A DNA stretch of 64,000 nucleotides from Planctomycetaceae bacterium (GTDB lineage: Bacteria; Planctomycetota; Planctomycetia; Pirellulales; UBA7805). How positions within the stretch are numbered: position 1 is the first letter of the stretch; each line of letters begins with the position of its first letter. The stretch is taken from contig CACOUL010000006.1 in assembly GCA_902630355.1 (NCBI GenBank), positions 53,057 through 117,056 of the forward strand, written 5' to 3'. The notes under the pieces are model-generated. The model saw nothing but the letters and a program-made list of their open reading frames with translations. It searched no databases and had not been told where the DNA came from. A program made the translations under genes and the position numbers. This document shows positions 1 to 64,000 of this stretch, one piece after another.

Positions 1-219
1 CTCCTTTTTTCACCAAAATATGGGTCAAAAAGGGCTGTTCGCTTGACTCACGCTTAGGACGGCGTAGAGTGAAATGAACGATCTGTCGGCTTTGATGGGT
101 TTCCCTTCCCTCCCGACAGGTCCTCCAGTGTGGCAGCGTCTGGTCAGAGGGCTTAGGACCCGTTTGCATTAATGGCCGTTGATGCGAAAGTGGCTCAGGA
201 GTTAACCGAAGGAATCGGC

Positions 220-441
220 ATGTTAGTGTTATCGCGAAAGAAAAACGAAAGCATCGTTATCAATGATGATATCACGATCGTCGTGGTAGAAATTCGTGGC
301 GATAAGGTCCGCCTAGGGGTTGAAGCCCCGAAGGAGGTCCCCGTACACCGACGCGAGGTCTATGACGCGATTCAGCACGGCGCTGCTGTCGAGACCCCCG
401 CCAAGGCACCGGAAGAACCCGATACCGCGGGGCCTGCCTAA
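220..441 (+). CDS. csrA: carbon storage regulator CsrA
   Basis: ORF 172..441; [51 protein letters not shown] is a full CsrA signature; the ATG at 220 is the likely start. Confidence 0.95.
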
Positions 442-602
442 CATCGGGTTTTCTCGTGGGGTGTTGCTAGCTGCTGGGGCCCCCCTCTTCAACGACTGCG
501 TTCCAGATCGCACCATGATCGCATCGTCAGGCTCTTGACGGTGGCAACCGCATTTCTTTAATGTTGCAGACGTTCGGGCAGCGTTGTCGCGTTGCCTGCA
601 TC

Positions 603-675
603 GGCCCCATCGTCTAGCGGTCTAGGACTCCGGCCTTTCACGCCGGCAACACGGGTTCGAGTCCCGTTGGGGTCA
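603..675 (+). tRNA. tRNA-Glu (anticodon TTC)
   Basis: GGCCCCATCGTCTAGCGGTCTAGGACTCCGGCCTTTCACGCCGGCAACACGGGTTCGAGTCCCGTTGGGGTCA folds as a cloverleaf: acceptor GGCCCCA/TGGGGTC, anticodon arm CCGGC-CTTTCAC-GCCGG, T loop TTCGAGT. Confidence 0.95.
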
Positions 676-836
676 CTTTCGTATCGTTCGATACGTATTT
701 CGATAACGGAGAAACTTATCGGCCCACGCAGTGCCGCCGGATTTTCTCCGCTTGTGGGCTGGCGGCCCACTGGGCGGACTTGCATCCTCAACTCGGTCCC
801 GCCGCAAATCCACGGTTCAGGTGCTCGCCAACGATC

Positions 837-1793
837 ATGCAGACTCGCAGACTCGGAAAAACCGAACTCGACTTCACGACCATCGGCCTGGGGACCTGGG
901 CGATCGGGGGTGGCGACTGGAAATTCGGTTGGGGACCTCAGGATCCAGGCGCGGCGATCGACGGACTGCTGGCCGGATTGGAGTTGGGAATCAATTGGAT
1001 TGATACGGCACCTGTTTACGGCGACGGTGCCTCGGAGAGACTGGTCGGACAGGCACTTCAGCAGGCCTCACGCGATGATGTGTTGGTCGCGACCAAATGC
1101 TCGAGAAAGGTGCTGCCCGACGGGAGTGTCACCGGAATCCTCGATGCGGCGAGCGTCAAGGCCGAATGTGAGCAAAGCCTCAAACGTCTCGGCGTGGAAG
1201 TCATCGATCTTTATCAGATGCACTGGCCCGAGCCTGATCCTCAAATTGAAGAGGGTTGGGAAGCGATGATCGAGTTGAAGCGAGCCGGCAAAGTACGGGC
1301 CATCGGCGTTTCAAATTTTGATGTCGCGCAAATGGAACGTCTCGAGATGATGCATCCGGTGGCATCCCTTCAGCCGCCCTATAACATGTTTCAGCGAGAG
1401 GCGGAAACTGCGCTGTTCCCCCACTGCGCCGCACATCAGATAGGCATCGTCTGCTACAGTCCGCTCGCCAAAGGACTGTTGACCGGCGCGATGACCCAAG
1501 CCCGGGCAGCGGCTCTCGATCCGAGCGATCATCGCAGCCGCGATCCGCGGTTTGCGTCACCCCAACTCGAGTCAAATCTACAAATGGTCGACCGATTACA
1601 ATCGCTTGCCGAAAGCCATTCACGGTCGGTGGGCGAACTTGCCATCGCCTGGACGTTAAGGCGACCGGAAGTTACCTCGGCAATCGTGGGCGTGCGTCAT
1701 CGGGCGCAAATCGAAGGCACCTATGCTGCGGCCGACTGGCAACTGACGGCCGAGGATATTGCGCAGATTGAACAGATCCTCTCGGCTGAGTAA
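837..1793 (+). CDS. aldo/keto reductase
   Basis: MQTRRLGKTELDFTTIGLGTWAIGG...GINWIDTAPVYGDGASERLVGQAL...IDLYQMHWPEPD; typical AKR motifs. Confidence 0.9.
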   Translation: MQTRRLGKTELDFTTIGLGTWAIGGGDWKFGWGPQDPGAAIDGLLAGLELGINWIDTAPVYGDGASERLVGQALQQASRDDVLVATKCSRKVLPDGSVTGILDAASVKAECEQSLKRLGVEVIDLYQMHWPEPDPQIEEGWEAMIELKRAGKVRAIGVSNFDVAQMERLEMMHPVASLQPPYNMFQREAETALFPHCAAHQIGIVCYSPLAKGLLTGAMTQARAAALDPSDHRSRDPRFASPQLESNLQMVDRLQSLAESHSRSVGELAIAWTLRRPEVTSAIVGVRHRAQIEGTYAAADWQLTAEDIAQIEQILSAE

Positions 1794-1930
1794 GGCATGC
1801 ATTCTCCGTCGAACCGGACTCGGGCCGCGTAACACCCGCGTAACACCAAGGCCCATATTTTGCCCCGCCACTCACGGCCCCACCGCTACCCCTTCTGCCG
1901 GGATCACGGTAGACTGAGCGGAGTCGTCGC

Positions 1931-3172
1931 ATGACGCCACGAAAACAGACCAAAAACCGCTTGTCGGCATCCAAATCTCAATCTTCAGGAGACGGTCCTT
2001 TGAAAACATCTTTCTTCCAGACTTTGATTGTCCTGCTCATCGGTTGCTGGCTTGTGCCGTCTGATCAACTTTACGGGGAAACCACAAAAAAGAATGAGAG
2101 AACGACTGTGAAACAACAAGATTGGGGTACCGCTGACGGCAAAGAGGTTTTTCTTTACACGCTCGAGAGTAAAAGCGGCATCGTCTGCAAACTCACGAAC
2201 TGGGGTGCCACGATTACCGAACTGCACGTACCGGACCGCGACGGCAAGGTGGACGACATTGTGCTGGGCTACGAATCGCTCGCCCGTTGGCTCGACAGCG
2301 ATGGGAAGGGGAGCCCGAATCCGGCCTACATGGGCTGCACCGTCGGAAGGGTCTGCAACCGAATCGATAAAGGCCAATTTGAATTGGACGGAAAAAAACA
2401 CCAACTCGCCACGAACAACGATCCCAATCACCTCCACGGAGGGAACGTCGGTTGGGACAAGCAAGTCTGGAACAGCGAACCGGTCGAGAACGCTGACGGT
2501 GCCGGAGTGAAGTTCATGCTCACCAGTCCCGATGGCGATGAAAACTATCCCGGCGAGGTCAAGGCATCGGTCACCTACTTTCTCACCAACGACGGTGACT
2601 TGACGGCCGAGTTTTCTGCCAAGAGCGATCAGAACACCCCGGTCAACATGACCAATCACAGCTACTTCAACCTCAAGGGACAGGGCGAGGGCACGATTCT
2701 CGACCACCAACTCAAACTCGAGTCAGACCGCCAAACGACCTTTGATGAAACCGGGATCCCAACCGGAAAAATCGATAGCGTGAAAAACACGCCGCTCGAC
2801 TTCACCACACCGCGGGCTATCGGGGAGCGGATTGCCGTACTTACGGGCGATCCGGGCGGTTACGATCACAATTTCGTGCTGCGGGACGAAAAAGTGAGCG
2901 AGCCTCAATTGGCCGCCACGCTTTACGATCCGGAAACGGGTCGGGAATTGAAAATTTATACCACCGAAGTCGGCATCCAATTCTACTCGGGCAATTACCT
3001 CGACGGGGGCCTGACGGGGAAAGACGGCAAGGTCTACCACAAGCACTACGGCTTGTGCCTCGAACCGCAATTCCACCCCGACTCGATCAACCAGTCGCAT
3101 TTTCCCGACTCGGTTCTCAGTCCGGGAGAGACCTACACCCACAAGTGCATCTACAAGTTTGATGCACGCTAG
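1931..3172 (+). CDS. aldose 1-epimerase (galactose mutarotase), exported
   Basis: LTNWGATITELHVPDRDGKVDDIVLGYESL...NMTNHSYFNLKGQG...GLCLEPQFHPDSINQ; hydrophobic signal-like N-terminus. The true start may be internal. Confidence 0.9.
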   Translation: MTPRKQTKNRLSASKSQSSGDGPLKTSFFQTLIVLLIGCWLVPSDQLYGETTKKNERTTVKQQDWGTADGKEVFLYTLESKSGIVCKLTNWGATITELHVPDRDGKVDDIVLGYESLARWLDSDGKGSPNPAYMGCTVGRVCNRIDKGQFELDGKKHQLATNNDPNHLHGGNVGWDKQVWNSEPVENADGAGVKFMLTSPDGDENYPGEVKASVTYFLTNDGDLTAEFSAKSDQNTPVNMTNHSYFNLKGQGEGTILDHQLKLESDRQTTFDETGIPTGKIDSVKNTPLDFTTPRAIGERIAVLTGDPGGYDHNFVLRDEKVSEPQLAATLYDPETGRELKIYTTEVGIQFYSGNYLDGGLTGKDGKVYHKHYGLCLEPQFHPDSINQSHFPDSVLSPGETYTHKCIYKFDAR

Positions 3173-3225
3173 TCGAATGTGGACTGCATTAACGTGCGGA
3201 TCGTTGCGATGATTCCGTCGCGTGG

Positions 3226-3753
3226 CTAGTCGTAGGTGATCAGGCTGATCGTATCGTGCGGCGCGATGCGATTACGTCCACCCAGCGCCGAGAGTTCGAT
3301 CACGAAGGCGCATCCTACAATTTTTGCCCCGGCCCGCTCGATCAAGTGACAACACGCCTCGATCGTTCCGCCGGTCGCCAATAAATCGTCGACCAGCAAC
3401 ACCCGCTGCCCCACCTCGACCCCGTCGATGTGGATCTCGAGCGTATCGGTACCGTACTCCAGTTGGTAGCGGAACGCATGCGTATCGAAGGGCAGCTTAC
3501 CGGGCTTGCGAACCGGTACGAAACCGGCACCGATCTGGATTGCCAAGGGGGCCGCAAAAATAAAACCCCGCGCTTCGGCCGCAGCCACCACATCGATATC
3601 GAGATCGCGCACGCGTTCGGCCAGTTGCTCGACGGTCGCCCGCAACGCCTCGGGAGAAGCGAGGAGCGGCGTGATGTCGCGGAACAGGATCCCCGGCTTG
3701 GGGAAGTCGGGAATCGAGCGGATGTAATCTGCGATGGGAAAAGGCTCGGCCAT
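3226..3753 (-). CDS. apt: adenine phosphoribosyltransferase
   Basis: [24 protein letters not shown]...[30 protein letters not shown]-binding motif. Confidence 0.95.
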
Positions 3754-3804
3754 GAGGCCAAGTATAAATCCCACACACGAAAGGTACAGACCCTCGAAAA
3801 TCGG

Positions 3805-4662
3805 CTAATGCGGTCCCTGCAGGTTCGCATGCAACCGGCCGAGAGCCTCGGTCTCGATCTGGCGGACCCGCTCGCGGGTAAGGCTCAAGGCTTCGCCGAT
3901 TTCTTTCAGTGTGTGCGGTTCCCGATTATCGAGCCCGAACCGCATTCGCAACACGGTCGCCTCACGGGGATCCATTTCGTTGAGCAGTTGAAGGGCATGC
4001 TCGAGGATATCGGTCTCGAGCATGACATCTTCCGGATTTCTCAGTCGCTCGTCCTCAACCATCTCGCCGAGAGACCAGCCCGCTTCAGGTTGATCGGATT
4101 GCGGAGTCGAGTGATAGATACGAATGGCTTTCCTCACGATCGGCAGCTTCTTTTTCGGCAGGCCAAGAAGTCGAGCAACCTCTTCGTGGGTTGGGGCTCT
4201 GCGGAGTTCTTCGGTAAGCCTGACCGAGGCCCGTCTCCACTTCGAGAGCAACTCGACCATGTATGCGGGAATGCGGATCGTTTTGGCCGAGTTGATCAGC
4301 GCTCGCTTGATCGATTGTTTAATCCAATAACTGGCGTAGGTGGAAAATCGGGTGCCCATCGTGGGGTCGAAACCCTCGACGGCCCGCAACAATCCCAAAT
4401 TGCCTTCCTCGATCAGATCGGGAAGCGGCAGTCCCTTCCCGGTGTAGCCTCGGGCAATGTTGACCACCAGTCGCAAGTTGGCGCGGACCATATGATCCCG
4501 CGCCCGCACATCGCCGCGACCGATCGCTAGAGCCAATGTCTTTTCTTCTTCTGCAGAGAGCAGGTCGGTCTGATTGATTTCTCGAAGATAGGTTTCCAAA
4601 GGAGCTTGGGGGGGTGAATCCGCAGAGGAGAGCCTGGGGCTCTTGGTTTTGAGTGTTGGCAT
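3805..4662 (-). CDS. RNA polymerase sigma-70 family factor (RpoD/SigA-type, short)
   Basis: DPVRTYLREI-like DAPLETYLREINQTDLLSAEEE, GNLGLLRAVEGFDPTMGTRFSTYASYWIKQSIKRAL, C-terminal LKEIGEALSLTRERVRQIETEALGRL. Confidence 0.93.
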   Translation of the reverse strand: MPTLKTKSPRLSSADSPPQAPLETYLREINQTDLLSAEEEKTLALAIGRGDVRARDHMVRANLRLVVNIARGYTGKGLPLPDLIEEGNLGLLRAVEGFDPTMGTRFSTYASYWIKQSIKRALINSAKTIRIPAYMVELLSKWRRASVRLTEELRRAPTHEEVARLLGLPKKKLPIVRKAIRIYHSTPQSDQPEAGWSLGEMVEDERLRNPEDVMLETDILEHALQLLNEMDPREATVLRMRFGLDNREPHTLKEIGEALSLTRERVRQIETEALGRLHANLQGPH

Positions 4663-4923
4663 TTTTTACTGCTCGGGTTGGCTTTACTTCCTGGATAGAA
4701 CACAGTATCGACGGTGAGATCAACGATTCTGTAATCCAGCGGAAATAAGAGGGAGCAGAGCAGTTGTAATTCCCCTGCTGTTTGTAGGGGAAAGGAGGGC
4801 CATCCGCCGCACGGGCGGTATGCCTCTCGCTGATGCAGACCGAACCGACCGTTTCGCGCACGATCCGCAAATGGGCGGTCCGCGCATCGGTGAGGGATAA
4901 AACGATTGCAGCGATTCTACGGA

Positions 4924-6729
4924 TTACTCGTCGCTCTCTGCATCCGAAGCTTCGCTCGCCGTTTGGATAAGCGGTCCCGCAGAATCACCGACGCCCCCTT
5001 TCAGTGACTCGGTCGACTTGGATGGCGCGGAGGCTGCTTCCTCAACGACCGCCTGGTGCTGTGCCTGCAATTCTTCGATGTCTCCAGACCGACGAGAAAG
5101 TCCGATTTTTCGCTCCTCGACATCGACCCGCAACACCCGCACCTCGATTTCTTCGCCTTCCTTCACCACCGTCTCCGGATTTTCCACCTTTTCATCTGAA
5201 AGTTCGGAGATATGCAGCAGACCTTCCAGGCCATTTTCCAGTCCGACAAAGACACCAAAATTGGTCAGTTTTGTCACGGTTCCCGTCACCGTCTGACCCG
5301 GTTGATACTTCTGGGGAATATCGGTTTCCCAGGGATCTTCGCTGAGTTGCTTAATGCCCAAGGCGATCCGACGACGCTGCTGATCGACCGACAGCACTTT
5401 GCACTCGATCTCCTGCCCTTTCTCCAGAACCTCGCTCGGATGACTCACCTTCCGGGTCCACGACATATCACTCACGTGCAAAAGGCCATCGATCCCTTCC
5501 TCAATCTCAATAAATGCCCCGTAGTTGGTGAGATTGCGCACTCGACCTTTGATCATGCTGTCGGGAGGATAGTTGTCGGCCACCTTGTCCCAAGGATTCG
5601 CCTGCGTCTGTTTCATTCCGAGTGAAATCTCTTGTTTCTCCTCGTTGATCCCCAGCACGACCACGTTGATCGCCTCGCCTATGGACACCAACTCGTTCGG
5701 ATGATTGATCCGCCGCGTCCAGGACATCTCGCTGATATGCACGAGCCCCTCAATCCCGTCTTCAAGTTTCACAAACGCACCGTAACTCATCACGTTGACG
5801 ACGGTACCCTCGACCACGCCATCGACCGGATACTTCTTCGCCACACTCTCCCAGGGACTCGAAGTTTTTTGCTTGAGACCGAGGGCAATTTTTTCTTTTT
5901 CGTAATCGATGTTCAAAATTTGAACTTCGATTTCCTGATCGATCGACGTCATCTCCGAGGGATGCCCGATCCGACCCCAACTCATGTCGGTGATATGCAG
6001 CAGACCGTCGAGACCTCCGAGATCCACAAATGCGCCGAAGTCGGCAATATTTTTGACAACTCCCTTACGCAACTGACCCACTTCTAGATCCTGCAAGAGT
6101 TTCGATTTCTTTTCCTGGCGTTCATCTTCGATGAGCGATCGACGGGAGACAACAATATTGCGACGGGCATCGTCGATCTTGAGCACCTTGCACTCGATCG
6201 ACTTACCGATGTATTCACCAATGTCCGCCGGGCGGCGAATATCGACCTGACTCGCCGGGAGAAATACATTCACCCCGATATCGACAAGCAAACCGCCCTT
6301 AATCTTCCGGGTGACCATGCCGTTAACGACATCCCCTTCGTTGACGGTGGACATCACTTTTTCCCATTCGCGAATCCGTTTCGCTTTGCGCTTGCTCAGT
6401 TGGAGCATGCCCTGGAAACCTTCGTTGAGTCCCGATGAGCCCTCGACATCCTCGATCAGGACATCGACCTCTTCACCGACCACCGGTTGCTCATCGTCCT
6501 CTTCCCATTCATTCAGGGGAATGATGCCCTCGCTCTTATAGCCGACATCAACCAAAACGAACTCGGAATCGACCCGCAGGATTTTTCCCGAAACAATCTG
6601 ATTGACATCCAGCTCATCACCTGGCGCAAAGATTTCCTCTGCACTCTGATCGCCCATGGCGTTTTTGAGTTCTGTTTCCCAATCTTCAATACCTGCGTCG
6701 ATTCCTCGGATAAGATTTCGGTTGACCAT
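4924..6729 (-). CDS. rpsA: 30S ribosomal protein S1
   Basis: Multiple S1 domains (e.g. [60 protein letters not shown]). Confidence 0.96.
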
Positions 6730-6976
6730 GATTTTCGCTAAGGGGGTTGGTTCGCTGCTTTAAGAAGATGAGCTTCGCGGAAAGAAATGCGCTCGGCAGC
6801 AAAAGGAAAGATTCGCATCGCCCGGCCGACCACCGTGGCGGGCCTTGGAACAGACGATCGACATAAGTTGCTGATTCTAGAGCAAAGTCAGCGTGGAGAA
6901 AACCCGCAACACGCTTCTCGCGAGACAAAAACAGGCCCGATTGACGGCAAGGAACCACCCCTTTACCGCCCAGTTC

Positions 6977-7621
6977 TTAACAATGTGCCTCCGCGGCTGC
7001 CACACATGTTTCGACGCGTGCACGCACTTCGGCAATCAACGCCGTGTCGTCGAGCGTAGCGATTTCCTCCGGTCCAAGCGAAGGGCCCACCTCAATTTGA
7101 ATCGTTTCAGCGCAAGGAAAAGAACGGGTTCGGGGCCAGGCTCGGTAGGCACCGGCGATGCCCACCGGCAACAATTGAACCCCACCGCGACGCGCCAGCG
7201 CACAAAAACCGGGTTTAAATACGCCCACCTTTCCATCCCGCGTGCGAGAACCTTCAGGAAATACGAGAACCATCTGGCCGTACTTGAGTCGACGAAGAGT
7301 CTCTTTCATCCCCGACAGCCCAACTCCATCGCGATCAATCGGGATCGCACCCAGCGTGTAAATCAACCAACCGAGCGGTGGAAATTTAAACAAGGTCTCT
7401 CGCGCCATGTAATTGAGTGGTCGGCGAAAAAACATGCCAATCATGGGTGGATCAAGATGACTCTGATGATTGGCGACCACCACCACCGGTCCCTCGACCG
7501 GTTCACGGAGAATGCCACGCAAGCGAATTCGGAAAAAAAGGACGCCACCCAACAGTAACAGTGCCTGCATCAGCCGGTAAAACAGGTGGCTCCATAGCGG
7601 TCGCTGCATATCCCGCTCCAT
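6977..7621 (-). CDS. 1-acyl-sn-glycerol-3-phosphate acyltransferase (PlsC family)
   Basis: VVVANHQSHLDPPMIGMF (HX4D), IPIDRDG, VFPEGSRTRDGKVGVFKPG. Confidence 0.93.
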   Translation of the reverse strand: MERDMQRPLWSHLFYRLMQALLLLGGVLFFRIRLRGILREPVEGPVVVVANHQSHLDPPMIGMFFRRPLNYMARETLFKFPPLGWLIYTLGAIPIDRDGVGLSGMKETLRRLKYGQMVLVFPEGSRTRDGKVGVFKPGFCALARRGGVQLLPVGIAGAYRAWPRTRSFPCAETIQIEVGPSLGPEEIATLDDTALIAEVRARVETCVAAAEAHC

Positions 7622-7659
7622 TTCTCGAATCAGTCGCTCAAATAAAAATTTAAATTCGT

Positions 7660-8301
7660 TTATTTCTTATGAACCAATGCCTCTAAGGAGGCGATCACGT
7701 CGTCAATCATCATCCCATCCGTTACCACCTCGATCGCGTCGGCCGCTTTTTGTAGCGGTCCCACAGTTCGACTTCGGTCCCGCTCATCGCGGAGATCTTG
7801 TGCCGCGCGAATCTTATCGATCGAAACGGTTTCGCCCTCGCTCTCCCGCTCGGCCTGCCTTCGTCGCGCGCGCTCGCCGGCCGATGCGGTGAGAAAAATT
7901 TTGCATTCCGCATCCGGAAATACGACTGTCCCCTGATCGCGTCCTTCGGTCACCACATTGCGTCCGACCGCCCATTCCCGCTGTCGCAATACAAGCAGTT
8001 CGCGGACCGCCGGATCGTCGGCCATGTAGTGGATACTCGCGGTCACTTCTGCAGTGCGAATCGGTTCCGAGACATCTTCACCGTTAACACTCACCACTGC
8101 GCCTTTCAGTTCGATGGATGTCCCACGGACAAGTGCTAAGCGTGCAGCGGCATCTTCCATCACTATTTTCGCCTGCAGCGCCGCATAGGTCACCGCGCGA
8201 TACATCGCCCCGGTATCGAGAAAGACGTAGCCGAGCTGCGAGGCGAGTCTGCGGGCAACAGTCGATTTACCGGCACCGGCAGGGCCGTCAATCGTCACGA
8301 T
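7660..8301 (-). CDS. cmk: cytidylate kinase
   Basis: MIVTIDGPAGAGKSTVARRLASQLGYVFLDTGAMYRAVTYAAL...EGRDQGTVVFPDAECKIFLTASAGERARRR. Confidence 0.95.
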   Translation of the reverse strand: MVTIDGPAGAGKSTVARRLASQLGYVFLDTGAMYRAVTYAALQAKIVMEDAAARLALVRGTSIELKGAVVSVNGEDVSEPIRTAEVTASIHYMADDPAVRELLVLRQREWAVGRNVVTEGRDQGTVVFPDAECKIFLTASAGERARRRQAERESEGETVSIDKIRAAQDLRDERDRSRTVGPLQKAADAIEVVTDGMMIDDVIASLEALVHKK

Positions 8302-11015
8302 CATTCGACAAACTCCAGTTCCAGAAGACACAATTCTCCGGGGGCCATCTCTAGTGCGACCCGATCCGGTTCGGTGGTAAGGGCCGCAATCTCGGCGTGC
8401 GTAAAGTCGAGTTTACGTGCCGTCCGAAGCGAGCGGAAGCAGCGCACGGTCGCCCGACTGCGTCGGCCGCCGGTCTCAAGTAACCTGAGCCGCAAGCGCT
8501 GCTGGGGCGGTTCGCCAACGAACTGAGCATCGGTCACCTTGACCTTCGGGTCGCTCAGATGCAGTACCCAGGCCGACGGTGGATCGATCGGCGGGCGAGA
8601 GAGCGGCTGTGTGGCCGGTTCGACGAATCGACTCCAGGCCGACTCGGCAGGCGAGGGCAAATCGACCCCCACGCTCCAAGAAAAGTCGCGGGCCGTCTCT
8701 CCAGGAGGGATCAAAAGCATATCCAAGTGTCCGGTCTCGACCAGCGCGTGATAGGGAATGCCGCCGGGCAGTACGCTGACCGTGCTGCCGGCCGCTTCAA
8801 GATCCAGAAAATGAGGGCCCTCGATCCGTGTGCGGAACGTCCGCTGCCGGACCGCACCGACCCCACGGTAAACCGCATCGCCCGGCCACGCAAAGCGGAT
8901 GCCATAATACGATTGCCACGGATTGCCCTGCGGTTCGCGTTGGGGTTGCAACTGCAGTTGAAAGTCAACAAGCGGTGCGCCGCGGGCGATCGACACGGTT
9001 TGTTCGAAGCGGCACAGGAGAGAATCATCCTCGTCGAGCAAGCGGCCTGAAATCGTTTGCATTGCTCGGAAGGGCCCATCGCTGGATTGCTTGATCGCGT
9101 CGGCAACCATCGAACTATACTGCGGCAGCGACCGGTTGGCGGGCGACGGTGAGCGGAGCGCCACCCGCTGCGAGAGCAGGTTCCCGCGCGTGCCGACCGC
9201 GTGCAGCGACTTGAGCCCCCCGCTGAGCGGATCGAAGCGCAGTTCGCAAAATTCGTTACGCAGCAAGTGCTCTTCAACCATGGGTTTTCCACCCGGTGGC
9301 TGCCACGCCTCTCCGTCGCCGGTCATCCAGTGGTAACCGAGTGCCGGAACGGTAACCACGACCTGTCTGCTGCCGTCGAGTTCTGCCGCAGCCTGAACCC
9401 CGCCGGTCAGCACGGGCATCCGCTCGAAGGCGACATCGACCACCAGCGTTTGCTCGTTTGTCGAGGGATTTAATAGCAACAGGCCGTCAACTGCGTCGCC
9501 GTCGGCCTCTGGCAAATGGCGGGCGACCCACTCGGTCGGCGACATCTCATCCGGCCGGTCACGATGACCGCAGAGCGCCGCCGCCAGCAGCGAGAGGCCA
9601 GCCTCCCGACGGTACTCCGCCGCGCGGGCCGTGCGGGCAACCATCGGTGAAACGGACGCCTCTCCCGCCGCCGCTGCCTGGCGGAGGTAAGGCGTGCGGT
9701 AATCGTCGGCGTCGAACCGCGTGGGACCGGTCATCAACTCCGCCTCTCGCAGACACACATCGAGCGACACAAATTTTCCGAGGACCGAGGCAAAGCCGGT
9801 AATCCGCCGCAGTCGCTGATACCAGCGACTCGCATAACCCGGATAGTGCGCAAGGCCGATGGCCGCCACGTGGTCGTGATCCATTGCCTCACCCAATTCG
9901 CGAGGCAACCGCAACACACTCTCCGGCTCGGCTACACTCAGTGGCATGCGAGCCAGGGCCGTGATGCTCGATCCGTCGACCCCCTGCCACGCAATGGCGC
10001 CGTGGTAACTTTCAGGACACCGCGTGCCATCGAGCGATTGATGCAGCGCACCGATGTAGCCAAGTTTATGAAGGACTTGGGGCAGTTGCGGGTGCAAACC
10101 GAATTTCCGCCGCCCGTAAATCGCAGGCCGCTTGCCGAGCACGTCCTCATAGAGGGCAAGGCCAACCTTAAATTCGTCAACGAGCTGTTCGGTCGAAAAA
10201 AGACCGAGCGGGGCCTGCTCGTCGCACTCCCCGCCAATCAGACACAAGCGTTCCGCCTCGATCGCCCCTTGCATGGTGGCCACCAAGGCGGGGTCCTCCT
10301 CGGTGATCCGCCGCAGTTGGTCGGCCGTGATCATCAAATTGATCGGCGCGCCATGCGCCAACTCCCGGGCAATATCTTTTGCCCGGGTGGTGGGTGCCAC
10401 GAGGGTTAAGTCAAAGAGGAATGTATCGACCGGATAGAAGTGATCTTTCGCTTCGGCCAGCGCATCGTAGCAGCGGCCGAGCATCTCGCGGACCTCGGCC
10501 GTATTCCCTCCCACCGCCGCATCGGCTGCGGCAAGCAGAAGTTTGGAAAAGCGATCGCCATCGAGCAGGCTACTGTATCGCATCCGCACGGTAAGTACTT
10601 CGGTGAGCAGATGGCAGAGGCCCAAAGCCAAAAAGTCCTCTACAATCTCCGGCGGTACTTCCGCCGCGTTGGTTTCGATCTTTTCCAGAGCACTGGCAAT
10701 CAACGCCCTCTCATCGCCCACCTCGCCACAATCGATGACTGTCGCCCCGGCACTCTGCAACTCGTCGACAAAGTAGCCTGGCATATCATCGCGGCACACT
10801 TGCGGCAGCATCACCAGGCTGCTCTCCCAACTGACCTCCTCACCCAACTCGCTGCGTCTCCAACTCGGCACGGTGCGAGCAGCGGCGATCAGCGCCGGGT
10901 GCCAAAGTGCGGTGTAGCCGGCGAGAATCTCATCTGCTCGCTCTCCCTCCAAATGAAAGGGAAAGTCATCCAGGCTGTGGCAGGGCAGCAGGGTAATGAG
11001 TTGTTGGTAGGCCAT
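8301..11015 (-). CDS. large GH38-like (alpha-mannosidase-type) protein
   Basis: 904 aa; segments such as EAERLCLIGGECDEQAPLGLFSTEQLVDEFKVGLALYEDVLGKRPAIYGRRKFGLHPQLPQVLHKLGY resemble GH38 catalytic region; C-terminal beta-sandwich-like half. Confidence 0.6.
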   Translation of the reverse strand: MAYQQLITLLPCHSLDDFPFHLEGERADEILAGYTALWHPALIAAARTVPSWRRSELGEEVSWESSLVMLPQVCRDDMPGYFVDELQSAGATVIDCGEVGDERALIASALEKIETNAAEVPPEIVEDFLALGLCHLLTEVLTVRMRYSSLLDGDRFSKLLLAAADAAVGGNTAEVREMLGRCYDALAEAKDHFYPVDTFLFDLTLVAPTTRAKDIARELAHGAPINLMITADQLRRITEEDPALVATMQGAIEAERLCLIGGECDEQAPLGLFSTEQLVDEFKVGLALYEDVLGKRPAIYGRRKFGLHPQLPQVLHKLGYIGALHQSLDGTRCPESYHGAIAWQGVDGSSITALARMPLSVAEPESVLRLPRELGEAMDHDHVAAIGLAHYPGYASRWYQRLRRITGFASVLGKFVSLDVCLREAELMTGPTRFDADDYRTPYLRQAAAAGEASVSPMVARTARAAEYRREAGLSLLAAALCGHRDRPDEMSPTEWVARHLPEADGDAVDGLLLLNPSTNEQTLVVDVAFERMPVLTGGVQAAAELDGSRQVVVTVPALGYHWMTGDGEAWQPPGGKPMVEEHLLRNEFCELRFDPLSGGLKSLHAVGTRGNLLSQRVALRSPSPANRSLPQYSSMVADAIKQSSDGPFRAMQTISGRLLDEDDSLLCRFEQTVSIARGAPLVDFQLQLQPQREPQGNPWQSYYGIRFAWPGDAVYRGVGAVRQRTFRTRIEGPHFLDLEAAGSTVSVLPGGIPYHALVETGHLDMLLIPPGETARDFSWSVGVDLPSPAESAWSRFVEPATQPLSRPPIDPPSAWVLHLSDPKVKVTDAQFVGEPPQQRLRLRLLETGGRRSRATVRCFRSLRTARKLDFTHAEIAALTTEPDRVALEMAPGELCLLELEFVE

Positions 11016-11018
11016 CGC

Positions 11019-11054
11019 GTTGCTTCGACTGTTGCTTCGACTGTTGCCTCGACA
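11019..11054. repeat. three tandem 12-bp units (GTTGCTTCGACT x2, GTTGCCTCGACA)
   Basis: Read directly; abuts the start codon of the GH38-like gene (minus strand). Confidence 0.95.
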
Positions 11055-11131
11055 GGGGGGCAGAGGCAGGCCTCCATCCTAATCCATACCCCCACTTGGC
11101 AACATCCGCGGCCTGCACGAGGCGAGATGCG

Positions 11132-13441
11132 TTACGCAGCGCGGGGAAGGCCGCGGTCCCGGCGCGGTGTGCTGCGGCTCTTTTCAAAGAGCCTGCCGAT
11201 CGGGCCGATCAGCACGGCCGGCAGGATGATCAAATCACCGACCAGTGCGGTACCGAGCATCGCGCCCATCAACCAGCCGAAGCGGGCGATTGGTGCAAAG
11301 GGACTGAACGTGAAAACAAGCAGACCCAACCCGCAGATGAGCGAGGTCTGGATCATCGCCGCACCGCAGCGGTGATAGGCCGAAAGGATCGCCTCGCGTC
11401 GACTTTGCCCTCCGCGGATGCCGCGGCCGAAGGCGGCGATAAAGTGCAGTGTGTCATCGACCGCAATGCCGAGCGCGGCGGTGGCAGTGAGCATTGAGCC
11501 CACTTCGATCTCAAATCCGGCCCAGCCCATCATGCCGAAGACGACCAGCGCCGGAAAGACGTTGGGGATCATCGAAACCAAACCCGCGCGCACGCTCCGC
11601 AGCACGAGCGTCATGATCAGGGCAATAATGCCGAAAGCGACCAGGAAACTATGGATCAGGTCATCCATTAATTGGTGCTGCGCTTTGTGGACCAGCGGCA
11701 CGCCACCGCAGTACATGGCCGAGACAGCAGGGATCTTTTTTTGATAGTGCGTAAGAATCGGATCGATGCGGTTTTGCAGTTCCCCAAGCAACACCCCGTA
11801 GTCGTGGTTCTCGGTGGCCCGCACTCGAGCACTGACCCGCCAAAGTTGCTCATCACCATCCTCTTTCACATATCCGGTATCGATAAAGGGCTGAAGATTG
11901 CCGCTCAATTTTTTCTCAAACACGGCCCGCCGCGTCGCCTGCCGCCAACCGGCGCCCGACCGGGTCGGCAGGGGCGGGGCAAAGGTGGCGGCTGAGACTG
12001 TGGCGTCGATACCTTCGACCCGCTGCACTCCGAGCCGCACCGTTTCGATCAGTTGAAATCGCTCAAGCAGCGACAGGGCTGCATCGCGCGGAAGCCGGAC
12101 CACGACTTCGATTGGCACGAGCGGGCCGACGTTGCCTTCCAACCAGTCGTAGTCGCTCAATATTTTGGCCTCACCCCGAAACAGGTTGTGCAGCCGCGCG
12201 GTCGCATGCAGCCGCGTAACCCCAATGCCGGCAGCCACCACACCCGCTACCGCCAATACGACGATCACCGCATGTGAGCGGCCAACGACCCCGAGCAAAC
12301 GTTCCCAGAAGCGGTCCAGAATTTTTGTTTGCCGATGCGCCCGTAGCCGCTCGGCCCACTTGCGCTGCGGAAATTCGGAAAGCAGCGCCGGAAGCAGCAG
12401 GATCATGATCCCGGTACCGGCCAGCACGGCAGCCGCCGCATAGCCCCCGAACTTGCGAATCGGCACGATCAGACTCACCACCAGCGAGAGCAAACCGACG
12501 GATGTCGTCGCTGCCGAGAGCCAGCAAGGACCCCAGGCTTCGCGGATCGCTTGCACCGACGCGCCCTCTAAACCGCCGTGACGGATCGCATCGCGATAGT
12601 AGTTGGCAATGTGGACCCCTGCTGAAATGCACAGCACATAGACCAGCGATGGCAGCATCAGCATCACGCTGTCCATTTGCGAACCGGTATAGATCACCAA
12701 CGCCAAAGCAAACTGCTGACACAGTTGTGCGGTGCCGAAGACCATGATGCCGATCAAAAAGCTGCGAAGACCGAAGGCCATAAGCGAAAAGCAGACGATG
12801 GTCGAAACGCCCGTGAGCAGATCAAAGTGTTCGGCGCTGGCCGCATCAATGGCCACACTTTCCATCGTTGGGCCGGCGATGTGCAGTTTCTCGCGATCGA
12901 TCCGTCCTTCACGCTCAGCCGTGGCAAACACCTGCTCGACTGCCGCGTGGCGCTCGGCGGCGCCCCGATCGTTGATAATGGCGATCAGACAGGTCGTTTT
13001 GCCGTCCGGGCCGATCAGCCAGCCCTTCAAACGGCGAAGTACGGTCTTTTCTTTGAGCTTCAGCGGTTCGCTTCGTAGGCCGGAGAGCACCTCCGGGCCG
13101 CTTAAGACTTGATCGAAGTAAGTGGGGCCCGTTTGTGGCTCGCGGAGCGAACCGGCCACGCGGGCAACGCGCGGATCGCTGAGCGTGCAGCCCTCCCAAC
13201 TGACCATCAGCAACTCGTCACTGCCGAATTTTTCGGCAAACCATTTAAGCTGCTTGGTTTCTTCAAAACCCTCGGGCAGCCAGTCGGCCACCTTGTTGGA
13301 GTTGCTCTCCATGGCCGCTTTGGCCCCAAGCACAATGATCGGGCCGAGAAAGAGAAACGTCAGGAAGATGCCGAAGCGATACTTCGAATAGAGCGCATCC
13401 ATGCTGATTGTGTCTCCTCGATTGCCAACGGTGGCAATCAC
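11132..13441 (-). CDS. RND/MMPL-family exporter
   Basis: Multiple TM segments; YSKYRFGIFLTFLFLGPIIVLGAKAAM, GIAVDDTLHFIAAFGRGIRGG, large extracytoplasmic loops; SSD-like region. Confidence 0.88.
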   Translation of the reverse strand: MIATVGNRGDTISMDALYSKYRFGIFLTFLFLGPIIVLGAKAAMESNSNKVADWLPEGFEETKQLKWFAEKFGSDELLMVSWEGCTLSDPRVARVAGSLREPQTGPTYFDQVLSGPEVLSGLRSEPLKLKEKTVLRRLKGWLIGPDGKTTCLIAIINDRGAAERHAAVEQVFATAEREGRIDREKLHIAGPTMESVAIDAASAEHFDLLTGVSTIVCFSLMAFGLRSFLIGIMVFGTAQLCQQFALALVIYTGSQMDSVMLMLPSLVYVLCISAGVHIANYYRDAIRHGGLEGASVQAIREAWGPCWLSAATTSVGLLSLVVSLIVPIRKFGGYAAAAVLAGTGIMILLLPALLSEFPQRKWAERLRAHRQTKILDRFWERLLGVVGRSHAVIVVLAVAGVVAAGIGVTRLHATARLHNLFRGEAKILSDYDWLEGNVGPLVPIEVVVRLPRDAALSLLERFQLIETVRLGVQRVEGIDATVSAATFAPPLPTRSGAGWRQATRRAVFEKKLSGNLQPFIDTGYVKEDGDEQLWRVSARVRATENHDYGVLLGELQNRIDPILTHYQKKIPAVSAMYCGGVPLVHKAQHQLMDDLIHSFLVAFGIIALIMTLVLRSVRAGLVSMIPNVFPALVVFGMMGWAGFEIEVGSMLTATAALGIAVDDTLHFIAAFGRGIRGGQSRREAILSAYHRCGAAMIQTSLICGLGLLVFTFSPFAPIARFGWLMGAMLGTALVGDLIILPAVLIGPIGRLFEKSRSTPRRDRGLPRAA

Positions 13442-13473
13442 TCTCTGCGGAGCATTGAAAATATGACTCTCGT

Positions 13474-14571
13474 TTAACGGAAGTAGTAATTCAAGTTCGC
13501 CAGCAGCGCCCAGCTAAACGTGCGGTCGGTGTTCCAGGAAAAGTTATTGGGGCCGCTAATCGCGCCGGTCCGCAGTGGCAGTGCCCCGCCGATACCGAAC
13601 TGCCACGCATCATTGAACGTGCCGTTTAGTCCCCCAGTGATATTTAAGTAATCAGTGTGACCGAATAACTGTCCTGTTTCATATGTGCCTCCTGTACCAC
13701 GCTGCTCGCCAATGGTGGGTGTCGTGGTGTAGTGCAACTCGAGTACCGGAGCTAGGCTTGTAAGCCCGCCCTGCCCCTCACGCTGCACGATCCACCTTCC
13801 CACGGCGAAGTCGGCATAGAGATAAGTGGGCTGCCGAAAGGGAAAATTCTGCCCCGCTTGATTAAAAAAATTGTTTTGCGATCCACTATTAAGTCGGTAG
13901 GAAAGAAACCCGCTGGCAAACCAGTTGGTCCCAGGTGTCCACTGCCCTCCGATCCAGGGCGTGAAAAACCATGCATCCATCTCAAAACTATCAATGGGGA
14001 TTACGGTGTTCGTTAGGAGAAAATCAGGGCCGGTCGGCGCTTCAACGCGAACACCGGCGGAGTAGGCCTTGTCGGCATCCTCCCAAACGAGCGCCTTGAG
14101 GCCGAAGGCCAAATCACCGAATTGCCCGGCAAGCGGCGTGGGATTATCAATTTTTGCAATCGTATCAATATTAGGATCGGTCGAGTAATAGACCGGCACG
14201 ATCAGATCGAGCGAGAGGTTCTCGTCAAGAAATGTTTTTTCACCCCAGAAACGATATTCCTGAAGGTTGCGTGAGCGAGTTGGTGACTGCGCAATACCGT
14301 CTTGCCCCACCTGCACCGTCTGCAGCGAATCGAAGTGAAATCCAAGCCGATCGCGGGGAATCACGCTATTATTTTCACAGATTTTTGTCGTGTGCTGCTG
14401 AAGGTTGTAAACGATCGAATTGATAGAATTTAATTGCTCTAGATTCGGCTGCAACAGGCCGCCGTCGCCGAGCATGTTGGGTACGGCATACGCGTCTTCC
14501 CACGTTTGTGCGCTCGCGCTTTGCACACCGCTGACCACGAAGAGTCCGAGAAATAGAAGCAACTTTTTCAT
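13474..14571 (-). CDS. outer-membrane-type protein of unknown function with signal peptide
   Basis: MKKLLLFLGLFVVSGVQSASAQTWEDAYAVP signal peptide; amphipathic beta-rich sequence ending LLANLNYYFR. Confidence 0.65.
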   Translation of the reverse strand: MKKLLLFLGLFVVSGVQSASAQTWEDAYAVPNMLGDGGLLQPNLEQLNSINSIVYNLQQHTTKICENNSVIPRDRLGFHFDSLQTVQVGQDGIAQSPTRSRNLQEYRFWGEKTFLDENLSLDLIVPVYYSTDPNIDTIAKIDNPTPLAGQFGDLAFGLKALVWEDADKAYSAGVRVEAPTGPDFLLTNTVIPIDSFEMDAWFFTPWIGGQWTPGTNWFASGFLSYRLNSGSQNNFFNQAGQNFPFRQPTYLYADFAVGRWIVQREGQGGLTSLAPVLELHYTTTPTIGEQRGTGGTYETGQLFGHTDYLNITGGLNGTFNDAWQFGIGGALPLRTGAISGPNNFSWNTDRTFSWALLANLNYYFR

Positions 14572-14623
14572 GATGTATCCCCGCACAGCAGTAAGGTTGT
14601 TCGATGGTGATTTTTTTGTGTTT

Positions 14624-14695
14624 CACGGAAGTAGTAGTTCAAATGCGCCAGACCTAACTAGCTGACACCGCCCAGCTGAATACGTTGTCTGCGCT
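14624..14695 (-). pseudogene. decayed 3' end of a paralogue of the 13474..14571 gene
   Basis: Reverse strand encodes NVFSWAVSAS* in one frame and LAHLNYYFR* in another, matching the intact neighbour C-terminus (TFSWALLANLNYYFR*). Confidence 0.6.
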
Positions 14696-14702
14696 GTACC
14701 CA

Positions 14703-14730
14703 AAGTACCAAGGTAAGAACCTTGGTACTT
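14703..14730. repeat. 12-bp perfect inverted repeat (AAGTACCAAGGT-aaga-ACCTTGGTACTT)
   Basis: Direct reading of the sequence; intergenic, beside the pseudogene remnant. Confidence 0.9.
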
Positions 14731-14927
14731 CAAATAGGTCACATAGCTCTCGAACCAAACGCGTTATTACGCGTTATTTGCGCAACGACTCAGATAACCC
14801 ATCGACGAGGCACTACCGGCACGACCAAGTATTTGCGGACATCAAATACAAGCGGGAAAATAGAAGTATCCGGAATAACCCGTAGAGTTTGACAATGGCG
14901 CGAATCGGCTTAGATTCAGCGGGCAAT

Positions 14928-15884
14928 TTAGCGATAGATTTCGCGATACCAGGCGACGAATTCGGCCACACCCTCTGCAAGCGGATACTTGGGCTCGTAG
15001 CCGAGCAGCCGCTGGGCCTTGCTCAGGTCGGCATGGGTCACCGGCATTTCACCGGCCACCGCGTCGAGATATTCAATGTTAGCCTTCACGCCGAGGGCAT
15101 CCTCGAGAATCTCAATCAACCGACGGATTTCGACCGGATGATTGTGACCCAGATTAATACACTGCCCGACCGCCTCAGGGCAGGTGCGGGTGGCGAGCAC
15201 GCCATCGCAGAAGTCGGTGATGAACGTAAAATCGCGGCGGATCGAACCATCGCCGAAGAGCGGCAGCGGTTTGCCGTCCAAAATGGCCTTCGTAAAAATA
15301 GTCATGGCCAGATCGGGCCGCAAACGCGGACCATAAATACTGAACGGCCGCAGGCAAACGACGGGTACTTCGTGCAGGGCGTGATAGGTCAGGCCCATCA
15401 ACTCCGCCGCCCGCTTGCTCGCCCCGTAGGGAGAGAGCGGCACACCGATCGAGGCATCTTCCTTAAAAGGTGCTTCCGCGCCGTCGCCATACACGGTGCT
15501 GCTACTGGCCATCACAAACCGCTCGACCGGTTTGTTGCGGGCCGCCTCCAGCAGACACAGCGTGCCTTCGATGTTGGCCTGCTGATAGAGGTGGGGCCGA
15601 TCGATGCTCGGCCGCACGCCCGCATAGGCACCGAAATGAAAGACTTCCTCTACATGGCAATCGGCAAATAAGCGATGCATCGCCTCCTGATTGCAAAAGG
15701 TCTCCTCGACCATGGTGACCTGCGGATTGTTTTCAAACGCGGTCACGTTTTTGCGCTTGATCGCCGGATCGTAGTAGTCGTTGTAGTTGTCGAGACAAAC
15801 GATTTTGTCATCCGATTCCGCTAAGAATCGCTCTACAAGATGACTCCCGATAAAGCCCGCTCCGCCGGTAATCAGAATAGACAT
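14928..15884 (-). CDS. NAD-dependent epimerase/dehydratase (UDP-glucuronate 4-epimerase-like)
   Basis: MSILITGGAGFIGSHLVERFL Rossmann motif; FHFGAYAGVRPSIDRPHLYQQANIEGTLCLLEAA; YGASK catalytic YxxxK. Confidence 0.88.
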   Translation of the reverse strand: MSILITGGAGFIGSHLVERFLAESDDKIVCLDNYNDYYDPAIKRKNVTAFENNPQVTMVEETFCNQEAMHRLFADCHVEEVFHFGAYAGVRPSIDRPHLYQQANIEGTLCLLEAARNKPVERFVMASSSTVYGDGAEAPFKEDASIGVPLSPYGASKRAAELMGLTYHALHEVPVVCLRPFSIYGPRLRPDLAMTIFTKAILDGKPLPLFGDGSIRRDFTFITDFCDGVLATRTCPEAVGQCINLGHNHPVEIRRLIEILEDALGVKANIEYLDAVAGEMPVTHADLSKAQRLLGYEPKYPLAEGVAEFVAWYREIYR

Positions 15885-15946
15885 GGAAGTACGGGCCTCT
15901 GAATTGAAAAAACAGGAGACTCAACTTCTACAATAACCGGCCCCAT

Positions 15947-16732
15947 TCAACAAGTCGAACAGGGCCAAAGACGTCCGAGGCTCAAGCGGATGAGTACCCA
16001 GCCGGCCTTCACCGCTTCACCGAGATTCAATTTCGAGCCACCCCGATCGCGATCGACAAAGCGAGAGGGGATTTCTGCCAGGTGCGCGCCCCGCCGCTGC
16101 AGACGGAAAAGAATTTCCTCTTCAAAGGCGTAACCGCGGGCATAGAAATTTTCATGAAGAACGGGTCCGAGAGTTGCCATGCGATAACAGCGAAAACCGG
16201 TACTGCAATCGCGAACGCGTAGCCCCAGAAACCAACGGGCAAACCAGTTGACCAGCCGGCTCATCACGATTCGCCTAAGGGGCCAACCCTCGATGCTGCC
16301 ACCGGCAATGTACCGTGAGGCGATCGTGACATCGGCGACTTGATCCACGCCGTGTTGATCTCCCCCCTGCTCATCCATCGGGGCCACGAGTTTCTGCAAT
16401 TCCTCAGGTGAATGTGAAAAATCGGCATCCATCGTTACCACGATCCGGTACTCGTTCTCATTTGCATAACGCAAACCGGCGAGTAGCGCCGAACCGATTC
16501 CTTTTTTACCTGAGCGCGAAAGCAGATGTATCGGCAGACTCTTTTGCGCCGCACACCAGTCGCCAGTACCATCAGGTGACGCATCGTCCACGATGAGAAT
16601 CTCGCAGTCCGGCAGCGCCGCCAATATTTCTTGGCTCAGCTCAGGTAAGTTAGATCGCTCGTTGTACGTAGGAATCACAACAAGCAAACCTTGGTCAGTG
16701 GAAGTCATTTGCGCGTGCCACGAGCTACTCAA
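15947..16732 (-). CDS. polyprenol monophosphomannose synthase-like GT2 glycosyltransferase
   Basis: LLVVIPTYNERSNLPELSQEIL...ILIVDDASPDGTGDW...VVTMDADFSHSPEEL...RDCSTGFRCYR. Confidence 0.9.
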   Translation of the reverse strand: MSSSWHAQMTSTDQGLLVVIPTYNERSNLPELSQEILAALPDCEILIVDDASPDGTGDWCAAQKSLPIHLLSRSGKKGIGSALLAGLRYANENEYRIVVTMDADFSHSPEELQKLVAPMDEQGGDQHGVDQVADVTIASRYIAGGSIEGWPLRRIVMSRLVNWFARWFLGLRVRDCSTGFRCYRMATLGPVLHENFYARGYAFEEEILFRLQRRGAHLAEIPSRFVDRDRGGSKLNLGEAVKAGWVLIRLSLGRLWPCSTC

Positions 16733-16745
16733 AACAAACCAGAAA

Positions 16746-17483
16746 CTAATTGGCCTGCGAACGTTGTTTCATTTTACGATAGCGATAGTTGAGCAGCAAA
16801 ATGAGTGCGGTGACAATCGCAACGCCGCCGATTGTAAGCATTGGATTGTCGCGCCCAATATATTTATCGATGAGCACCGAGCCGTAAACCATGATGCCGC
16901 AACCCAAAATGCTTCCGAGGCAAATTGCCAGGAACGTACTAAGCCGCGACATGCCGAGCAGCCGGCCGAAGATCGCGGCCCCCACCGCACCGGTCGCCGC
17001 AAGAGGGAACATTACATACAGCGTGATTCCTATAAACGTTGCTCGGCGAATCCAGGGATGCCCAGCGAGTAACTGCTGGCTATCGCGGGCCACCACCAAA
17101 AGCCGCGAGCCGAGATACGGGATACGGAAAAGAAAACCGGCATGAAAGACCAACAGCATGCCGGTCATGATGTCCATGTAAACGACGAGTGTAAATAACT
17201 CGAAGGGGTCCAAACTCAACTGCTCACTGCCAAGAATGACAAATTTACCGAGAAAGAAAAAAGCCAAGGCTGCCGCAATCAGCAAGTTCTGCAGTTGTAA
17301 AATGCCACCCAAAACAACTACAACCAGGCAAATGACGAGGGTACTTAAAGGCGGAAGCAGGAAAGTGATCCGCCACCAGATGGGATAGTCTCTACGAAAT
17401 GCCTCATAGAAATCTTTTTCGTCCGCCTCAATCTGAGTCGAAGCGGAAGCGTCGCTCATCGTATCGTGAGAGTGATCTGTCAT
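16746..17483 (-). CDS. small multidrug export family-like integral membrane protein
   Basis: Translation from MTDHSHDTMSDAS; several TM helices; MFPLAATGAVGAAIFGRLLGMSRLSTFLAICLGSILGCGIMVYGS. Longer annotated ORF start (18221) overlaps galU and is not credible. Confidence 0.65.
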   Translation of the reverse strand: MTDHSHDTMSDASASTQIEADEKDFYEAFRRDYPIWWRITFLLPPLSTLVICLVVVVLGGILQLQNLLIAAALAFFFLGKFVILGSEQLSLDPFELFTLVVYMDIMTGMLLVFHAGFLFRIPYLGSRLLVVARDSQQLLAGHPWIRRATFIGITLYVMFPLAATGAVGAAIFGRLLGMSRLSTFLAICLGSILGCGIMVYGSVLIDKYIGRDNPMLTIGGVAIVTALILLLNYRYRKMKQRSQAN

Positions 17484-17569
17484 TGTCTTGAGAGGCCAGA
17501 TCGATCGGGCCCATTCATGCTGTCGATCTAATCGAGCCTTGGCGTTATAATTGGCCCCTTTCCTCGCAG

Positions 17570-17611
17570 GCCGGTGGCTACAACATAAGAGCCGGTGGCT
17601 ACAACATAAGA
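17570..17611. repeat. perfect 21-bp tandem duplication (GCCGGTGGCTACAACATAAGA x2)
   Basis: Read directly; lies just upstream of the GalU-family gene start at 17624. Confidence 0.97.
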
Positions 17612-17623
17612 GGACACTTGCGA

Positions 17624-18502
17624 ATGTCAATTGATCTTGCCGTTGTACCAGTCGCAGGCCGGGGCACGCGATTGTTGCCGCTGACCAAAAGCCAACCGAA
17701 AGAAATGCTTGCCGTAGGCCGCTCGCCGGTGGTCCAGTATGTGGCCGAGGAGTTGCATCGCTGTGATATTCATCGGCTGATCTTTGTGACCGGTCCCGGA
17801 AAAGCGGCCATCGAAAATCATTTCGATACCGACAACGAACTGATCCAGCACCTGCGCGAAACGGGGAAAGAGGAAATCTTGCAGGATCTCTCCTTCGAGC
17901 GGGAAGATTTGGAATTTTTCTATACGCGGCAGCGTCAGCAACTTGGCCTTGGACACGCGGTATTATGTGCCAAACCGTTGGTTGGTGATCAAAATTTCGT
18001 CGTCGCCCTCGGAGACTCAATCCTGGGCGTGAGTGCCCAGTCGCAAGTCGTGCGGACGATGGCCGAGCAGTTTGAGCAGCAGGGTGTCGAGGCGGTGATC
18101 GCCTTTGAGCAGGTGCCCGCCGAAGATGTGGTGCACTACGGTATTGCCGAACCGAAGGGCACTGTTGATGCCATCTTTGAACTGGCTGACCTTGTGGAAA
18201 AACCGTCGGTGGCCGAGGCACCGAGCCAACTGGCAGTGGCGGCTCGCTATGTTTTCAGTAGCAAAATTTTTGATTGCCTCGAGCGCACGCAACCGGGCAA
18301 GAACAATGAAATCCAACTGACCGATGCAATCCGGATGTTGATTCAAGATGGGGGACGAGTGCTCGGCGTACGCTTGCCGGAGACCGAGCGGCGTTACGAC
18401 ATCGGTTCCTACGAGCGCTACTTCGAAGCCTTTGCCGAGTTTGCCCTGGCCGATCCCGATTACGGCCCCGCCTTTCGGGCTGCGATTGAAAAATTGCTTT
18501 AA
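17624..18502 (+). CDS. UTP-sugar-1-phosphate uridylyltransferase (GalU family)
   Basis: MSIDLAVVPVAGRGTRLLPLTKSQPKEMLAVGRSPVVQYVAEEL...GHAVLCAKPLVGDQNFVVALGDS...KNNEIQLTDAIRML. Confidence 0.93.
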   Translation: MSIDLAVVPVAGRGTRLLPLTKSQPKEMLAVGRSPVVQYVAEELHRCDIHRLIFVTGPGKAAIENHFDTDNELIQHLRETGKEEILQDLSFEREDLEFFYTRQRQQLGLGHAVLCAKPLVGDQNFVVALGDSILGVSAQSQVVRTMAEQFEQQGVEAVIAFEQVPAEDVVHYGIAEPKGTVDAIFELADLVEKPSVAEAPSQLAVAARYVFSSKIFDCLERTQPGKNNEIQLTDAIRMLIQDGGRVLGVRLPETERRYDIGSYERYFEAFAEFALADPDYGPAFRAAIEKLL

Positions 18503-18536
18503 CGCCACTTTTTGCGCAGTCGAGGATACACACTCG

Positions 18537-19559
18537 ATGGAACTGATCAGAAAAAAAGCATTTGCCCGTGCCGGACTGATCGGCAACCCGTCCGATGGCT
18601 ACCACGGCAAGACGATCTCGATCGGACTCGGTAATCTTTGGGCCCAGGTCTCGCTGTACGAATGGGAGCAGATCGAGATTGTCTGGAGCCAGGAGGATCG
18701 CAGTCGCTTCGATTCGATCGAGCAACTCGCAGACGATGTGGTGCTGCATGGCTATTATGGCGGCGTGCGGCTGGTGAAGGCAACGATCAAACTTTTTGTC
18801 GATTACTGCCGCCGCGAAAATGTCGCGTTGCACGACCGTAACTTTTCAGTGAGGTACGAGAGCAATATCCCGCGGCAGGTCGGGCTCGCCGGCTCGAGTG
18901 CGATTATCATCGCCACGCTTCGCTGCCTGATGGAGTTTTACGACATCGAGATTCCGCTCGACGTGCAGCCGTCGCTGGCGCTGGCGGTGGAGCGAGAGGA
19001 GTTGGGCATCGGCGCCGGTTTACAGGACCGGGTCTCGCAGGTGTACCAGGGTGCGGTCTTCATGGATTTCGGTGAGGCGACGATGCGCGAGAAGCAGGGG
19101 TTTGCCTGCGGACAATACGAACCGCTCGATGTGGCCCAGTTGCCGCCCTTGTATGTCGCCTACAGCACCAACGAAAGCGAACCGACCGAGGTGGTCCACA
19201 ACGATCTGCGGGCCCGTTACGAGCAGGGCAATCCGGATGTGATCGCCGCGATGGAGCGGTTTGCACAGATCACTGTCGCGGCCAAGGCCGCACTCGCCGA
19301 GGACGATGTGGTAGGTTTCGGACAACTGGTGGACGAGAACTTTGATCTTCGCCACAGCATCTGCAACGTGGCCTCGGGACAGGAGCGGATGGTTCGCGTG
19401 GCCCGCGAGGCGGGCGCGACGGCCAAATTCGCCGGCTCCGGTGGGGCGATTATCGGTACGCTTCCCGATGAGGGCACGTTTGACCGCTTAGTCGAAAAAC
19501 TCGGGCCCCTCGATTGCCGGGTGATCCGCCCCGAATTTGTGCCCTCGCTCGCCCAGTGA
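18537..19559 (+). CDS. GHMP kinase, glucuronokinase-like
   Basis: FARAGLIGNPSDGYHGKTISIGLGNLWAQV, NFSVRYESNIPRQVGLAGSSAIIIA, EREELGIGAGLQDRVSQVYQGAVFMDF, AKFAGSGGAIIG; closely resembles remembered plant glucuronokinase motifs. Confidence 0.82.
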   Translation: MELIRKKAFARAGLIGNPSDGYHGKTISIGLGNLWAQVSLYEWEQIEIVWSQEDRSRFDSIEQLADDVVLHGYYGGVRLVKATIKLFVDYCRRENVALHDRNFSVRYESNIPRQVGLAGSSAIIIATLRCLMEFYDIEIPLDVQPSLALAVEREELGIGAGLQDRVSQVYQGAVFMDFGEATMREKQGFACGQYEPLDVAQLPPLYVAYSTNESEPTEVVHNDLRARYEQGNPDVIAAMERFAQITVAAKAALAEDDVVGFGQLVDENFDLRHSICNVASGQERMVRVAREAGATAKFAGSGGAIIGTLPDEGTFDRLVEKLGPLDCRVIRPEFVPSLAQ

Positions 19560-19611
19560 GCCGTCGTGGTGTGCCCCACCGTTTGACCCACCGGTACCGT
19601 GCGGCGAGACT

Positions 19612-21186
19612 ATGGGCATGGAAATGCACTCTGGCAAACATGGAAACGCCCAGCGGCTCACCCGCCGGCGACTATTTGAAGCAACGGCCGGTGCCGGACT
19701 CGCCCTACCGCTGACCGGTATTGCGAGTCGTGCCCGAGCGGCTGTGCCCAAAAATCGCAGCGACCGAGTGGCCCGGGAAAACGCGCAGCCGGGCACACGC
19801 GATTGGATGCTCGCCTGCACACTGGTCGACGACGACAACCGTCGTCGCAGCTCACGGATCGAAGGCTATGCATCCGCGCCGAGCGTGCGGCCGGGCGAGA
19901 CGCTCGAGCTCAAAGTCAGCACCCGGCCCGCATCTCCTTTCACCATCGACATCTATCGCACCGGCTACTACCAGGGCACCGGTGGCCGGCACATGATGCG
20001 ACTCGGCCGCTTTGAGGGTCAGCCGCAAGCAGAACCCCCGGTGGGCGAGGACCGCTTGCGGGAATGCACGTGGGAAACCTCAGCGGAGCTTGCCATCCCC
20101 GACGATTGGCTCAGCGGTGTCTATCTAGCCAAACTCACCGCCGAGAAAGATGGCGCGCAAAGCTACATCATCTTCATCGTCCGTGATGATCGGGAGTGCG
20201 ATTTTCTCTTTCAGGTCAGCGATGCGAGTTGGCTCGCCTACAATCTCTGGCCGGGTGGCTTTTCGCTCTACAACGATGGAGAAAATCCCCGGGCCTACTG
20301 CGGCCCCGGCGTTTCAGTCAGTTGGGACCGGCCGTATGCGTGGAATTGGCACGGCCACAAGGCACCGCTCACCCTCGGTAGTGGCGAATATTTTCTCTGG
20401 GAGTATCCGCTCGCCTACTGGATGGAAAAGGAGGGCTACGACGTCTCCTACATCAGCACGCTCGACACGCACACCGATCGGCTCGGCTTGCGCCGCTCCA
20501 AAAGCTTTCTCTCGGTCGGTCACGACGAGTACTGGTCGCTGGCCATGTTCGACAACGTGAGGCAGGCGGTCGATGCGGGAATGAATGCCGCCTTTTTCAG
20601 TGGCGATACCTGCTGGTGCGTGATCCCCTTTCTTCCCAATGCGGCGGGCGAAAAATATCGCACGATCACGCGGCAGGGCCTGTTCGGTCCGCTCGACGAT
20701 GAAGCAGAAACTCCCGAAGCGCTGGCCGAGTGCCTGGCCCGCTATCCGGGCACCCAAAAGTTGCCGACACTCGCGCCCTCCGAGGGCCTTTTGATCGGAG
20801 CCCGCAACGTCTATCCCTACATGGGCATCGCCGATTGGATTTGCCGCGACGATTCGCACTGGTTGTACGAAGGCACCGGCATGCAGAATGGCGATTCGAT
20901 TTCGGGACTGATCGGCTGGGAATGGAACAGCGGTCCGGCAGAAATTCCCGGCCTGAGCGTGGTGGCCAGCGGCGAGGTAAGCGATGGCTACGGGGGCGAC
21001 GGACATTATCATGCCACGATCTATCCGGGCAAAAAAGACAACTGGGTTTTCAATGCCTCGACCTGGTGGTGGTGGGACGGGCTGGCCACACCGCCCGGTT
21101 GCGTACGGGTGACCGACCGGCTCAAAGGACCGGACGAGCGGGTGCAGCGGATGACCCGCAATGTCTTTGCGCGATTTCTTGCGTAA
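19612..21186 (+). CDS. N,N-dimethylformamidase large subunit-like protein with Tat-type signal
   Basis: LTRRRLFEATAGAGLALPLTGIASRARA Tat-like signal; FLFQVSDASWLAYNLWPGGFSLY, FLSVGHDEYWSLAMFDNVRQAVDAGMNAAFFSGDTCWC. Confidence 0.75.
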   Translation: MGMEMHSGKHGNAQRLTRRRLFEATAGAGLALPLTGIASRARAAVPKNRSDRVARENAQPGTRDWMLACTLVDDDNRRRSSRIEGYASAPSVRPGETLELKVSTRPASPFTIDIYRTGYYQGTGGRHMMRLGRFEGQPQAEPPVGEDRLRECTWETSAELAIPDDWLSGVYLAKLTAEKDGAQSYIIFIVRDDRECDFLFQVSDASWLAYNLWPGGFSLYNDGENPRAYCGPGVSVSWDRPYAWNWHGHKAPLTLGSGEYFLWEYPLAYWMEKEGYDVSYISTLDTHTDRLGLRRSKSFLSVGHDEYWSLAMFDNVRQAVDAGMNAAFFSGDTCWCVIPFLPNAAGEKYRTITRQGLFGPLDDEAETPEALAECLARYPGTQKLPTLAPSEGLLIGARNVYPYMGIADWICRDDSHWLYEGTGMQNGDSISGLIGWEWNSGPAEIPGLSVVASGEVSDGYGGDGHYHATIYPGKKDNWVFNASTWWWWDGLATPPGCVRVTDRLKGPDERVQRMTRNVFARFLA

Positions 21187-21267
21187 CCGCCTGATCTGGT
21201 TTGACGCGGCACGAAGCAGACGGGACAATCGCGACAACTTGCGTCACACTCCTGGCAGAAACGTTGC

Positions 21268-22959
21268 ATGTTGTCTCTGTTGTCGAAAGAACGGATCGTT
21301 GCCCCGGCTGGCTATAACCGCTGGAAAGTTCCCCCCGCTTCGATTGCAATCCACCTCTGCATCGGCTCGGTCTACGCCTGGAGTATTTTTAATCCGGCAC
21401 TCGTCAAAGTCCGGGGGGTGGTCACCAGTGCGGCCGATGACTGGACCCTCTCCGAGGTCGTCGGGATCTTCACCGTCGCCATCGCCACTTTGGGGCTGGC
21501 CGCAGCGGTCGCCGGCAAGTGGCTCGAGCGGGTCGGGCCGCGGATGGTCGGCGTAGTGGCCGCCCTCTGCTGGGGCGGCGGCTTTTTGATCGGGGGAATC
21601 GGCATCGAACTGCATCAGCTCGCGCTGCTCTATCTGGGCTACGGCGTGCTGGGCGGCATCGGGCTGGGACTCGGCTATGTTTCGCCGGTCAGCACGCTCA
21701 TCCGCTGGTTTCCCGATCGGCGGGGAATGGCGGCCGGTCTGGCGATCATGGGCTTTGGCGGTGGCGCCCTGATCGCCACGCCGATGAACGAGGCGTTGAT
21801 CCACCACTTTTACGAGCCTCCCGCCTACCTGGGCACCGTCGAGCAGGTGACCCCTCGCACGGTCGACGGCAAACGGATGGCCGACGTCGACGGGAGCGAG
21901 CGGGAGGTGGTCGTCGTCGGCCCGAGCGAAATCAAAAACATGATCCGTCCCGGCGAGGCGGGCGTGTACGTGGTGGGTACCGGCCGCACCGGCATTGCCC
22001 AAACCTTTTTTGTGCTCTCCGGTCTCTACGCGGCGGTAATGCTCGTCGCCGCCTTCGCCTATCGAATCCCGCCGGCCGACTGGCAACCTGCAAGCTACGA
22101 TACGGCAGCGGCCGAAAAGAAAAAACGCAAACTCGTCAGCAGCCATGACGTCAGCATTGAACAGGCCGTCCGCACGCCGCAGTTTTATCTCGTCTGGATC
22201 GTCCTCTGCCTGAACGTCACCGCAGGAATCGGCGTGCTGGGTGTGGCCAAAACGATGATGAGCGAAATTTTCGGCTCGGCGCTTCCATCAATCGTAACGA
22301 GCGGTTTCGCCGCTACGTTTGTGCTGATGATTAGTGTCTTTAACATGCTGGGGCGATTTTTTTGGGCCAGTGCCTCCGATTATCTGGGCCGCAAAACGAC
22401 CTACACCCTTTTTTTTATTCTTGGCATCGCCCTCTATCTGCTGATCCCCGTCACGGCGGTCGGCGTTGCCAATCAGCCTGCCCTGTTCTGGCTGGTCCTC
22501 TTCTATGCGATCGTGATGCTGATCTTCACGCTCTACGGAGGCGGCTTTGCCACGATCCCGGCCTATCTGGCCGATCTGTTCGGCACCCGGTTTGTCGGTG
22601 GCATCCACGGTCGGTTGCTCACCGCCTGGAGCGTCGCCGGAGTGCTGGGGCCGTGGTGCATCACCTGGTTTCGCGCCCGCTCGATCCGCACGGCCATCCA
22701 TGAATTGATTCCTTCGATCGATCCGGCCGAGTTTCAAAATGTATTCGGCGAACCGGTCGAAAAGTTGGAAGCGTTAGTGCAGAGCAAGACGGTCACGCTC
22801 GCCAAACTGATGGAGATTGCCCCGGCCGGCACGATCGATCCGACGAGTACCGTCTATAATTCGACGATGCTGGTGATGGCCGGCCTGTTAACCGTTGCTC
22901 TGGTGGCCAATCTTCTGGTCCGTCCGGTCGACCGGGCACACTACTTTGCCGAAGACTGA
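21268..22959 (+). CDS. OFA (oxalate/formate antiporter-like) MFS transporter
   Basis: HLCIGSVYAWSIFNPAL, GGIGLGLGYVSPVSTLIRWFPDRRGMAAGLAIMGFGGGALIATP, multiple TM helices. Confidence 0.9.
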   Translation: MLSLLSKERIVAPAGYNRWKVPPASIAIHLCIGSVYAWSIFNPALVKVRGVVTSAADDWTLSEVVGIFTVAIATLGLAAAVAGKWLERVGPRMVGVVAALCWGGGFLIGGIGIELHQLALLYLGYGVLGGIGLGLGYVSPVSTLIRWFPDRRGMAAGLAIMGFGGGALIATPMNEALIHHFYEPPAYLGTVEQVTPRTVDGKRMADVDGSEREVVVVGPSEIKNMIRPGEAGVYVVGTGRTGIAQTFFVLSGLYAAVMLVAAFAYRIPPADWQPASYDTAAAEKKKRKLVSSHDVSIEQAVRTPQFYLVWIVLCLNVTAGIGVLGVAKTMMSEIFGSALPSIVTSGFAATFVLMISVFNMLGRFFWASASDYLGRKTTYTLFFILGIALYLLIPVTAVGVANQPALFWLVLFYAIVMLIFTLYGGGFATIPAYLADLFGTRFVGGIHGRLLTAWSVAGVLGPWCITWFRARSIRTAIHELIPSIDPAEFQNVFGEPVEKLEALVQSKTVTLAKLMEIAPAGTIDPTSTVYNSTMLVMAGLLTVALVANLLVRPVDRAHYFAED

Positions 22960-24338
22960 GTTTGGGCCGATTGGTTTTCCGCAGACTGTGCAAGCGACCG
23001 CCAGATTTCGGTGATGCCTCCTTTGATGATCTGCTCGGCCACCGGTTGCGGGGGCGTCCGATACTGGCTGTTCAAACCACTGCGGCGCGGCGAGGCTTCG
23101 TAGCCGCCGAGCAGACCCATGCGATACGCCCGGGCCGTGGCTACATAGGCATGTACCCCGCCGGTGTAGCCGAAGACAAACGTATCGCGGTAGGGCGATT
23201 CCCCATCAGCCCACAGTTGATAATCGCAAAAGCTCTCGTGCGGGAGCGAAAGGATACAGAGCGTGTTGCCCAAGGCAAACCCTCGGATCGGATAGGGCAT
23301 CGTTCGCGGTTTGTTTTCTTTCGCAAGTTGTAATAGCTCTACGAGTCGCTGATCGTCGGGGTCTGCGGCCAACAATCGCTTGCACTCGGCAACCGGTGGC
23401 GGCTTCTGCAGCGGCAGTTGCACCGTGAGCGATGCGTCGCGGATTGGAGCGGGAGGCACATCCTCAAGCGAAACGCGGGTCACCGCTTGGGCGAGCACCA
23501 ACCCGGTGCGACTGCACGCCTCGAGTCCTCCTTTGAGCGGAAAGGCATTGATGTTTCCGCCGCAACCTTGCGCAAAGAGGAGCAAGCCACTCTCGGCGTC
23601 ACCGCCACCGAGCATCCGCCGCAGGTGCGCCACCGCATAGCCCGGATAGTCGGCGCTGATGAGTGTACTGGCCGAGTGGATCACGACCGGATGCGCCGCG
23701 TAGGAAAACAGGATGGCAATCCGCGTTCCGTCTTTGCGGTAGACCCCAAGCACGTCAACCCAGGGGACCACCGAGCCGTGCGGGTTGGGGGCCATCGTAA
23801 TGCCATCGCCGCGCGGCATACGGCGATTAAAGCCGATCTGCACCGCCTCGCGACCGGCACGCAGCCGGGCCGGCTCGAGACGACTCACACAGTCGACGGT
23901 AGCGGCAACCACTTTGCCGAACACCTCGCGGCCATAGGATGCTTCCGTATCGTCCTCCGGTAGAGACGCACCGGGACCGCTGTGGGTATGCGAACAGTTG
24001 AACATCACCCGCCCGGCCGGGATTCCCGTTTTTTTCTCGATCGCCGCGCCGACTGCCTCGGCATAGGGGATGCCGACACCGACTAGATCGCTCGTCACGA
24101 TCACCACCGACTGGTGTCCGTCACTGAGCACGAGAATCCGGGCAAACAGTTCGTCGGCCACCCCGGTACTCGCGCTGCCCGGTCCCACAAGCGGGATACC
24201 GATCTGTGGGGTGATATTCACTTCAGCGGCCGCTGCCCAAAAGGTTGCCACCGACGGCTCATCGGCCCGCATGGGATAAACCAGAACGGTAGCAAAGAGT
24301 GCGAGGGCATATTGGCAGCTTATTAAAATTCGCCACAT
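22941..24338 (-). CDS. neutral/alkaline non-lysosomal ceramidase N-terminal-type protein
   Basis: AAAEVNITPQIGIPLVGPGSASTGVADELFARILVLSDGHQSVVIVTSDLVGV...MFNCSHTHSGPG. Confidence 0.8.
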   Translation of the reverse strand: MWRILISCQYALALFATVLVYPMRADEPSVATFWAAAAEVNITPQIGIPLVGPGSASTGVADELFARILVLSDGHQSVVIVTSDLVGVGIPYAEAVGAAIEKKTGIPAGRVMFNCSHTHSGPGASLPEDDTEASYGREVFGKVVAATVDCVSRLEPARLRAGREAVQIGFNRRMPRGDGITMAPNPHGSVVPWVDVLGVYRKDGTRIAILFSYAAHPVVIHSASTLISADYPGYAVAHLRRMLGGGDAESGLLLFAQGCGGNINAFPLKGGLEACSRTGLVLAQAVTRVSLEDVPPAPIRDASLTVQLPLQKPPPVAECKRLLAADPDDQRLVELLQLAKENKPRTMPYPIRGFALGNTLCILSLPHESFCDYQLWADGESPYRDTFVFGYTGGVHAYVATARAYRMGLLGGYEASPRRSGLNSQYRTPPQPVAEQIIKGGITEIWRSLAQSAENQSAQTQSSAK

Positions 24339-24348
24339 GGAAACCACC

Positions 24349-24798
24349 TTATGCCGTTTGTTTCGCTTCGCAACTTGCTGCTAGGCGGTCATCGCGATCG
24401 ATCACCACCAGGGCTAAGAGCGTGCCGGTGAAATACATGAAATGAAACGCGGCATCTTCATATTTATGTGAAAGGCGCGCCCCGAAGCCAAGGGCCACAA
24501 ACATCAAGAGCGACCCGGCGAGTACCAGTTTCAAAAGGGGAGCCCGCTCGCGGAACCACTCGCCGAGAAAAAGGCTCACCACCGCACCGAGGCCGAGCAA
24601 CGATTCGCCGAGGGCCAACAAGAGAAACAGGGGTGTCTGGGGCAGTCCGCCGAGCGGAGTCTCGGCAAACTGTTGAACAAACCAATCGGGCGCGCTGCCC
24701 ATCATCCACTTATTCCACCCGGCCAAAACAAAGGTGATTGCAAAGAGCAGGGTAATCGCCAGACGCATCAGGGTGCGGGCCGCTCGGCAGGTCGTCAT
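24349..24798 (-). CDS. DoxX-like integral membrane protein
   Basis: 150 aa, four hydrophobic segments; FVLAGWNKWMMG...LGESLLGLGAVVSLF. Confidence 0.6.
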   Translation of the reverse strand: MTTCRAARTLMRLAITLLFAITFVLAGWNKWMMGSAPDWFVQQFAETPLGGLPQTPLFLLLALGESLLGLGAVVSLFLGEWFRERAPLLKLVLAGSLLMFVALGFGARLSHKYEDAAFHFMYFTGTLLALVVIDRDDRLAASCEAKQTA

Positions 24799-25008
24799 GG
24801 GAATCTCCTTCGTTTTGTAACACGATCGATATTCGTTTCCCGATCTGTGTAACGGATGACCTGAAACTGCACAACCAGCGGTTGCCAGTCACTACCAAAA
24901 AGGGGGAGACCGAAAAAATGTCGCTTGCGGCAAATCCATCGCAACTAACTCTACTGCGAGGGGTTATTTACTATGGGCAGCGAGACTAAGGGGTCGCGGG
25001 GCAAGCTC

Positions 25009-25731
25009 ATGTCAAACCGATACAAACTCTTTTTGTTTCTCGCACTGTTGGCAGACACAGTCGCCGCGACCGAGGTCGAGAAAATTCGATTTCCGACCGG
25101 CGACGACCGACTGCCCGCCTTCCGGGCGATACCCGAGGGGGATGGTCCCTTCCCGGTTGTCCTCTTTTTGCACGGGGGACGCGGCGGCAAAGTGGGGGGT
25201 GATCCCCGAGCATCGCTCGCCGCGCTGGCACGCAGCGGTTACGTCGCCCTGGCCCCGATGCGACTCGGGGGCACCACCCTCAAAACCGAAATCGACCAAA
25301 CGCGATGTGCGCTCGCGTATCTAAAAAATCTGCCGCGAGTCGATCCGCAGCGGATGGCGGTGATCGGTTTTTCGCGAGGGGGCCTGCTTGCGCTGATCGC
25401 TGCAGTCGAGCACACCGATCTGCGGGCGGCGATCCTGATGGCCCCTGCCCCCGGTCGCGGAGCACTCGATCGGGCGCTCGGTCGCGCGTCGCCACCGATG
25501 CCGCCGGTCCTAATCTTGGTCGCCGAGAATGACACCCGACAGGCCGACCACGTGGCACTTGCTCGGCAGGCAATGCAGAAACTGCGCGGCAAGGGTGTCG
25601 AGGCGGAATGGATTCTCTATCCCCCGTTCGGTCCACCGGCGGCAGACGGCCATCAGCTTTTCTTTCGGGTGCGGGACGACTACTGGAATGATGTGCGCAC
25701 TTTTCTGACGCGACATCTGCAAACCGATTAG
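25009..25731 (+). CDS. dienelactone hydrolase-like alpha/beta hydrolase, exported
   Basis: Signal peptide; PFPVVLFLHGGRGGK, AVIGFSRGGLLAL nucleophile elbow, DGHQLFF. Confidence 0.82.
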   Translation: MSNRYKLFLFLALLADTVAATEVEKIRFPTGDDRLPAFRAIPEGDGPFPVVLFLHGGRGGKVGGDPRASLAALARSGYVALAPMRLGGTTLKTEIDQTRCALAYLKNLPRVDPQRMAVIGFSRGGLLALIAAVEHTDLRAAILMAPAPGRGALDRALGRASPPMPPVLILVAENDTRQADHVALARQAMQKLRGKGVEAEWILYPPFGPPAADGHQLFFRVRDDYWNDVRTFLTRHLQTD

Positions 25732-25826
25732 TGGGGTATCGACGCGCAGGGCCGCGTGACGTACAACGGCACTCCCACTAAAGATAGAACACCACCCACA
25801 ACACAACCTGATCAGGAGAAGCAGCG

Positions 25827-26366
25827 ATGCCCCGTTTGCACGTCGTCGACCCGAGTGAAGCCACCGGAGAAGTAAAGGAAATATTTGGCGCCTTCGAGCA
25901 GAAGCTCGGTAAGGTGATCAACATCTTTAAGGGCATGGGCAATAGTGCTGCGGCGTTGAAGGCCTACACGGGTCTTTCCGGCGCACTAGCCGCCGGCGAA
26001 CTAGCGGCAGAGGATCGAGAGGCCATCTATCTTTCCCTGAGTGAAAAGAATGATTGCGGATACTGTGTTGCGGCGCATACGATGCTCGCGCAAAAGGCAG
26101 GACTCTCGGCCGATGAAGTGATCGAGTTTCGCCGTGGCGGTTCGAGCAATGCCCAGCGAGACGCACTGATCAAATTCGTCTTTCGCGTCGTCGAGACCAA
26201 CGGATTTGTCGACGATGCTGACGTCGAAGCGGTCCGCAGTGCCGGTTACAGCGACGCGCAAATCGCCGAGTCGGTGGCAATGATCGCATTGGTCAGCTAC
26301 ACCAACCTGTTCAACCACGTGTTCGGTTCGGAACTCGATTTTCCGGCAGCACCCGAGTTGACTTGA
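25827..26366 (+). CDS. carboxymuconolactone decarboxylase / AhpD-like protein
   Basis: SLSEKNDCGYCVAAHTMLAQKAGLSADEV contains the CxxC-x3-H AhpD motif. Confidence 0.9.
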   Translation: MPRLHVVDPSEATGEVKEIFGAFEQKLGKVINIFKGMGNSAAALKAYTGLSGALAAGELAAEDREAIYLSLSEKNDCGYCVAAHTMLAQKAGLSADEVIEFRRGGSSNAQRDALIKFVFRVVETNGFVDDADVEAVRSAGYSDAQIAESVAMIALVSYTNLFNHVFGSELDFPAAPELT

Positions 26367-26389
26367 GTTGCAAAAAACTGCGGGACGAA

Positions 26390-27817
26390 TTATTGGCGTC
26401 TTAGTGGGAGTGCATCGCGGATCGTTTCGGTCACCCGCTCGCCCAGGGCCCGCGAACCTTCGGGCGTGAAGTGAACGTTCACCGGTCGCTGTAGCGCATC
26501 GAGCTTCGGCGCTGCGAAGCGGTTCAGATCGTTGACGGTGATCTTGTGTTCGGCCATGATTTGGCGGGCGATCTGGTTGTAGCGATCGACGTCTGCCCGC
26601 TCGCGGTGCGGCCGGACCTTGCCTGCCGGAACCGGGGTGGTGGTCGCAAATATGGGCGTTGCGCCACTGGCACGGATCGCATCGACAATGCGGCGGAGTT
26701 GCCGCGCATAGGTTGCCGGGTCTGCCTGCGACGGGTCGGACGGATCATCCGACGCCTGACCATCCGGTTTGACCCGTTTCAGATCGTGCAGCCCGAAGTT
26801 GAAGTGAACGACGTCAAAGTTACCCCCTTCAAGGGCAAGCCACTTTTCAATTTGCGCCGCGCCTTTGGTGGTTCCCTCGCAGTTCTCCTCGGGGCGGATC
26901 ACGACCGCCTCGCCATCGAGGCCCGCGACTACCGCCCGGTGGTAGCCCATCGAGATCGAATCGCCGAGCAGCAGCACCCGCGGCGTTGTAGGTGCGGTCG
27001 GTGCGTCTGCGGCCCAACGAATGCCCTCAAAGACATGCTGCCGACCGAAGTCGGTATCGAGCGACCGCACATCGTGGCCCAGTTCGGTATAGAAAAATCG
27101 GCCGCCGTGCTTTTCGGTGGTCCAGGCGATCGGGTGGTCTTTGCCCATCGGCTTACCGCCCAACTTCTGAAAAAACTCGCGGACCGGTTCATAGGTCGTC
27201 TCATCAACCCGCAACAGCACCTTCACGCCCGGCAGCCCGGTCACGCTGCGGGTGTGGTTTGACCAGTCGGCGCTGTACCAGAACTCGGGCCCATGACCTT
27301 TGACTGACGGGTGCTCTTTGGCGGCCGGATCGACGATGACCTTTGCTTTTTGAAACGTCGAGTCGCTGTCGAAATCGCAGCCCCCGAGATCCAAAAGCCA
27401 AGGCCACTTTTGCTGACGCACCAGCGCCGCGTGCAGACCCACAATCCCATGGCCCTTTGCAAACCACTCTTCGACCGCCTTGCGCGATTCCTCCGGGAGT
27501 ACGTCGGAAAGGCCATTCGCATTGTTGAGCAGCAGCACATCGTAGCGATCGAGGACCTCGGGTTTTAAATCGCGGTGATGTTCCGTCACATCCATCACCA
27601 TCCCCTGCTTAGTGCCCTCGAGGACCAACCAGCGATTGAGCGCAGGGATTTCCGGATGGCGATAATCCCCCGTATCGGAGTAGACCAGAACGCGAAGTGG
27701 CTTGCCTGCCGCTTCGGGTGCATCAGATTCCTCGTGCCCACGGGCTCCACCCGTCGGGCAGAGCAAACTCGCAAGAAGGCAAGCTACGAGAAAACGGCAT
27801 CGCATTTTTGAGGACAT
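26390..27817 (-). CDS. ThuA domain plus SGNH/GDSL hydrolase fusion, exported
   Basis: N-terminal LRVLVYSDTGDYRHPEIPALNRWLVLEG...GIVGLHAAL...GRFFYTELGHD; C-terminal RVLLLGDSISMGYHRAV...FNFGLHDLKR...VHFTPEGSRALG. Confidence 0.82.
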   Translation of the reverse strand: MSSKMRCRFLVACLLASLLCPTGGARGHEESDAPEAAGKPLRVLVYSDTGDYRHPEIPALNRWLVLEGTKQGMVMDVTEHHRDLKPEVLDRYDVLLLNNANGLSDVLPEESRKAVEEWFAKGHGIVGLHAALVRQQKWPWLLDLGGCDFDSDSTFQKAKVIVDPAAKEHPSVKGHGPEFWYSADWSNHTRSVTGLPGVKVLLRVDETTYEPVREFFQKLGGKPMGKDHPIAWTTEKHGGRFFYTELGHDVRSLDTDFGRQHVFEGIRWAADAPTAPTTPRVLLLGDSISMGYHRAVVAGLDGEAVVIRPEENCEGTTKGAAQIEKWLALEGGNFDVVHFNFGLHDLKRVKPDGQASDDPSDPSQADPATYARQLRRIVDAIRASGATPIFATTTPVPAGKVRPHRERADVDRYNQIARQIMAEHKITVNDLNRFAAPKLDALQRPVNVHFTPEGSRALGERVTETIRDALPLRRQ

Positions 27818-27893
27818 GAAGACTCCTACCGGTCGACCGTGGAATCGGAAAGCGAGAAAAGGGGATTGTAGCAGAATGCCGCAACGCACCCTA

Positions 27894-28622
27894 TCAGGCG
27901 GCACGCTCTCTATTAGCGACCGTAGAGGCTTCGAAGCGATCGGCCAAATTCTGATAGAACGCAACCTCATCTCGCAGTTGCCTCTCTACGAGTCTTTGCA
28001 TCCAACCGGGGCAGACGCTCCGCCACTGGTCGACCGCCCCGCTACCGAGATGCTTTCCGTGCAGCAGGGTGGCGGTATCAAAATCCTTGAAACTTCCGTA
28101 GGCGGCGGCGGCCGATTTGTTTTTTTCGAACGATGTTGCCTCCCGGACCCGATCGCGCATCTCCCGCGAGATCGGAATCTGCAAGAAGGGCTCCAGAGAA
28201 TCGAAGAGATAGTCGTAATCGTCCTTAAATCGCTCGTAACGGAGGAAGCACATCTCCATGTCCGAATCGAGATATTTTTGCATCCGGCCATATCCTTTGC
28301 GCACATAGCGGATGCCGCGCTTTATCGTCACGTGAAGAAGAGGATTCCACCAACGGTGCATCGCCCGCTCAAGATCGCCGTCGCCATCAAGATCCTGGCT
28401 GATGCGACAAAAAGAACAAAACACATCGCACGGGTGACGATAGGTGATCACGACCTTCGCTTCCGTCTGCAGACACTCGTGTGTCTTTTGCACATTTGTT
28501 CCCAGGTGTTGCAGCACGTGATAGAGCATTGTCGAGCCACTGCGACCGGGGCTGTACTGCAGCACATCGATCGCGCGATCGGATTCGGTCGGGACCTGTG
28601 GTGTCATCTGCTCACCTGCCAA
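27894..28622 (-). CDS. sulfotransferase-domain protein
   Basis: DVLQYSPGRSGSTMLYHVLQHLG (PAPS 5'-phosphosulfate loop-like), VVITYRHPCDVFCSF, CFLRYERFKDDYDYLFDSL. Confidence 0.7.
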   Translation of the reverse strand: MAGEQMTPQVPTESDRAIDVLQYSPGRSGSTMLYHVLQHLGTNVQKTHECLQTEAKVVITYRHPCDVFCSFCRISQDLDGDGDLERAMHRWWNPLLHVTIKRGIRYVRKGYGRMQKYLDSDMEMCFLRYERFKDDYDYLFDSLEPFLQIPISREMRDRVREATSFEKNKSAAAAYGSFKDFDTATLLHGKHLGSGAVDQWRSVCPGWMQRLVERQLRDEVAFYQNLADRFEASTVANRERAA

Positions 28623-28797
28623 AGCGTGCGGTGGGAAATCAAAGGGATCGTCTTGCGGCGGCAGTGTAGCAGGCAGTGGAAAACGCCGCGAGAGAAAGTT
28701 TTTCGTTACTCAAACCGCCGATCGCTCCGGGAAAATCGAGCGTGCCACCAGTGCATGCGACGCATAAAGTGCCCGGCAAAGCGACTCAGCCCCCCGG

Positions 28798-29784
28798 CTA
28801 TCGGACCGGGCGGCGACGAGATGCAGCGGCAACCAACAGCCCCCATACGGCCAGCAGCAGGGTCGACGGTTCCGGCACCGAGGGCCCGGGATCGGGTGGA
28901 CCAGGAAAGGTGTCCATTGCGAAAACCGGCAGATGGACTTCGCCCATTTGACGGAAACTTTTCACAAAGACGCTTCCTTCCACCACCCCCTCCACGCGGA
29001 GGAAGGAATGGGGCGCCAAAAGCGAACCGTTGAAACCTCGCGAGTGTGTGTTGAGGTAGGTTGCCTCATAAAAATTCCAGAGGACACGCGAGCGGCCCGT
29101 CTCGGTGGTAAATTCTCCCACCATGTTGCCATGATTCCAGTGAATGCTGGTACCACCCACGTTAATCACCACAAAGTCTGCACTTCCCATGGTCAGGCTC
29201 ATCTGCTGAACCTTATCATTATCGAAAAGGTTGCTCCCATTGCCGATGTTGAAAAATGCCACGCCTTCCGAGTTGGGTGTGGCGGAGAAATTGACCGCGG
29301 CCGGTTGACTGCCCGGTAGCGATACGGAGTCGCCACCGAAAGAGTAAAGATAGCTGCTCAAATTCGTCATTTCACTCGACGCAGCCGCCACCTCAGCTGC
29401 CACGGTCGCGTCACCATCGACCCAGGTCGAGCCGTTATTCGCGTTGATGCCTCCGGCCACGCTCCCGCCGATCCTGGCATGCCCTGCGTTGAGATTGATC
29501 GTCGGATTGATATCGCCACCCACCAGCAGCGTGTCGACTCCACTGTAAGCGCCCGCATCGAGATGGATTCCGTAATTGGAACTCGAGTTATTAATGCCAT
29601 TGATGTCGCCGCCCACCAGCACCCGGCCCTCCACTTCGCTGCTACTACGCAGGTTGCCGGTAACCACGAGACTATAATCGTTCAGAATCGTTGCCTCAGC
29701 TGAACTGCCGCAAAGCAGCAGCACCGCGAGGGCGAAAGGGGCAGAGAGCACATCTGCCCGAAGCACCAACCACATCGACCGCAT
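28798..29784 (-). CDS. PEP-CTERM protein, choice-of-anchor A-like
   Basis: Signal peptide; ILNDYSLVVTGNLRSSSEVEGRVLVGGDINGIN; C-terminal VPEPSTLLLAVWGLLVAAASRRRPVR. Confidence 0.85.
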   Translation of the reverse strand: MRSMWLVLRADVLSAPFALAVLLLCGSSAEATILNDYSLVVTGNLRSSSEVEGRVLVGGDINGINNSSSNYGIHLDAGAYSGVDTLLVGGDINPTINLNAGHARIGGSVAGGINANNGSTWVDGDATVAAEVAAASSEMTNLSSYLYSFGGDSVSLPGSQPAAVNFSATPNSEGVAFFNIGNGSNLFDNDKVQQMSLTMGSADFVVINVGGTSIHWNHGNMVGEFTTETGRSRVLWNFYEATYLNTHSRGFNGSLLAPHSFLRVEGVVEGSVFVKSFRQMGEVHLPVFAMDTFPGPPDPGPSVPEPSTLLLAVWGLLVAAASRRRPVR

Positions 29785-30051
29785 GAGCTATCCCCTGGAA
29801 ACGATAAACGAACTGGCCACTCGCCAAACTAATCAATCCGCTTCATGCGTCAACAAGTTATAAAAATTTTTTCAAAAATGAATCGCCAACCCCACCAGAA
29901 GAATGGGTATCCTACGCGTGAACTCCCCATCGCAAGACCTTGGGTCCACGCAATAAGACTCCATGTCGAATTTCGGTCTCGGTGAAAAGTGATCACTCCA
30001 TTTTGAAATCACCGATGGACCTAGCGACACGAGAACGAGAAAGGCACCGCT

Positions 30052-30444
30052 GTGACGCAAGAGATGCAAGAAGCGCCTGAACCTCAACTGGCCGACAGAG
30101 AATTCATCGGCGCATCGATGGTGATCGGCGCGGTGATCACCCTCGCGATTGTGTCGATTTGGGGCGGACCATTACTCGCCCTTGCGCCGCACCCCGTCTT
30201 GGCCGATCTGCCGTGGCTCATCATCTGGCTTACTGCAACCTTTGCGGCCCGCATCGCCATCCGGCGATCGGTCACACTCCGGCAGATTGTTCATTCCTGT
30301 AGTGAGAAAACCTATGGTCGGGTTCTCTCCGATCGGGCGGCAGACCGTGTTGAACGGTTGCTGCGCATTCTGCTGCGGGCCGCCATTCTGATCGTTTGCG
30401 TGGCGATCACTCTCGGGGTGGTGGTTGTGGCTTTTTGCGATTAA
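30052..30444 (+). CDS. small membrane protein of unknown function
   Basis: 130 aa with three hydrophobic segments (VIGAVITLAIVSIWGGPLL, LPWLIIWLTATFAARIAI, AAILIVCVAITLGVVVVAF). Confidence 0.55.
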   Translation: MTQEMQEAPEPQLADREFIGASMVIGAVITLAIVSIWGGPLLALAPHPVLADLPWLIIWLTATFAARIAIRRSVTLRQIVHSCSEKTYGRVLSDRAADRVERLLRILLRAAILIVCVAITLGVVVVAFCD

Positions 30445-31076
30445 GCCGATCGACCACTTCGCATTCCCGACAACATCAGACCCAACACCGCCAGCAGCAG
30501 GGTCGCCGGTTCAGGCACCGCCGGGTTGCCATTCACCCGCAACGCGTACATCTCATCGTCCGGCCGGAGGTTCCAGGCATTGCCGTTGCTCTGCCCGGCC
30601 GTCAGCCCGAACGCACCTTGGTTATTGAAAAGCCAGGACCCATCGAAGCCGCCCTGAGCATCGGCGATGACCCAGTAATCGGTGTTGGCCGCCAGTAATA
30701 CTGATCCCGCATCCTGCACCGTAATCGCCTGATCGCCCGGCGTGGTGATCGAGTAGGGCATCGTGAGCAGCACGGCACCCGGGGCGCCCGAATTATCATC
30801 GGCCACCACTACGTTGACGCTCGAGGGAGCAAACGGGGAAGCGGGCGTGTCGCGCACGCCGAGACCCAGCACAACATCGGTCAGGTAGTGGGCCGTGGGC
30901 CCCACACTGAAAGAAGCCGCCTGATTGATATCGCCAAAGGAGATATTGTCGGGCCCCGTGAGGATTCTACCACCGGCTGAGAATGTATCGCCGGGGCCCA
31001 AGTTGTTGTAAACGACATCGGCAGAGGCTGAGGAGGTGGCAAAAGCCACCAGAAGAAACACTACCGCTGAGCGCAT
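30441..31076 (-). CDS. PEP-CTERM protein, choice-of-anchor R-like
   Basis: MRSAVVFLLVAFATSSASADVVYNNLGPGDTFSAGGRILTG...; C-terminal AVPEPATLLLAVLGLMLSGMRSGRSA. Confidence 0.85.
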   Translation of the reverse strand: MRSAVVFLLVAFATSSASADVVYNNLGPGDTFSAGGRILTGPDNISFGDINQAASFSVGPTAHYLTDVVLGLGVRDTPASPFAPSSVNVVVADDNSGAPGAVLLTMPYSITTPGDQAITVQDAGSVLLAANTDYWVIADAQGGFDGSWLFNNQGAFGLTAGQSNGNAWNLRPDDEMYALRVNGNPAVPEPATLLLAVLGLMLSGMRSGRSA

Positions 31077-31370
31077 GAGCCGGCCTCGCAAAAGGACTGT
31101 GCAATCTCCTTAGTCTAATGGAATTACTTGATGTTTCAAGCAATTTTTCACATCGGTTTTTCCTCAAAACGTTCGCGACACCTCGCGCCGTTGCTGGTTT
31201 CTTTTTAACGAGCAGTGCTGATAGCGGATCGAGAGTCGAACCGAATGCGAGCACAAGACGATGGAAAATTCCGATGCGAGCAGGGGAAGCTGGAGAACGT
31301 GTTGCCCACCGATGAAGATCTTACCGTCGCGCTGGGCGCTGGGACTGGAGAGTGCCATCGGGCCTCCCTT

Positions 31371-31398
31371 CTTCTCGCAAGAGACTTCTCGCAAGAGA
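31371..31398. repeat. perfect 14-bp tandem duplication (CTTCTCGCAAGAGA x2)
   Basis: Read directly; intergenic. Confidence 0.95.
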
Positions 31399-31521
31399 CG
31401 ATCTTTCCCACCTCGTTCAATCCGCACGAGGCAAGCCGGTACTATGCATCACTGGAACGGGGCACGCTCCTCATGATCTTGCTCGAAGCGGTGCGCGCTC
31501 CCCAGTAGCCGCCGCCATCGA

Positions 31522-32049
31522 TTACACCGGCAATAATTTGCAGTCGGTCATCACCTTCATGAGCCAGGCGTGAATACGCTCATCGTGCATTTCCGGCTGA
31601 TTTTCCTCATCGAGGCCCAAGCCAAGAAAATGGCTCTCATCAAACATTGCTTCCGATTCATCGAATTCATAGCCTTCGGAAGGCCAGACCCCGACGAGTT
31701 CTGGACCACCCAACTCTTTCACGACATTCCACAATTGGCCCATCGCGTCGAGAAAATTATAGGGGTACCCAACGGCATCACCCATCGCAAAGAAACCTAC
31801 TTTCTTTCCGGAAAGATCGAGCCCCTCCATATTGGGGATGAATGAATCCCAGTCATCTTGCATCTCACCAATATTCCAAGTCGAGACGCCCAAAAGCAAA
31901 ATATCGTAGGGCTGGAGGTCTTCCGGACTCGACTTGGCAACGTCGGCGACATGACTCACAAAATCGCCGAGTTCCTCTTTGATTTTTTCTGCCGCCATTT
32001 CGGTGTTTCCGGTACTTGATCCGTAAAAAATTGCAATGGAAGGATTCAT
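31522..32049 (-). CDS. long-chain flavodoxin
   Basis: MNPSIAIFYGSSTGNTEMAAEKIKEEL FMN phosphate loop; DILLLGVSTWNIGEMQDDW; FFAMGDAVGYPYNFLDAMG. Confidence 0.95.
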   Translation of the reverse strand: MNPSIAIFYGSSTGNTEMAAEKIKEELGDFVSHVADVAKSSPEDLQPYDILLLGVSTWNIGEMQDDWDSFIPNMEGLDLSGKKVGFFAMGDAVGYPYNFLDAMGQLWNVVKELGGPELVGVWPSEGYEFDESEAMFDESHFLGLGLDEENQPEMHDERIHAWLMKVMTDCKLLPV

Positions 32050-32231
32050 AGTTTTGGTGTTCTCCTCGTGTATGGTGGGGACCAGTAGCGTGGAATTTTA
32101 AGAGGCGAATGAACCAGGGAACGCGCGTGGCAGAGGAGGGCGATGCGGTTCGCTCGAACATATGGCGGGACTTCGCCGACATCTGTTGAATCCCGCATGG
32201 AGAAACGTGAAAAACGCGGCGAACGACTGCT

Positions 32232-32250
32232 ATTGAGACTAATTCTCAAT
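32232..32250. promoter_or_regulatory. Fur-box-like palindrome ATTGAGACTAATTCTCAAT
   Basis: 19-bp 9-1-9 palindrome with one mismatch, resembling the 7-1-7 Fur consensus TGAxAATxATTxTCA; about 180 bp upstream of the flavodoxin start. Confidence 0.5.
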
Positions 32251-32848
32251 TGGCTGCCGCTATAATAACGCAGCTTTAAACGAAATAAAACCCGGTTGGC
32301 GGAAAATTTTGCCGAAAAACGGTTTCGTCTCCGAAGGCGCACTCAGTTCCTCACTCGCCACCGCTCTCATCTCGAAACTCGCAACAAATGCTCCGTAAAA
32401 AGGGCTTCGAGCAGGCCGGTGCGTAGACCAAGTGTCCTCGCCGAAGTGGTCACGCTATGGATGATCGACAGCTCGGTCTTATCCGAATCGCAATTTTGTT
32501 CCTGACGGAGATCAACCGTGATGTCGCAGCATATCGGCGTTCCAAACAGTCAAGTTGGCAGATTAGCCGCTTGATGATTGCATGAATCGAGGAGTCGACC
32601 CGAGGAAGGTGCTCTGCAGCTGCGAAGACGGATTCTTTCGTGCCGCCGTCCCATTTGCCCAGAAAAAGCCGGGCCATCCGACTGCCAGTGTTTCCGATCG
32701 CTACGAGGATACAAAAACCAAAGGGCCGTTTTTAACTCTGGAGGGCCGGTAGAATCTATGTCACAGCGAGCAAACTATTGCATTTACCACTGATCGGAGT
32801 ACAAGGGAAATGAAAACGGAATGGATTCTAAACTACTGAGTCGGTCAC

Positions 32849-32881
32849 AAAAAATGCCCGGCAGGGCGCACCTGCCGGGCA
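32849..32881 (-). terminator. Rho-independent terminator downstream of the tRNA
   Basis: On the minus strand TGCCCGGCAGG-tgcgc-CCTGCCGGGCA is followed by TTTTTT; perfect 11-bp stem. Confidence 0.9.
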
Positions 32882-32890
32882 CGTAAAGTG

Positions 32891-32964
32891 TAGGCCGGGA
32901 GGGACTCGAACCCCCGACCCAGCGATTATGAGTCGCTTGCTCTAACCGACTGAGCTACCGGCCC
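32891..32964 (-). tRNA. tRNA with CAT anticodon (elongator Met or Ile2)
   Basis: Reverse complement GGGCCGGTAGCTCAGTCGGTTAGAGCAAGCGACTCATAATCGCTGGGTCGGGGGTTCGAGTCCCTCCCGGCCTA; anticodon arm AGCGA-CTCATAA-TCGCT. Confidence 0.92.
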
Positions 32965-33061
32965 CACGTGGCGGAATCGCCACCGCAAGTATACCTGCGA
33001 TATCACCTTTGGGGCAGCACACTTATCGGCCACGTGACGCGCCACATTTTCGAAAGTCAGA

Positions 33062-33655
33062 TCAACTCCAAAACGCCGCTTCCGTCTCGAGAAAGTCGGC
33101 CGTACACCGACTCAGGGCCCGATAAAACTGCGTTTGGGCCTGCTGCTCGGCCCGGGCCAAAAGCGGTGCAGGCCAGCGCAAGTGGGCCGCAAAAAACTCG
33201 CGACCCAATCCATCGTAGGCGGCGTAGCTCTCATCCTCAGAGTGTACGGTCGCCATCCCCGCGACAATCTCCCCCATCATCGCCAACTGGCGGCCCAGGT
33301 GATCGGCCTCGATCTCTCGCTGCAGCAGGGGACGCTCCAAAAGTTCGCCGTATCGCCGCATCGAAGCGGCCGCGCGACCGGCAAGTTGCCCCTCTTCCCA
33401 AACCGACTGATAGGGTGGCACATGATCGCGGGGACCGACAAACAACTGACAATAATCTGCGGCCAGGCTGCTGGCGTAGATTGCCTCGCCGGGTGCGAAA
33501 AATTGATGTTCGGCAAACGTTGCCCCGCAATTTCCCGATTGCAATTCGACAAGCAACGCACCGCTCACTTCACTGCACCACAAGGTGGCCAACAGTCGAT
33601 ACATACCGACTGTCGCAGTCCGCTGGTCATCGGTCGATTCGAGGTCGAGTTGCAT
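33062..33655 (-). CDS. TorD-like molybdoenzyme chaperone
   Basis: LAADYCQLFVGPRDHVPPYQSVWEEGQLAGRAA; DHLGRQLAMMGEIV; last gene of the molybdoenzyme operon. Confidence 0.85.
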   Translation of the reverse strand: MQLDLESTDDQRTATVGMYRLLATLWCSEVSGALLVELQSGNCGATFAEHQFFAPGEAIYASSLAADYCQLFVGPRDHVPPYQSVWEEGQLAGRAAASMRRYGELLERPLLQREIEADHLGRQLAMMGEIVAGMATVHSEDESYAAYDGLGREFFAAHLRWPAPLLARAEQQAQTQFYRALSRCTADFLETEAAFWS

Positions 33656-33671
33656 ACTTTTATATTTCCAT

Positions 33672-36461
33672 TCAACCGATGCGAGCAATCGATACGACCG
33701 TGTCATGGTATGCCTGCTGACCGGTCACCGGATCCGGCGAAATGGGCATTAAGCGGTTTTGATTCCAACCCCGACCGGTGTTCCGCTGCCAGGTGAGCGG
33801 ATTCTCTCCGGTCGTATCCTCCCACCACATGTTGCGTTCCCAGTCAGCATCCCGATACGCCTGAGGATCCGAGCCAGCCAAAATATCAGCCGGACTCGGC
33901 CGCTTCTCGGCTCGTGCCACATTGGTGTACTGAGTGTGTCCGCACGAATTACTCATGGCGATCGCGCGTGGATGAATCCCCTCCATGATCACGATCGGTA
34001 CCCGCATGCGCGACACCTCGCGTCGGCCCTCCGGCGATACGGGGCCGCGATGGGCGAGATGCGGCGATTGCTCGGCGAGGTACTCGGATTGATAGGAAGT
34101 GATTTCAATCCAGTCGCCATTCTGCAGTCCAAGTCGCTTGGCAGTTTGCGGATTGAGCCAGGCGGGATTCGAATGCACGATCTCAGCAAGCCACTTGAGG
34201 TTCATCGTGCGACCGTGATTGTGTACGTTCCACTTGAAACTGGTCATAATCAACTCGTCTTCTGCCAGATCTTGATGCTCGTCGAGTTGGAACCAGATCG
34301 GCATCGGATCGATTTTCACATCGTGACCGGCATGCACGGCGGGACGGTTTTTGGTTTTTTTGCTACCGGCACGGGCGATCTCGCTCGTGCAATCTTCGTT
34401 GTTGCCGATCCGCTCGACGAACAGGCTGCGGATTTCCAATTTCCGGCTCGGAGTGGCAAAGCCGCGTTTCGGCCCGCTCGGGGTCATGATCCCGATGCCG
34501 CGACCGCTGCGGGAAATGATCTGAGTCTGGGGATCCACCCGGGCATCGACCATCTCTGCCGGCTCAACCGCGATGTTGTACGGTTCATAAAACGGTGAAC
34601 GGTTTGTATCCTCCCAGACCCCCTCCTCGAGCAAGCGGTCCAGACCCGACTTGCCGGTTTGTGGATTGACCGGAACGTTTTGGGCCCATTCCCGCAAATA
34701 ATCTTCGGTCGATCCATATGCGTACCACTGCTCCATGCCGCCGCCAATCTTGTGCGCCAACTCGGGAAAGAAGTCACGGATGTCGCGGGCTTCGCCCAAC
34801 GGCTCGACCATCGGGGTTCGCAGCCCGACGTAAGGCCGCAGATTGTAGGAACCGCGGGCATCGAGGTCCCACCGCTCGAGGTACGTGGTCCAGGGCAGCA
34901 CAATATCGGCAAAGTGTGCCGTCTCGTTGTAAAAACAGTTGATGCACACGTGCAGGCCGATCTTCTCTTCGTCGGTCAGCACATCGCGGGTCAGACTTTC
35001 CTCGGGCCAGGTGAGTGGCGAATCGAGATTGTAGGTCATGTAGACCTGCAACTTGGCCCGATCCTGCAAAAGGTACAGATAGATAATCTCACCGACCCGC
35101 ATCCGCCGCCAGACATTGGCCAGGGGATATTCGGGGGGATCCTCCAGCACGCTCCAGGTCTTCGCACTCGGAGGCATCGGGGGCGTTTTCATGTTCGGGT
35201 CCACGCCACCCCAGGGAGACCAACACCAGCCACCCTTTTTGCCCACGCTACCGACGATCGCGTTAAGCAGTTGAATCGCACGGTCGTTGTAAAACCCGTT
35301 TAAGTGCGCAGAACTCCCTCGATTACACATGGTGGTGCAGGCCGGAGCGGCCCGGGCAAACTCGAGGGCGATCCGGCGGATATCCCCCGCCGGCACGCCG
35401 CTGACTTTTTCCGCCCACTCGGGCGTGTACACCTGGAGGTGCGCTTTTAATTCGTCGGCTGAGACGGTCGTCCACTGATCGATAAAATCGCGGTCTTCGA
35501 GCCCGGCGGCAAAAATGGCCTGCCCCATGGCCAGGGCAATGGCTCCATCGGTCCCGGGAAAAGGCGCAAACCACTCGTCGCTGCTGCCAGCCGTATTGGA
35601 AAGTCGCACATCGAAGGTGACCAACTTGGCACCATTATTAAAGCGTCCGTTCTGAATCCGGGTGGCAAAGGACACGTGCCCTTGGTGGGCTTCAAACGCA
35701 TTGGAGCCGAAGTTGAGAATGTATCTGGAATGTTCGACATCGTTCAGGTCCCAGTCACTCTCCCAGAGCATGGTTAAATTTGCAGCCCGGCGATTGCCCG
35801 AACAAAGCGAGCGGTGACTCAACTGCGTGCTGGTTCCAAACGCATCCAAAAATCGCTTGATCGCATCCTTGCTCCGTTGCCGACCCTGGTGAAATGCAAA
35901 CTCCTCCGGGTGCCCGCTCTGGCGGACTTTTTTCAGGCTCTCCGCGATTTCATCGAGGGCTTCTTCCCAACTGATTCGCTTCCACTTTCCTTCACCCCGC
36001 TTACCGACGCGACGCAGGGGATAGAGTAACCGTTCGGGATGATATTGGTGATTGAGTCCCGCGTGCCCGCGAGCGCAAAGGTGCCCCCGGCTGTTCGGAT
36101 CGTTCGGGTTTCCTTCGATCTTGAGCAACCGATCCTCTTTGACATAGCCGACGATTCCGCAAACCGTACTGCAGAGTTGGCACATGCCGGGCACTTTTTC
36201 CGCGCCCTCGTACTTGCTGCGATCGGGCCAGTTTCGCTTGGCCAGCGGTCCGGGCAACTGGCAGACTCCCGGCATCGGCGCGCTCCCTTCCGCATAGGGA
36301 TCCGCTTTGAGCTTTTTCCACTTCTCAAGATCAATGCCCTGCGGCAACGGCTCACCGTCCGCCGCCTCGGCCGCGCGGTCCCATCCGACCGCGGCAAGCG
36401 CGGCCGATCCGGCCAAGCCCAACTTGAGAAAGCGTCGCCGCGATGGGGTTTGCTTCCGCAT
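33672..36461 (-). CDS. molybdopterin-dependent oxidoreductase catalytic subunit (Psr/Phs-like), Tat signal
   Basis: SRRRFLKLGLAGSAALAAVG Tat motif; MCQLCSTVCGIVGYVKEDRLLKIEGNPNDPNSRGHLCARGHAGL; MGQAIF, molybdopterin dinucleotide-binding C-terminus. Confidence 0.9.
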   Translation of the reverse strand: MRKQTPSRRRFLKLGLAGSAALAAVGWDRAAEAADGEPLPQGIDLEKWKKLKADPYAEGSAPMPGVCQLPGPLAKRNWPDRSKYEGAEKVPGMCQLCSTVCGIVGYVKEDRLLKIEGNPNDPNSRGHLCARGHAGLNHQYHPERLLYPLRRVGKRGEGKWKRISWEEALDEIAESLKKVRQSGHPEEFAFHQGRQRSKDAIKRFLDAFGTSTQLSHRSLCSGNRRAANLTMLWESDWDLNDVEHSRYILNFGSNAFEAHQGHVSFATRIQNGRFNNGAKLVTFDVRLSNTAGSSDEWFAPFPGTDGAIALAMGQAIFAAGLEDRDFIDQWTTVSADELKAHLQVYTPEWAEKVSGVPAGDIRRIALEFARAAPACTTMCNRGSSAHLNGFYNDRAIQLLNAIVGSVGKKGGWCWSPWGGVDPNMKTPPMPPSAKTWSVLEDPPEYPLANVWRRMRVGEIIYLYLLQDRAKLQVYMTYNLDSPLTWPEESLTRDVLTDEEKIGLHVCINCFYNETAHFADIVLPWTTYLERWDLDARGSYNLRPYVGLRTPMVEPLGEARDIRDFFPELAHKIGGGMEQWYAYGSTEDYLREWAQNVPVNPQTGKSGLDRLLEEGVWEDTNRSPFYEPYNIAVEPAEMVDARVDPQTQIISRSGRGIGIMTPSGPKRGFATPSRKLEIRSLFVERIGNNEDCTSEIARAGSKKTKNRPAVHAGHDVKIDPMPIWFQLDEHQDLAEDELIMTSFKWNVHNHGRTMNLKWLAEIVHSNPAWLNPQTAKRLGLQNGDWIEITSYQSEYLAEQSPHLAHRGPVSPEGRREVSRMRVPIVIMEGIHPRAIAMSNSCGHTQYTNVARAEKRPSPADILAGSDPQAYRDADWERNMWWEDTTGENPLTWQRNTGRGWNQNRLMPISPDPVTGQQAYHDTVVSIARIG

Positions 36462-37351
36462 CAGGTCGACTCCTCTGACGTCTCACTCGCATTCTCATCG
36501 TCCTTCGACGCCGTCCAGTTGAAGATGTCGTATGCCGCAGTACCGTACGACTCACCCTCGCGCGGCACCCGCTCTTCAATTTCGACCACACCATCGCCTG
36601 CAAACCAGGTCCGGGGCACCGTACCCTTTTCCTCGCGCAACTGTTGCAGTTTCTCGCCCGACGCTTCCGCATCGGCCATCGCTTTGCTGATCTTCGACTC
36701 CGGATCATTCAGATCGCCGAAGTAGAGCGCTTCAGAGGGACAGGTCGGCACGCAGGCGGGCTCCATGCCCTGCTCGGTACGGTGATAACAGTTGTGGCAC
36801 TTGACCGCCTGCTTGGCGACCGGGTCGAGATAAATCGCACCATAGGGGCAGACCTCGACGCAAGTGCCGTGCCCACAGCATGTATTGTAATCGACCGCCA
36901 CCGTTCCACCCGCTTCTTTATGAAGTGCGCCGCAAGGACACGCTTTGATACAGGGCGCGTCTTCACAGTGCTGACAGGCCATCGGCAAAAAAAGACGGGC
37001 GACCTGGGGATACTCCCCCACATCCTTATAAATCGTTTGCCGTATGTAGTTGCCAAGCGGTACATCGTTCTCTGCCTTACAGCTCACTTCGCAGGCGTGG
37101 CAGCCGAAACAGCGGCGGGAATCGACAAACCAACCGAGTCGCTGGCCATCGTCGGGGGGCGTGATTCGCTCGCGCCAAAATTCTTCGGGCTGGAACTTGT
37201 CGGCTGGTGCGAACCCTTGGGTCGCAGCCGCCGCTCGATCGGCCGCAACCACCGAAAGTGGCAGAATGGTCAGTTCGGTTGCCGAGCGTTTGAGAAAGCT
37301 GCGACGATCGGTTGGTTTTTCAGACACGGTGCGGGGCTCTGGGAGTTGCAA
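36461..37351 (-). CDS. 4Fe-4S dicluster electron-transfer subunit (PsrB-like) with Tat-like N-terminus
   Basis: DRRSFLKRSATELTILPLSVVAA; CFGCHACEVSCKAENDVP, CQHCEDAPCIKACPCGAL, CCGHGTCVEVCPYGAIYLD, CHNCYHRTEQGMEPACVPTCPSEAL. Confidence 0.9.
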   Translation of the reverse strand: MQLPEPRTVSEKPTDRRSFLKRSATELTILPLSVVAADRAAAATQGFAPADKFQPEEFWRERITPPDDGQRLGWFVDSRRCFGCHACEVSCKAENDVPLGNYIRQTIYKDVGEYPQVARLFLPMACQHCEDAPCIKACPCGALHKEAGGTVAVDYNTCCGHGTCVEVCPYGAIYLDPVAKQAVKCHNCYHRTEQGMEPACVPTCPSEALYFGDLNDPESKISKAMADAEASGEKLQQLREEKGTVPRTWFAGDGVVEIEERVPREGESYGTAAYDIFNWTASKDDENASETSEEST

Positions 37352-37566
37352 TCAGAGGGCACGGGATTTTATCTTCAAAAACATGGCAATCTTTCGGGCC
37401 GCGACCAACCTTTCAGATCATAACCCAAGCGTGAAATAAGGACATTCCCTCCCTTTTAGGGCCTTTGGCTGAAGTGCCGACTATCGCACGGTTTCGTGCC
37501 GACTAAGATGGGGGATGCCATGGCCGATACGGACAAAAAAACAAAGCAAAAAAACACAACGATTGA

Positions 37567-38955
37567 TTGACCCGACGCATGCTGCAGATCAACACCGATT
37601 TACAACCTGCCGACCTTCACGAGAACCTCGTGCCACTCTGGGAGTTGTCGGCGAAAAAAATCCGTGCGATGCACGAAGATCCACAGCTTCAATCGGCAAC
37701 TCCCGTGTTCACTGTCGGTGGACGCTACCAGCCGCAGGGCTGGACCGAATGGACGCAAGGCTTTCAGTTTGGCTGTCAGATTCTACAGTTCGATGCGACC
37801 GGCGACGAAACATTTCTCGAGATGGGTCGCTGCAACACGCTCGAGCGAATGGCGCCTCACCTGACCCACTTTGGTGTGCATGACCACGGTTTTAATAACG
37901 TGAGCACCTACGGCAATCTCCGTCGGCTCATGCTCGAAGGCCGCATGGCCGCCGACGAACGAGAACTTCAGCTTTATGAACTTGCCCTCAAAGTCTCCGG
38001 GGCCGTGCAGGCCGTGCGGTGGAGTGAGACGAGCGACGGCGATGGCTATATCTATTCGTTCAACGGACCGCACTCCCTCTTTTGCGATACGATCCGCTCG
38101 CTCCGCTCCCTGGCCCTCGCGCACCGACTCGGACAGCGACTGCTCGATGAAAACGACGAGTCGGTCTCACTGCTCGATCGGCTACTGGAACACGCCCGTT
38201 CGACCGCACGCTACAATGTTTACTATGGAGAGGACCGCGACCACTATGATGTGGCGGGACGGGTGGCGCACGAAGCGGTGTTCAACGTGAACGACGGAAA
38301 TTTCCGCTGCCCGAGTACGCAGCAGGGTTACTCGCCCTTCACGACCTGGACCCGTGGCCTGGCGTGGATTCTTACCGGGTATGCCGAAGAGCTTGAATTT
38401 CTCGTCACTTGCAGCGATGCGGAACTTGTCGAAGCGGGGGGCCGCAGTGAGAACGAGCAGATCATGCAGCGGGCCGCCGTTGCGGCTGCCGAGTTTTATA
38501 TCGACAACACGCCGACCGATGGCATCCCCTACTGGGACACCGGTGCACCGGGGCTTGCTCAGCTTGGCGACTATCTCGACCGCCCGGCCGAGGTAGACAA
38601 CCCACACGAACCGGTTGACAGTTCGGCGGCAGCGATTGCGGCGCAAGGCTTTTTGCGGCTTGGCCACTACCTGAAAGAGAAGAAACCGGAGCGCGCTGCC
38701 CGCTACTCGGCCGCCGGTCTCACGATCCTTCACCGCCTGCTCGAGCCACCCTACCTGAGTTCGGACGAGAACCATCAGGGGCTCCTGCTGCATGCCCTCT
38801 ACCACCGGCCGCGCGGCTGGGACCATACCGCCGAGGGCAAAGCCGTGCCGCAGGGCGAATCGTGTCTCTGGGGCGATTACCACTTGATGGAGGCGGCGGT
38901 GCTTGCCGACCGACTCGCCAGTGGCGCAACCTATCCGACCTTCTTCAGTGCCTGA
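37567..38955 (+). CDS. GH88-like (unsaturated glucuronyl hydrolase-type) glycoside hydrolase
   Basis: Alpha/alpha toroid-like sequence; HDHGFNNVSTYGNLRRL, VAHEAVFNVNDGNFRCPSTQQGYSPFTTWTRGLAWILTGYAEEL, DSSAAAIAAQGFL, SCLWGDYHLMEA. Confidence 0.75.
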   Translation: MTRRMLQINTDLQPADLHENLVPLWELSAKKIRAMHEDPQLQSATPVFTVGGRYQPQGWTEWTQGFQFGCQILQFDATGDETFLEMGRCNTLERMAPHLTHFGVHDHGFNNVSTYGNLRRLMLEGRMAADERELQLYELALKVSGAVQAVRWSETSDGDGYIYSFNGPHSLFCDTIRSLRSLALAHRLGQRLLDENDESVSLLDRLLEHARSTARYNVYYGEDRDHYDVAGRVAHEAVFNVNDGNFRCPSTQQGYSPFTTWTRGLAWILTGYAEELEFLVTCSDAELVEAGGRSENEQIMQRAAVAAAEFYIDNTPTDGIPYWDTGAPGLAQLGDYLDRPAEVDNPHEPVDSSAAAIAAQGFLRLGHYLKEKKPERAARYSAAGLTILHRLLEPPYLSSDENHQGLLLHALYHRPRGWDHTAEGKAVPQGESCLWGDYHLMEAAVLADRLASGATYPTFFSA

Positions 38956-38958
38956 AGC

Positions 38959-39678
38959 TCAAAAGGGCCAACTTGCCCCGAGCGCTTTTTTCTGCAGCGC
39001 GGTGAGCCGCTTAATGCCGATTTTGGCGGACCGCAGCAAATCGCTGAGTTCCTTTTCGCTGAAGGTCGCCTCCTCCCCGGTCCCCTGCACCTCGATAAAG
39101 CGGCCGCCACCGGTCATCACCACATTCATATCGACCGCAGCAGCAAAATCTTCATGATAATCGAGATCGAGAACCACGCGGCGATCGACCACACCCACGC
39201 TCACCGCCGCCACGCTGTCGGTCAGCGGGAGAGGACCCCGCTTGCCACACACGCTACGCAGCGCATCGACCAACGCAACGAAAGCGCCCGTGATACTGGC
39301 CGTTCGCGTTCCCCCGTCCGCCTCAATCACATCGCAGTCGAGCGTGATCATCCGCTCGCCGAGCGCCTCGAGATCGACGACCGCCCGTAGACTGCGCCCG
39401 ATCAATCGCTGAATTTCGGTCGTGCGGCCGTCGACTTTGCCTCCACGGTCGCGCCGCTTGCGCGGGCTCGTGCTTCCGGGCAACATGTTGTATTCGGCCG
39501 TGACCCAGCCCTTCCCCTTGCCCGCCATCCAGGGCGGAACATCCTCCTCGACGCTTGCCGTGCAGAGGACACGGGTCCCGCCAGCCGCGATCAGCACACT
39601 GCCGGGAGTGATCCGCGTGTATTTGCGCTTGATTGTGATTTTACGCAGATCATCCTTTTTTCGTCCGTCGTGCCGCAT
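38959..39678 (-). CDS. rph: ribonuclease PH
   Basis: [69 protein letters not shown]. Confidence 0.96.
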
Positions 39679-39730
39679 CGCAAGTCGCTCCCGAAGTTGT
39701 TTCTTCTCAAATAATTTTTGTCTCTTTGAT

Positions 39731-40648
39731 TCAGGACTGCTTCCCTAGCAGCCAGGCGAGTAAACCTTTTTGTACGTGCATCCGGTTGGCTGCCTGCTCG
39801 AGTACCACGCTCTGGGGTCCATCGAGGACATCGGCCGTGACCTCCATGCCCCGGTGGGCTGGCATGCAGTGCATGAAGATCGCCCGCTCGGGGGCCATAC
39901 TCATGAGTTTTCTGTCGACCTGATAGGCGGCAAAAGACTCGGCCCGCGACTGCTTCTCCGCTTCCTGACCCATACTCGCCCAGACGTCGGTATAAACGAC
40001 GTCCGCACCCTCCACTGCCTCACGCGGATCTTCGATCTGTTCGATCTCCGCGCCCGGCACCGCTCTGCGAACCTCGTCGAGGTAGGAACCGTCGAGTTGG
40101 TATCCCGGTGGGGAGGCGGCCACAAACGAATACCCCATCTTCGCGCAGCCGATTGCCAGCGACCGCGCCACGTTGTTGCCGTCGCCGACCCAGGCGAGCC
40201 GCAACGTTTTCAGCCCCCCCAACTGCTCGCGGATCGTGTAGAGATCGGCCAACGCCTGGCAGGGGTGGGCCTGCTCGGAAAGTCCGTTGATCACACTGCA
40301 GGCGCAGTTCGAGGCAAAATCCACCAGACTCTGATGCTCCCGTGTCCGCGAGACAATCACATCGACAAACTGGCCGAGCACGCGGCCACAATCCTCCACG
40401 CTCTCGCGACTTCCGAAGCCTACATCCTCACCGAGAAAAAGACTTCCCCCACCCAATTGCAGGATTGCCGCTTCAAAACTGACGCGAGTCCGTAGCGATG
40501 GCCGCTCAAAAAGCATCGCCAAAACGCGTCCTGGGAGGATCGGCTCACGGAGGCCCGCGGCGAACTTTTCCTTCAGGTCGTGAGTGATCGTGAAGATCGC
40601 CTCGAGTTCCATCGGCTGCAAATCAAAAAGTGTGAGGAGATGTCGCAT
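39731..40648 (-). CDS. argF: ornithine carbamoyltransferase
   Basis: [63 protein letters not shown]. Confidence 0.94.
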
Positions 40649-40677
40649 GAGTGTCGCTTGGGGAAGGAAGGTTCACA

Positions 40678-41874
40678 TTAAGAGAGGTCTTTCAGAATTC
40701 GCTCGAGGATATGGCAGCCCTCTTCCGCCTCGTCGTCGCTGAGGGTCATGGCGGGGAGCAGACGGATCACCCGCTCCTGCGTGCAGTTGACCAGCAGTCC
40801 CTCCTCAAGGCATCGCTGCACGACGGCACTGCCATCTGCATCTACCTCCAGCCCGATCATCAATCCAAGAATGCGGACCTCGCGGATCAGCGAACAGGAA
40901 TCGCGGAGCGCTTCGAAGCGACCGCGGAAATAATCGGACAGCGCCTGGGCCCGCTCGAGCAGCCCCTCCGCTTCGATCATTTCGATGGTGGCAATTCCTG
41001 CAGCTGCGGCTATCGGATTGCCGCCGAAGGTCGCCGCATGCATGCCGGGACGTAGGCTCGGAGCGATCTCGGGGGTCGTGAGCAAGGCACCGCCGGCGAT
41101 CCCGCCACAGAGTGATTTGGCGAGGGTCATCACATCGGGCAGGACGCCAAAATGCTGATAGGCGAACCACTCTCCGGTTCGCCCACATCCGGTCTGCACC
41201 TCATCAAAAATCAGGAGTAATTCGTGTTCGTCGCAGGTAGCGCGGAGTCCCTCCAGAAAACCGGAGGGCGGCAGTTGTACGCCCCCTTCTCCCTGTACCG
41301 GTTCGACAAGAATCGCACAGGTTTGTTCGTCCACCAGTTTGTGAACCGCCTCAAGGTCACCGAACGGTGCGTAGCGGAAACCGGCCATCAAGGGACCGAT
41401 CCCTTCGTGGTATTTCACCTGAGCGGTGGCCGCCGTGGCGGCAAGTGTGCGACCGTGAAACCCGCCGGTGAATGTAATAATTTTGAAGCGGTCTTTGGGC
41501 GAATGCAATCTTGCAAGTTTGATCGCCGCCTCGTTCGCCTCGGCACCCGAATTGCAGAAGAAGGCCTGTCCGCCGAACGAACGGTTCGAAAGCAACTCGG
41601 CCCACCGGCCCTGCAACTCCGTGTACCAGGTGTTGGGAACATGGATCAGTTGTCCGACCTGCGCCTGCACCGCTTCGACCACCGGAGGAGGGCAATGCCC
41701 CAGAAGGTTGCAACCCCAGCCGGGGAAAAGATCGAGATAGCGGCGGCCATTGCGATCCCAGACACGGGATCCCTCGCCACGGACCAACTCCACCGGAAAG
41801 CGGCCGTAATTGGGGACGACATATCGCGAGAACTGTTCGCGGACGTCCTCAGCGATGGATGGCTCTGTACTCAT
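40678..41874 (-). CDS. argD: acetylornithine aminotransferase
   Basis: [84 protein letters not shown]. Confidence 0.93.
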
Positions 41875-42806
41875 GCCGAGTCTCTCAAAATCTGGGTACC
41901 CACACCTTGATTAGTATATACCTCCAGCAGGAGCGAATGTCGCAAGCGGCCATCGATGATATGTGCCTTCGCCACCCCGGCGCGCAACGTTTCCAAGCAC
42001 GCTTGTACCTTGGGGATCATCCCTTCATCAATAATGCCACTGGCAATCAGCGCATCCGCCTCCTCGGGCGAAAGCGTGCTGATCAACGAGGTGGGGTCCG
42101 CTTTATCGCGACAAACGCCGCTCACGTCACTGAGGAGAACCAACTTTTCGGCCCCCAGAGATTCGGCCACGGCGCGAGCGGCCGTGTCGGCGTTCACGTT
42201 GTATTTTTGGGTTTCATCCTCGACATCCAGGCACATCGAGGGGATCACCGGGACGGTCCCGGCATAACAGAAGTTTTCGATCACGCTCCGCTCGACCCGC
42301 GTCACCTCGGCCACAAAACCCAAATCGACCGGTTGCCCCGTACGATCCTCAAGGCGAAGAGGTCGACCGAAGAGTACGTTGCTGGACTGGAAATTCAAAG
42401 GCATCGAGCGACCGCCCAATTCTTCGATTTTATTGGCGATTTTTTCGTTGACCTCCTCCGCCAGAACCCGCTCGACGAGCGCCAAAGCGGCAGCATCGGT
42501 GACGCGGCGTCCCTCCACGAACTGCGGGGAAAGCCCCTCCGCCTCCATGGCACGACTTATCGCAGCCCCCCCTCCGTGCACGATCACCGGTCGCATCCCC
42601 ACCGTCTCCATGAAGACCACGTCGAGGAGTAAATGCGCCAGAGCCGTTTCATCTTCCATCACACTGCCACCGAGTTTGATGACGGTGACCTTGTCGCGCA
42701 GCGCGCGAATCCAGCCCAAGGCTTCAATCAATACATCGGCCTTTTCGATTGCCTGCTGCATGAACGCCCTCGCCTCGGTAGAAGCGACCTCGTGCCCCTT
42801 AAACAA
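41871..42806 (-). CDS. argB: acetylglutamate kinase
   Basis: [79 protein letters not shown]. Confidence 0.95.
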
Positions 42807-43004
42807 AGAAACCCCAGTTCCACGGGAGGAACTCGGGTGCCCTTTGAGCCTAACAGATGGGTCTGCGCCGGAAAAGCGGGAGCCCGTTTTTGCGAATCTG
42901 TCGGCGACGAGTCTAGTCGTCCCTGCAGCGATCAGTCATAGTACGGTTCCCGTTACCTTTCGGTGCAACAACATAGTGAAAAACAGCTTGAAAGAGGCGT
43001 AAAA

Positions 43005-43748
43005 ATGAAACAGCGGACGGCGATTGTGATGGCCGCGGGCAAGGGAACCCGGATGCAGTCCGATTTGCCCAAAGTACTCGTCCCCGTCTGCGGGCGACCG
43101 ATGATTGAGTATGTTCTCGACGCGCTCCGTGAAGCGGGGGTAACAAAGCAGATCGTCGTGGTCGGTCACCGCGCGGAGTTGGTACGCGAGCAGTTGGCGC
43201 CGCGTGAAGATGTGGTATTCGCTGAGCAGACCGAGCAATTAGGAACCGGGCATGCTGTGATGATGTGCCGCGAGGCGCTGGCCGGAACGGAGGGTCCAGT
43301 CTTGATCGTCGCCGGCGATTCACCGCTCATGCAAGCCGATTCGATCACCGCCCTCTTCGCCGAATTTGATTCTCGTGAGCCGGCATGTATCCTGGGAACC
43401 GGGTACCGGGACGACCCCACGGGCTTTGGTCGAGTCGTGCGTGATGCCGAGGGCCGCTTTGTCGGCGTTGTCGAACAGAAGGATGCAACCGAGGAGCAAC
43501 AGCAGATCAAGGAAGTGAATCTGAGTTGCTACGTATTTAATTGCGGGGACTTGCTCGCTTCGCTCGATGCAATCGACAATACCAATGCCCAGGGAGAGTA
43601 TTACATCACCGATTGTCCCGGCTTACTGTTGGCGGAGAAAAAAGAAGTGATCGCACTCGATGCACTCAAACCGTGTGAGTCTTTGAGCATCAACACGATG
43701 GAGGACCTCGAAGTCGTCGCAGAGGAGATGAATCGCCTCGGGGCATAA
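43005..43748 (+). CDS. GlmU-like N-terminal uridylyltransferase domain protein (no acetyltransferase domain)
   Basis: TAIVMAAGKGTRMQSDLPKVLVPVCGRPMIEYVLDAL; about 247 aa, ends before any left-handed beta-helix repeats. Confidence 0.9.
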   Translation: MKQRTAIVMAAGKGTRMQSDLPKVLVPVCGRPMIEYVLDALREAGVTKQIVVVGHRAELVREQLAPREDVVFAEQTEQLGTGHAVMMCREALAGTEGPVLIVAGDSPLMQADSITALFAEFDSREPACILGTGYRDDPTGFGRVVRDAEGRFVGVVEQKDATEEQQQIKEVNLSCYVFNCGDLLASLDAIDNTNAQGEYYITDCPGLLLAEKKEVIALDALKPCESLSINTMEDLEVVAEEMNRLGA

Positions 43749-43753
43749 ACGTC

Positions 43754-44698
43754 ATGAAGGACATCAAAATATTCAGCGGCCGCGCGAATCCAGAACTCGC
43801 CAGTCGCATCTGCCAATACCTGGGACTCCCCATGGGGAAAATTGCCCTCGGCGATTTCCCGGATGGTGAAATCTCATGCAAAATTGAGGAAGACATCCGC
43901 GGCCGCGATGTCTTTCTCATTCAACCCACCGGCCCACCGGTCAACAACAACCTGATGGAGTTGTTGATCATGATCGAGAGTTGCAAGCGAGCCAGTGCCG
44001 AGCGTGTGACGGCCGTGATGCCCTACTATGGCTACGCGAGGCAAGATCGCAAGGATGAAGGGCGGGTGCCGATCACCGCCAAACTCGTTGCCAACTTGAT
44101 CACACGGGCGGGTGCCGACCGGGTGCTGACCATGGACTTGCACGCCGCGCAAATTCAAGGCTTTTTTGACGTTCCGGTCGATCACCTCTACGCGGCCCCC
44201 GTTTTGAACGAACACTTTCTCGCCCACGAACTCACCGGCGATAAAATCGTGATTGTGAGCCCGGATGAGGGAAGCATTAAGCGCGCCTTGGGGCACGTGA
44301 AGCGACTCGGCGGACGTTTGGCCATCGTCGACAAGCGGCGCAGTAGTGCCGAAAAAACAAAGCAGGAAAATATTATCGGCGGACCGGTGGAGGGAAAAAC
44401 CGTATTGATGTTCGATGACATCATCAGCACCGCCGGTTCGATCTGCGGGGCAGCCGAAATTCTCCAGCGGAACGGGGCAGCCGAAATCCACGTGGCGGCA
44501 ACCCATGGGGTCCTCTGTGGCCCGGCGGCAGAACGACTCAAAGACGCCCCTATCACCAGCGTGGTGCTCACCGACACGATCCCGCTGGCCGAGGAGCAAT
44601 TGCTGCCGAAGATCACGATTTTGAGCGTTTCGACGCTGCTGGGCGAGGGAATCAAGCGAATCCACCGCAACGAGTCGGTCAGCCGCCTCTTCGACTGA
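43754..44698 (+). CDS. prs: ribose-phosphate pyrophosphokinase
   Basis: IKIFSGRANPELASRICQYLGLPMGK, YYGYARQDRKDEGRVPITAKLVANLI, VLMFDDIISTAGSICGAAEIL. Confidence 0.96.
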   Translation: MKDIKIFSGRANPELASRICQYLGLPMGKIALGDFPDGEISCKIEEDIRGRDVFLIQPTGPPVNNNLMELLIMIESCKRASAERVTAVMPYYGYARQDRKDEGRVPITAKLVANLITRAGADRVLTMDLHAAQIQGFFDVPVDHLYAAPVLNEHFLAHELTGDKIVIVSPDEGSIKRALGHVKRLGGRLAIVDKRRSSAEKTKQENIIGGPVEGKTVLMFDDIISTAGSICGAAEILQRNGAAEIHVAATHGVLCGPAAERLKDAPITSVVLTDTIPLAEEQLLPKITILSVSTLLGEGIKRIHRNESVSRLFD

Positions 44699-44891
44699 AA
44701 CAGGGGCAGGAGTCGGTGAATCGGACGGGAAATGCCCTCCGACCCCCACGCACTGACCCCGGAACGCGGGTCGCAGCCAATGGGCCGGGCGGAGTTGTTC
44801 TCGGCCTTGAAATTGTCTCCCTTTATGCGAGAATTGCCGAATTACATTCAGCGGCGTTTATTTTTACAAGCAGGTGGCAACAGGCAGTTCG

Positions 44892-45530
44892 ATGGCAGAT
44901 ACACTTGAGGTCAAAAAACGAGAAACGCGAGGCAAACGAAATGCCCGTCGCGATCGCGCAGCGGGCACCACGCCAGCTGTCCTTTACGGACACGGGGCCG
45001 AGAATGTGAGCCTCTCGGTTGATAGCGCCGCCTTGGCAGCTTCGGTCCAGCACGGGAGCCCTCTGGTCGAACTGGCGGGAGACCTTAAAGAGAGTGCGCT
45101 GATTCGCGACATTCAATGGGATCCGATGGGCAACCAGATCCTACACATTGATTTCACTCGAGTAAAAGCAGATGAGCGAATTCAAGTCGCCGTCGGCTTT
45201 GAATTACGAGGAATCGCGCCCGGTACCAAAGAGGGTGGCGTTATCAATCAGGTGATCCACGATATTTTAGTGGAGTGCCCGGCTGTCTCCATTCCTGAAA
45301 AAATTGAAGTGAATATCAATCATCTCGGAATCGGTGAATCGATTGTAGCTGAGCAAATCGAACTGCCCGACCAGATCGCATTACTCTGCACGCCCGATAC
45401 GGTTGTGGTGCAGTGCAACGAACCGGCGCCGGAAGTCGACGAGGAAGAGATGGCAGCCGATACGAGCGTGGAGCCGGAAGTGATCGGTCGCAAGCCTACA
45501 GAGGAAGAAGGGGGAGCCGAGGAGTCCTAG
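44892..45530 (+). CDS. rplY: 50S ribosomal protein L25/Ctc
   Basis: MADTLEVKKRETRGKRNARRDRAAGTTPAVLYGHGAENVSLSVD; L25 N-terminal domain plus TL5 C-terminal domain. Confidence 0.94.
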   Translation: MADTLEVKKRETRGKRNARRDRAAGTTPAVLYGHGAENVSLSVDSAALAASVQHGSPLVELAGDLKESALIRDIQWDPMGNQILHIDFTRVKADERIQVAVGFELRGIAPGTKEGGVINQVIHDILVECPAVSIPEKIEVNINHLGIGESIVAEQIELPDQIALLCTPDTVVVQCNEPAPEVDEEEMAADTSVEPEVIGRKPTEEEGGAEES

Positions 45531-45558
45531 AGATCACTCCCGTCCATGAGATGATTCG

Positions 45559-46128
45559 ATGAAACTCGTGGTAGGTCTGGGAAATCCCGGTCGCAAATAC
45601 TCGGAAACAAGACACAACGTCGGCTGGATGGTACTGGCCGAATTGAAACGAAACTACGGTAGCGGACAACCCAAGGAGAAATTTCACGGCGAGGTAGTCG
45701 AAGCGGAGATCGCGGGAGAGCAAGTTTTGCTTTTGGCGCCCCACACGTTTATGAACGAAAGTGGGCGAAGCGTTTTGGCGGCACGAGACTTCTACAAGTT
45801 GGCCGACAATGCGTTACTTGTCGTTTGCGACGACTTCAATTTGCCTTTGAGCACGTTACGGGTGCGACCCGGGGGGGGGTCGGGTGGCCAGAAAGGGCTG
45901 GCCGATATTGTGCACCGGTTGGGAAGCGATCGGGTTCCCCGGTTACGACTCGGTATCGGGCCTGTTCCAGAAAACTGGGACCCCGCAGGATTTGTGTTGG
46001 GCAAATTTGACCGCCAAGAAAAGAAAGAAATCAGTACTGTGGTAGCGGAGGCCTGCCAGGCAGTTGCCCTCTGGGTTACCGAAGGTGTCGATAAAGCAAT
46101 GAACCGATTCAATGGTGACGTCGCCTGA
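45559..46128 (+). CDS. pth: peptidyl-tRNA hydrolase
   Basis: MKLVVGLGNPGRKYSETRHNVGWMVLAEL, PHTFMNESGRSVLA, VVCDDFNLPLSTLRVRPGGGSGGQKGLADI. Confidence 0.96.
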   Translation: MKLVVGLGNPGRKYSETRHNVGWMVLAELKRNYGSGQPKEKFHGEVVEAEIAGEQVLLLAPHTFMNESGRSVLAARDFYKLADNALLVVCDDFNLPLSTLRVRPGGGSGGQKGLADIVHRLGSDRVPRLRLGIGPVPENWDPAGFVLGKFDRQEKKEISTVVAEACQAVALWVTEGVDKAMNRFNGDVA

Positions 46129-46624
46129 AAAAGAAAAGTTATTAACCAGACCATCAACACAAAAAAAGAGTTCATCACAAAAAACGAGGATCACTGTTTT
46201 GACAGAATACATTTACGAAGGTTTGTTCATCCTGAATTCCAACCGCTATGCACGGGACCCCGAATCTGTGGCAGGAAACCTCCAGGCACTCATCGAGAAG
46301 CAGGAGGGAACCATTGTGGTCAGTCGCCTGTGGGAGGAGCGACGTTTGGCGTACCCGATCAACGGGCAGCGTAAGGGGACCTATTGGCTGATGTATTTCA
46401 AGATGGATGGAGAACGAATCGCTGCCTTGAATCAACAAGCCAATCGGGAAGATGATTTACTGAGGCACTTGATCATCCGGATCGACCCCCGGATCGCGGA
46501 TGCCTTGATAAGCCATGCCCAACAGTCGGTCGCTCAATCCCCCGCCCCTGCGAAAAAGGCAGAAGGTGCGGTCGCGAGTCCGGCGGCGGAAGATGTCTCC
46601 GTAGCGGCAGTCGAGGCCGAATAA
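46112..46624 (+). CDS. rpsF: 30S ribosomal protein S6
   Basis: LTEYIYEGLFILNSNRYARDPESVAGNLQALIEKQEGTIVVSRLWEERRLAYPINGQRKGTYWLMYFK; probable true start is a TTG/GTG near 46199 rather than 46112. Confidence 0.93.
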   Translation: MVTSPEKEKLLTRPSTQKKSSSQKTRITVLTEYIYEGLFILNSNRYARDPESVAGNLQALIEKQEGTIVVSRLWEERRLAYPINGQRKGTYWLMYFKMDGERIAALNQQANREDDLLRHLIIRIDPRIADALISHAQQSVAQSPAPAKKAEGAVASPAAEDVSVAAVEAE

Positions 46625-46717
46625 AGGGAAAAAAGACCCGGGTCTTGCCCTGAGGGTCGCCAGAGGATACCATAGGTGTACATTTGTTCATACTCTCGTC
46701 GCTGAAGGAGTCACGCC

Positions 46718-47170
46718 ATGGCTAGTTACAATCGTGTTGTTTTAGTTGGAAACCTGACACGAGATCCCGAACTGCGCTATATCTCCAGCGGAACGGCGGT
46801 CACTGAAATTGGTCTGGCAGTGAATGATCGTCGCAAGAATCAGTCGGGAGAGTGGGTCGACGAAACCCAGTTTATCGATATCACGCTCTGGGCTCGCACG
46901 GCCGAAGTTGCCAGTCAGTACCTGAGTAAAGGGTCGTCCGTCTTGATCGAGGGGCGATTGAAACTCGATCGCTGGGAGAAGGACGGACAGAAGCATTCCA
47001 AGTTGCGTGTCGTCGGCGAAAAAATGCAAATGCTCGGCGGACGTAGCGGAGGAGGTTCCCAGGCAGCGCAACCGGCCACCGCGGCATCAACGGCCCCTGC
47101 GGGTGGCGCGCCGCCCGAGAACGAACCGGGATTTGAACCAGAACCACCGGCAGACGACATTCCTTTTTAA
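46718..47170 (+). CDS. ssb: single-stranded DNA-binding protein
   Basis: [38 protein letters not shown]...DDIPF acidic tip. Confidence 0.97.
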
Positions 47171-47262
47171 GGCAGGGGCTTTAAGGCAAGGGTCCTTTCA
47201 ATCATTCACGGCAATCCATATCTTGAAATAAATCAATCACCACGAGCATCACAGGGTGTCTC

Positions 47263-47823
47263 ATGACGCGAGTCCGACAAAAAAAACGCAAACAAAAAAT
47301 TGACATGGCCCGTGCACAACGGTTGCCACATGGTCCTCGCGGAGGCATCGAACTGTTGCTGATCCAATCGATCGATGGGCTCGGCCAGCAGGGCGATGTG
47401 GTCGAGGTCAAACCGGGCTTTGCAAAAAATTACCTGCTCCCACAAGGTCTGGCCACGCTGGCGACGGACCACCACAAGCGGATGGTAGAAAAACATCGAG
47501 CCCGATTGCAATCGATTGAAGAACAGCGGCTAGATGGCCTGCGTACGCTTGCCGGAACGCTGGCTGAGCAAAGCCTGACGATCGAAGCAAACGCAAACGA
47601 CGAGGGACATCTCTACGGCAGCGTGGGCGCTGCGGAGATTGTCTCGGCCCTCAAGAAAATCGAGTTTTCGATCACCGAAGACCAAGTGCGTCTGGAGGGG
47701 CCGCTCAAGGAACTTGGCCTCTATACGGTAAAAATCCATCTCGGCCGTGAGATCGAAAGTGGCCTGAAGGTCTGGATTGTGCCGACCGTCGATGAGGATA
47801 CTCCGGCCGAAAGTGCCTCCTAG
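47263..47823 (+). CDS. rplI: 50S ribosomal protein L9
   Basis: GGIELLLIQSIDGLGQQGDVVEVKPGFAKNYLLPQGLATLAT. Confidence 0.95.
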   Translation: MTRVRQKKRKQKIDMARAQRLPHGPRGGIELLLIQSIDGLGQQGDVVEVKPGFAKNYLLPQGLATLATDHHKRMVEKHRARLQSIEEQRLDGLRTLAGTLAEQSLTIEANANDEGHLYGSVGAAEIVSALKKIEFSITEDQVRLEGPLKELGLYTVKIHLGREIESGLKVWIVPTVDEDTPAESAS

Positions 47824-47984
47824 GGCGAGAAAACCTGTGGCGCCTTAAGCAATTGCGGGCCTCGCCCCCGGGCGAAAAGTGGGTTACAACAGTTACAACA
47901 AAAGTGTGTTAGGGCGTGGTGGAATCGCCGACGGGTGGAATGCTCGGCGACAGATCGAACGGGTAGCCCGGAGGGTGTGGGTGG

Positions 47985-49445
47985 ATGTCAACGATCGAAG
48001 GATCGAAGAAAAAAACGGGGGCTCAGTTTGGGGTGAACCAACCCCACCTCTTTGATCGACAACCGCCGGCAAGCATCGAAGCTGAGCGGAACACCCTCGG
48101 CAGCATCCTTGTGCTGCCCGAAGCGTGCGATGAGATCTCTCTGATTCTTCATCCTGATGACTTCTACGATGGAGCCCTGCGAACGCTTTACGCTCATATC
48201 AAAGAGATGTACGAGAATGGCGAACGCATCGATATGACGCTGCTTGTCGATCGACTCAAAAAGGCAGGTGATTACGAGAATATCGGCGGGGCGGGCTTTT
48301 TAGCAGAAATCACACAGGCGGTGCCGACGGCAGCGAATGCGGCTTACTACGCGAGAATCGTACGGGATAAGGCGGTGCTGCGGGGGCTGATCCATACGGG
48401 AACCGAAATCGTTCGCGATGCCTACGAGGAGGCTGAGCCGAGCCGTGAAATGCTCAATCACGCGGAAGAAAAAATCTTCCGTATTCGCGACCAACGCTCC
48501 CCGGCAAATGAGGTGGCTGAAATCCACGATGTCCTGATGGAGGCATTCGAACAGATCGATGCCCGCGCCAAAGGAGGGGCCTCCGGATTACCGACCGGGT
48601 TTACTGATTTGGATAAACTCACCGGGGGGCTCCACCCGAAGGAACTGGTGATCATTGCCGCACGTCCGAGTATGGGCAAGACCGCCTTGGCGGCAAACAT
48701 TGCCGAGTACACGGCGGTGGAGGAGAGCCAGCCGACTTTGTTCGTGAGTCTCGAGATGTCGCGATTGGAGCTGGTGCAGCGGATGATGTGTTCGCGCGGC
48801 GAAATTGCTGGAGACACATTTCGCAGTGGATTCCTCTCGGGCGAGGACCATAAAAAGCTGATCGATGTCTCCGCGACCCTGGGAAAGAGCCCCCTCTTTA
48901 TCGACGACAGTCCGTCGCGGACGGTGACAGAAATCGGGGCAACGGCCCGTCGACTGAAGCGTCGTCACGGAAATCTGGGTCTGATTGTCGTCGACTATCT
49001 GCAGTTGATCCAACCGGACACCATGTCGGACCCACGACAAGAGCAAGTTGCCAAAATGGCCCGAAGATTGAAGGTCCTTTCCCGCGAATTGGATGTGCCA
49101 ATCATCTGCCTGGCACAATTGAACCGTCAGGCCGAAATGACAAAAGACAATCGGCCTAAACTGAGCCATCTGCGAGAATCGGGGGCGATCGAGCAGGATG
49201 CCGATGTGGTCTTGATGGTCCACCGCGAGGAATATTACCTAACGGCACAAGAGCGGGAACAAATGCGAGACGGCAGCCATCCTCGCAATTGCCTGGGTGA
49301 GGCCGATATTATTATTTCGAAGCAACGAAACGGTCCCACCGGTGAAGTCAAGTTGCACTGGTTCCAGCAATATACGCGTTTCAAAAATGCGGAGCGGCAC
49401 GAGTACAGCGAATTCGAATCGTATAACTCGGAATCGGAATTCTGA
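47985..49445 (+). CDS. dnaB: replicative DNA helicase
   Basis: PPASIEAERNTLGSILV; LVIIAARPSMGKTALAANIAEY Walker A; LGLIVVDYLQLIQPD. Confidence 0.97.
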   Translation: MSTIEGSKKKTGAQFGVNQPHLFDRQPPASIEAERNTLGSILVLPEACDEISLILHPDDFYDGALRTLYAHIKEMYENGERIDMTLLVDRLKKAGDYENIGGAGFLAEITQAVPTAANAAYYARIVRDKAVLRGLIHTGTEIVRDAYEEAEPSREMLNHAEEKIFRIRDQRSPANEVAEIHDVLMEAFEQIDARAKGGASGLPTGFTDLDKLTGGLHPKELVIIAARPSMGKTALAANIAEYTAVEESQPTLFVSLEMSRLELVQRMMCSRGEIAGDTFRSGFLSGEDHKKLIDVSATLGKSPLFIDDSPSRTVTEIGATARRLKRRHGNLGLIVVDYLQLIQPDTMSDPRQEQVAKMARRLKVLSRELDVPIICLAQLNRQAEMTKDNRPKLSHLRESGAIEQDADVVLMVHREEYYLTAQEREQMRDGSHPRNCLGEADIIISKQRNGPTGEVKLHWFQQYTRFKNAERHEYSEFESYNSESEF

Positions 49446-49738
49446 ACCGGTTCTTTCTCTACGTGACTCGCTGACGATCAACTGCCTTTCTGAACGCTGG
49501 CATTCACGCGCCAGCATTACCTTCGCTGACGCACCTGCATGCGGCGTGCAATTTGAACCGGAAAATGGTGCATCTCCACCGATAAGAGGGGTTCGGAGAA
49601 TTCGACTTGTTGCTTTTCTGCGGTTCCTGTATTTCTACGCACCCTTGATGCGGTGGACCTATCCATACCGACAGCGGATAGCGGGTCTCTGTCGGGCCAC
49701 TCGTATCACTCCTTTGCATTCGCAGTAGGAAAATTTAT

Positions 49739-51187
49739 ATGTTGCGAGGTTTCGTCGATCGTAAGCTCTTGGCTTGCGCTTGGGCCATCGGGTGCTTAGC
49801 ACTCCCTGCGGCTACCGCTGCGCAAGATGACGAAAACGAAACGGTAGCGATCACCGAACTTGCTCTCGATAACCCGATTACCCGCTCGCCTCAAGAAGGC
49901 GAGACGACAATCGCAGATATCCAAATCAAGGGAAATCGCTCGGTAAGCAAAAAGAAAATTCAAGAACAAATCGATTCCCGCCCCGGAGATCCTCTCGATA
50001 CCATCAAGCTTCAGCGCGATGTTCGTAATCTCATAAAACTGAAGGGACTCTTCGACGTCAAAGTAAAAACACGACCCTCCGCTGAATCGAATTCCGTGGT
50101 TGTCATCTTTGAAGTATTTGAATTCCCCAAACTCGACTACATCTACTTTATTGGTAACGACAAAATTTCGGATCGCACCCTTACGAAAAAGACCGAAATG
50201 AAAGTCGGCGATCCGTTGAACATCATGGCCGTAGAGGACGCGCGTCAGAAAGTGCTCGCCTTCTATAACGAAAAAGGCTTCAACAAAGCGCAGATTCAAA
50301 TCAAAGAAGGCACCAGTCGCTCGGATCGAGGTGCTATTTTTATCGTCGATGAGGGTCCGCAGCAACGGATCTGGACCGTTAAGTTTGTAGGCAACTCGAT
50401 CGTTTCGGGAGCGCGATTGAAAACGCAAATCGAATCGAAACCGAGCATCATCAAATATGCGACGCCGATCGCCGGCGGCTATGTCGACCGTCGCAAGATT
50501 GACGAAGATGTCAATCGACTGACTTCCTATTACCGGAGCCTCGGTTACATGGTCGCGCGGGTCGGTCGTTCCCTCGAATTCACGGAAGATGACCGGTGGT
50601 TGAATTTGACTTTCGTTATCGATGAAGGCCCGCGATTTAAAATTCGCGATATCAACTTCTCGGGGAATGCAATATTCGGCAGCGAGCAACTCAAACCAAT
50701 CCTCAATTTGAAGCCCGGGCAGTATTTCGATCTTTCGGCAATGCAAACGGATGTAGCGGCACTTACCGATGCTTACGGTGCCCTGGGCTTTATCCTGGCA
50801 GACATCAAGCCATCACCGCGCACCTTGGAAAAAACACCGGAGATCGATCTGGTTTATGACATCAATGAAGGTAACCGCTACAGTGTTGGCCGGATTAACG
50901 TGAAAATTGCCGGCGATAATCCCCACACTCAAAAGTTTGTGGCCCTCAACCGAATCGACTTGCGACCCGGCGATATCGTCGATATTCGAAAAATTCGGGA
51001 TAGCGAGCGACGCTTGACTGCGAGTGGGCTGTTTTTGAATGACGCGCAAAGAGGCGTGAAACCCAAAATCCTCTTCAGTTCAACTAACGATCCGAAGTCG
51101 ATCGCCGACCGAGAACGGAAACCGAAGTTCCGCGGGCAAAGTCCTCATCGCCCCCTTCCCGAACAACCGAAGGGAGTCGAGCGATGA
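49739..51187 (+). CDS. BamA-like POTRA-only protein (five POTRA-like repeats)
   Basis: Signal peptide; repeats IADIQIKGNRSVSKKKI, LDYIYFIGNDKISDRTL, IWTVKFVGNSIVSGARLK, FKIRDINFSGNAIFGSEQLK, YSVGRINVKIAGDN; ends before any barrel. Confidence 0.88.
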   Translation: MLRGFVDRKLLACAWAIGCLALPAATAAQDDENETVAITELALDNPITRSPQEGETTIADIQIKGNRSVSKKKIQEQIDSRPGDPLDTIKLQRDVRNLIKLKGLFDVKVKTRPSAESNSVVVIFEVFEFPKLDYIYFIGNDKISDRTLTKKTEMKVGDPLNIMAVEDARQKVLAFYNEKGFNKAQIQIKEGTSRSDRGAIFIVDEGPQQRIWTVKFVGNSIVSGARLKTQIESKPSIIKYATPIAGGYVDRRKIDEDVNRLTSYYRSLGYMVARVGRSLEFTEDDRWLNLTFVIDEGPRFKIRDINFSGNAIFGSEQLKPILNLKPGQYFDLSAMQTDVAALTDAYGALGFILADIKPSPRTLEKTPEIDLVYDINEGNRYSVGRINVKIAGDNPHTQKFVALNRIDLRPGDIVDIRKIRDSERRLTASGLFLNDAQRGVKPKILFSSTNDPKSIADRERKPKFRGQSPHRPLPEQPKGVER

Positions 51188-52941
51188 AGAAGCAAAATTT
51201 GAGATATTTAATTGCGATCGTTGCTCTGCTTGCGACCACGGGATGCTGCCGTTTGACAAGTCGCCGCCTCGCTGAGCCCATTCCGGTGCTCCACGACGAA
51301 ACGGAATCTGCCGACCACCCGGTCGATGCCGCACGGCCGGTGGTGCGGGGCCAACAGCCGTCTTACGGTGGGTACCGCATATCCGACCTCCCGCAGGGAG
51401 TTGCTCGAGCGAGCGATAACTCACCCGCGACGACACCTGCCCCCACGGCGCCGTTGCGCCCGCCAACGAACTACCGCAGACCAGCATCCACACCCCCGGC
51501 GAGCAATCCGTCAGCGTCACCCCCCGCCGCACCGTGGTATCGCACCAATCCGCGGTACGGTGAGCCCTCGAGAACCACACAGGTGACACCGCAGAGCGTT
51601 GCGGCCGCCCCATCCTCGGCTCCCACCGGCCAGGTCCCCGTGTATCGCACGGCGGCAGGACCGGCATCCGGTGCCGCTACGGTTCCACAGGCGAGCAAGA
51701 CACCGGTGAATCCCTATCCGGCAGGGGCAGGATTGGAACAGCCAGCGAACGCTTCGGGAGCCACCGCGGGAGTCCCTCCCGTGAAACTCGCCCAATACAC
51801 CGGGGCAAAGAACTCCACGCCATTCCTGCCGCAAACGCCTCTCGTAGAAACTCCATATCCTACCCCGATCGATCTGGATGTGATGCTCGAAGAGGCGCAA
51901 ACCGGACGCATCATGTTTGGCGTCGGCGTGAACTCCGACTCGGGACTGCTCGGCAATATTGTGATCGATGAACAAAACTTCGACCTTTTCCGCTGGCCCA
52001 CCAAACTGGACGACTGGCGCAATGGAACCGCATTTCGCGGTGCGGGACAGCAATTCCGCCTTGAAGCTCTGCCCGGTACCGAACTGCAACGCTATTCGAT
52101 GAGCTTTGCGGAACCGTATTTATTCAATAGTTCAGTGAGTTTCGGTTTGAGTGCCTTCTACTACGAACGACAATACCTGAACTGGGATGAGCGTCGTTGG
52201 GGTGCACGTACAAGTCTCGGTTACATTTTCCCCGAACAGCCAGACCTCTCGACCACATTTTCGACGAGATACGAAGAGATTAATATCCTCGATCCCACGG
52301 TTCCCACACCACAGGTCTTGCAGGAGGTGGTAGGCGAGAATCAGTTGATCGCGTTTCGCTGGGACGTGATGCACGATACGCGGGATAACGCCTTCCTACC
52401 CTCCGAGGGACACCTGATTGAACTGGCGTTCGATCAGGCGATTGGTACCTGGCAGTACCCCACCTTTGTACTCGACGGTCGCCAATACTTTGTCATGCGA
52501 CAGCGACCGGATGGATCGGGTCGGCACACGCTCGGTCTGGCCGGCACATTCGGGGTGACCGGAAGCGATACGCCAATCTACGACAACTTCTATGCTGGTG
52601 GTTTTGCCACGATTCGCGGTTTCTTCTTCCGTGGTGCATCTCCCAAAGTCGGTGATGTGATTGTCGGTGGGCATCTCCAGGCGCTCACCAGCGTCGAGTA
52701 CCTGTTTCCTTTGACGGCGAGCGATAATGTCTTCGGTGCCTTTTTCGTCGATGCCGGAACGGTCGAGCGGAATATTTCGATCGACTGGTCCAATGTGCGT
52801 ATCTCGCCGGGTTTCGAGTTGCGGCTGAATGTTCCGGCGCTTGGACCGGTACCCCTGGCGCTCGGATTTGCCGTGCCGGTGCAGCGTGCCCCGACCGACC
52901 GCATCCGAAACTTCCACTTCTTTGTCGGCGTCAGTCGCTAA
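51184..52941 (+). CDS. BamA/Omp85 beta-barrel protein with lipobox-like N-terminus and Pro/Ala-rich linker
   Basis: MKKQNLRYLIAIVALLATTGCCRL; low-complexity linker; TGRIMFGVGVNSDSGLLGNIVIDEQNF, FATIRGFFFRGASP, VRISPGFELRLNVPALGPVPLALGFAVP. Confidence 0.87.
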   Translation: MKKQNLRYLIAIVALLATTGCCRLTSRRLAEPIPVLHDETESADHPVDAARPVVRGQQPSYGGYRISDLPQGVARASDNSPATTPAPTAPLRPPTNYRRPASTPPASNPSASPPAAPWYRTNPRYGEPSRTTQVTPQSVAAAPSSAPTGQVPVYRTAAGPASGAATVPQASKTPVNPYPAGAGLEQPANASGATAGVPPVKLAQYTGAKNSTPFLPQTPLVETPYPTPIDLDVMLEEAQTGRIMFGVGVNSDSGLLGNIVIDEQNFDLFRWPTKLDDWRNGTAFRGAGQQFRLEALPGTELQRYSMSFAEPYLFNSSVSFGLSAFYYERQYLNWDERRWGARTSLGYIFPEQPDLSTTFSTRYEEINILDPTVPTPQVLQEVVGENQLIAFRWDVMHDTRDNAFLPSEGHLIELAFDQAIGTWQYPTFVLDGRQYFVMRQRPDGSGRHTLGLAGTFGVTGSDTPIYDNFYAGGFATIRGFFFRGASPKVGDVIVGGHLQALTSVEYLFPLTASDNVFGAFFVDAGTVERNISIDWSNVRISPGFELRLNVPALGPVPLALGFAVPVQRAPTDRIRNFHFFVGVSR

Positions 52942-53759
52942 GGAGTCGGGGGCGACTCATCGCGAAGCGGAGGCATGGGCCAGTGCGGAATCCAGCCGAG
53001 CGGAAGCGTAACCCCCGAAATCCATCGCGCTTCGCCGGATGCTAAAAAAGCGACCGCAGCAGCGACATCCTCGGGAAACCCGATACCCAACGGGTGACAC
53101 CGCTGAATGGCATCCCAGTCTTCTGCCGTCACGTTTTCCACATAGGGAGCGACCATCGGCGTGCGAACCAAAGCCGGAGCCACACCCACAACGCGCACTT
53201 TGCGATCGGCATACTCTGCCGCGAGCGACTGGGTCAGGCTATTAACGGCTGCCTTGCTCGCCCCGTACGCAGCGAGCCCCACGGTCCCCGAAAAGCCGGT
53301 GGCGGAAGAAATGTTGACGATCACTCCCTTGCGACATTGCAGATGCGGCAAGAGGGCCTGACTCATCCGCAGCACCCCCACAAAATTCACCTCGACGATT
53401 TCGCGCCAGCGGACTTCATCCATCGAATGAAATGGGCTCGACCAATCGACGCCCGCATTGTTGATGAGAACATCGATTGCGATCTGTTTTTGATCCATCG
53501 CATCAACGGTCCGGTTGGCCGCCTGAGGATCTGCCACATCGCAAACCAAATACTCCGCAGGGCAACCCATCGCCTCTAAGCGATCAAGAAGTTCCAATGG
53601 TTTTTCGAGGGCCAGTAGCAAGAGCGAGGCACCTTCTTCCGCAAGTCGCAGGGCGATCGCCCCACCGATGCCGTGCAAACTGGGGCCGGTAATCGCGACC
53701 GTTTTCCCTTCAAACCGCTTCTCGCGGTTCATGGTCTCTGGCTGAGCCCGTGTCGCCAT
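52938..53759 (-). CDS. SDR family oxidoreductase
   Basis: KTVAITGPSLHGIGGAIALRLAEEGASL, NNAGVDWSSPF, YGASKAAVNSLTQSLAAEY. Confidence 0.92.
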   Translation of the reverse strand: MATRAQPETMNREKRFEGKTVAITGPSLHGIGGAIALRLAEEGASLLLLALEKPLELLDRLEAMGCPAEYLVCDVADPQAANRTVDAMDQKQIAIDVLINNAGVDWSSPFHSMDEVRWREIVEVNFVGVLRMSQALLPHLQCRKGVIVNISSATGFSGTVGLAAYGASKAAVNSLTQSLAAEYADRKVRVVGVAPALVRTPMVAPYVENVTAEDWDAIQRCHPLGIGFPEDVAAAVAFLASGEARWISGVTLPLGWIPHWPMPPLRDESPPTP

Positions 53760-53880
53760 TTTCGATCAATCCGAATGACTGTTAAAAAAAGATTTCCCGC
53801 TATTCTCAGAGACTTGCGGTCCTCTGTCAACGCAAGAGGAAACTAACGAGTTGACTGCAGAATAACTTTCTCGAACTGCC

Positions 53881-54918
53881 TCAATCACAAACGCCAATCA
53901 CAACCTTGCCAAAGTGCCGCTGACTTTTCAAATAATCGTAAGCGGCGTGTGCCTCGGTAAACGAAAAGACACGATCCACCAGAGGTATCAGGCCGGTTGC
54001 CTCGACCGCCCGGGCAAATTTTCCGAGTTCGGCAACCGACTCCATATAGATGCCGCGAAGAGTGACTTGCCGCATGATCAGAGAGAATACATTGAGCTGA
54101 CTCTCCAATCCATCGAGTACGCCAATCACACCCACCCGAGCACCATAGTTGCAAGCATCTACCGATTGGCTCAAGGAGCGCCCTCCAGCCAACTCAACAA
54201 CGACATCGACTCCCTTGCCTTCTGTCAGTTCGCGCACTTTTTCCGGCCAGTCGGCGTTGCGATAATCGAGCGTTTGTGCAACGCCAAAATCCTCTTTCAA
54301 ACGCTTTGCCTTAGCGCTGTCGGAGGTGGTCTGGATCACGCGAACGCCCAACATGCGGGCAATCTGTGCCGCGAATATCGCCACCCCTCCCGTGCCCTGG
54401 ACCAGCGCCCACTCGCCCGGTTGTGCGACTCCGTGCGTCACCACCGCAGCCCATGCCGTCAACCCGGCGACCACCAGCGTGGCGGCCTCGGGATGCGACA
54501 AGTGACTCGGCGCGATGATTAAGCCATGCGCCGGATAGATCACTTCCTCGGCCAGGACACCGTCTATTCCTTGGCCCCCCACAAACGAACGCGACCATTC
54601 TCTTCGCAGCGTGCCGTCCGTCCACGCGGGCACCGGAGCGTTGATGACGTGATCGCCGACGGCGAGATGACGGACGTCGTCGCCCGTTTCGACCACAACT
54701 CCAGACATGTCTGAAGCCGTGACGATGGGCGGATTCTGCATGCCACCATACTGTCCCTCTGCCACAAGGAGATCTCGGTAATTCAATGCAACGGCGTGGA
54801 CCGCAACTCGCACCTCCTGCGGACCGAGGCGGGAAGCGGCAGACCGCTCCTCGCTTCTCAGCCGATCAATACCCTGCCCATCGCTTGTATAGCACCTGAC
54901 GGTGCGGTCTCGATTCAT
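53881..54918 (-). CDS. zinc-type/quinone oxidoreductase-like NAD(P)-dependent dehydrogenase (MDR)
   Basis: ALNYRDLLVAEGQYGG, DMSGVVVETGDDVRHLAVGDHV, WALVQGTGGVAIFAAQIARMLGVRVI. Confidence 0.9.
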   Translation of the reverse strand: MNRDRTVRCYTSDGQGIDRLRSEERSAASRLGPQEVRVAVHAVALNYRDLLVAEGQYGGMQNPPIVTASDMSGVVVETGDDVRHLAVGDHVINAPVPAWTDGTLRREWSRSFVGGQGIDGVLAEEVIYPAHGLIIAPSHLSHPEAATLVVAGLTAWAAVVTHGVAQPGEWALVQGTGGVAIFAAQIARMLGVRVIQTTSDSAKAKRLKEDFGVAQTLDYRNADWPEKVRELTEGKGVDVVVELAGGRSLSQSVDACNYGARVGVIGVLDGLESQLNVFSLIMRQVTLRGIYMESVAELGKFARAVEATGLIPLVDRVFSFTEAHAAYDYLKSQRHFGKVVIGVCD

Positions 54919-55190
54919 TTTCAATCCTCGGCTGCAAATTGCGAAAAAGGTGGTCGAGCAGGTGACGAAGCAAGAATTGCTTGCACTCCTCTGAAAGCAT
55001 TTAATTGTATCGCTCCTTTCACGTGACAGTGAGTCAGTTCGGCAAAAAAGGGCCAAAAGAATGCCACCTTGACCCAAGCGCGCGTGTTGCCGTACTCTCC
55101 CGCCTCGCTCTGCTCTCCCAACCGCCCACGCCCTAGCGGGAACACCGTATCGGGGACCGAGTACAACAATTCTCTCTCCATCTCGGACGG

Positions 55191-56297
55191 ATGATATTGC
55201 ATTTAAAAATTTTCTTCTGGTTCGTCATCGCGACTGCACTTCACGTTCCGCTCGTGACGGCAGATCGGGTGAACTCTTCCGCCGGCAAGGTGATCCTCTT
55301 AACGAACCGACAAATACTCCGCGGAGAAGTTGCAATTTACGGCGACGATTACTTGATCACGCAACCGACCAGTGAGGTACGGATTGCTCGAGACCGCGTC
55401 GAACACATTTGCCCCTCGCTGCAAGAAGCTTACCGTTATCTCAAGCATCAAACGCGGTTCGGTTCTGCAGGGGACCACCTGCGTTTGGCACAATGGTGTC
55501 TCGACGAAGGATTGGCCACCGAGGCGCAAGAACAGCTTGAGGAGGGAATCATAAAAAAACCGAACCATCGGCGTATCGACCTTATTCGCCGGCAGCTCGA
55601 GGCAATCCCCACTGAAGGCGAGGCGCTCTCCGCTGTCAGTGACGCGGAGCAGCCAAATGGGGCTCGAGCCGTTTTTGCGCCGACCGATGCCGACGCACTG
55701 GAAACACTCTCTCGGTCGATGCCAAACCGGACGATCGAGTCATTCACCCGCACCATTCAACCGCTACTGCTCAATGGTTGTGGAACTCGCGGTTGCCACG
55801 GAGGGGACATTAATCAATTTAAGCTGCACCGCTCGACGCGCGGACACCAACTACCGCGCCGGCTGACGCTGCGTAACATGCAGGCAGTGTTGATGTGGGT
55901 CGACAAAAAAAATGTAAACGAAAGCCCCCTGCTTCATTTTGCCAGCACCCCCCACTCCTCCACACAAACACACGGGGCAAGTCAGCCGCTGAGTCCCGAT
56001 TCACTACAGACGCGGCAATTGCTGCACTGGTTAGATCGCTTTGCGGACCTAACGCGCGGCGCTGCGGTAGCGCAACATATCTCCGCCAATCCCCCGCCCA
56101 CAGACGTGGTCGCGGGACCAACAGGCCCCCGGGACAACCGCTTTCTCTACAGTCCGCAAAGCAAGCCACCTGCTGAAATCGGGGCGAGCAACTCGAGCCG
56201 ATCAATCGCGAATACACCACGACAGCCTCGCGATCCGTTCGACGCAGATATCTTTAACCGTCGCCATCATCCGCAGGGCTCCCCTGCAAAAAATTAG
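55191..56297 (+). CDS. exported protein of unknown function with a CX4CH motif
   Basis: Signal peptide; FTRTIQPLLLNGCGTRGCHGGDINQFKLHRS. Confidence 0.6.
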   Translation: MILHLKIFFWFVIATALHVPLVTADRVNSSAGKVILLTNRQILRGEVAIYGDDYLITQPTSEVRIARDRVEHICPSLQEAYRYLKHQTRFGSAGDHLRLAQWCLDEGLATEAQEQLEEGIIKKPNHRRIDLIRRQLEAIPTEGEALSAVSDAEQPNGARAVFAPTDADALETLSRSMPNRTIESFTRTIQPLLLNGCGTRGCHGGDINQFKLHRSTRGHQLPRRLTLRNMQAVLMWVDKKNVNESPLLHFASTPHSSTQTHGASQPLSPDSLQTRQLLHWLDRFADLTRGAAVAQHISANPPPTDVVAGPTGPRDNRFLYSPQSKPPAEIGASNSSRSIANTPRQPRDPFDADIFNRRHHPQGSPAKN

Positions 56298-56572
56298 TGC
56301 CCCCTGCACCACGTTGTGACCCGGCAGTGGTCCCTGATGGGATGTCTCCGTACAATAAATCAGGGCCTTATCTCCCCCCGAGGACAGCCCGCCGATGGAC
56401 TCGGTTATCGCCACATTTTGGTGCCAATAGACCCCAGATACGAGATATGTCATCATGTCGGACCTGATGCAACGGGTCGGGCCTCCTGCAGCGGCGGGAA
56501 CCATCCGGTTTGCCCGAGCAGCACAAATCTACGGTCTTCTACAAACCAACGAATGAACACCCAGCGAGTTCG

Positions 56573-57523
56573 ATGAAAAGACACATCTATTTTATTCTAG
56601 CCCTCTCTTGGTTGATGTCCGGTTGCAGCAGCGAACAGGTGGAGTCTCCGACGACGAATTCAACGGCGAGTCCGGAGAACCCCCAAGACAACGCCCCGAA
56701 GAAGACGGAAGATGAATTCAGCGTCGACCCGGAACCGATCTTTGCGCTGAGCCAAGTGGGAAACATCAACAACACGCCCGAATTCATTCGCGCACAAAAG
56801 GTCGAGCAGCGGTTCGAAAATGGAAATCCACAGCGCGAATTGACCATCCACTTTTATCGGAACGGACCCAACCGATTTCACGGGCCCTACAAGGAGTGGT
56901 ATCCGACTGGCGGCGTCTGGAAAGAGGGCGCCTACGAAGAGAATAATCGCGTGGACGAATGGAAGTGGTACGCCGAAAATGGCACGCTCGTTAAGCAGGC
57001 CAACTATAACAAAGCGGGAAACCCTAACGGGACCTGGGTCTATTACAACGATGATGGCATCAGACGAAGGATCGAAAACTTCAACGATGGAAAACGTGAT
57101 GGGCAAACCGAGTACTACAGTGAAGACGGCAGTCAACTGCTGGAGAAATTTTCGTTCAAAAACGATCAACTCGACGGTGTCGTCATCCGCTGGTTTCCCC
57201 TTCAGAAAGATCAAGAGGAACCTCAAAAACGGAATGAATCTATCTACGTCGCCGGCAAAAGAAATGGTGTGGCGACCGAATGGTACGAGGACGGTCAAAT
57301 GCGGAGTGAGGTTGAATTTAAAGATGGAGACCGTCACGGATATACCCGTCGCTGGGACGCTGACGGCAACTTAGAACTCGAACTTCTTTTCGAGGAGGGT
57401 GAGCCTGTGGACCCGAGTGCGACGCCAAGTGGCGACGATGTCGAGGCACCCGCTTCTAGCGAGGCGGAAACTGGCGATCAAAAAGGGACGACACCTCCGC
57501 AAACCTCAAACGAGGCCGAATAA
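56573..57523 (+). CDS. lipoprotein with MORN/YwqK-like repeats
   Basis: MKRHIYFILALSWLMSGCSSEQ lipobox; repeats GPYKEWYPTGGVWKEGAYEENN, DEWKWYAENGTLVKQANYN, GVATEWYEDGQMRSEVEFKDGDRHG. Confidence 0.82.
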   Translation: MKRHIYFILALSWLMSGCSSEQVESPTTNSTASPENPQDNAPKKTEDEFSVDPEPIFALSQVGNINNTPEFIRAQKVEQRFENGNPQRELTIHFYRNGPNRFHGPYKEWYPTGGVWKEGAYEENNRVDEWKWYAENGTLVKQANYNKAGNPNGTWVYYNDDGIRRRIENFNDGKRDGQTEYYSEDGSQLLEKFSFKNDQLDGVVIRWFPLQKDQEEPQKRNESIYVAGKRNGVATEWYEDGQMRSEVEFKDGDRHGYTRRWDADGNLELELLFEEGEPVDPSATPSGDDVEAPASSEAETGDQKGTTPPQTSNEAE

Positions 57524-57580
57524 TCCATCGTGGCAATTCCGATTTCTCTCGAAGTCGCCCCACAGCAATTGAGATAGTCC

Positions 57581-59497
57581 ATGGAAAACCCTTCCCCCCA
57601 GCGACCGGATGCCCCTCCGCCGAAGTCCGCACCGTCTGCAACGACGATTATTTTCATTTGCGTCTTGGCGCTCGCTGCGGTTGCGATCTTTACGATGCAG
57701 GGTTCGCAGCCTGAAGAAATCCCCTACAACGAATTCTGGAAAGAACTTCAGGCGGGCAATATTGCCGAAGTCGAAATCGACAACCAGCGTGTCATCGGCA
57801 AATTCAAGAAAACGGGCGATTCGAAGAAAGCAAAGTCTTTTGCGACAGTTCTCACGCCCTTCGGAGGCACTGAACTTGATAAAGAATTGCGGAAGCAAGG
57901 GGTCGTCATTCGTTCAATCCCTCCGCAGGACAGCACGTTTTTAGTGATGTTCGTGTACCTCTTCGTGACCGTGCTTCTATTTGTCGTGATCTGGGTCATG
58001 TTCCGCAGAGCCCGGGACCAATTCATGGGCGGCGGCGGCCTTCTCTCCGGTTTCACCAAGAGCAATGCGCAGAAATACGACGGCGATAAGCAGGCAATCA
58101 CATTCAAAGACGTGGCGGGACTCGAGGGTGTCAAACTGGATCTGCAAGAAGTCATCGAATTTTTAGAAGATCCCAAAAAGTTCCAACGACTCGGCGGCCG
58201 CGTGCCAAAGGGGGTGCTGCTCAACGGCCCTCCGGGAACCGGCAAAACACTTCTGGCGAGAGCGGTAGCAGGAGAGGCGGGCGTTCCCTTCTTCTCCATC
58301 AACGGTTCGGAGTTCATCCAGATGTTTGTGGGCGTCGGAGCCAGTCGAGTCCGAGATCTGTTTAAGACGGCGAAGGACGCATCCCCCGCCATTCTATTCA
58401 TCGATGAAATTGATGCGGTCGGCCGGCATCGAGGGACAGGATTAGGTGGCGGGCACGATGAGCGGGAACAAACGCTCAATCAAATCCTCAGTGAGATGGA
58501 TGGATTTGAACCCAACGAGTCGGTGATTGTGATGGCCGCGACCAATCGACCCGATGTGCTCGACCCGGCACTGCTGCGTCCGGGCCGTTTCGACCGGCAC
58601 GTCACGGTGGATCGCCCCACCCAGAAGGGCCGCGTTGAAATTTTTGGCGTACACGTACGCGATGTGCCCCTGGCGGACAACGTCGACCTGGAAAAGTTGG
58701 CTGCCGGTTCAATCGGGCTCACGGGTGCTGATATTCGAAACCTTGTCAACGAGGCGGCGCTCTGGGCAACGCGACACGACAAGCAAAGGGTCGAAATGGC
58801 GGACTTTGAATATGCCCGCGACAAAATTTTAATGGGGGCCAAGAGAGAAGAGGTCCTCTCGGAAAAAGAAAAAGAGATGACTGCCTATCACGAGGCAGGA
58901 CACGCACTTTTGGCATGGCTGCTTCCCGGGTGCGACCGCCTCCACAAAGTAACCATCATTCCGCGAGGAAGGGCACTGGGCGTGACTCAGCTACTTCCGG
59001 AGGAGGACAAACTCAACATTTCTGAGGACGACCTCCTTTCGCGTTTGGTATTTATTCTCGGAGGTCGTGCAGCGGAGAAAATGATCTACGACCAATATAG
59101 CGCGGGCGCCGAAAATGATCTTTCTCAGGCGACTAGCTTGGCACGTAAGATGGTCGCTCATTGGGGCATGAGCGAACGGTTGGGACCGGTGGCGTATCAT
59201 CTGGGTGAGGAACATCCTTTTCTGGGCAAGGAAATTCACGAACAGCGACAATTCAGCGAACATACGGCTCAGTTGATCGACGAGGAGGTCGCCACGCTGC
59301 TGCATCGCTCAGCCGACACGGCCAAAGAAATGCTCGAAAAGAACCGCGACAAATTAGTCGCTCTCGCCGAGGCTCTCGTGGAGCGCGAAATCCTGGATGA
59401 TGCGGAAATTGCCGAATTAATCGGCCCCGCCGCCGTCGATCAAGGGTCGGACCACGCAGCGACTGAAATCCCTTCGCCCTCCGAAACGTCTTCCTAA
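57581..59497 (+). CDS. ftsH: ATP-dependent zinc metalloprotease FtsH
   Basis: [64 protein letters not shown] (HExxH). Confidence 0.97.
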
Positions 59498-59524
59498 TTC
59501 CCAAACGTTGAGAAAGAATCGCAG

Positions 59525-59857
59525 ATGCTAGGACACTATGTTTTTTTTCAGCTCGAAGACTCTTCTCAAGACGCGGTCGAAAAGTTGGTTCAATCGGCTG
59601 AAACGTTGCTTTCCCCCAGTGATGGAATCGTATTTTTTGCTTGCGGGGAACGCACCGCCGATTTGACGCGGGCAGTGAACGACACTCAATTTGAGGTCGG
59701 TCTGCAAATCGTCTTCCGCGATCGTGCGGCGCACGACCGCTATCAGGAAGCGCCGGAACACTTAGAATTTATCGAGAAAAACAAAACCAATTGGGCTCAA
59801 ATCCGCGTTTTTGACATCGATCTTCCGAGTCATCACGCTCCCTCGTCAACCGCGTAA
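59525..59857 (+). CDS. Dabb (stress-responsive alpha/beta barrel) family protein
   Basis: MLGHYVFFQLEDSSQDAVEKLVQSAETLL...VGLQIVFRDRAAHDRYQEAPEHLEFIE. Confidence 0.85.
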   Translation: MLGHYVFFQLEDSSQDAVEKLVQSAETLLSPSDGIVFFACGERTADLTRAVNDTQFEVGLQIVFRDRAAHDRYQEAPEHLEFIEKNKTNWAQIRVFDIDLPSHHAPSSTA

Positions 59858-59884
59858 GCGCATCGCAACCGCATCTGGAGGGGA

Positions 59885-60874
59885 TTGGTCCACTTGTCGA
59901 AAATTCTAAACCATTGTTTCCGCACGGTTGGCAAATCTCGATTGGTTCTCGTTGGCGGGCCGGTTTTTCTCCTGGCAATCGAAGTCATTATTTTGACGCC
60001 GTTGGTTGAGTTCGCGTCCGGATGGATGGCGTATCTCGCAAACCCGAAACTCTGCAGTGCACTGTTTCTTGGCATGGCTCTGTTTATCTTGCTGAGTATT
60101 TCAGACCTGGAGGTGTCCTCGCGGGTACGAAACCCAAAGTATGCGATACTGTGGCTCCTCGTGAACCTCGGGTGCTTCTATTACCTGATTCAACTATCCC
60201 TCAAACTGGTCGCGGCCGATCGTAAAGAAGGCATTGCCTGGTTTGAGGCGGCCGGTTGGCTCATAGTCGTTTCGTTCACCGGTATCTCGGCAATCCTTAC
60301 ATTTTTACCTTTCTCGTCAATCATCGCATGGATGCAACACTCGTGGCATAAGGCGATCGGCGTGATCATCCTGGCCATCAATTTTGTTCTGCTCGTGCCC
60401 GACATCCAAAAGATCTGGAATGTGGCGCACCCTTCTACAATCGCGATGGCGGCAGAGGTACTCGAATCGTGCGGGCGAAAACCCGAAACCGGTCTGGCGC
60501 GAATGCACAACCCGCGCCTGGGCATCCAAGGCGAAGGAACACGACTGATCGTGACTCGCTATTGTGCTGAGATGGAGTCGCTCGCGACCTTTCTTTTGAT
60601 CGCCCTGGTACTATGCATCGCTTATCTACCGAGAATACGCTGGCTACCCTGGCTGACAATCGTCTCCGTGGGTCTCGGCTCAATCTATTTTTTCAATGCG
60701 CTCCGCATTGCCGCACTGGTTGAAATCGCTGGCACCTGGGGAAATCCGCAACTGGCCGTGAACTTGGCGCACTCGCGGTTGTCGGGGATTTTTTTTCTGG
60801 GATTCTCCATCACCCTCTTGATCGTCACCAGAGGCTGGTGGTGCCCTCCACCGAAGAGCGAGGAGACTCGGTGA
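59885..60874 (+). CDS. divergent exosortase/archaeosortase-like integral membrane protein
   Basis: Multi-TM; RYCAEMESLATFLLIA (C227), IYFFNALRIAALVEIAGTWG (R274), LAVNLAHSRLSGIFFLGFSI (H296), the order expected for the exosortase core. TTG start. Confidence 0.7.
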   Translation: MVHLSKILNHCFRTVGKSRLVLVGGPVFLLAIEVIILTPLVEFASGWMAYLANPKLCSALFLGMALFILLSISDLEVSSRVRNPKYAILWLLVNLGCFYYLIQLSLKLVAADRKEGIAWFEAAGWLIVVSFTGISAILTFLPFSSIIAWMQHSWHKAIGVIILAINFVLLVPDIQKIWNVAHPSTIAMAAEVLESCGRKPETGLARMHNPRLGIQGEGTRLIVTRYCAEMESLATFLLIALVLCIAYLPRIRWLPWLTIVSVGLGSIYFFNALRIAALVEIAGTWGNPQLAVNLAHSRLSGIFFLGFSITLLIVTRGWWCPPPKSEETR

Positions 60875-60925
60875 GGCGTTGCCTGCGCGTCGGAACGTGC
60901 CGCCTGCGATTCGCTTGCGGTCCTG

Positions 60926-62311
60926 CTATTCTGCTTTCTCTCCCGACTGAGACTTCATGTCGGCAGCGATTTTGGCTTTCAGTTGCTCTGCATCCCGCCG
61001 AAAAACAAAGAGTCCCTCTGTGGCGAGCGCCGTTTCAAGAAGAGGTAGCACCTTATCCCCGCGCACCTCGTCAGCCAGAACATAGGCAAAAATATAATTG
61101 ATATTGGGGTCACTGGTCGTATGCTGTGCTGCCTGAAGGGTCGCGAGCGCTTTCTCATTATTGCCGGCACGCTTATGCGCATAACATGAGGCAACAAGTG
61201 CCTCCAAATCGGCCCTGGAGTCTGCCGAGGTGATCGCGTCTTGGATTCCCTCTTTTGTGCCCTCTGCCGCGAGTGCGTAGAGCAGATGCTGGTCGGCAAT
61301 TTTTTGGATGGCCGCGGGTGCGGTGGAGTCCTTATCGACCAGTTTCTTAAAGTGCGTTATCGCTTTGTCGAAATTGTGATTGTAATGAGACATTTGACCA
61401 GCCAGCAGATTTGCTTGCGGATTATCTTCGGCTAAGCGGAGCGCCTGGGCAATGCTTTTTTTTGCTTCCGCGAATTGTCTCATATCCCAATGAAATTTCG
61501 CCAGCATCAGTTGGGTATCGAGATCTTCCGATTGCTGATTCGACGCTCGCTCAAGCCATTGGCGACCCGCTTCCATATTGCCCGCTTCCATCCAGAATTG
61601 CGCCATCAGAATCGATGGCGACAAGATCTTTGGATCGATTTTCTTTGCGCTTCGCAGTTCCCCGATCGCTTCGCGGCCTCGATTGTTCCGAAACAACGAT
61701 CGCGCGTAACGCACGCGGGCGCTGCTATTCTGTGGATCGAGGTTTACCCATTCCCTGAGGTAAGGATTGGCGGTCTGCCAGTCGTCGAATCGCTCGGCCA
61801 ATGTTGCGAGTCCCGCGTAAAGTCGCAGTTGCAATCTTTTCAAACGCATCGAATCCCCATCGTAGGACTCGAGCAGGGTACGACCTTTTTCAAAATTAAG
61901 CGACGAATCGGTGTTGCGATTCTGGTCTAAAGCCAGATTGCCCAATAGGAGAAATGTTTCAGGATCGTCGGGATATTTTCTCGCGGCCGTATCGAGGGCA
62001 TTGACCGCTCGGTCCATCCGGCTTTGCTTGAGATAGAGCATTGCCATAATGATTTCGGAGGGCGGCAACTCCGGATACTTGTTCGCGGCGGCCTCAAATT
62101 TCTCCATGGCATCGGCGCGGTCGTTCTTCCTGAACGCGAGGACCCCCTCCTGGACCTCCGAGTATTTCTTCGACCAACCGTCGGTATCAACCGCCATGGT
62201 CGCCCGCTCAGCATCCTGACCGCGAGCATCAAATGGCTCGACCAGACCGAGGCTGCAAATCGTGAAGCCCACCAGGAACGATTGCAAAATAATCCGTGAT
62301 TTCGATTGCAT
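60926..62311 (-). CDS. TPR-repeat protein, exported
   Basis: Signal-like MQSKSRIILQSFLVGFTICSLGLVEP; repeated helical TPR segments (AMLYLKQSRMDRAVNALDTAARKYPDDPETFLLLGNLAL). Confidence 0.8.
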   Translation of the reverse strand: MQSKSRIILQSFLVGFTICSLGLVEPFDARGQDAERATMAVDTDGWSKKYSEVQEGVLAFRKNDRADAMEKFEAAANKYPELPPSEIIMAMLYLKQSRMDRAVNALDTAARKYPDDPETFLLLGNLALDQNRNTDSSLNFEKGRTLLESYDGDSMRLKRLQLRLYAGLATLAERFDDWQTANPYLREWVNLDPQNSSARVRYARSLFRNNRGREAIGELRSAKKIDPKILSPSILMAQFWMEAGNMEAGRQWLERASNQQSEDLDTQLMLAKFHWDMRQFAEAKKSIAQALRLAEDNPQANLLAGQMSHYNHNFDKAITHFKKLVDKDSTAPAAIQKIADQHLLYALAAEGTKEGIQDAITSADSRADLEALVASCYAHKRAGNNEKALATLQAAQHTTSDPNINYIFAYVLADEVRGDKVLPLLETALATEGLFVFRRDAEQLKAKIAADMKSQSGEKAE

Positions 62312-62566
62312 CTTCCAACTCCGCATATTGCCCTCCCCACGCGTTCTTGCGAGTCTGCACTTATAATATCGGCATTCCGGTGGTGCAGTGTCAACTCATT
62401 TCTCGACAGGAAAAATAGCACTTTGCAACCGGCAATCTGCTTACCGACAAAGGGGAATTGCCGAAGCAGCCCTTGAGACAATGCTTCGTTTTCTCTGCTA
62501 GAATACGCGGGTAAAGATTAGCGACTCTCCCGGATCGACCGCACGGGCATCGCGCAGAATGGGAAT

Positions 62567-63664
62567 TTGTGTGTGGACAGTCAATTCATTTTTGTCACTT
62601 GCCAAATAGGCAGTGAGCAAATCATCAAAAAAAATCTGGTGGAAAAAGGTTTGCGGTTTGCCTTTTCTCGCCCCGGTTTCCTCACCTTTAAAACACCGCA
62701 TTCCCAACCTCTGCTCGATTCTCTGGAACTCAACGACCCCTTCGTCCGCAGTGCCGGGCGATGCCTGGGCAAAGTTCAAGGCGAGTCAGACGAACAACGG
62801 GCTCTCGCCCTCTGGAATCAAGTTGCGGATATCCCCTTTGATCGACTCCATGTATGGCCGCGCGACCGATTCGCGGCTGGCCAACACCATTTCAATCCGG
62901 GTCTCAATGACGGTTCTCGGGCCGCTGAAGCATCGCTGCGACAAACCGCACCGGCAACCAGAAGCAATCTGTTTGAGAATCGCTGCGACAAAAATCTTGC
63001 GCGGCGCAACGAGCGTGTGCTTGACTGCATTGTGGTCGAAGCCGATGAATGGTGGATCGGGGCCCACTTCGTCGATCGCTGGGTCCAACGGTGGCCCGGA
63101 GGATTCTGGCAACCGGCGGGTGAGGTTGAAATGGTCTCCAGAGCCTATCTCAAAATGTCCGAAGCGCTCGCGTGGCTCGCCTGGCCGATCAAAGCGGGCC
63201 AGCGCTGCGTCGAACTCGGTTGCGCCCCGGGTGGTGCCAGCCAGGCGCTGCTGGCCTCTGGAATGCGCGTAGCGGGAATTGACCCTGCCCAGGTCGATCC
63301 CCGAATTGAGACTCATCCTGAATTTCAGCATATCCGCAAGCGTAGTGGCGATGTGCGAGTGCGCGACTTCCAGGAATTTCAGTGGCTCACTGCGGACATG
63401 AATCTCGCTCCGGAGAAGATGCTCGACGAGGTCGAGCGGATCGTTGCCCATCAAGCGAACCGCATCTGGGGGGTGATCCTTACGGCCAAACTTCAAGACT
63501 GGAACCTGGCCGACCGGATTCCCAATTATCTCGAGCGGATCGGATCGTGGGGATACCCTCGCCTGCGGGCCAGGCAGTTGAGCCACAATCGGCAGGAAGT
63601 CTGTCTCGCAGGACTACGCCCCCAGCGAAAAAACCGGCGACTGGCAATACGTCGCTCTCGCTAG
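62567..63664 (+). CDS. RlmM-like rRNA 2'-O-methyltransferase
   Basis: MVSRAYLKMSEALAWLAWPIKAGQRCVELGCAPGGASQALLASGMRVAGIDPAQVD; HIRKRSGDVRVRDF; start uncertain. Confidence 0.8.
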   Translation: MCVDSQFIFVTCQIGSEQIIKKNLVEKGLRFAFSRPGFLTFKTPHSQPLLDSLELNDPFVRSAGRCLGKVQGESDEQRALALWNQVADIPFDRLHVWPRDRFAAGQHHFNPGLNDGSRAAEASLRQTAPATRSNLFENRCDKNLARRNERVLDCIVVEADEWWIGAHFVDRWVQRWPGGFWQPAGEVEMVSRAYLKMSEALAWLAWPIKAGQRCVELGCAPGGASQALLASGMRVAGIDPAQVDPRIETHPEFQHIRKRSGDVRVRDFQEFQWLTADMNLAPEKMLDEVERIVAHQANRIWGVILTAKLQDWNLADRIPNYLERIGSWGYPRLRARQLSHNRQEVCLAGLRPQRKNRRLAIRRSR

Positions 63665-63890
63665 TGTCGCGCGACAGACACATGCTGTAGATGCTTTCAG
63701 ACCAATGATTTTGCCCGCACTGCTGTCACGAAAAATGGCCTGAATACGAACAACAGGCGGCAAAAAGAGCAGAAACCTTCCGCAATGTTGAATTCCCGTT
63801 GACTTCGGATAAACCGATTGCTATTTACCCGCATTCTGCGGAAACCTTCCGTTTCGATTTGTCTTCTTTTTGCGGGAAGAGAGGCAACGG

Positions 63891-64000
63891 GTGTTGGCGT
63901 TCAATCGAATTCTCTACGGTGCGATTCTCATCATCGCGGCGATTTACAGCGCCTCGACGAGTTGGGCACAAATCGGAGCACCGAGAGTTCAATTCCCCTC
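63891..64000 (+). CDS. 5' end of an exported protein, truncated by window edge
   Basis: GTG start; MLAFNRILYGAILIIAAIYSASTSWAQIGAPRVQFP reads as a signal peptide and is open to the window end. Confidence 0.55.
   Translation, partial: MLAFNRILYGAILIIAAIYSASTSWAQIGAPRVQFP

Follow-up and report, generated by a model that had tools for sequence, protein, structure and literature searches.

A divergent exosortase-family protein with a remodelled cysteine motif in planctomycetes of the order Pirellulales

Members of the exosortase/archaeosortase family carry a conserved Cys, Arg and His in fixed order (PMC4343526). In a 64,000-nt stretch of a Planctomycetaceae genome (contig CACOUL010000006.1, positions 53,057 to 117,056; hereafter the window), the initial annotation had read one open reading frame as an exosortase-like transpeptidase, perhaps of an uncharacterised subfamily, in which the usual motif around the Cys is replaced by CAEMES. 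The locus raises the question of whether this protein, here called CxE, belongs to the family and what the altered motif may mean for its function. The gene and its putative active-site motifs are as follows:

59885-60874, + strand: exosortase-family CxE gene, 329 aa from a TTG start whose place may shift by some codons
60563-60580, + strand: C227-A-E229-M-E231-S motif, with the putative nucleophile Cys and a clade-specific Glu at Cys+2
60695-60706, + strand: N271-A-L-R274, carrying the Asn and Arg that are invariant at the exosortase active site
60770-60778, + strand: H296-S-R298, the invariant His and a clade-specific Arg two residues after it

The frame, its strand and length, and the three motifs are as originally described. 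The open frame permits up to 338 aa, and in the nearest homologue (genome G001) a start is possible nine codons earlier. The two proteins are 95% identical, with nucleotide differences distributed over the codon positions as 15/7/40, mostly in the third, and a dN/dS of about 0.19 (0.032/0.172). The gene is under purifying selection; given the third-position bias and this ratio, it is therefore a maintained gene. A search for it in plasmid records returned just one weak chance match.

Comparison of the protein with the NCBIfam models using hmmscan revealed a match to the exosortase/archaeosortase signature TIGR04178 (31.4 bits versus a cut-off of 23, E=1.7e-7), which was also matched by all nine full-length homologues in the CxE clade. 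The cut-off of a named exosortase subfamily model was reached neither by any of these nine nor by the window protein. For the latter, archaeosortase C (TIGR03762) and XrtR scored 29.3 and 18.4 bits, far under their cut-offs of 100 and 150, respectively, and the weak profile similarity to XrtX and XrtK was likewise far under the cut-offs. The XrtE model (TIGR04162, cut-off 150 bits) did not match the window protein and found one of the nine clade members at E=0.073. PF09721 was borderline, with 26.3 versus 25.7 bits in the genome search and two of nine members matched in hmmscan, where the window protein itself gave no match.

Active-site positions were compared in 141 exosortase domains from planctomycetes, comprising 9 of the CxE clade and 132 others. 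All 141 domains have C227, N271 and R274, and all but two have H296 (130 of the 132 non-clade domains). The close homologues have thus not lost the Cys, Arg and His on which the initial annotation relied: C227, R274 and H296 stand in the order characteristic of the family and are invariant in the clade, as is the whole C, N, R, H set, across identities of 26-95%. The family's Cys-[Ser]-Gly motif, in contrast, is missing from the clade: Cys+2 (E229) is Glu in 9/9 CxE members, which read C-[AS]-E, versus Gly (C-x-G) in 132/132 others, a count that describes this sample, since the sample consists of higher-scoring matches from a single phylum and the motif finder mildly favoured G, E or A at this position. 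R298, two residues past H296, is present in 9/9 clade members and in 2/132 others, while Gly at position 300 is found in 126/132 other exosortases and in only one of the nine CxE sequences. Cys+4 (E231) is also Glu in the clade, but this is no novelty, because six other sequences, of the XrtE type or near it, read CSGxEG. Of the remodelled motif proposed initially, the Gly-to-Glu replacement at Cys+2 is therefore clade-specific, together with R298, and the second acidic residue is not new. In these alignments, the change that defines the clade is Gly to Glu at Cys+2 (E229), accompanied by R298. No explanation for the role of the Gly following the catalytic Cys-Ser was found in the literature consulted.

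To describe the distribution of the subfamily, a profile built from the nine CxE sequences was run against planctomycete genomes. It found CxE genes in nine of the ten examined genomes of the window's own family and in both genomes examined from a second family in the order, one of the latter two matches being a fragment at a contig end. Beyond these two families, where the search covered 297 genomes from the order and 392 from the phylum, the profile gave weak matches alone, and the motifs read in them have Gly at Cys+2. On the phylogenetic tree, the CxE sequences are monophyletic (support 100/88) and lie within a 36-row group (100/99) that holds XrtE-type enzymes and two long-branch rows, far from the conventional exosortase of the same genome. 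Two XrtE-type rows of this group exceed the TIGR04162 cut-off, and the remaining ones are named XrtE-type by tree position. The tree carries long-branch warnings and does not settle the exact sister of the CxE clade; at the level of sequence, the subfamily falls with XrtE, the fusion of an exosortase and a CPBP protease that belongs to the VPEID-CTERM system.

Altogether, by sequence the 59885-60874 protein is a divergent member of the exosortase/archaeosortase family that reaches no named subfamily model; it is termed divergent because membership is carried by the TIGR04178 profile, and the Gly at Cys+2 is treated here as a motif position and not as a required catalytic residue. The exosortase-like identity first proposed was thus borne out by the profile search, whose score above the cut-off does not arise by chance, and the idea of an uncharacterised subfamily gains support from the signature match, the unmatched named subfamilies, the conserved Cys, Arg and His and the single clade.

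An AlphaFold2 model computed from five sequences (pLDDT 69, pTM 0.65) contains long helices compatible with eight membrane passes, versus seven hydropathy peaks, and a beta hairpin just ahead of C227. Judging from the helix order in this weak model, and because R250 and R252 are placed in a loop at the opposite end of the C227 helix, C227, R274 and H296 probably face the same side of the membrane, most likely the periplasmic one. Foldseek searches against the PDB and viral models gave nothing significant for the predicted fold, phmmer found no match to the protein in the PDB, and the searched copy of the PDB yielded no exosortase structure.

The genes next to the CxE gene in the window are:

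57581-59497, + strand: FtsH protease, directly upstream of the Dabb and exosortase genes in genera g1, g2 and g4
59525-59857, + strand: Dabb-domain protein (PF07876), 27 bp upstream; found in the genus, whereas G006 and G008 lack it at this place
60926-62326, - strand: secreted TPR protein, convergent with the CxE exosortase gene

These include the Dabb protein upstream and the TPR protein on the opposite strand that had been noted before, and, as also noted, an EPS locus is missing at the window gene. The gene order in the window's genus is ftsH, Dabb, exosortase and the convergent TPR gene, and the gaps of 27-51 bp around the exosortase leave no room for a small extra gene. In G006 and G008, a sigma-54-activator-type AAA gene comes next after the exosortase. 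The AAA protein following the CxE exosortase in two genera (L101:9701-10567 and L094:9187-9954) has no obvious DNA-binding part and is absent from this place in the window's genus. The block around the CxE gene is conserved over many genes, including unrelated housekeeping ones, and seems to be a stable site on the chromosome. The TPR protein was considered as a partner of the exosortase and rejected; its homologues also occur in genomes lacking the CxE exosortase, and it is therefore more likely a neighbour. The arrangement is different in G019, a member of the second family, where FtsH is not adjacent and the CxE gene precedes a conventional exosortase gene by less than 3 kb, with a NusG-type gene between them and a chain-length-determinant/kinase gene after. 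The two exosortases share a 5-kb stretch there beside an exopolysaccharide-type locus (L093:7104-11901, G019:C125).

The genome of the window also encodes a conventional EpsH-type exosortase (G000:C2:79060; TIGR02602, 119 bits) and has 24 PEP-CTERM matches at E values up to 1. Two of the proteins with VPEP tails lie in the window, as the initial annotation had stated:

28798-29784, - strand: VPEP-type PEP-CTERM protein, tail VPEPSTLLLAVWGLLVAAASRRRPVR
30441-31091, - strand: VPEP-type PEP-CTERM protein, tail VPEPATLLLAVLGLMLSGMRSGRSA

A special PEP-CTERM tail subtype for the CxE enzyme was also considered and rejected, all 19 of the 19 tails read being plain VPEP. Since a conventional exosortase and ordinary VPEP tails are present in the same genome, the CxE enzyme is not needed for the VPEP proteins. 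No C-terminal sorting tail adjoining the CxE gene was found at the locus. A search for VPEID targets in the clade genomes gave no match over the cut-off or better than E=0.1, a negative result of little weight, because the same search found convincing targets in just three of six XrtE-type control genomes. For the non-PEP signal suggested initially, these searches gave no candidate.

The reading that we favour, with moderate confidence, from sequence and by analogy, is that CxE is a catalytically active, polytopic membrane cysteine protease/transpeptidase whose pocket is remodelled, from an unnamed subfamily grouping with XrtE, and that it most likely acts on one or a few dedicated substrates. 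This reading relies on the invariant residues and on what is known for archaeosortase ArtA, an enzyme with an active-site Cys and a triad like that of sortases (PMC11980579, PMC4343526). C227, predicted to lie where a membrane helix begins on the periplasmic side, would attack an exported protein at its C-terminal sorting tail, assisted by R274 and H296, which helix order would place on the same side, and the acyl-enzyme would be handed to an acceptor or to water. E229 and R298 probably pair their charges, replacing a glycine-lined pocket and shifting the choice of substrate or acceptor. The bulk of the VPEP proteins could be managed by the conventional exosortase, leaving one or a few dedicated substrates to CxE. 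Activity, the E229-R298 charge pair and the substrate difference are all three what we infer; a Glu near the nucleophile could alternatively mean lost or altered chemistry.

It seems unlikely that CxE is instead a second, partly redundant exosortase whose targets are the VPEP-type PEP-CTERM proteins that the conventional enzyme also processes. Such overlap would fit the close spacing of the two exosortase genes and the chain-length-determinant gene in G019, as well as G003 and G006, where VPEP-tailed proteins are present and CxE is the sole TIGR04178 match. However, G003 (96% complete, 8% contaminated) and G006 (84% complete) are fragmented drafts, and for this reason the conventional gene may have been lost to assembly gaps. 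Moreover, the active-site motif of CxE departs from the usual one throughout the clade, which sits with the dedicated XrtE type on the tree.

The enzyme might also have given up tail sorting and act as an exosortase-fold membrane cysteine protease that trims different membrane proteins, perhaps for quality control beside FtsH. We consider this improbable, more so than redundancy: three genera have FtsH directly upstream, and CxE could not be matched with a sorting signal, but the adjacency says little within a conserved block holding unrelated housekeeping genes, and it is not seen in G019. Least credible of all is a catalytically dead relative retained as a binding or regulatory protein. The clade has replaced two glycines that are almost universal in other exosortases, at Cys+2 and position 300; nevertheless, its putative catalytic residues are invariant even at 26% identity, in a gene kept by purifying selection.

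One could hypothesise a distinct planctomycete protein-sorting system that shares the cell with the conventional one. In it, a Glu/Arg-remodelled exosortase would recognise a C-terminal signal that is neither PEP-CTERM nor VPEID, or would use another acceptor. This proposal is tentative, and we give it somewhat less than an even chance. The clade hints that planctomycetes may have a second route for sorting and, as a natural Gly-to-Glu swap with the catalytic residues kept and a new Arg near the His, provides a handle on substrate and acceptor choice.

Among known systems, the EpsH-type exosortase G000:C2:79060 (TIGR02602, XrtA/XrtD-like) shares with CxE the common family, the C-N-R-H set and the TIGR04178 match, but it has a CSGLRM motif, belongs to a distant branch and probably serves the VPEP proteins. 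An apparent exosortase-TPR fusion was observed elsewhere (L049, G403:C1:1261105-1261713), with an exosortase-family part (CSGMEG) and a long repeat-rich TPR-like C-terminal region in one frame. The closest named group in the tree is XrtE (TIGR04162). In G026, a member of the same order, the XrtE gene is directly followed by one for a small protein ending VPEIDPGSLASAMTLVVGGALLLAGRWRLRK, whereas nothing alike lies beside the CxE gene and no VPEID target was found for CxE. This product, of about 70 aa (L203:2663 onward, G026:C72), consists of little beyond a signal peptide and the VPEID-CTERM tail. Unlike XrtE, CxE ends after the exosortase core, without a fused CPBP protease domain, and has Glu instead of Gly at Cys+2, plus the invariant R298. 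The two have the same Cys, Asn, Arg and His; in addition, the Glu at Cys+4 recurs in some enzymes of the XrtE type (CSGxEG), and the Ser that follows the His recurs in most of them. The CxE enzymes are a new, unnamed branch inside a known family, and not a new type of system.
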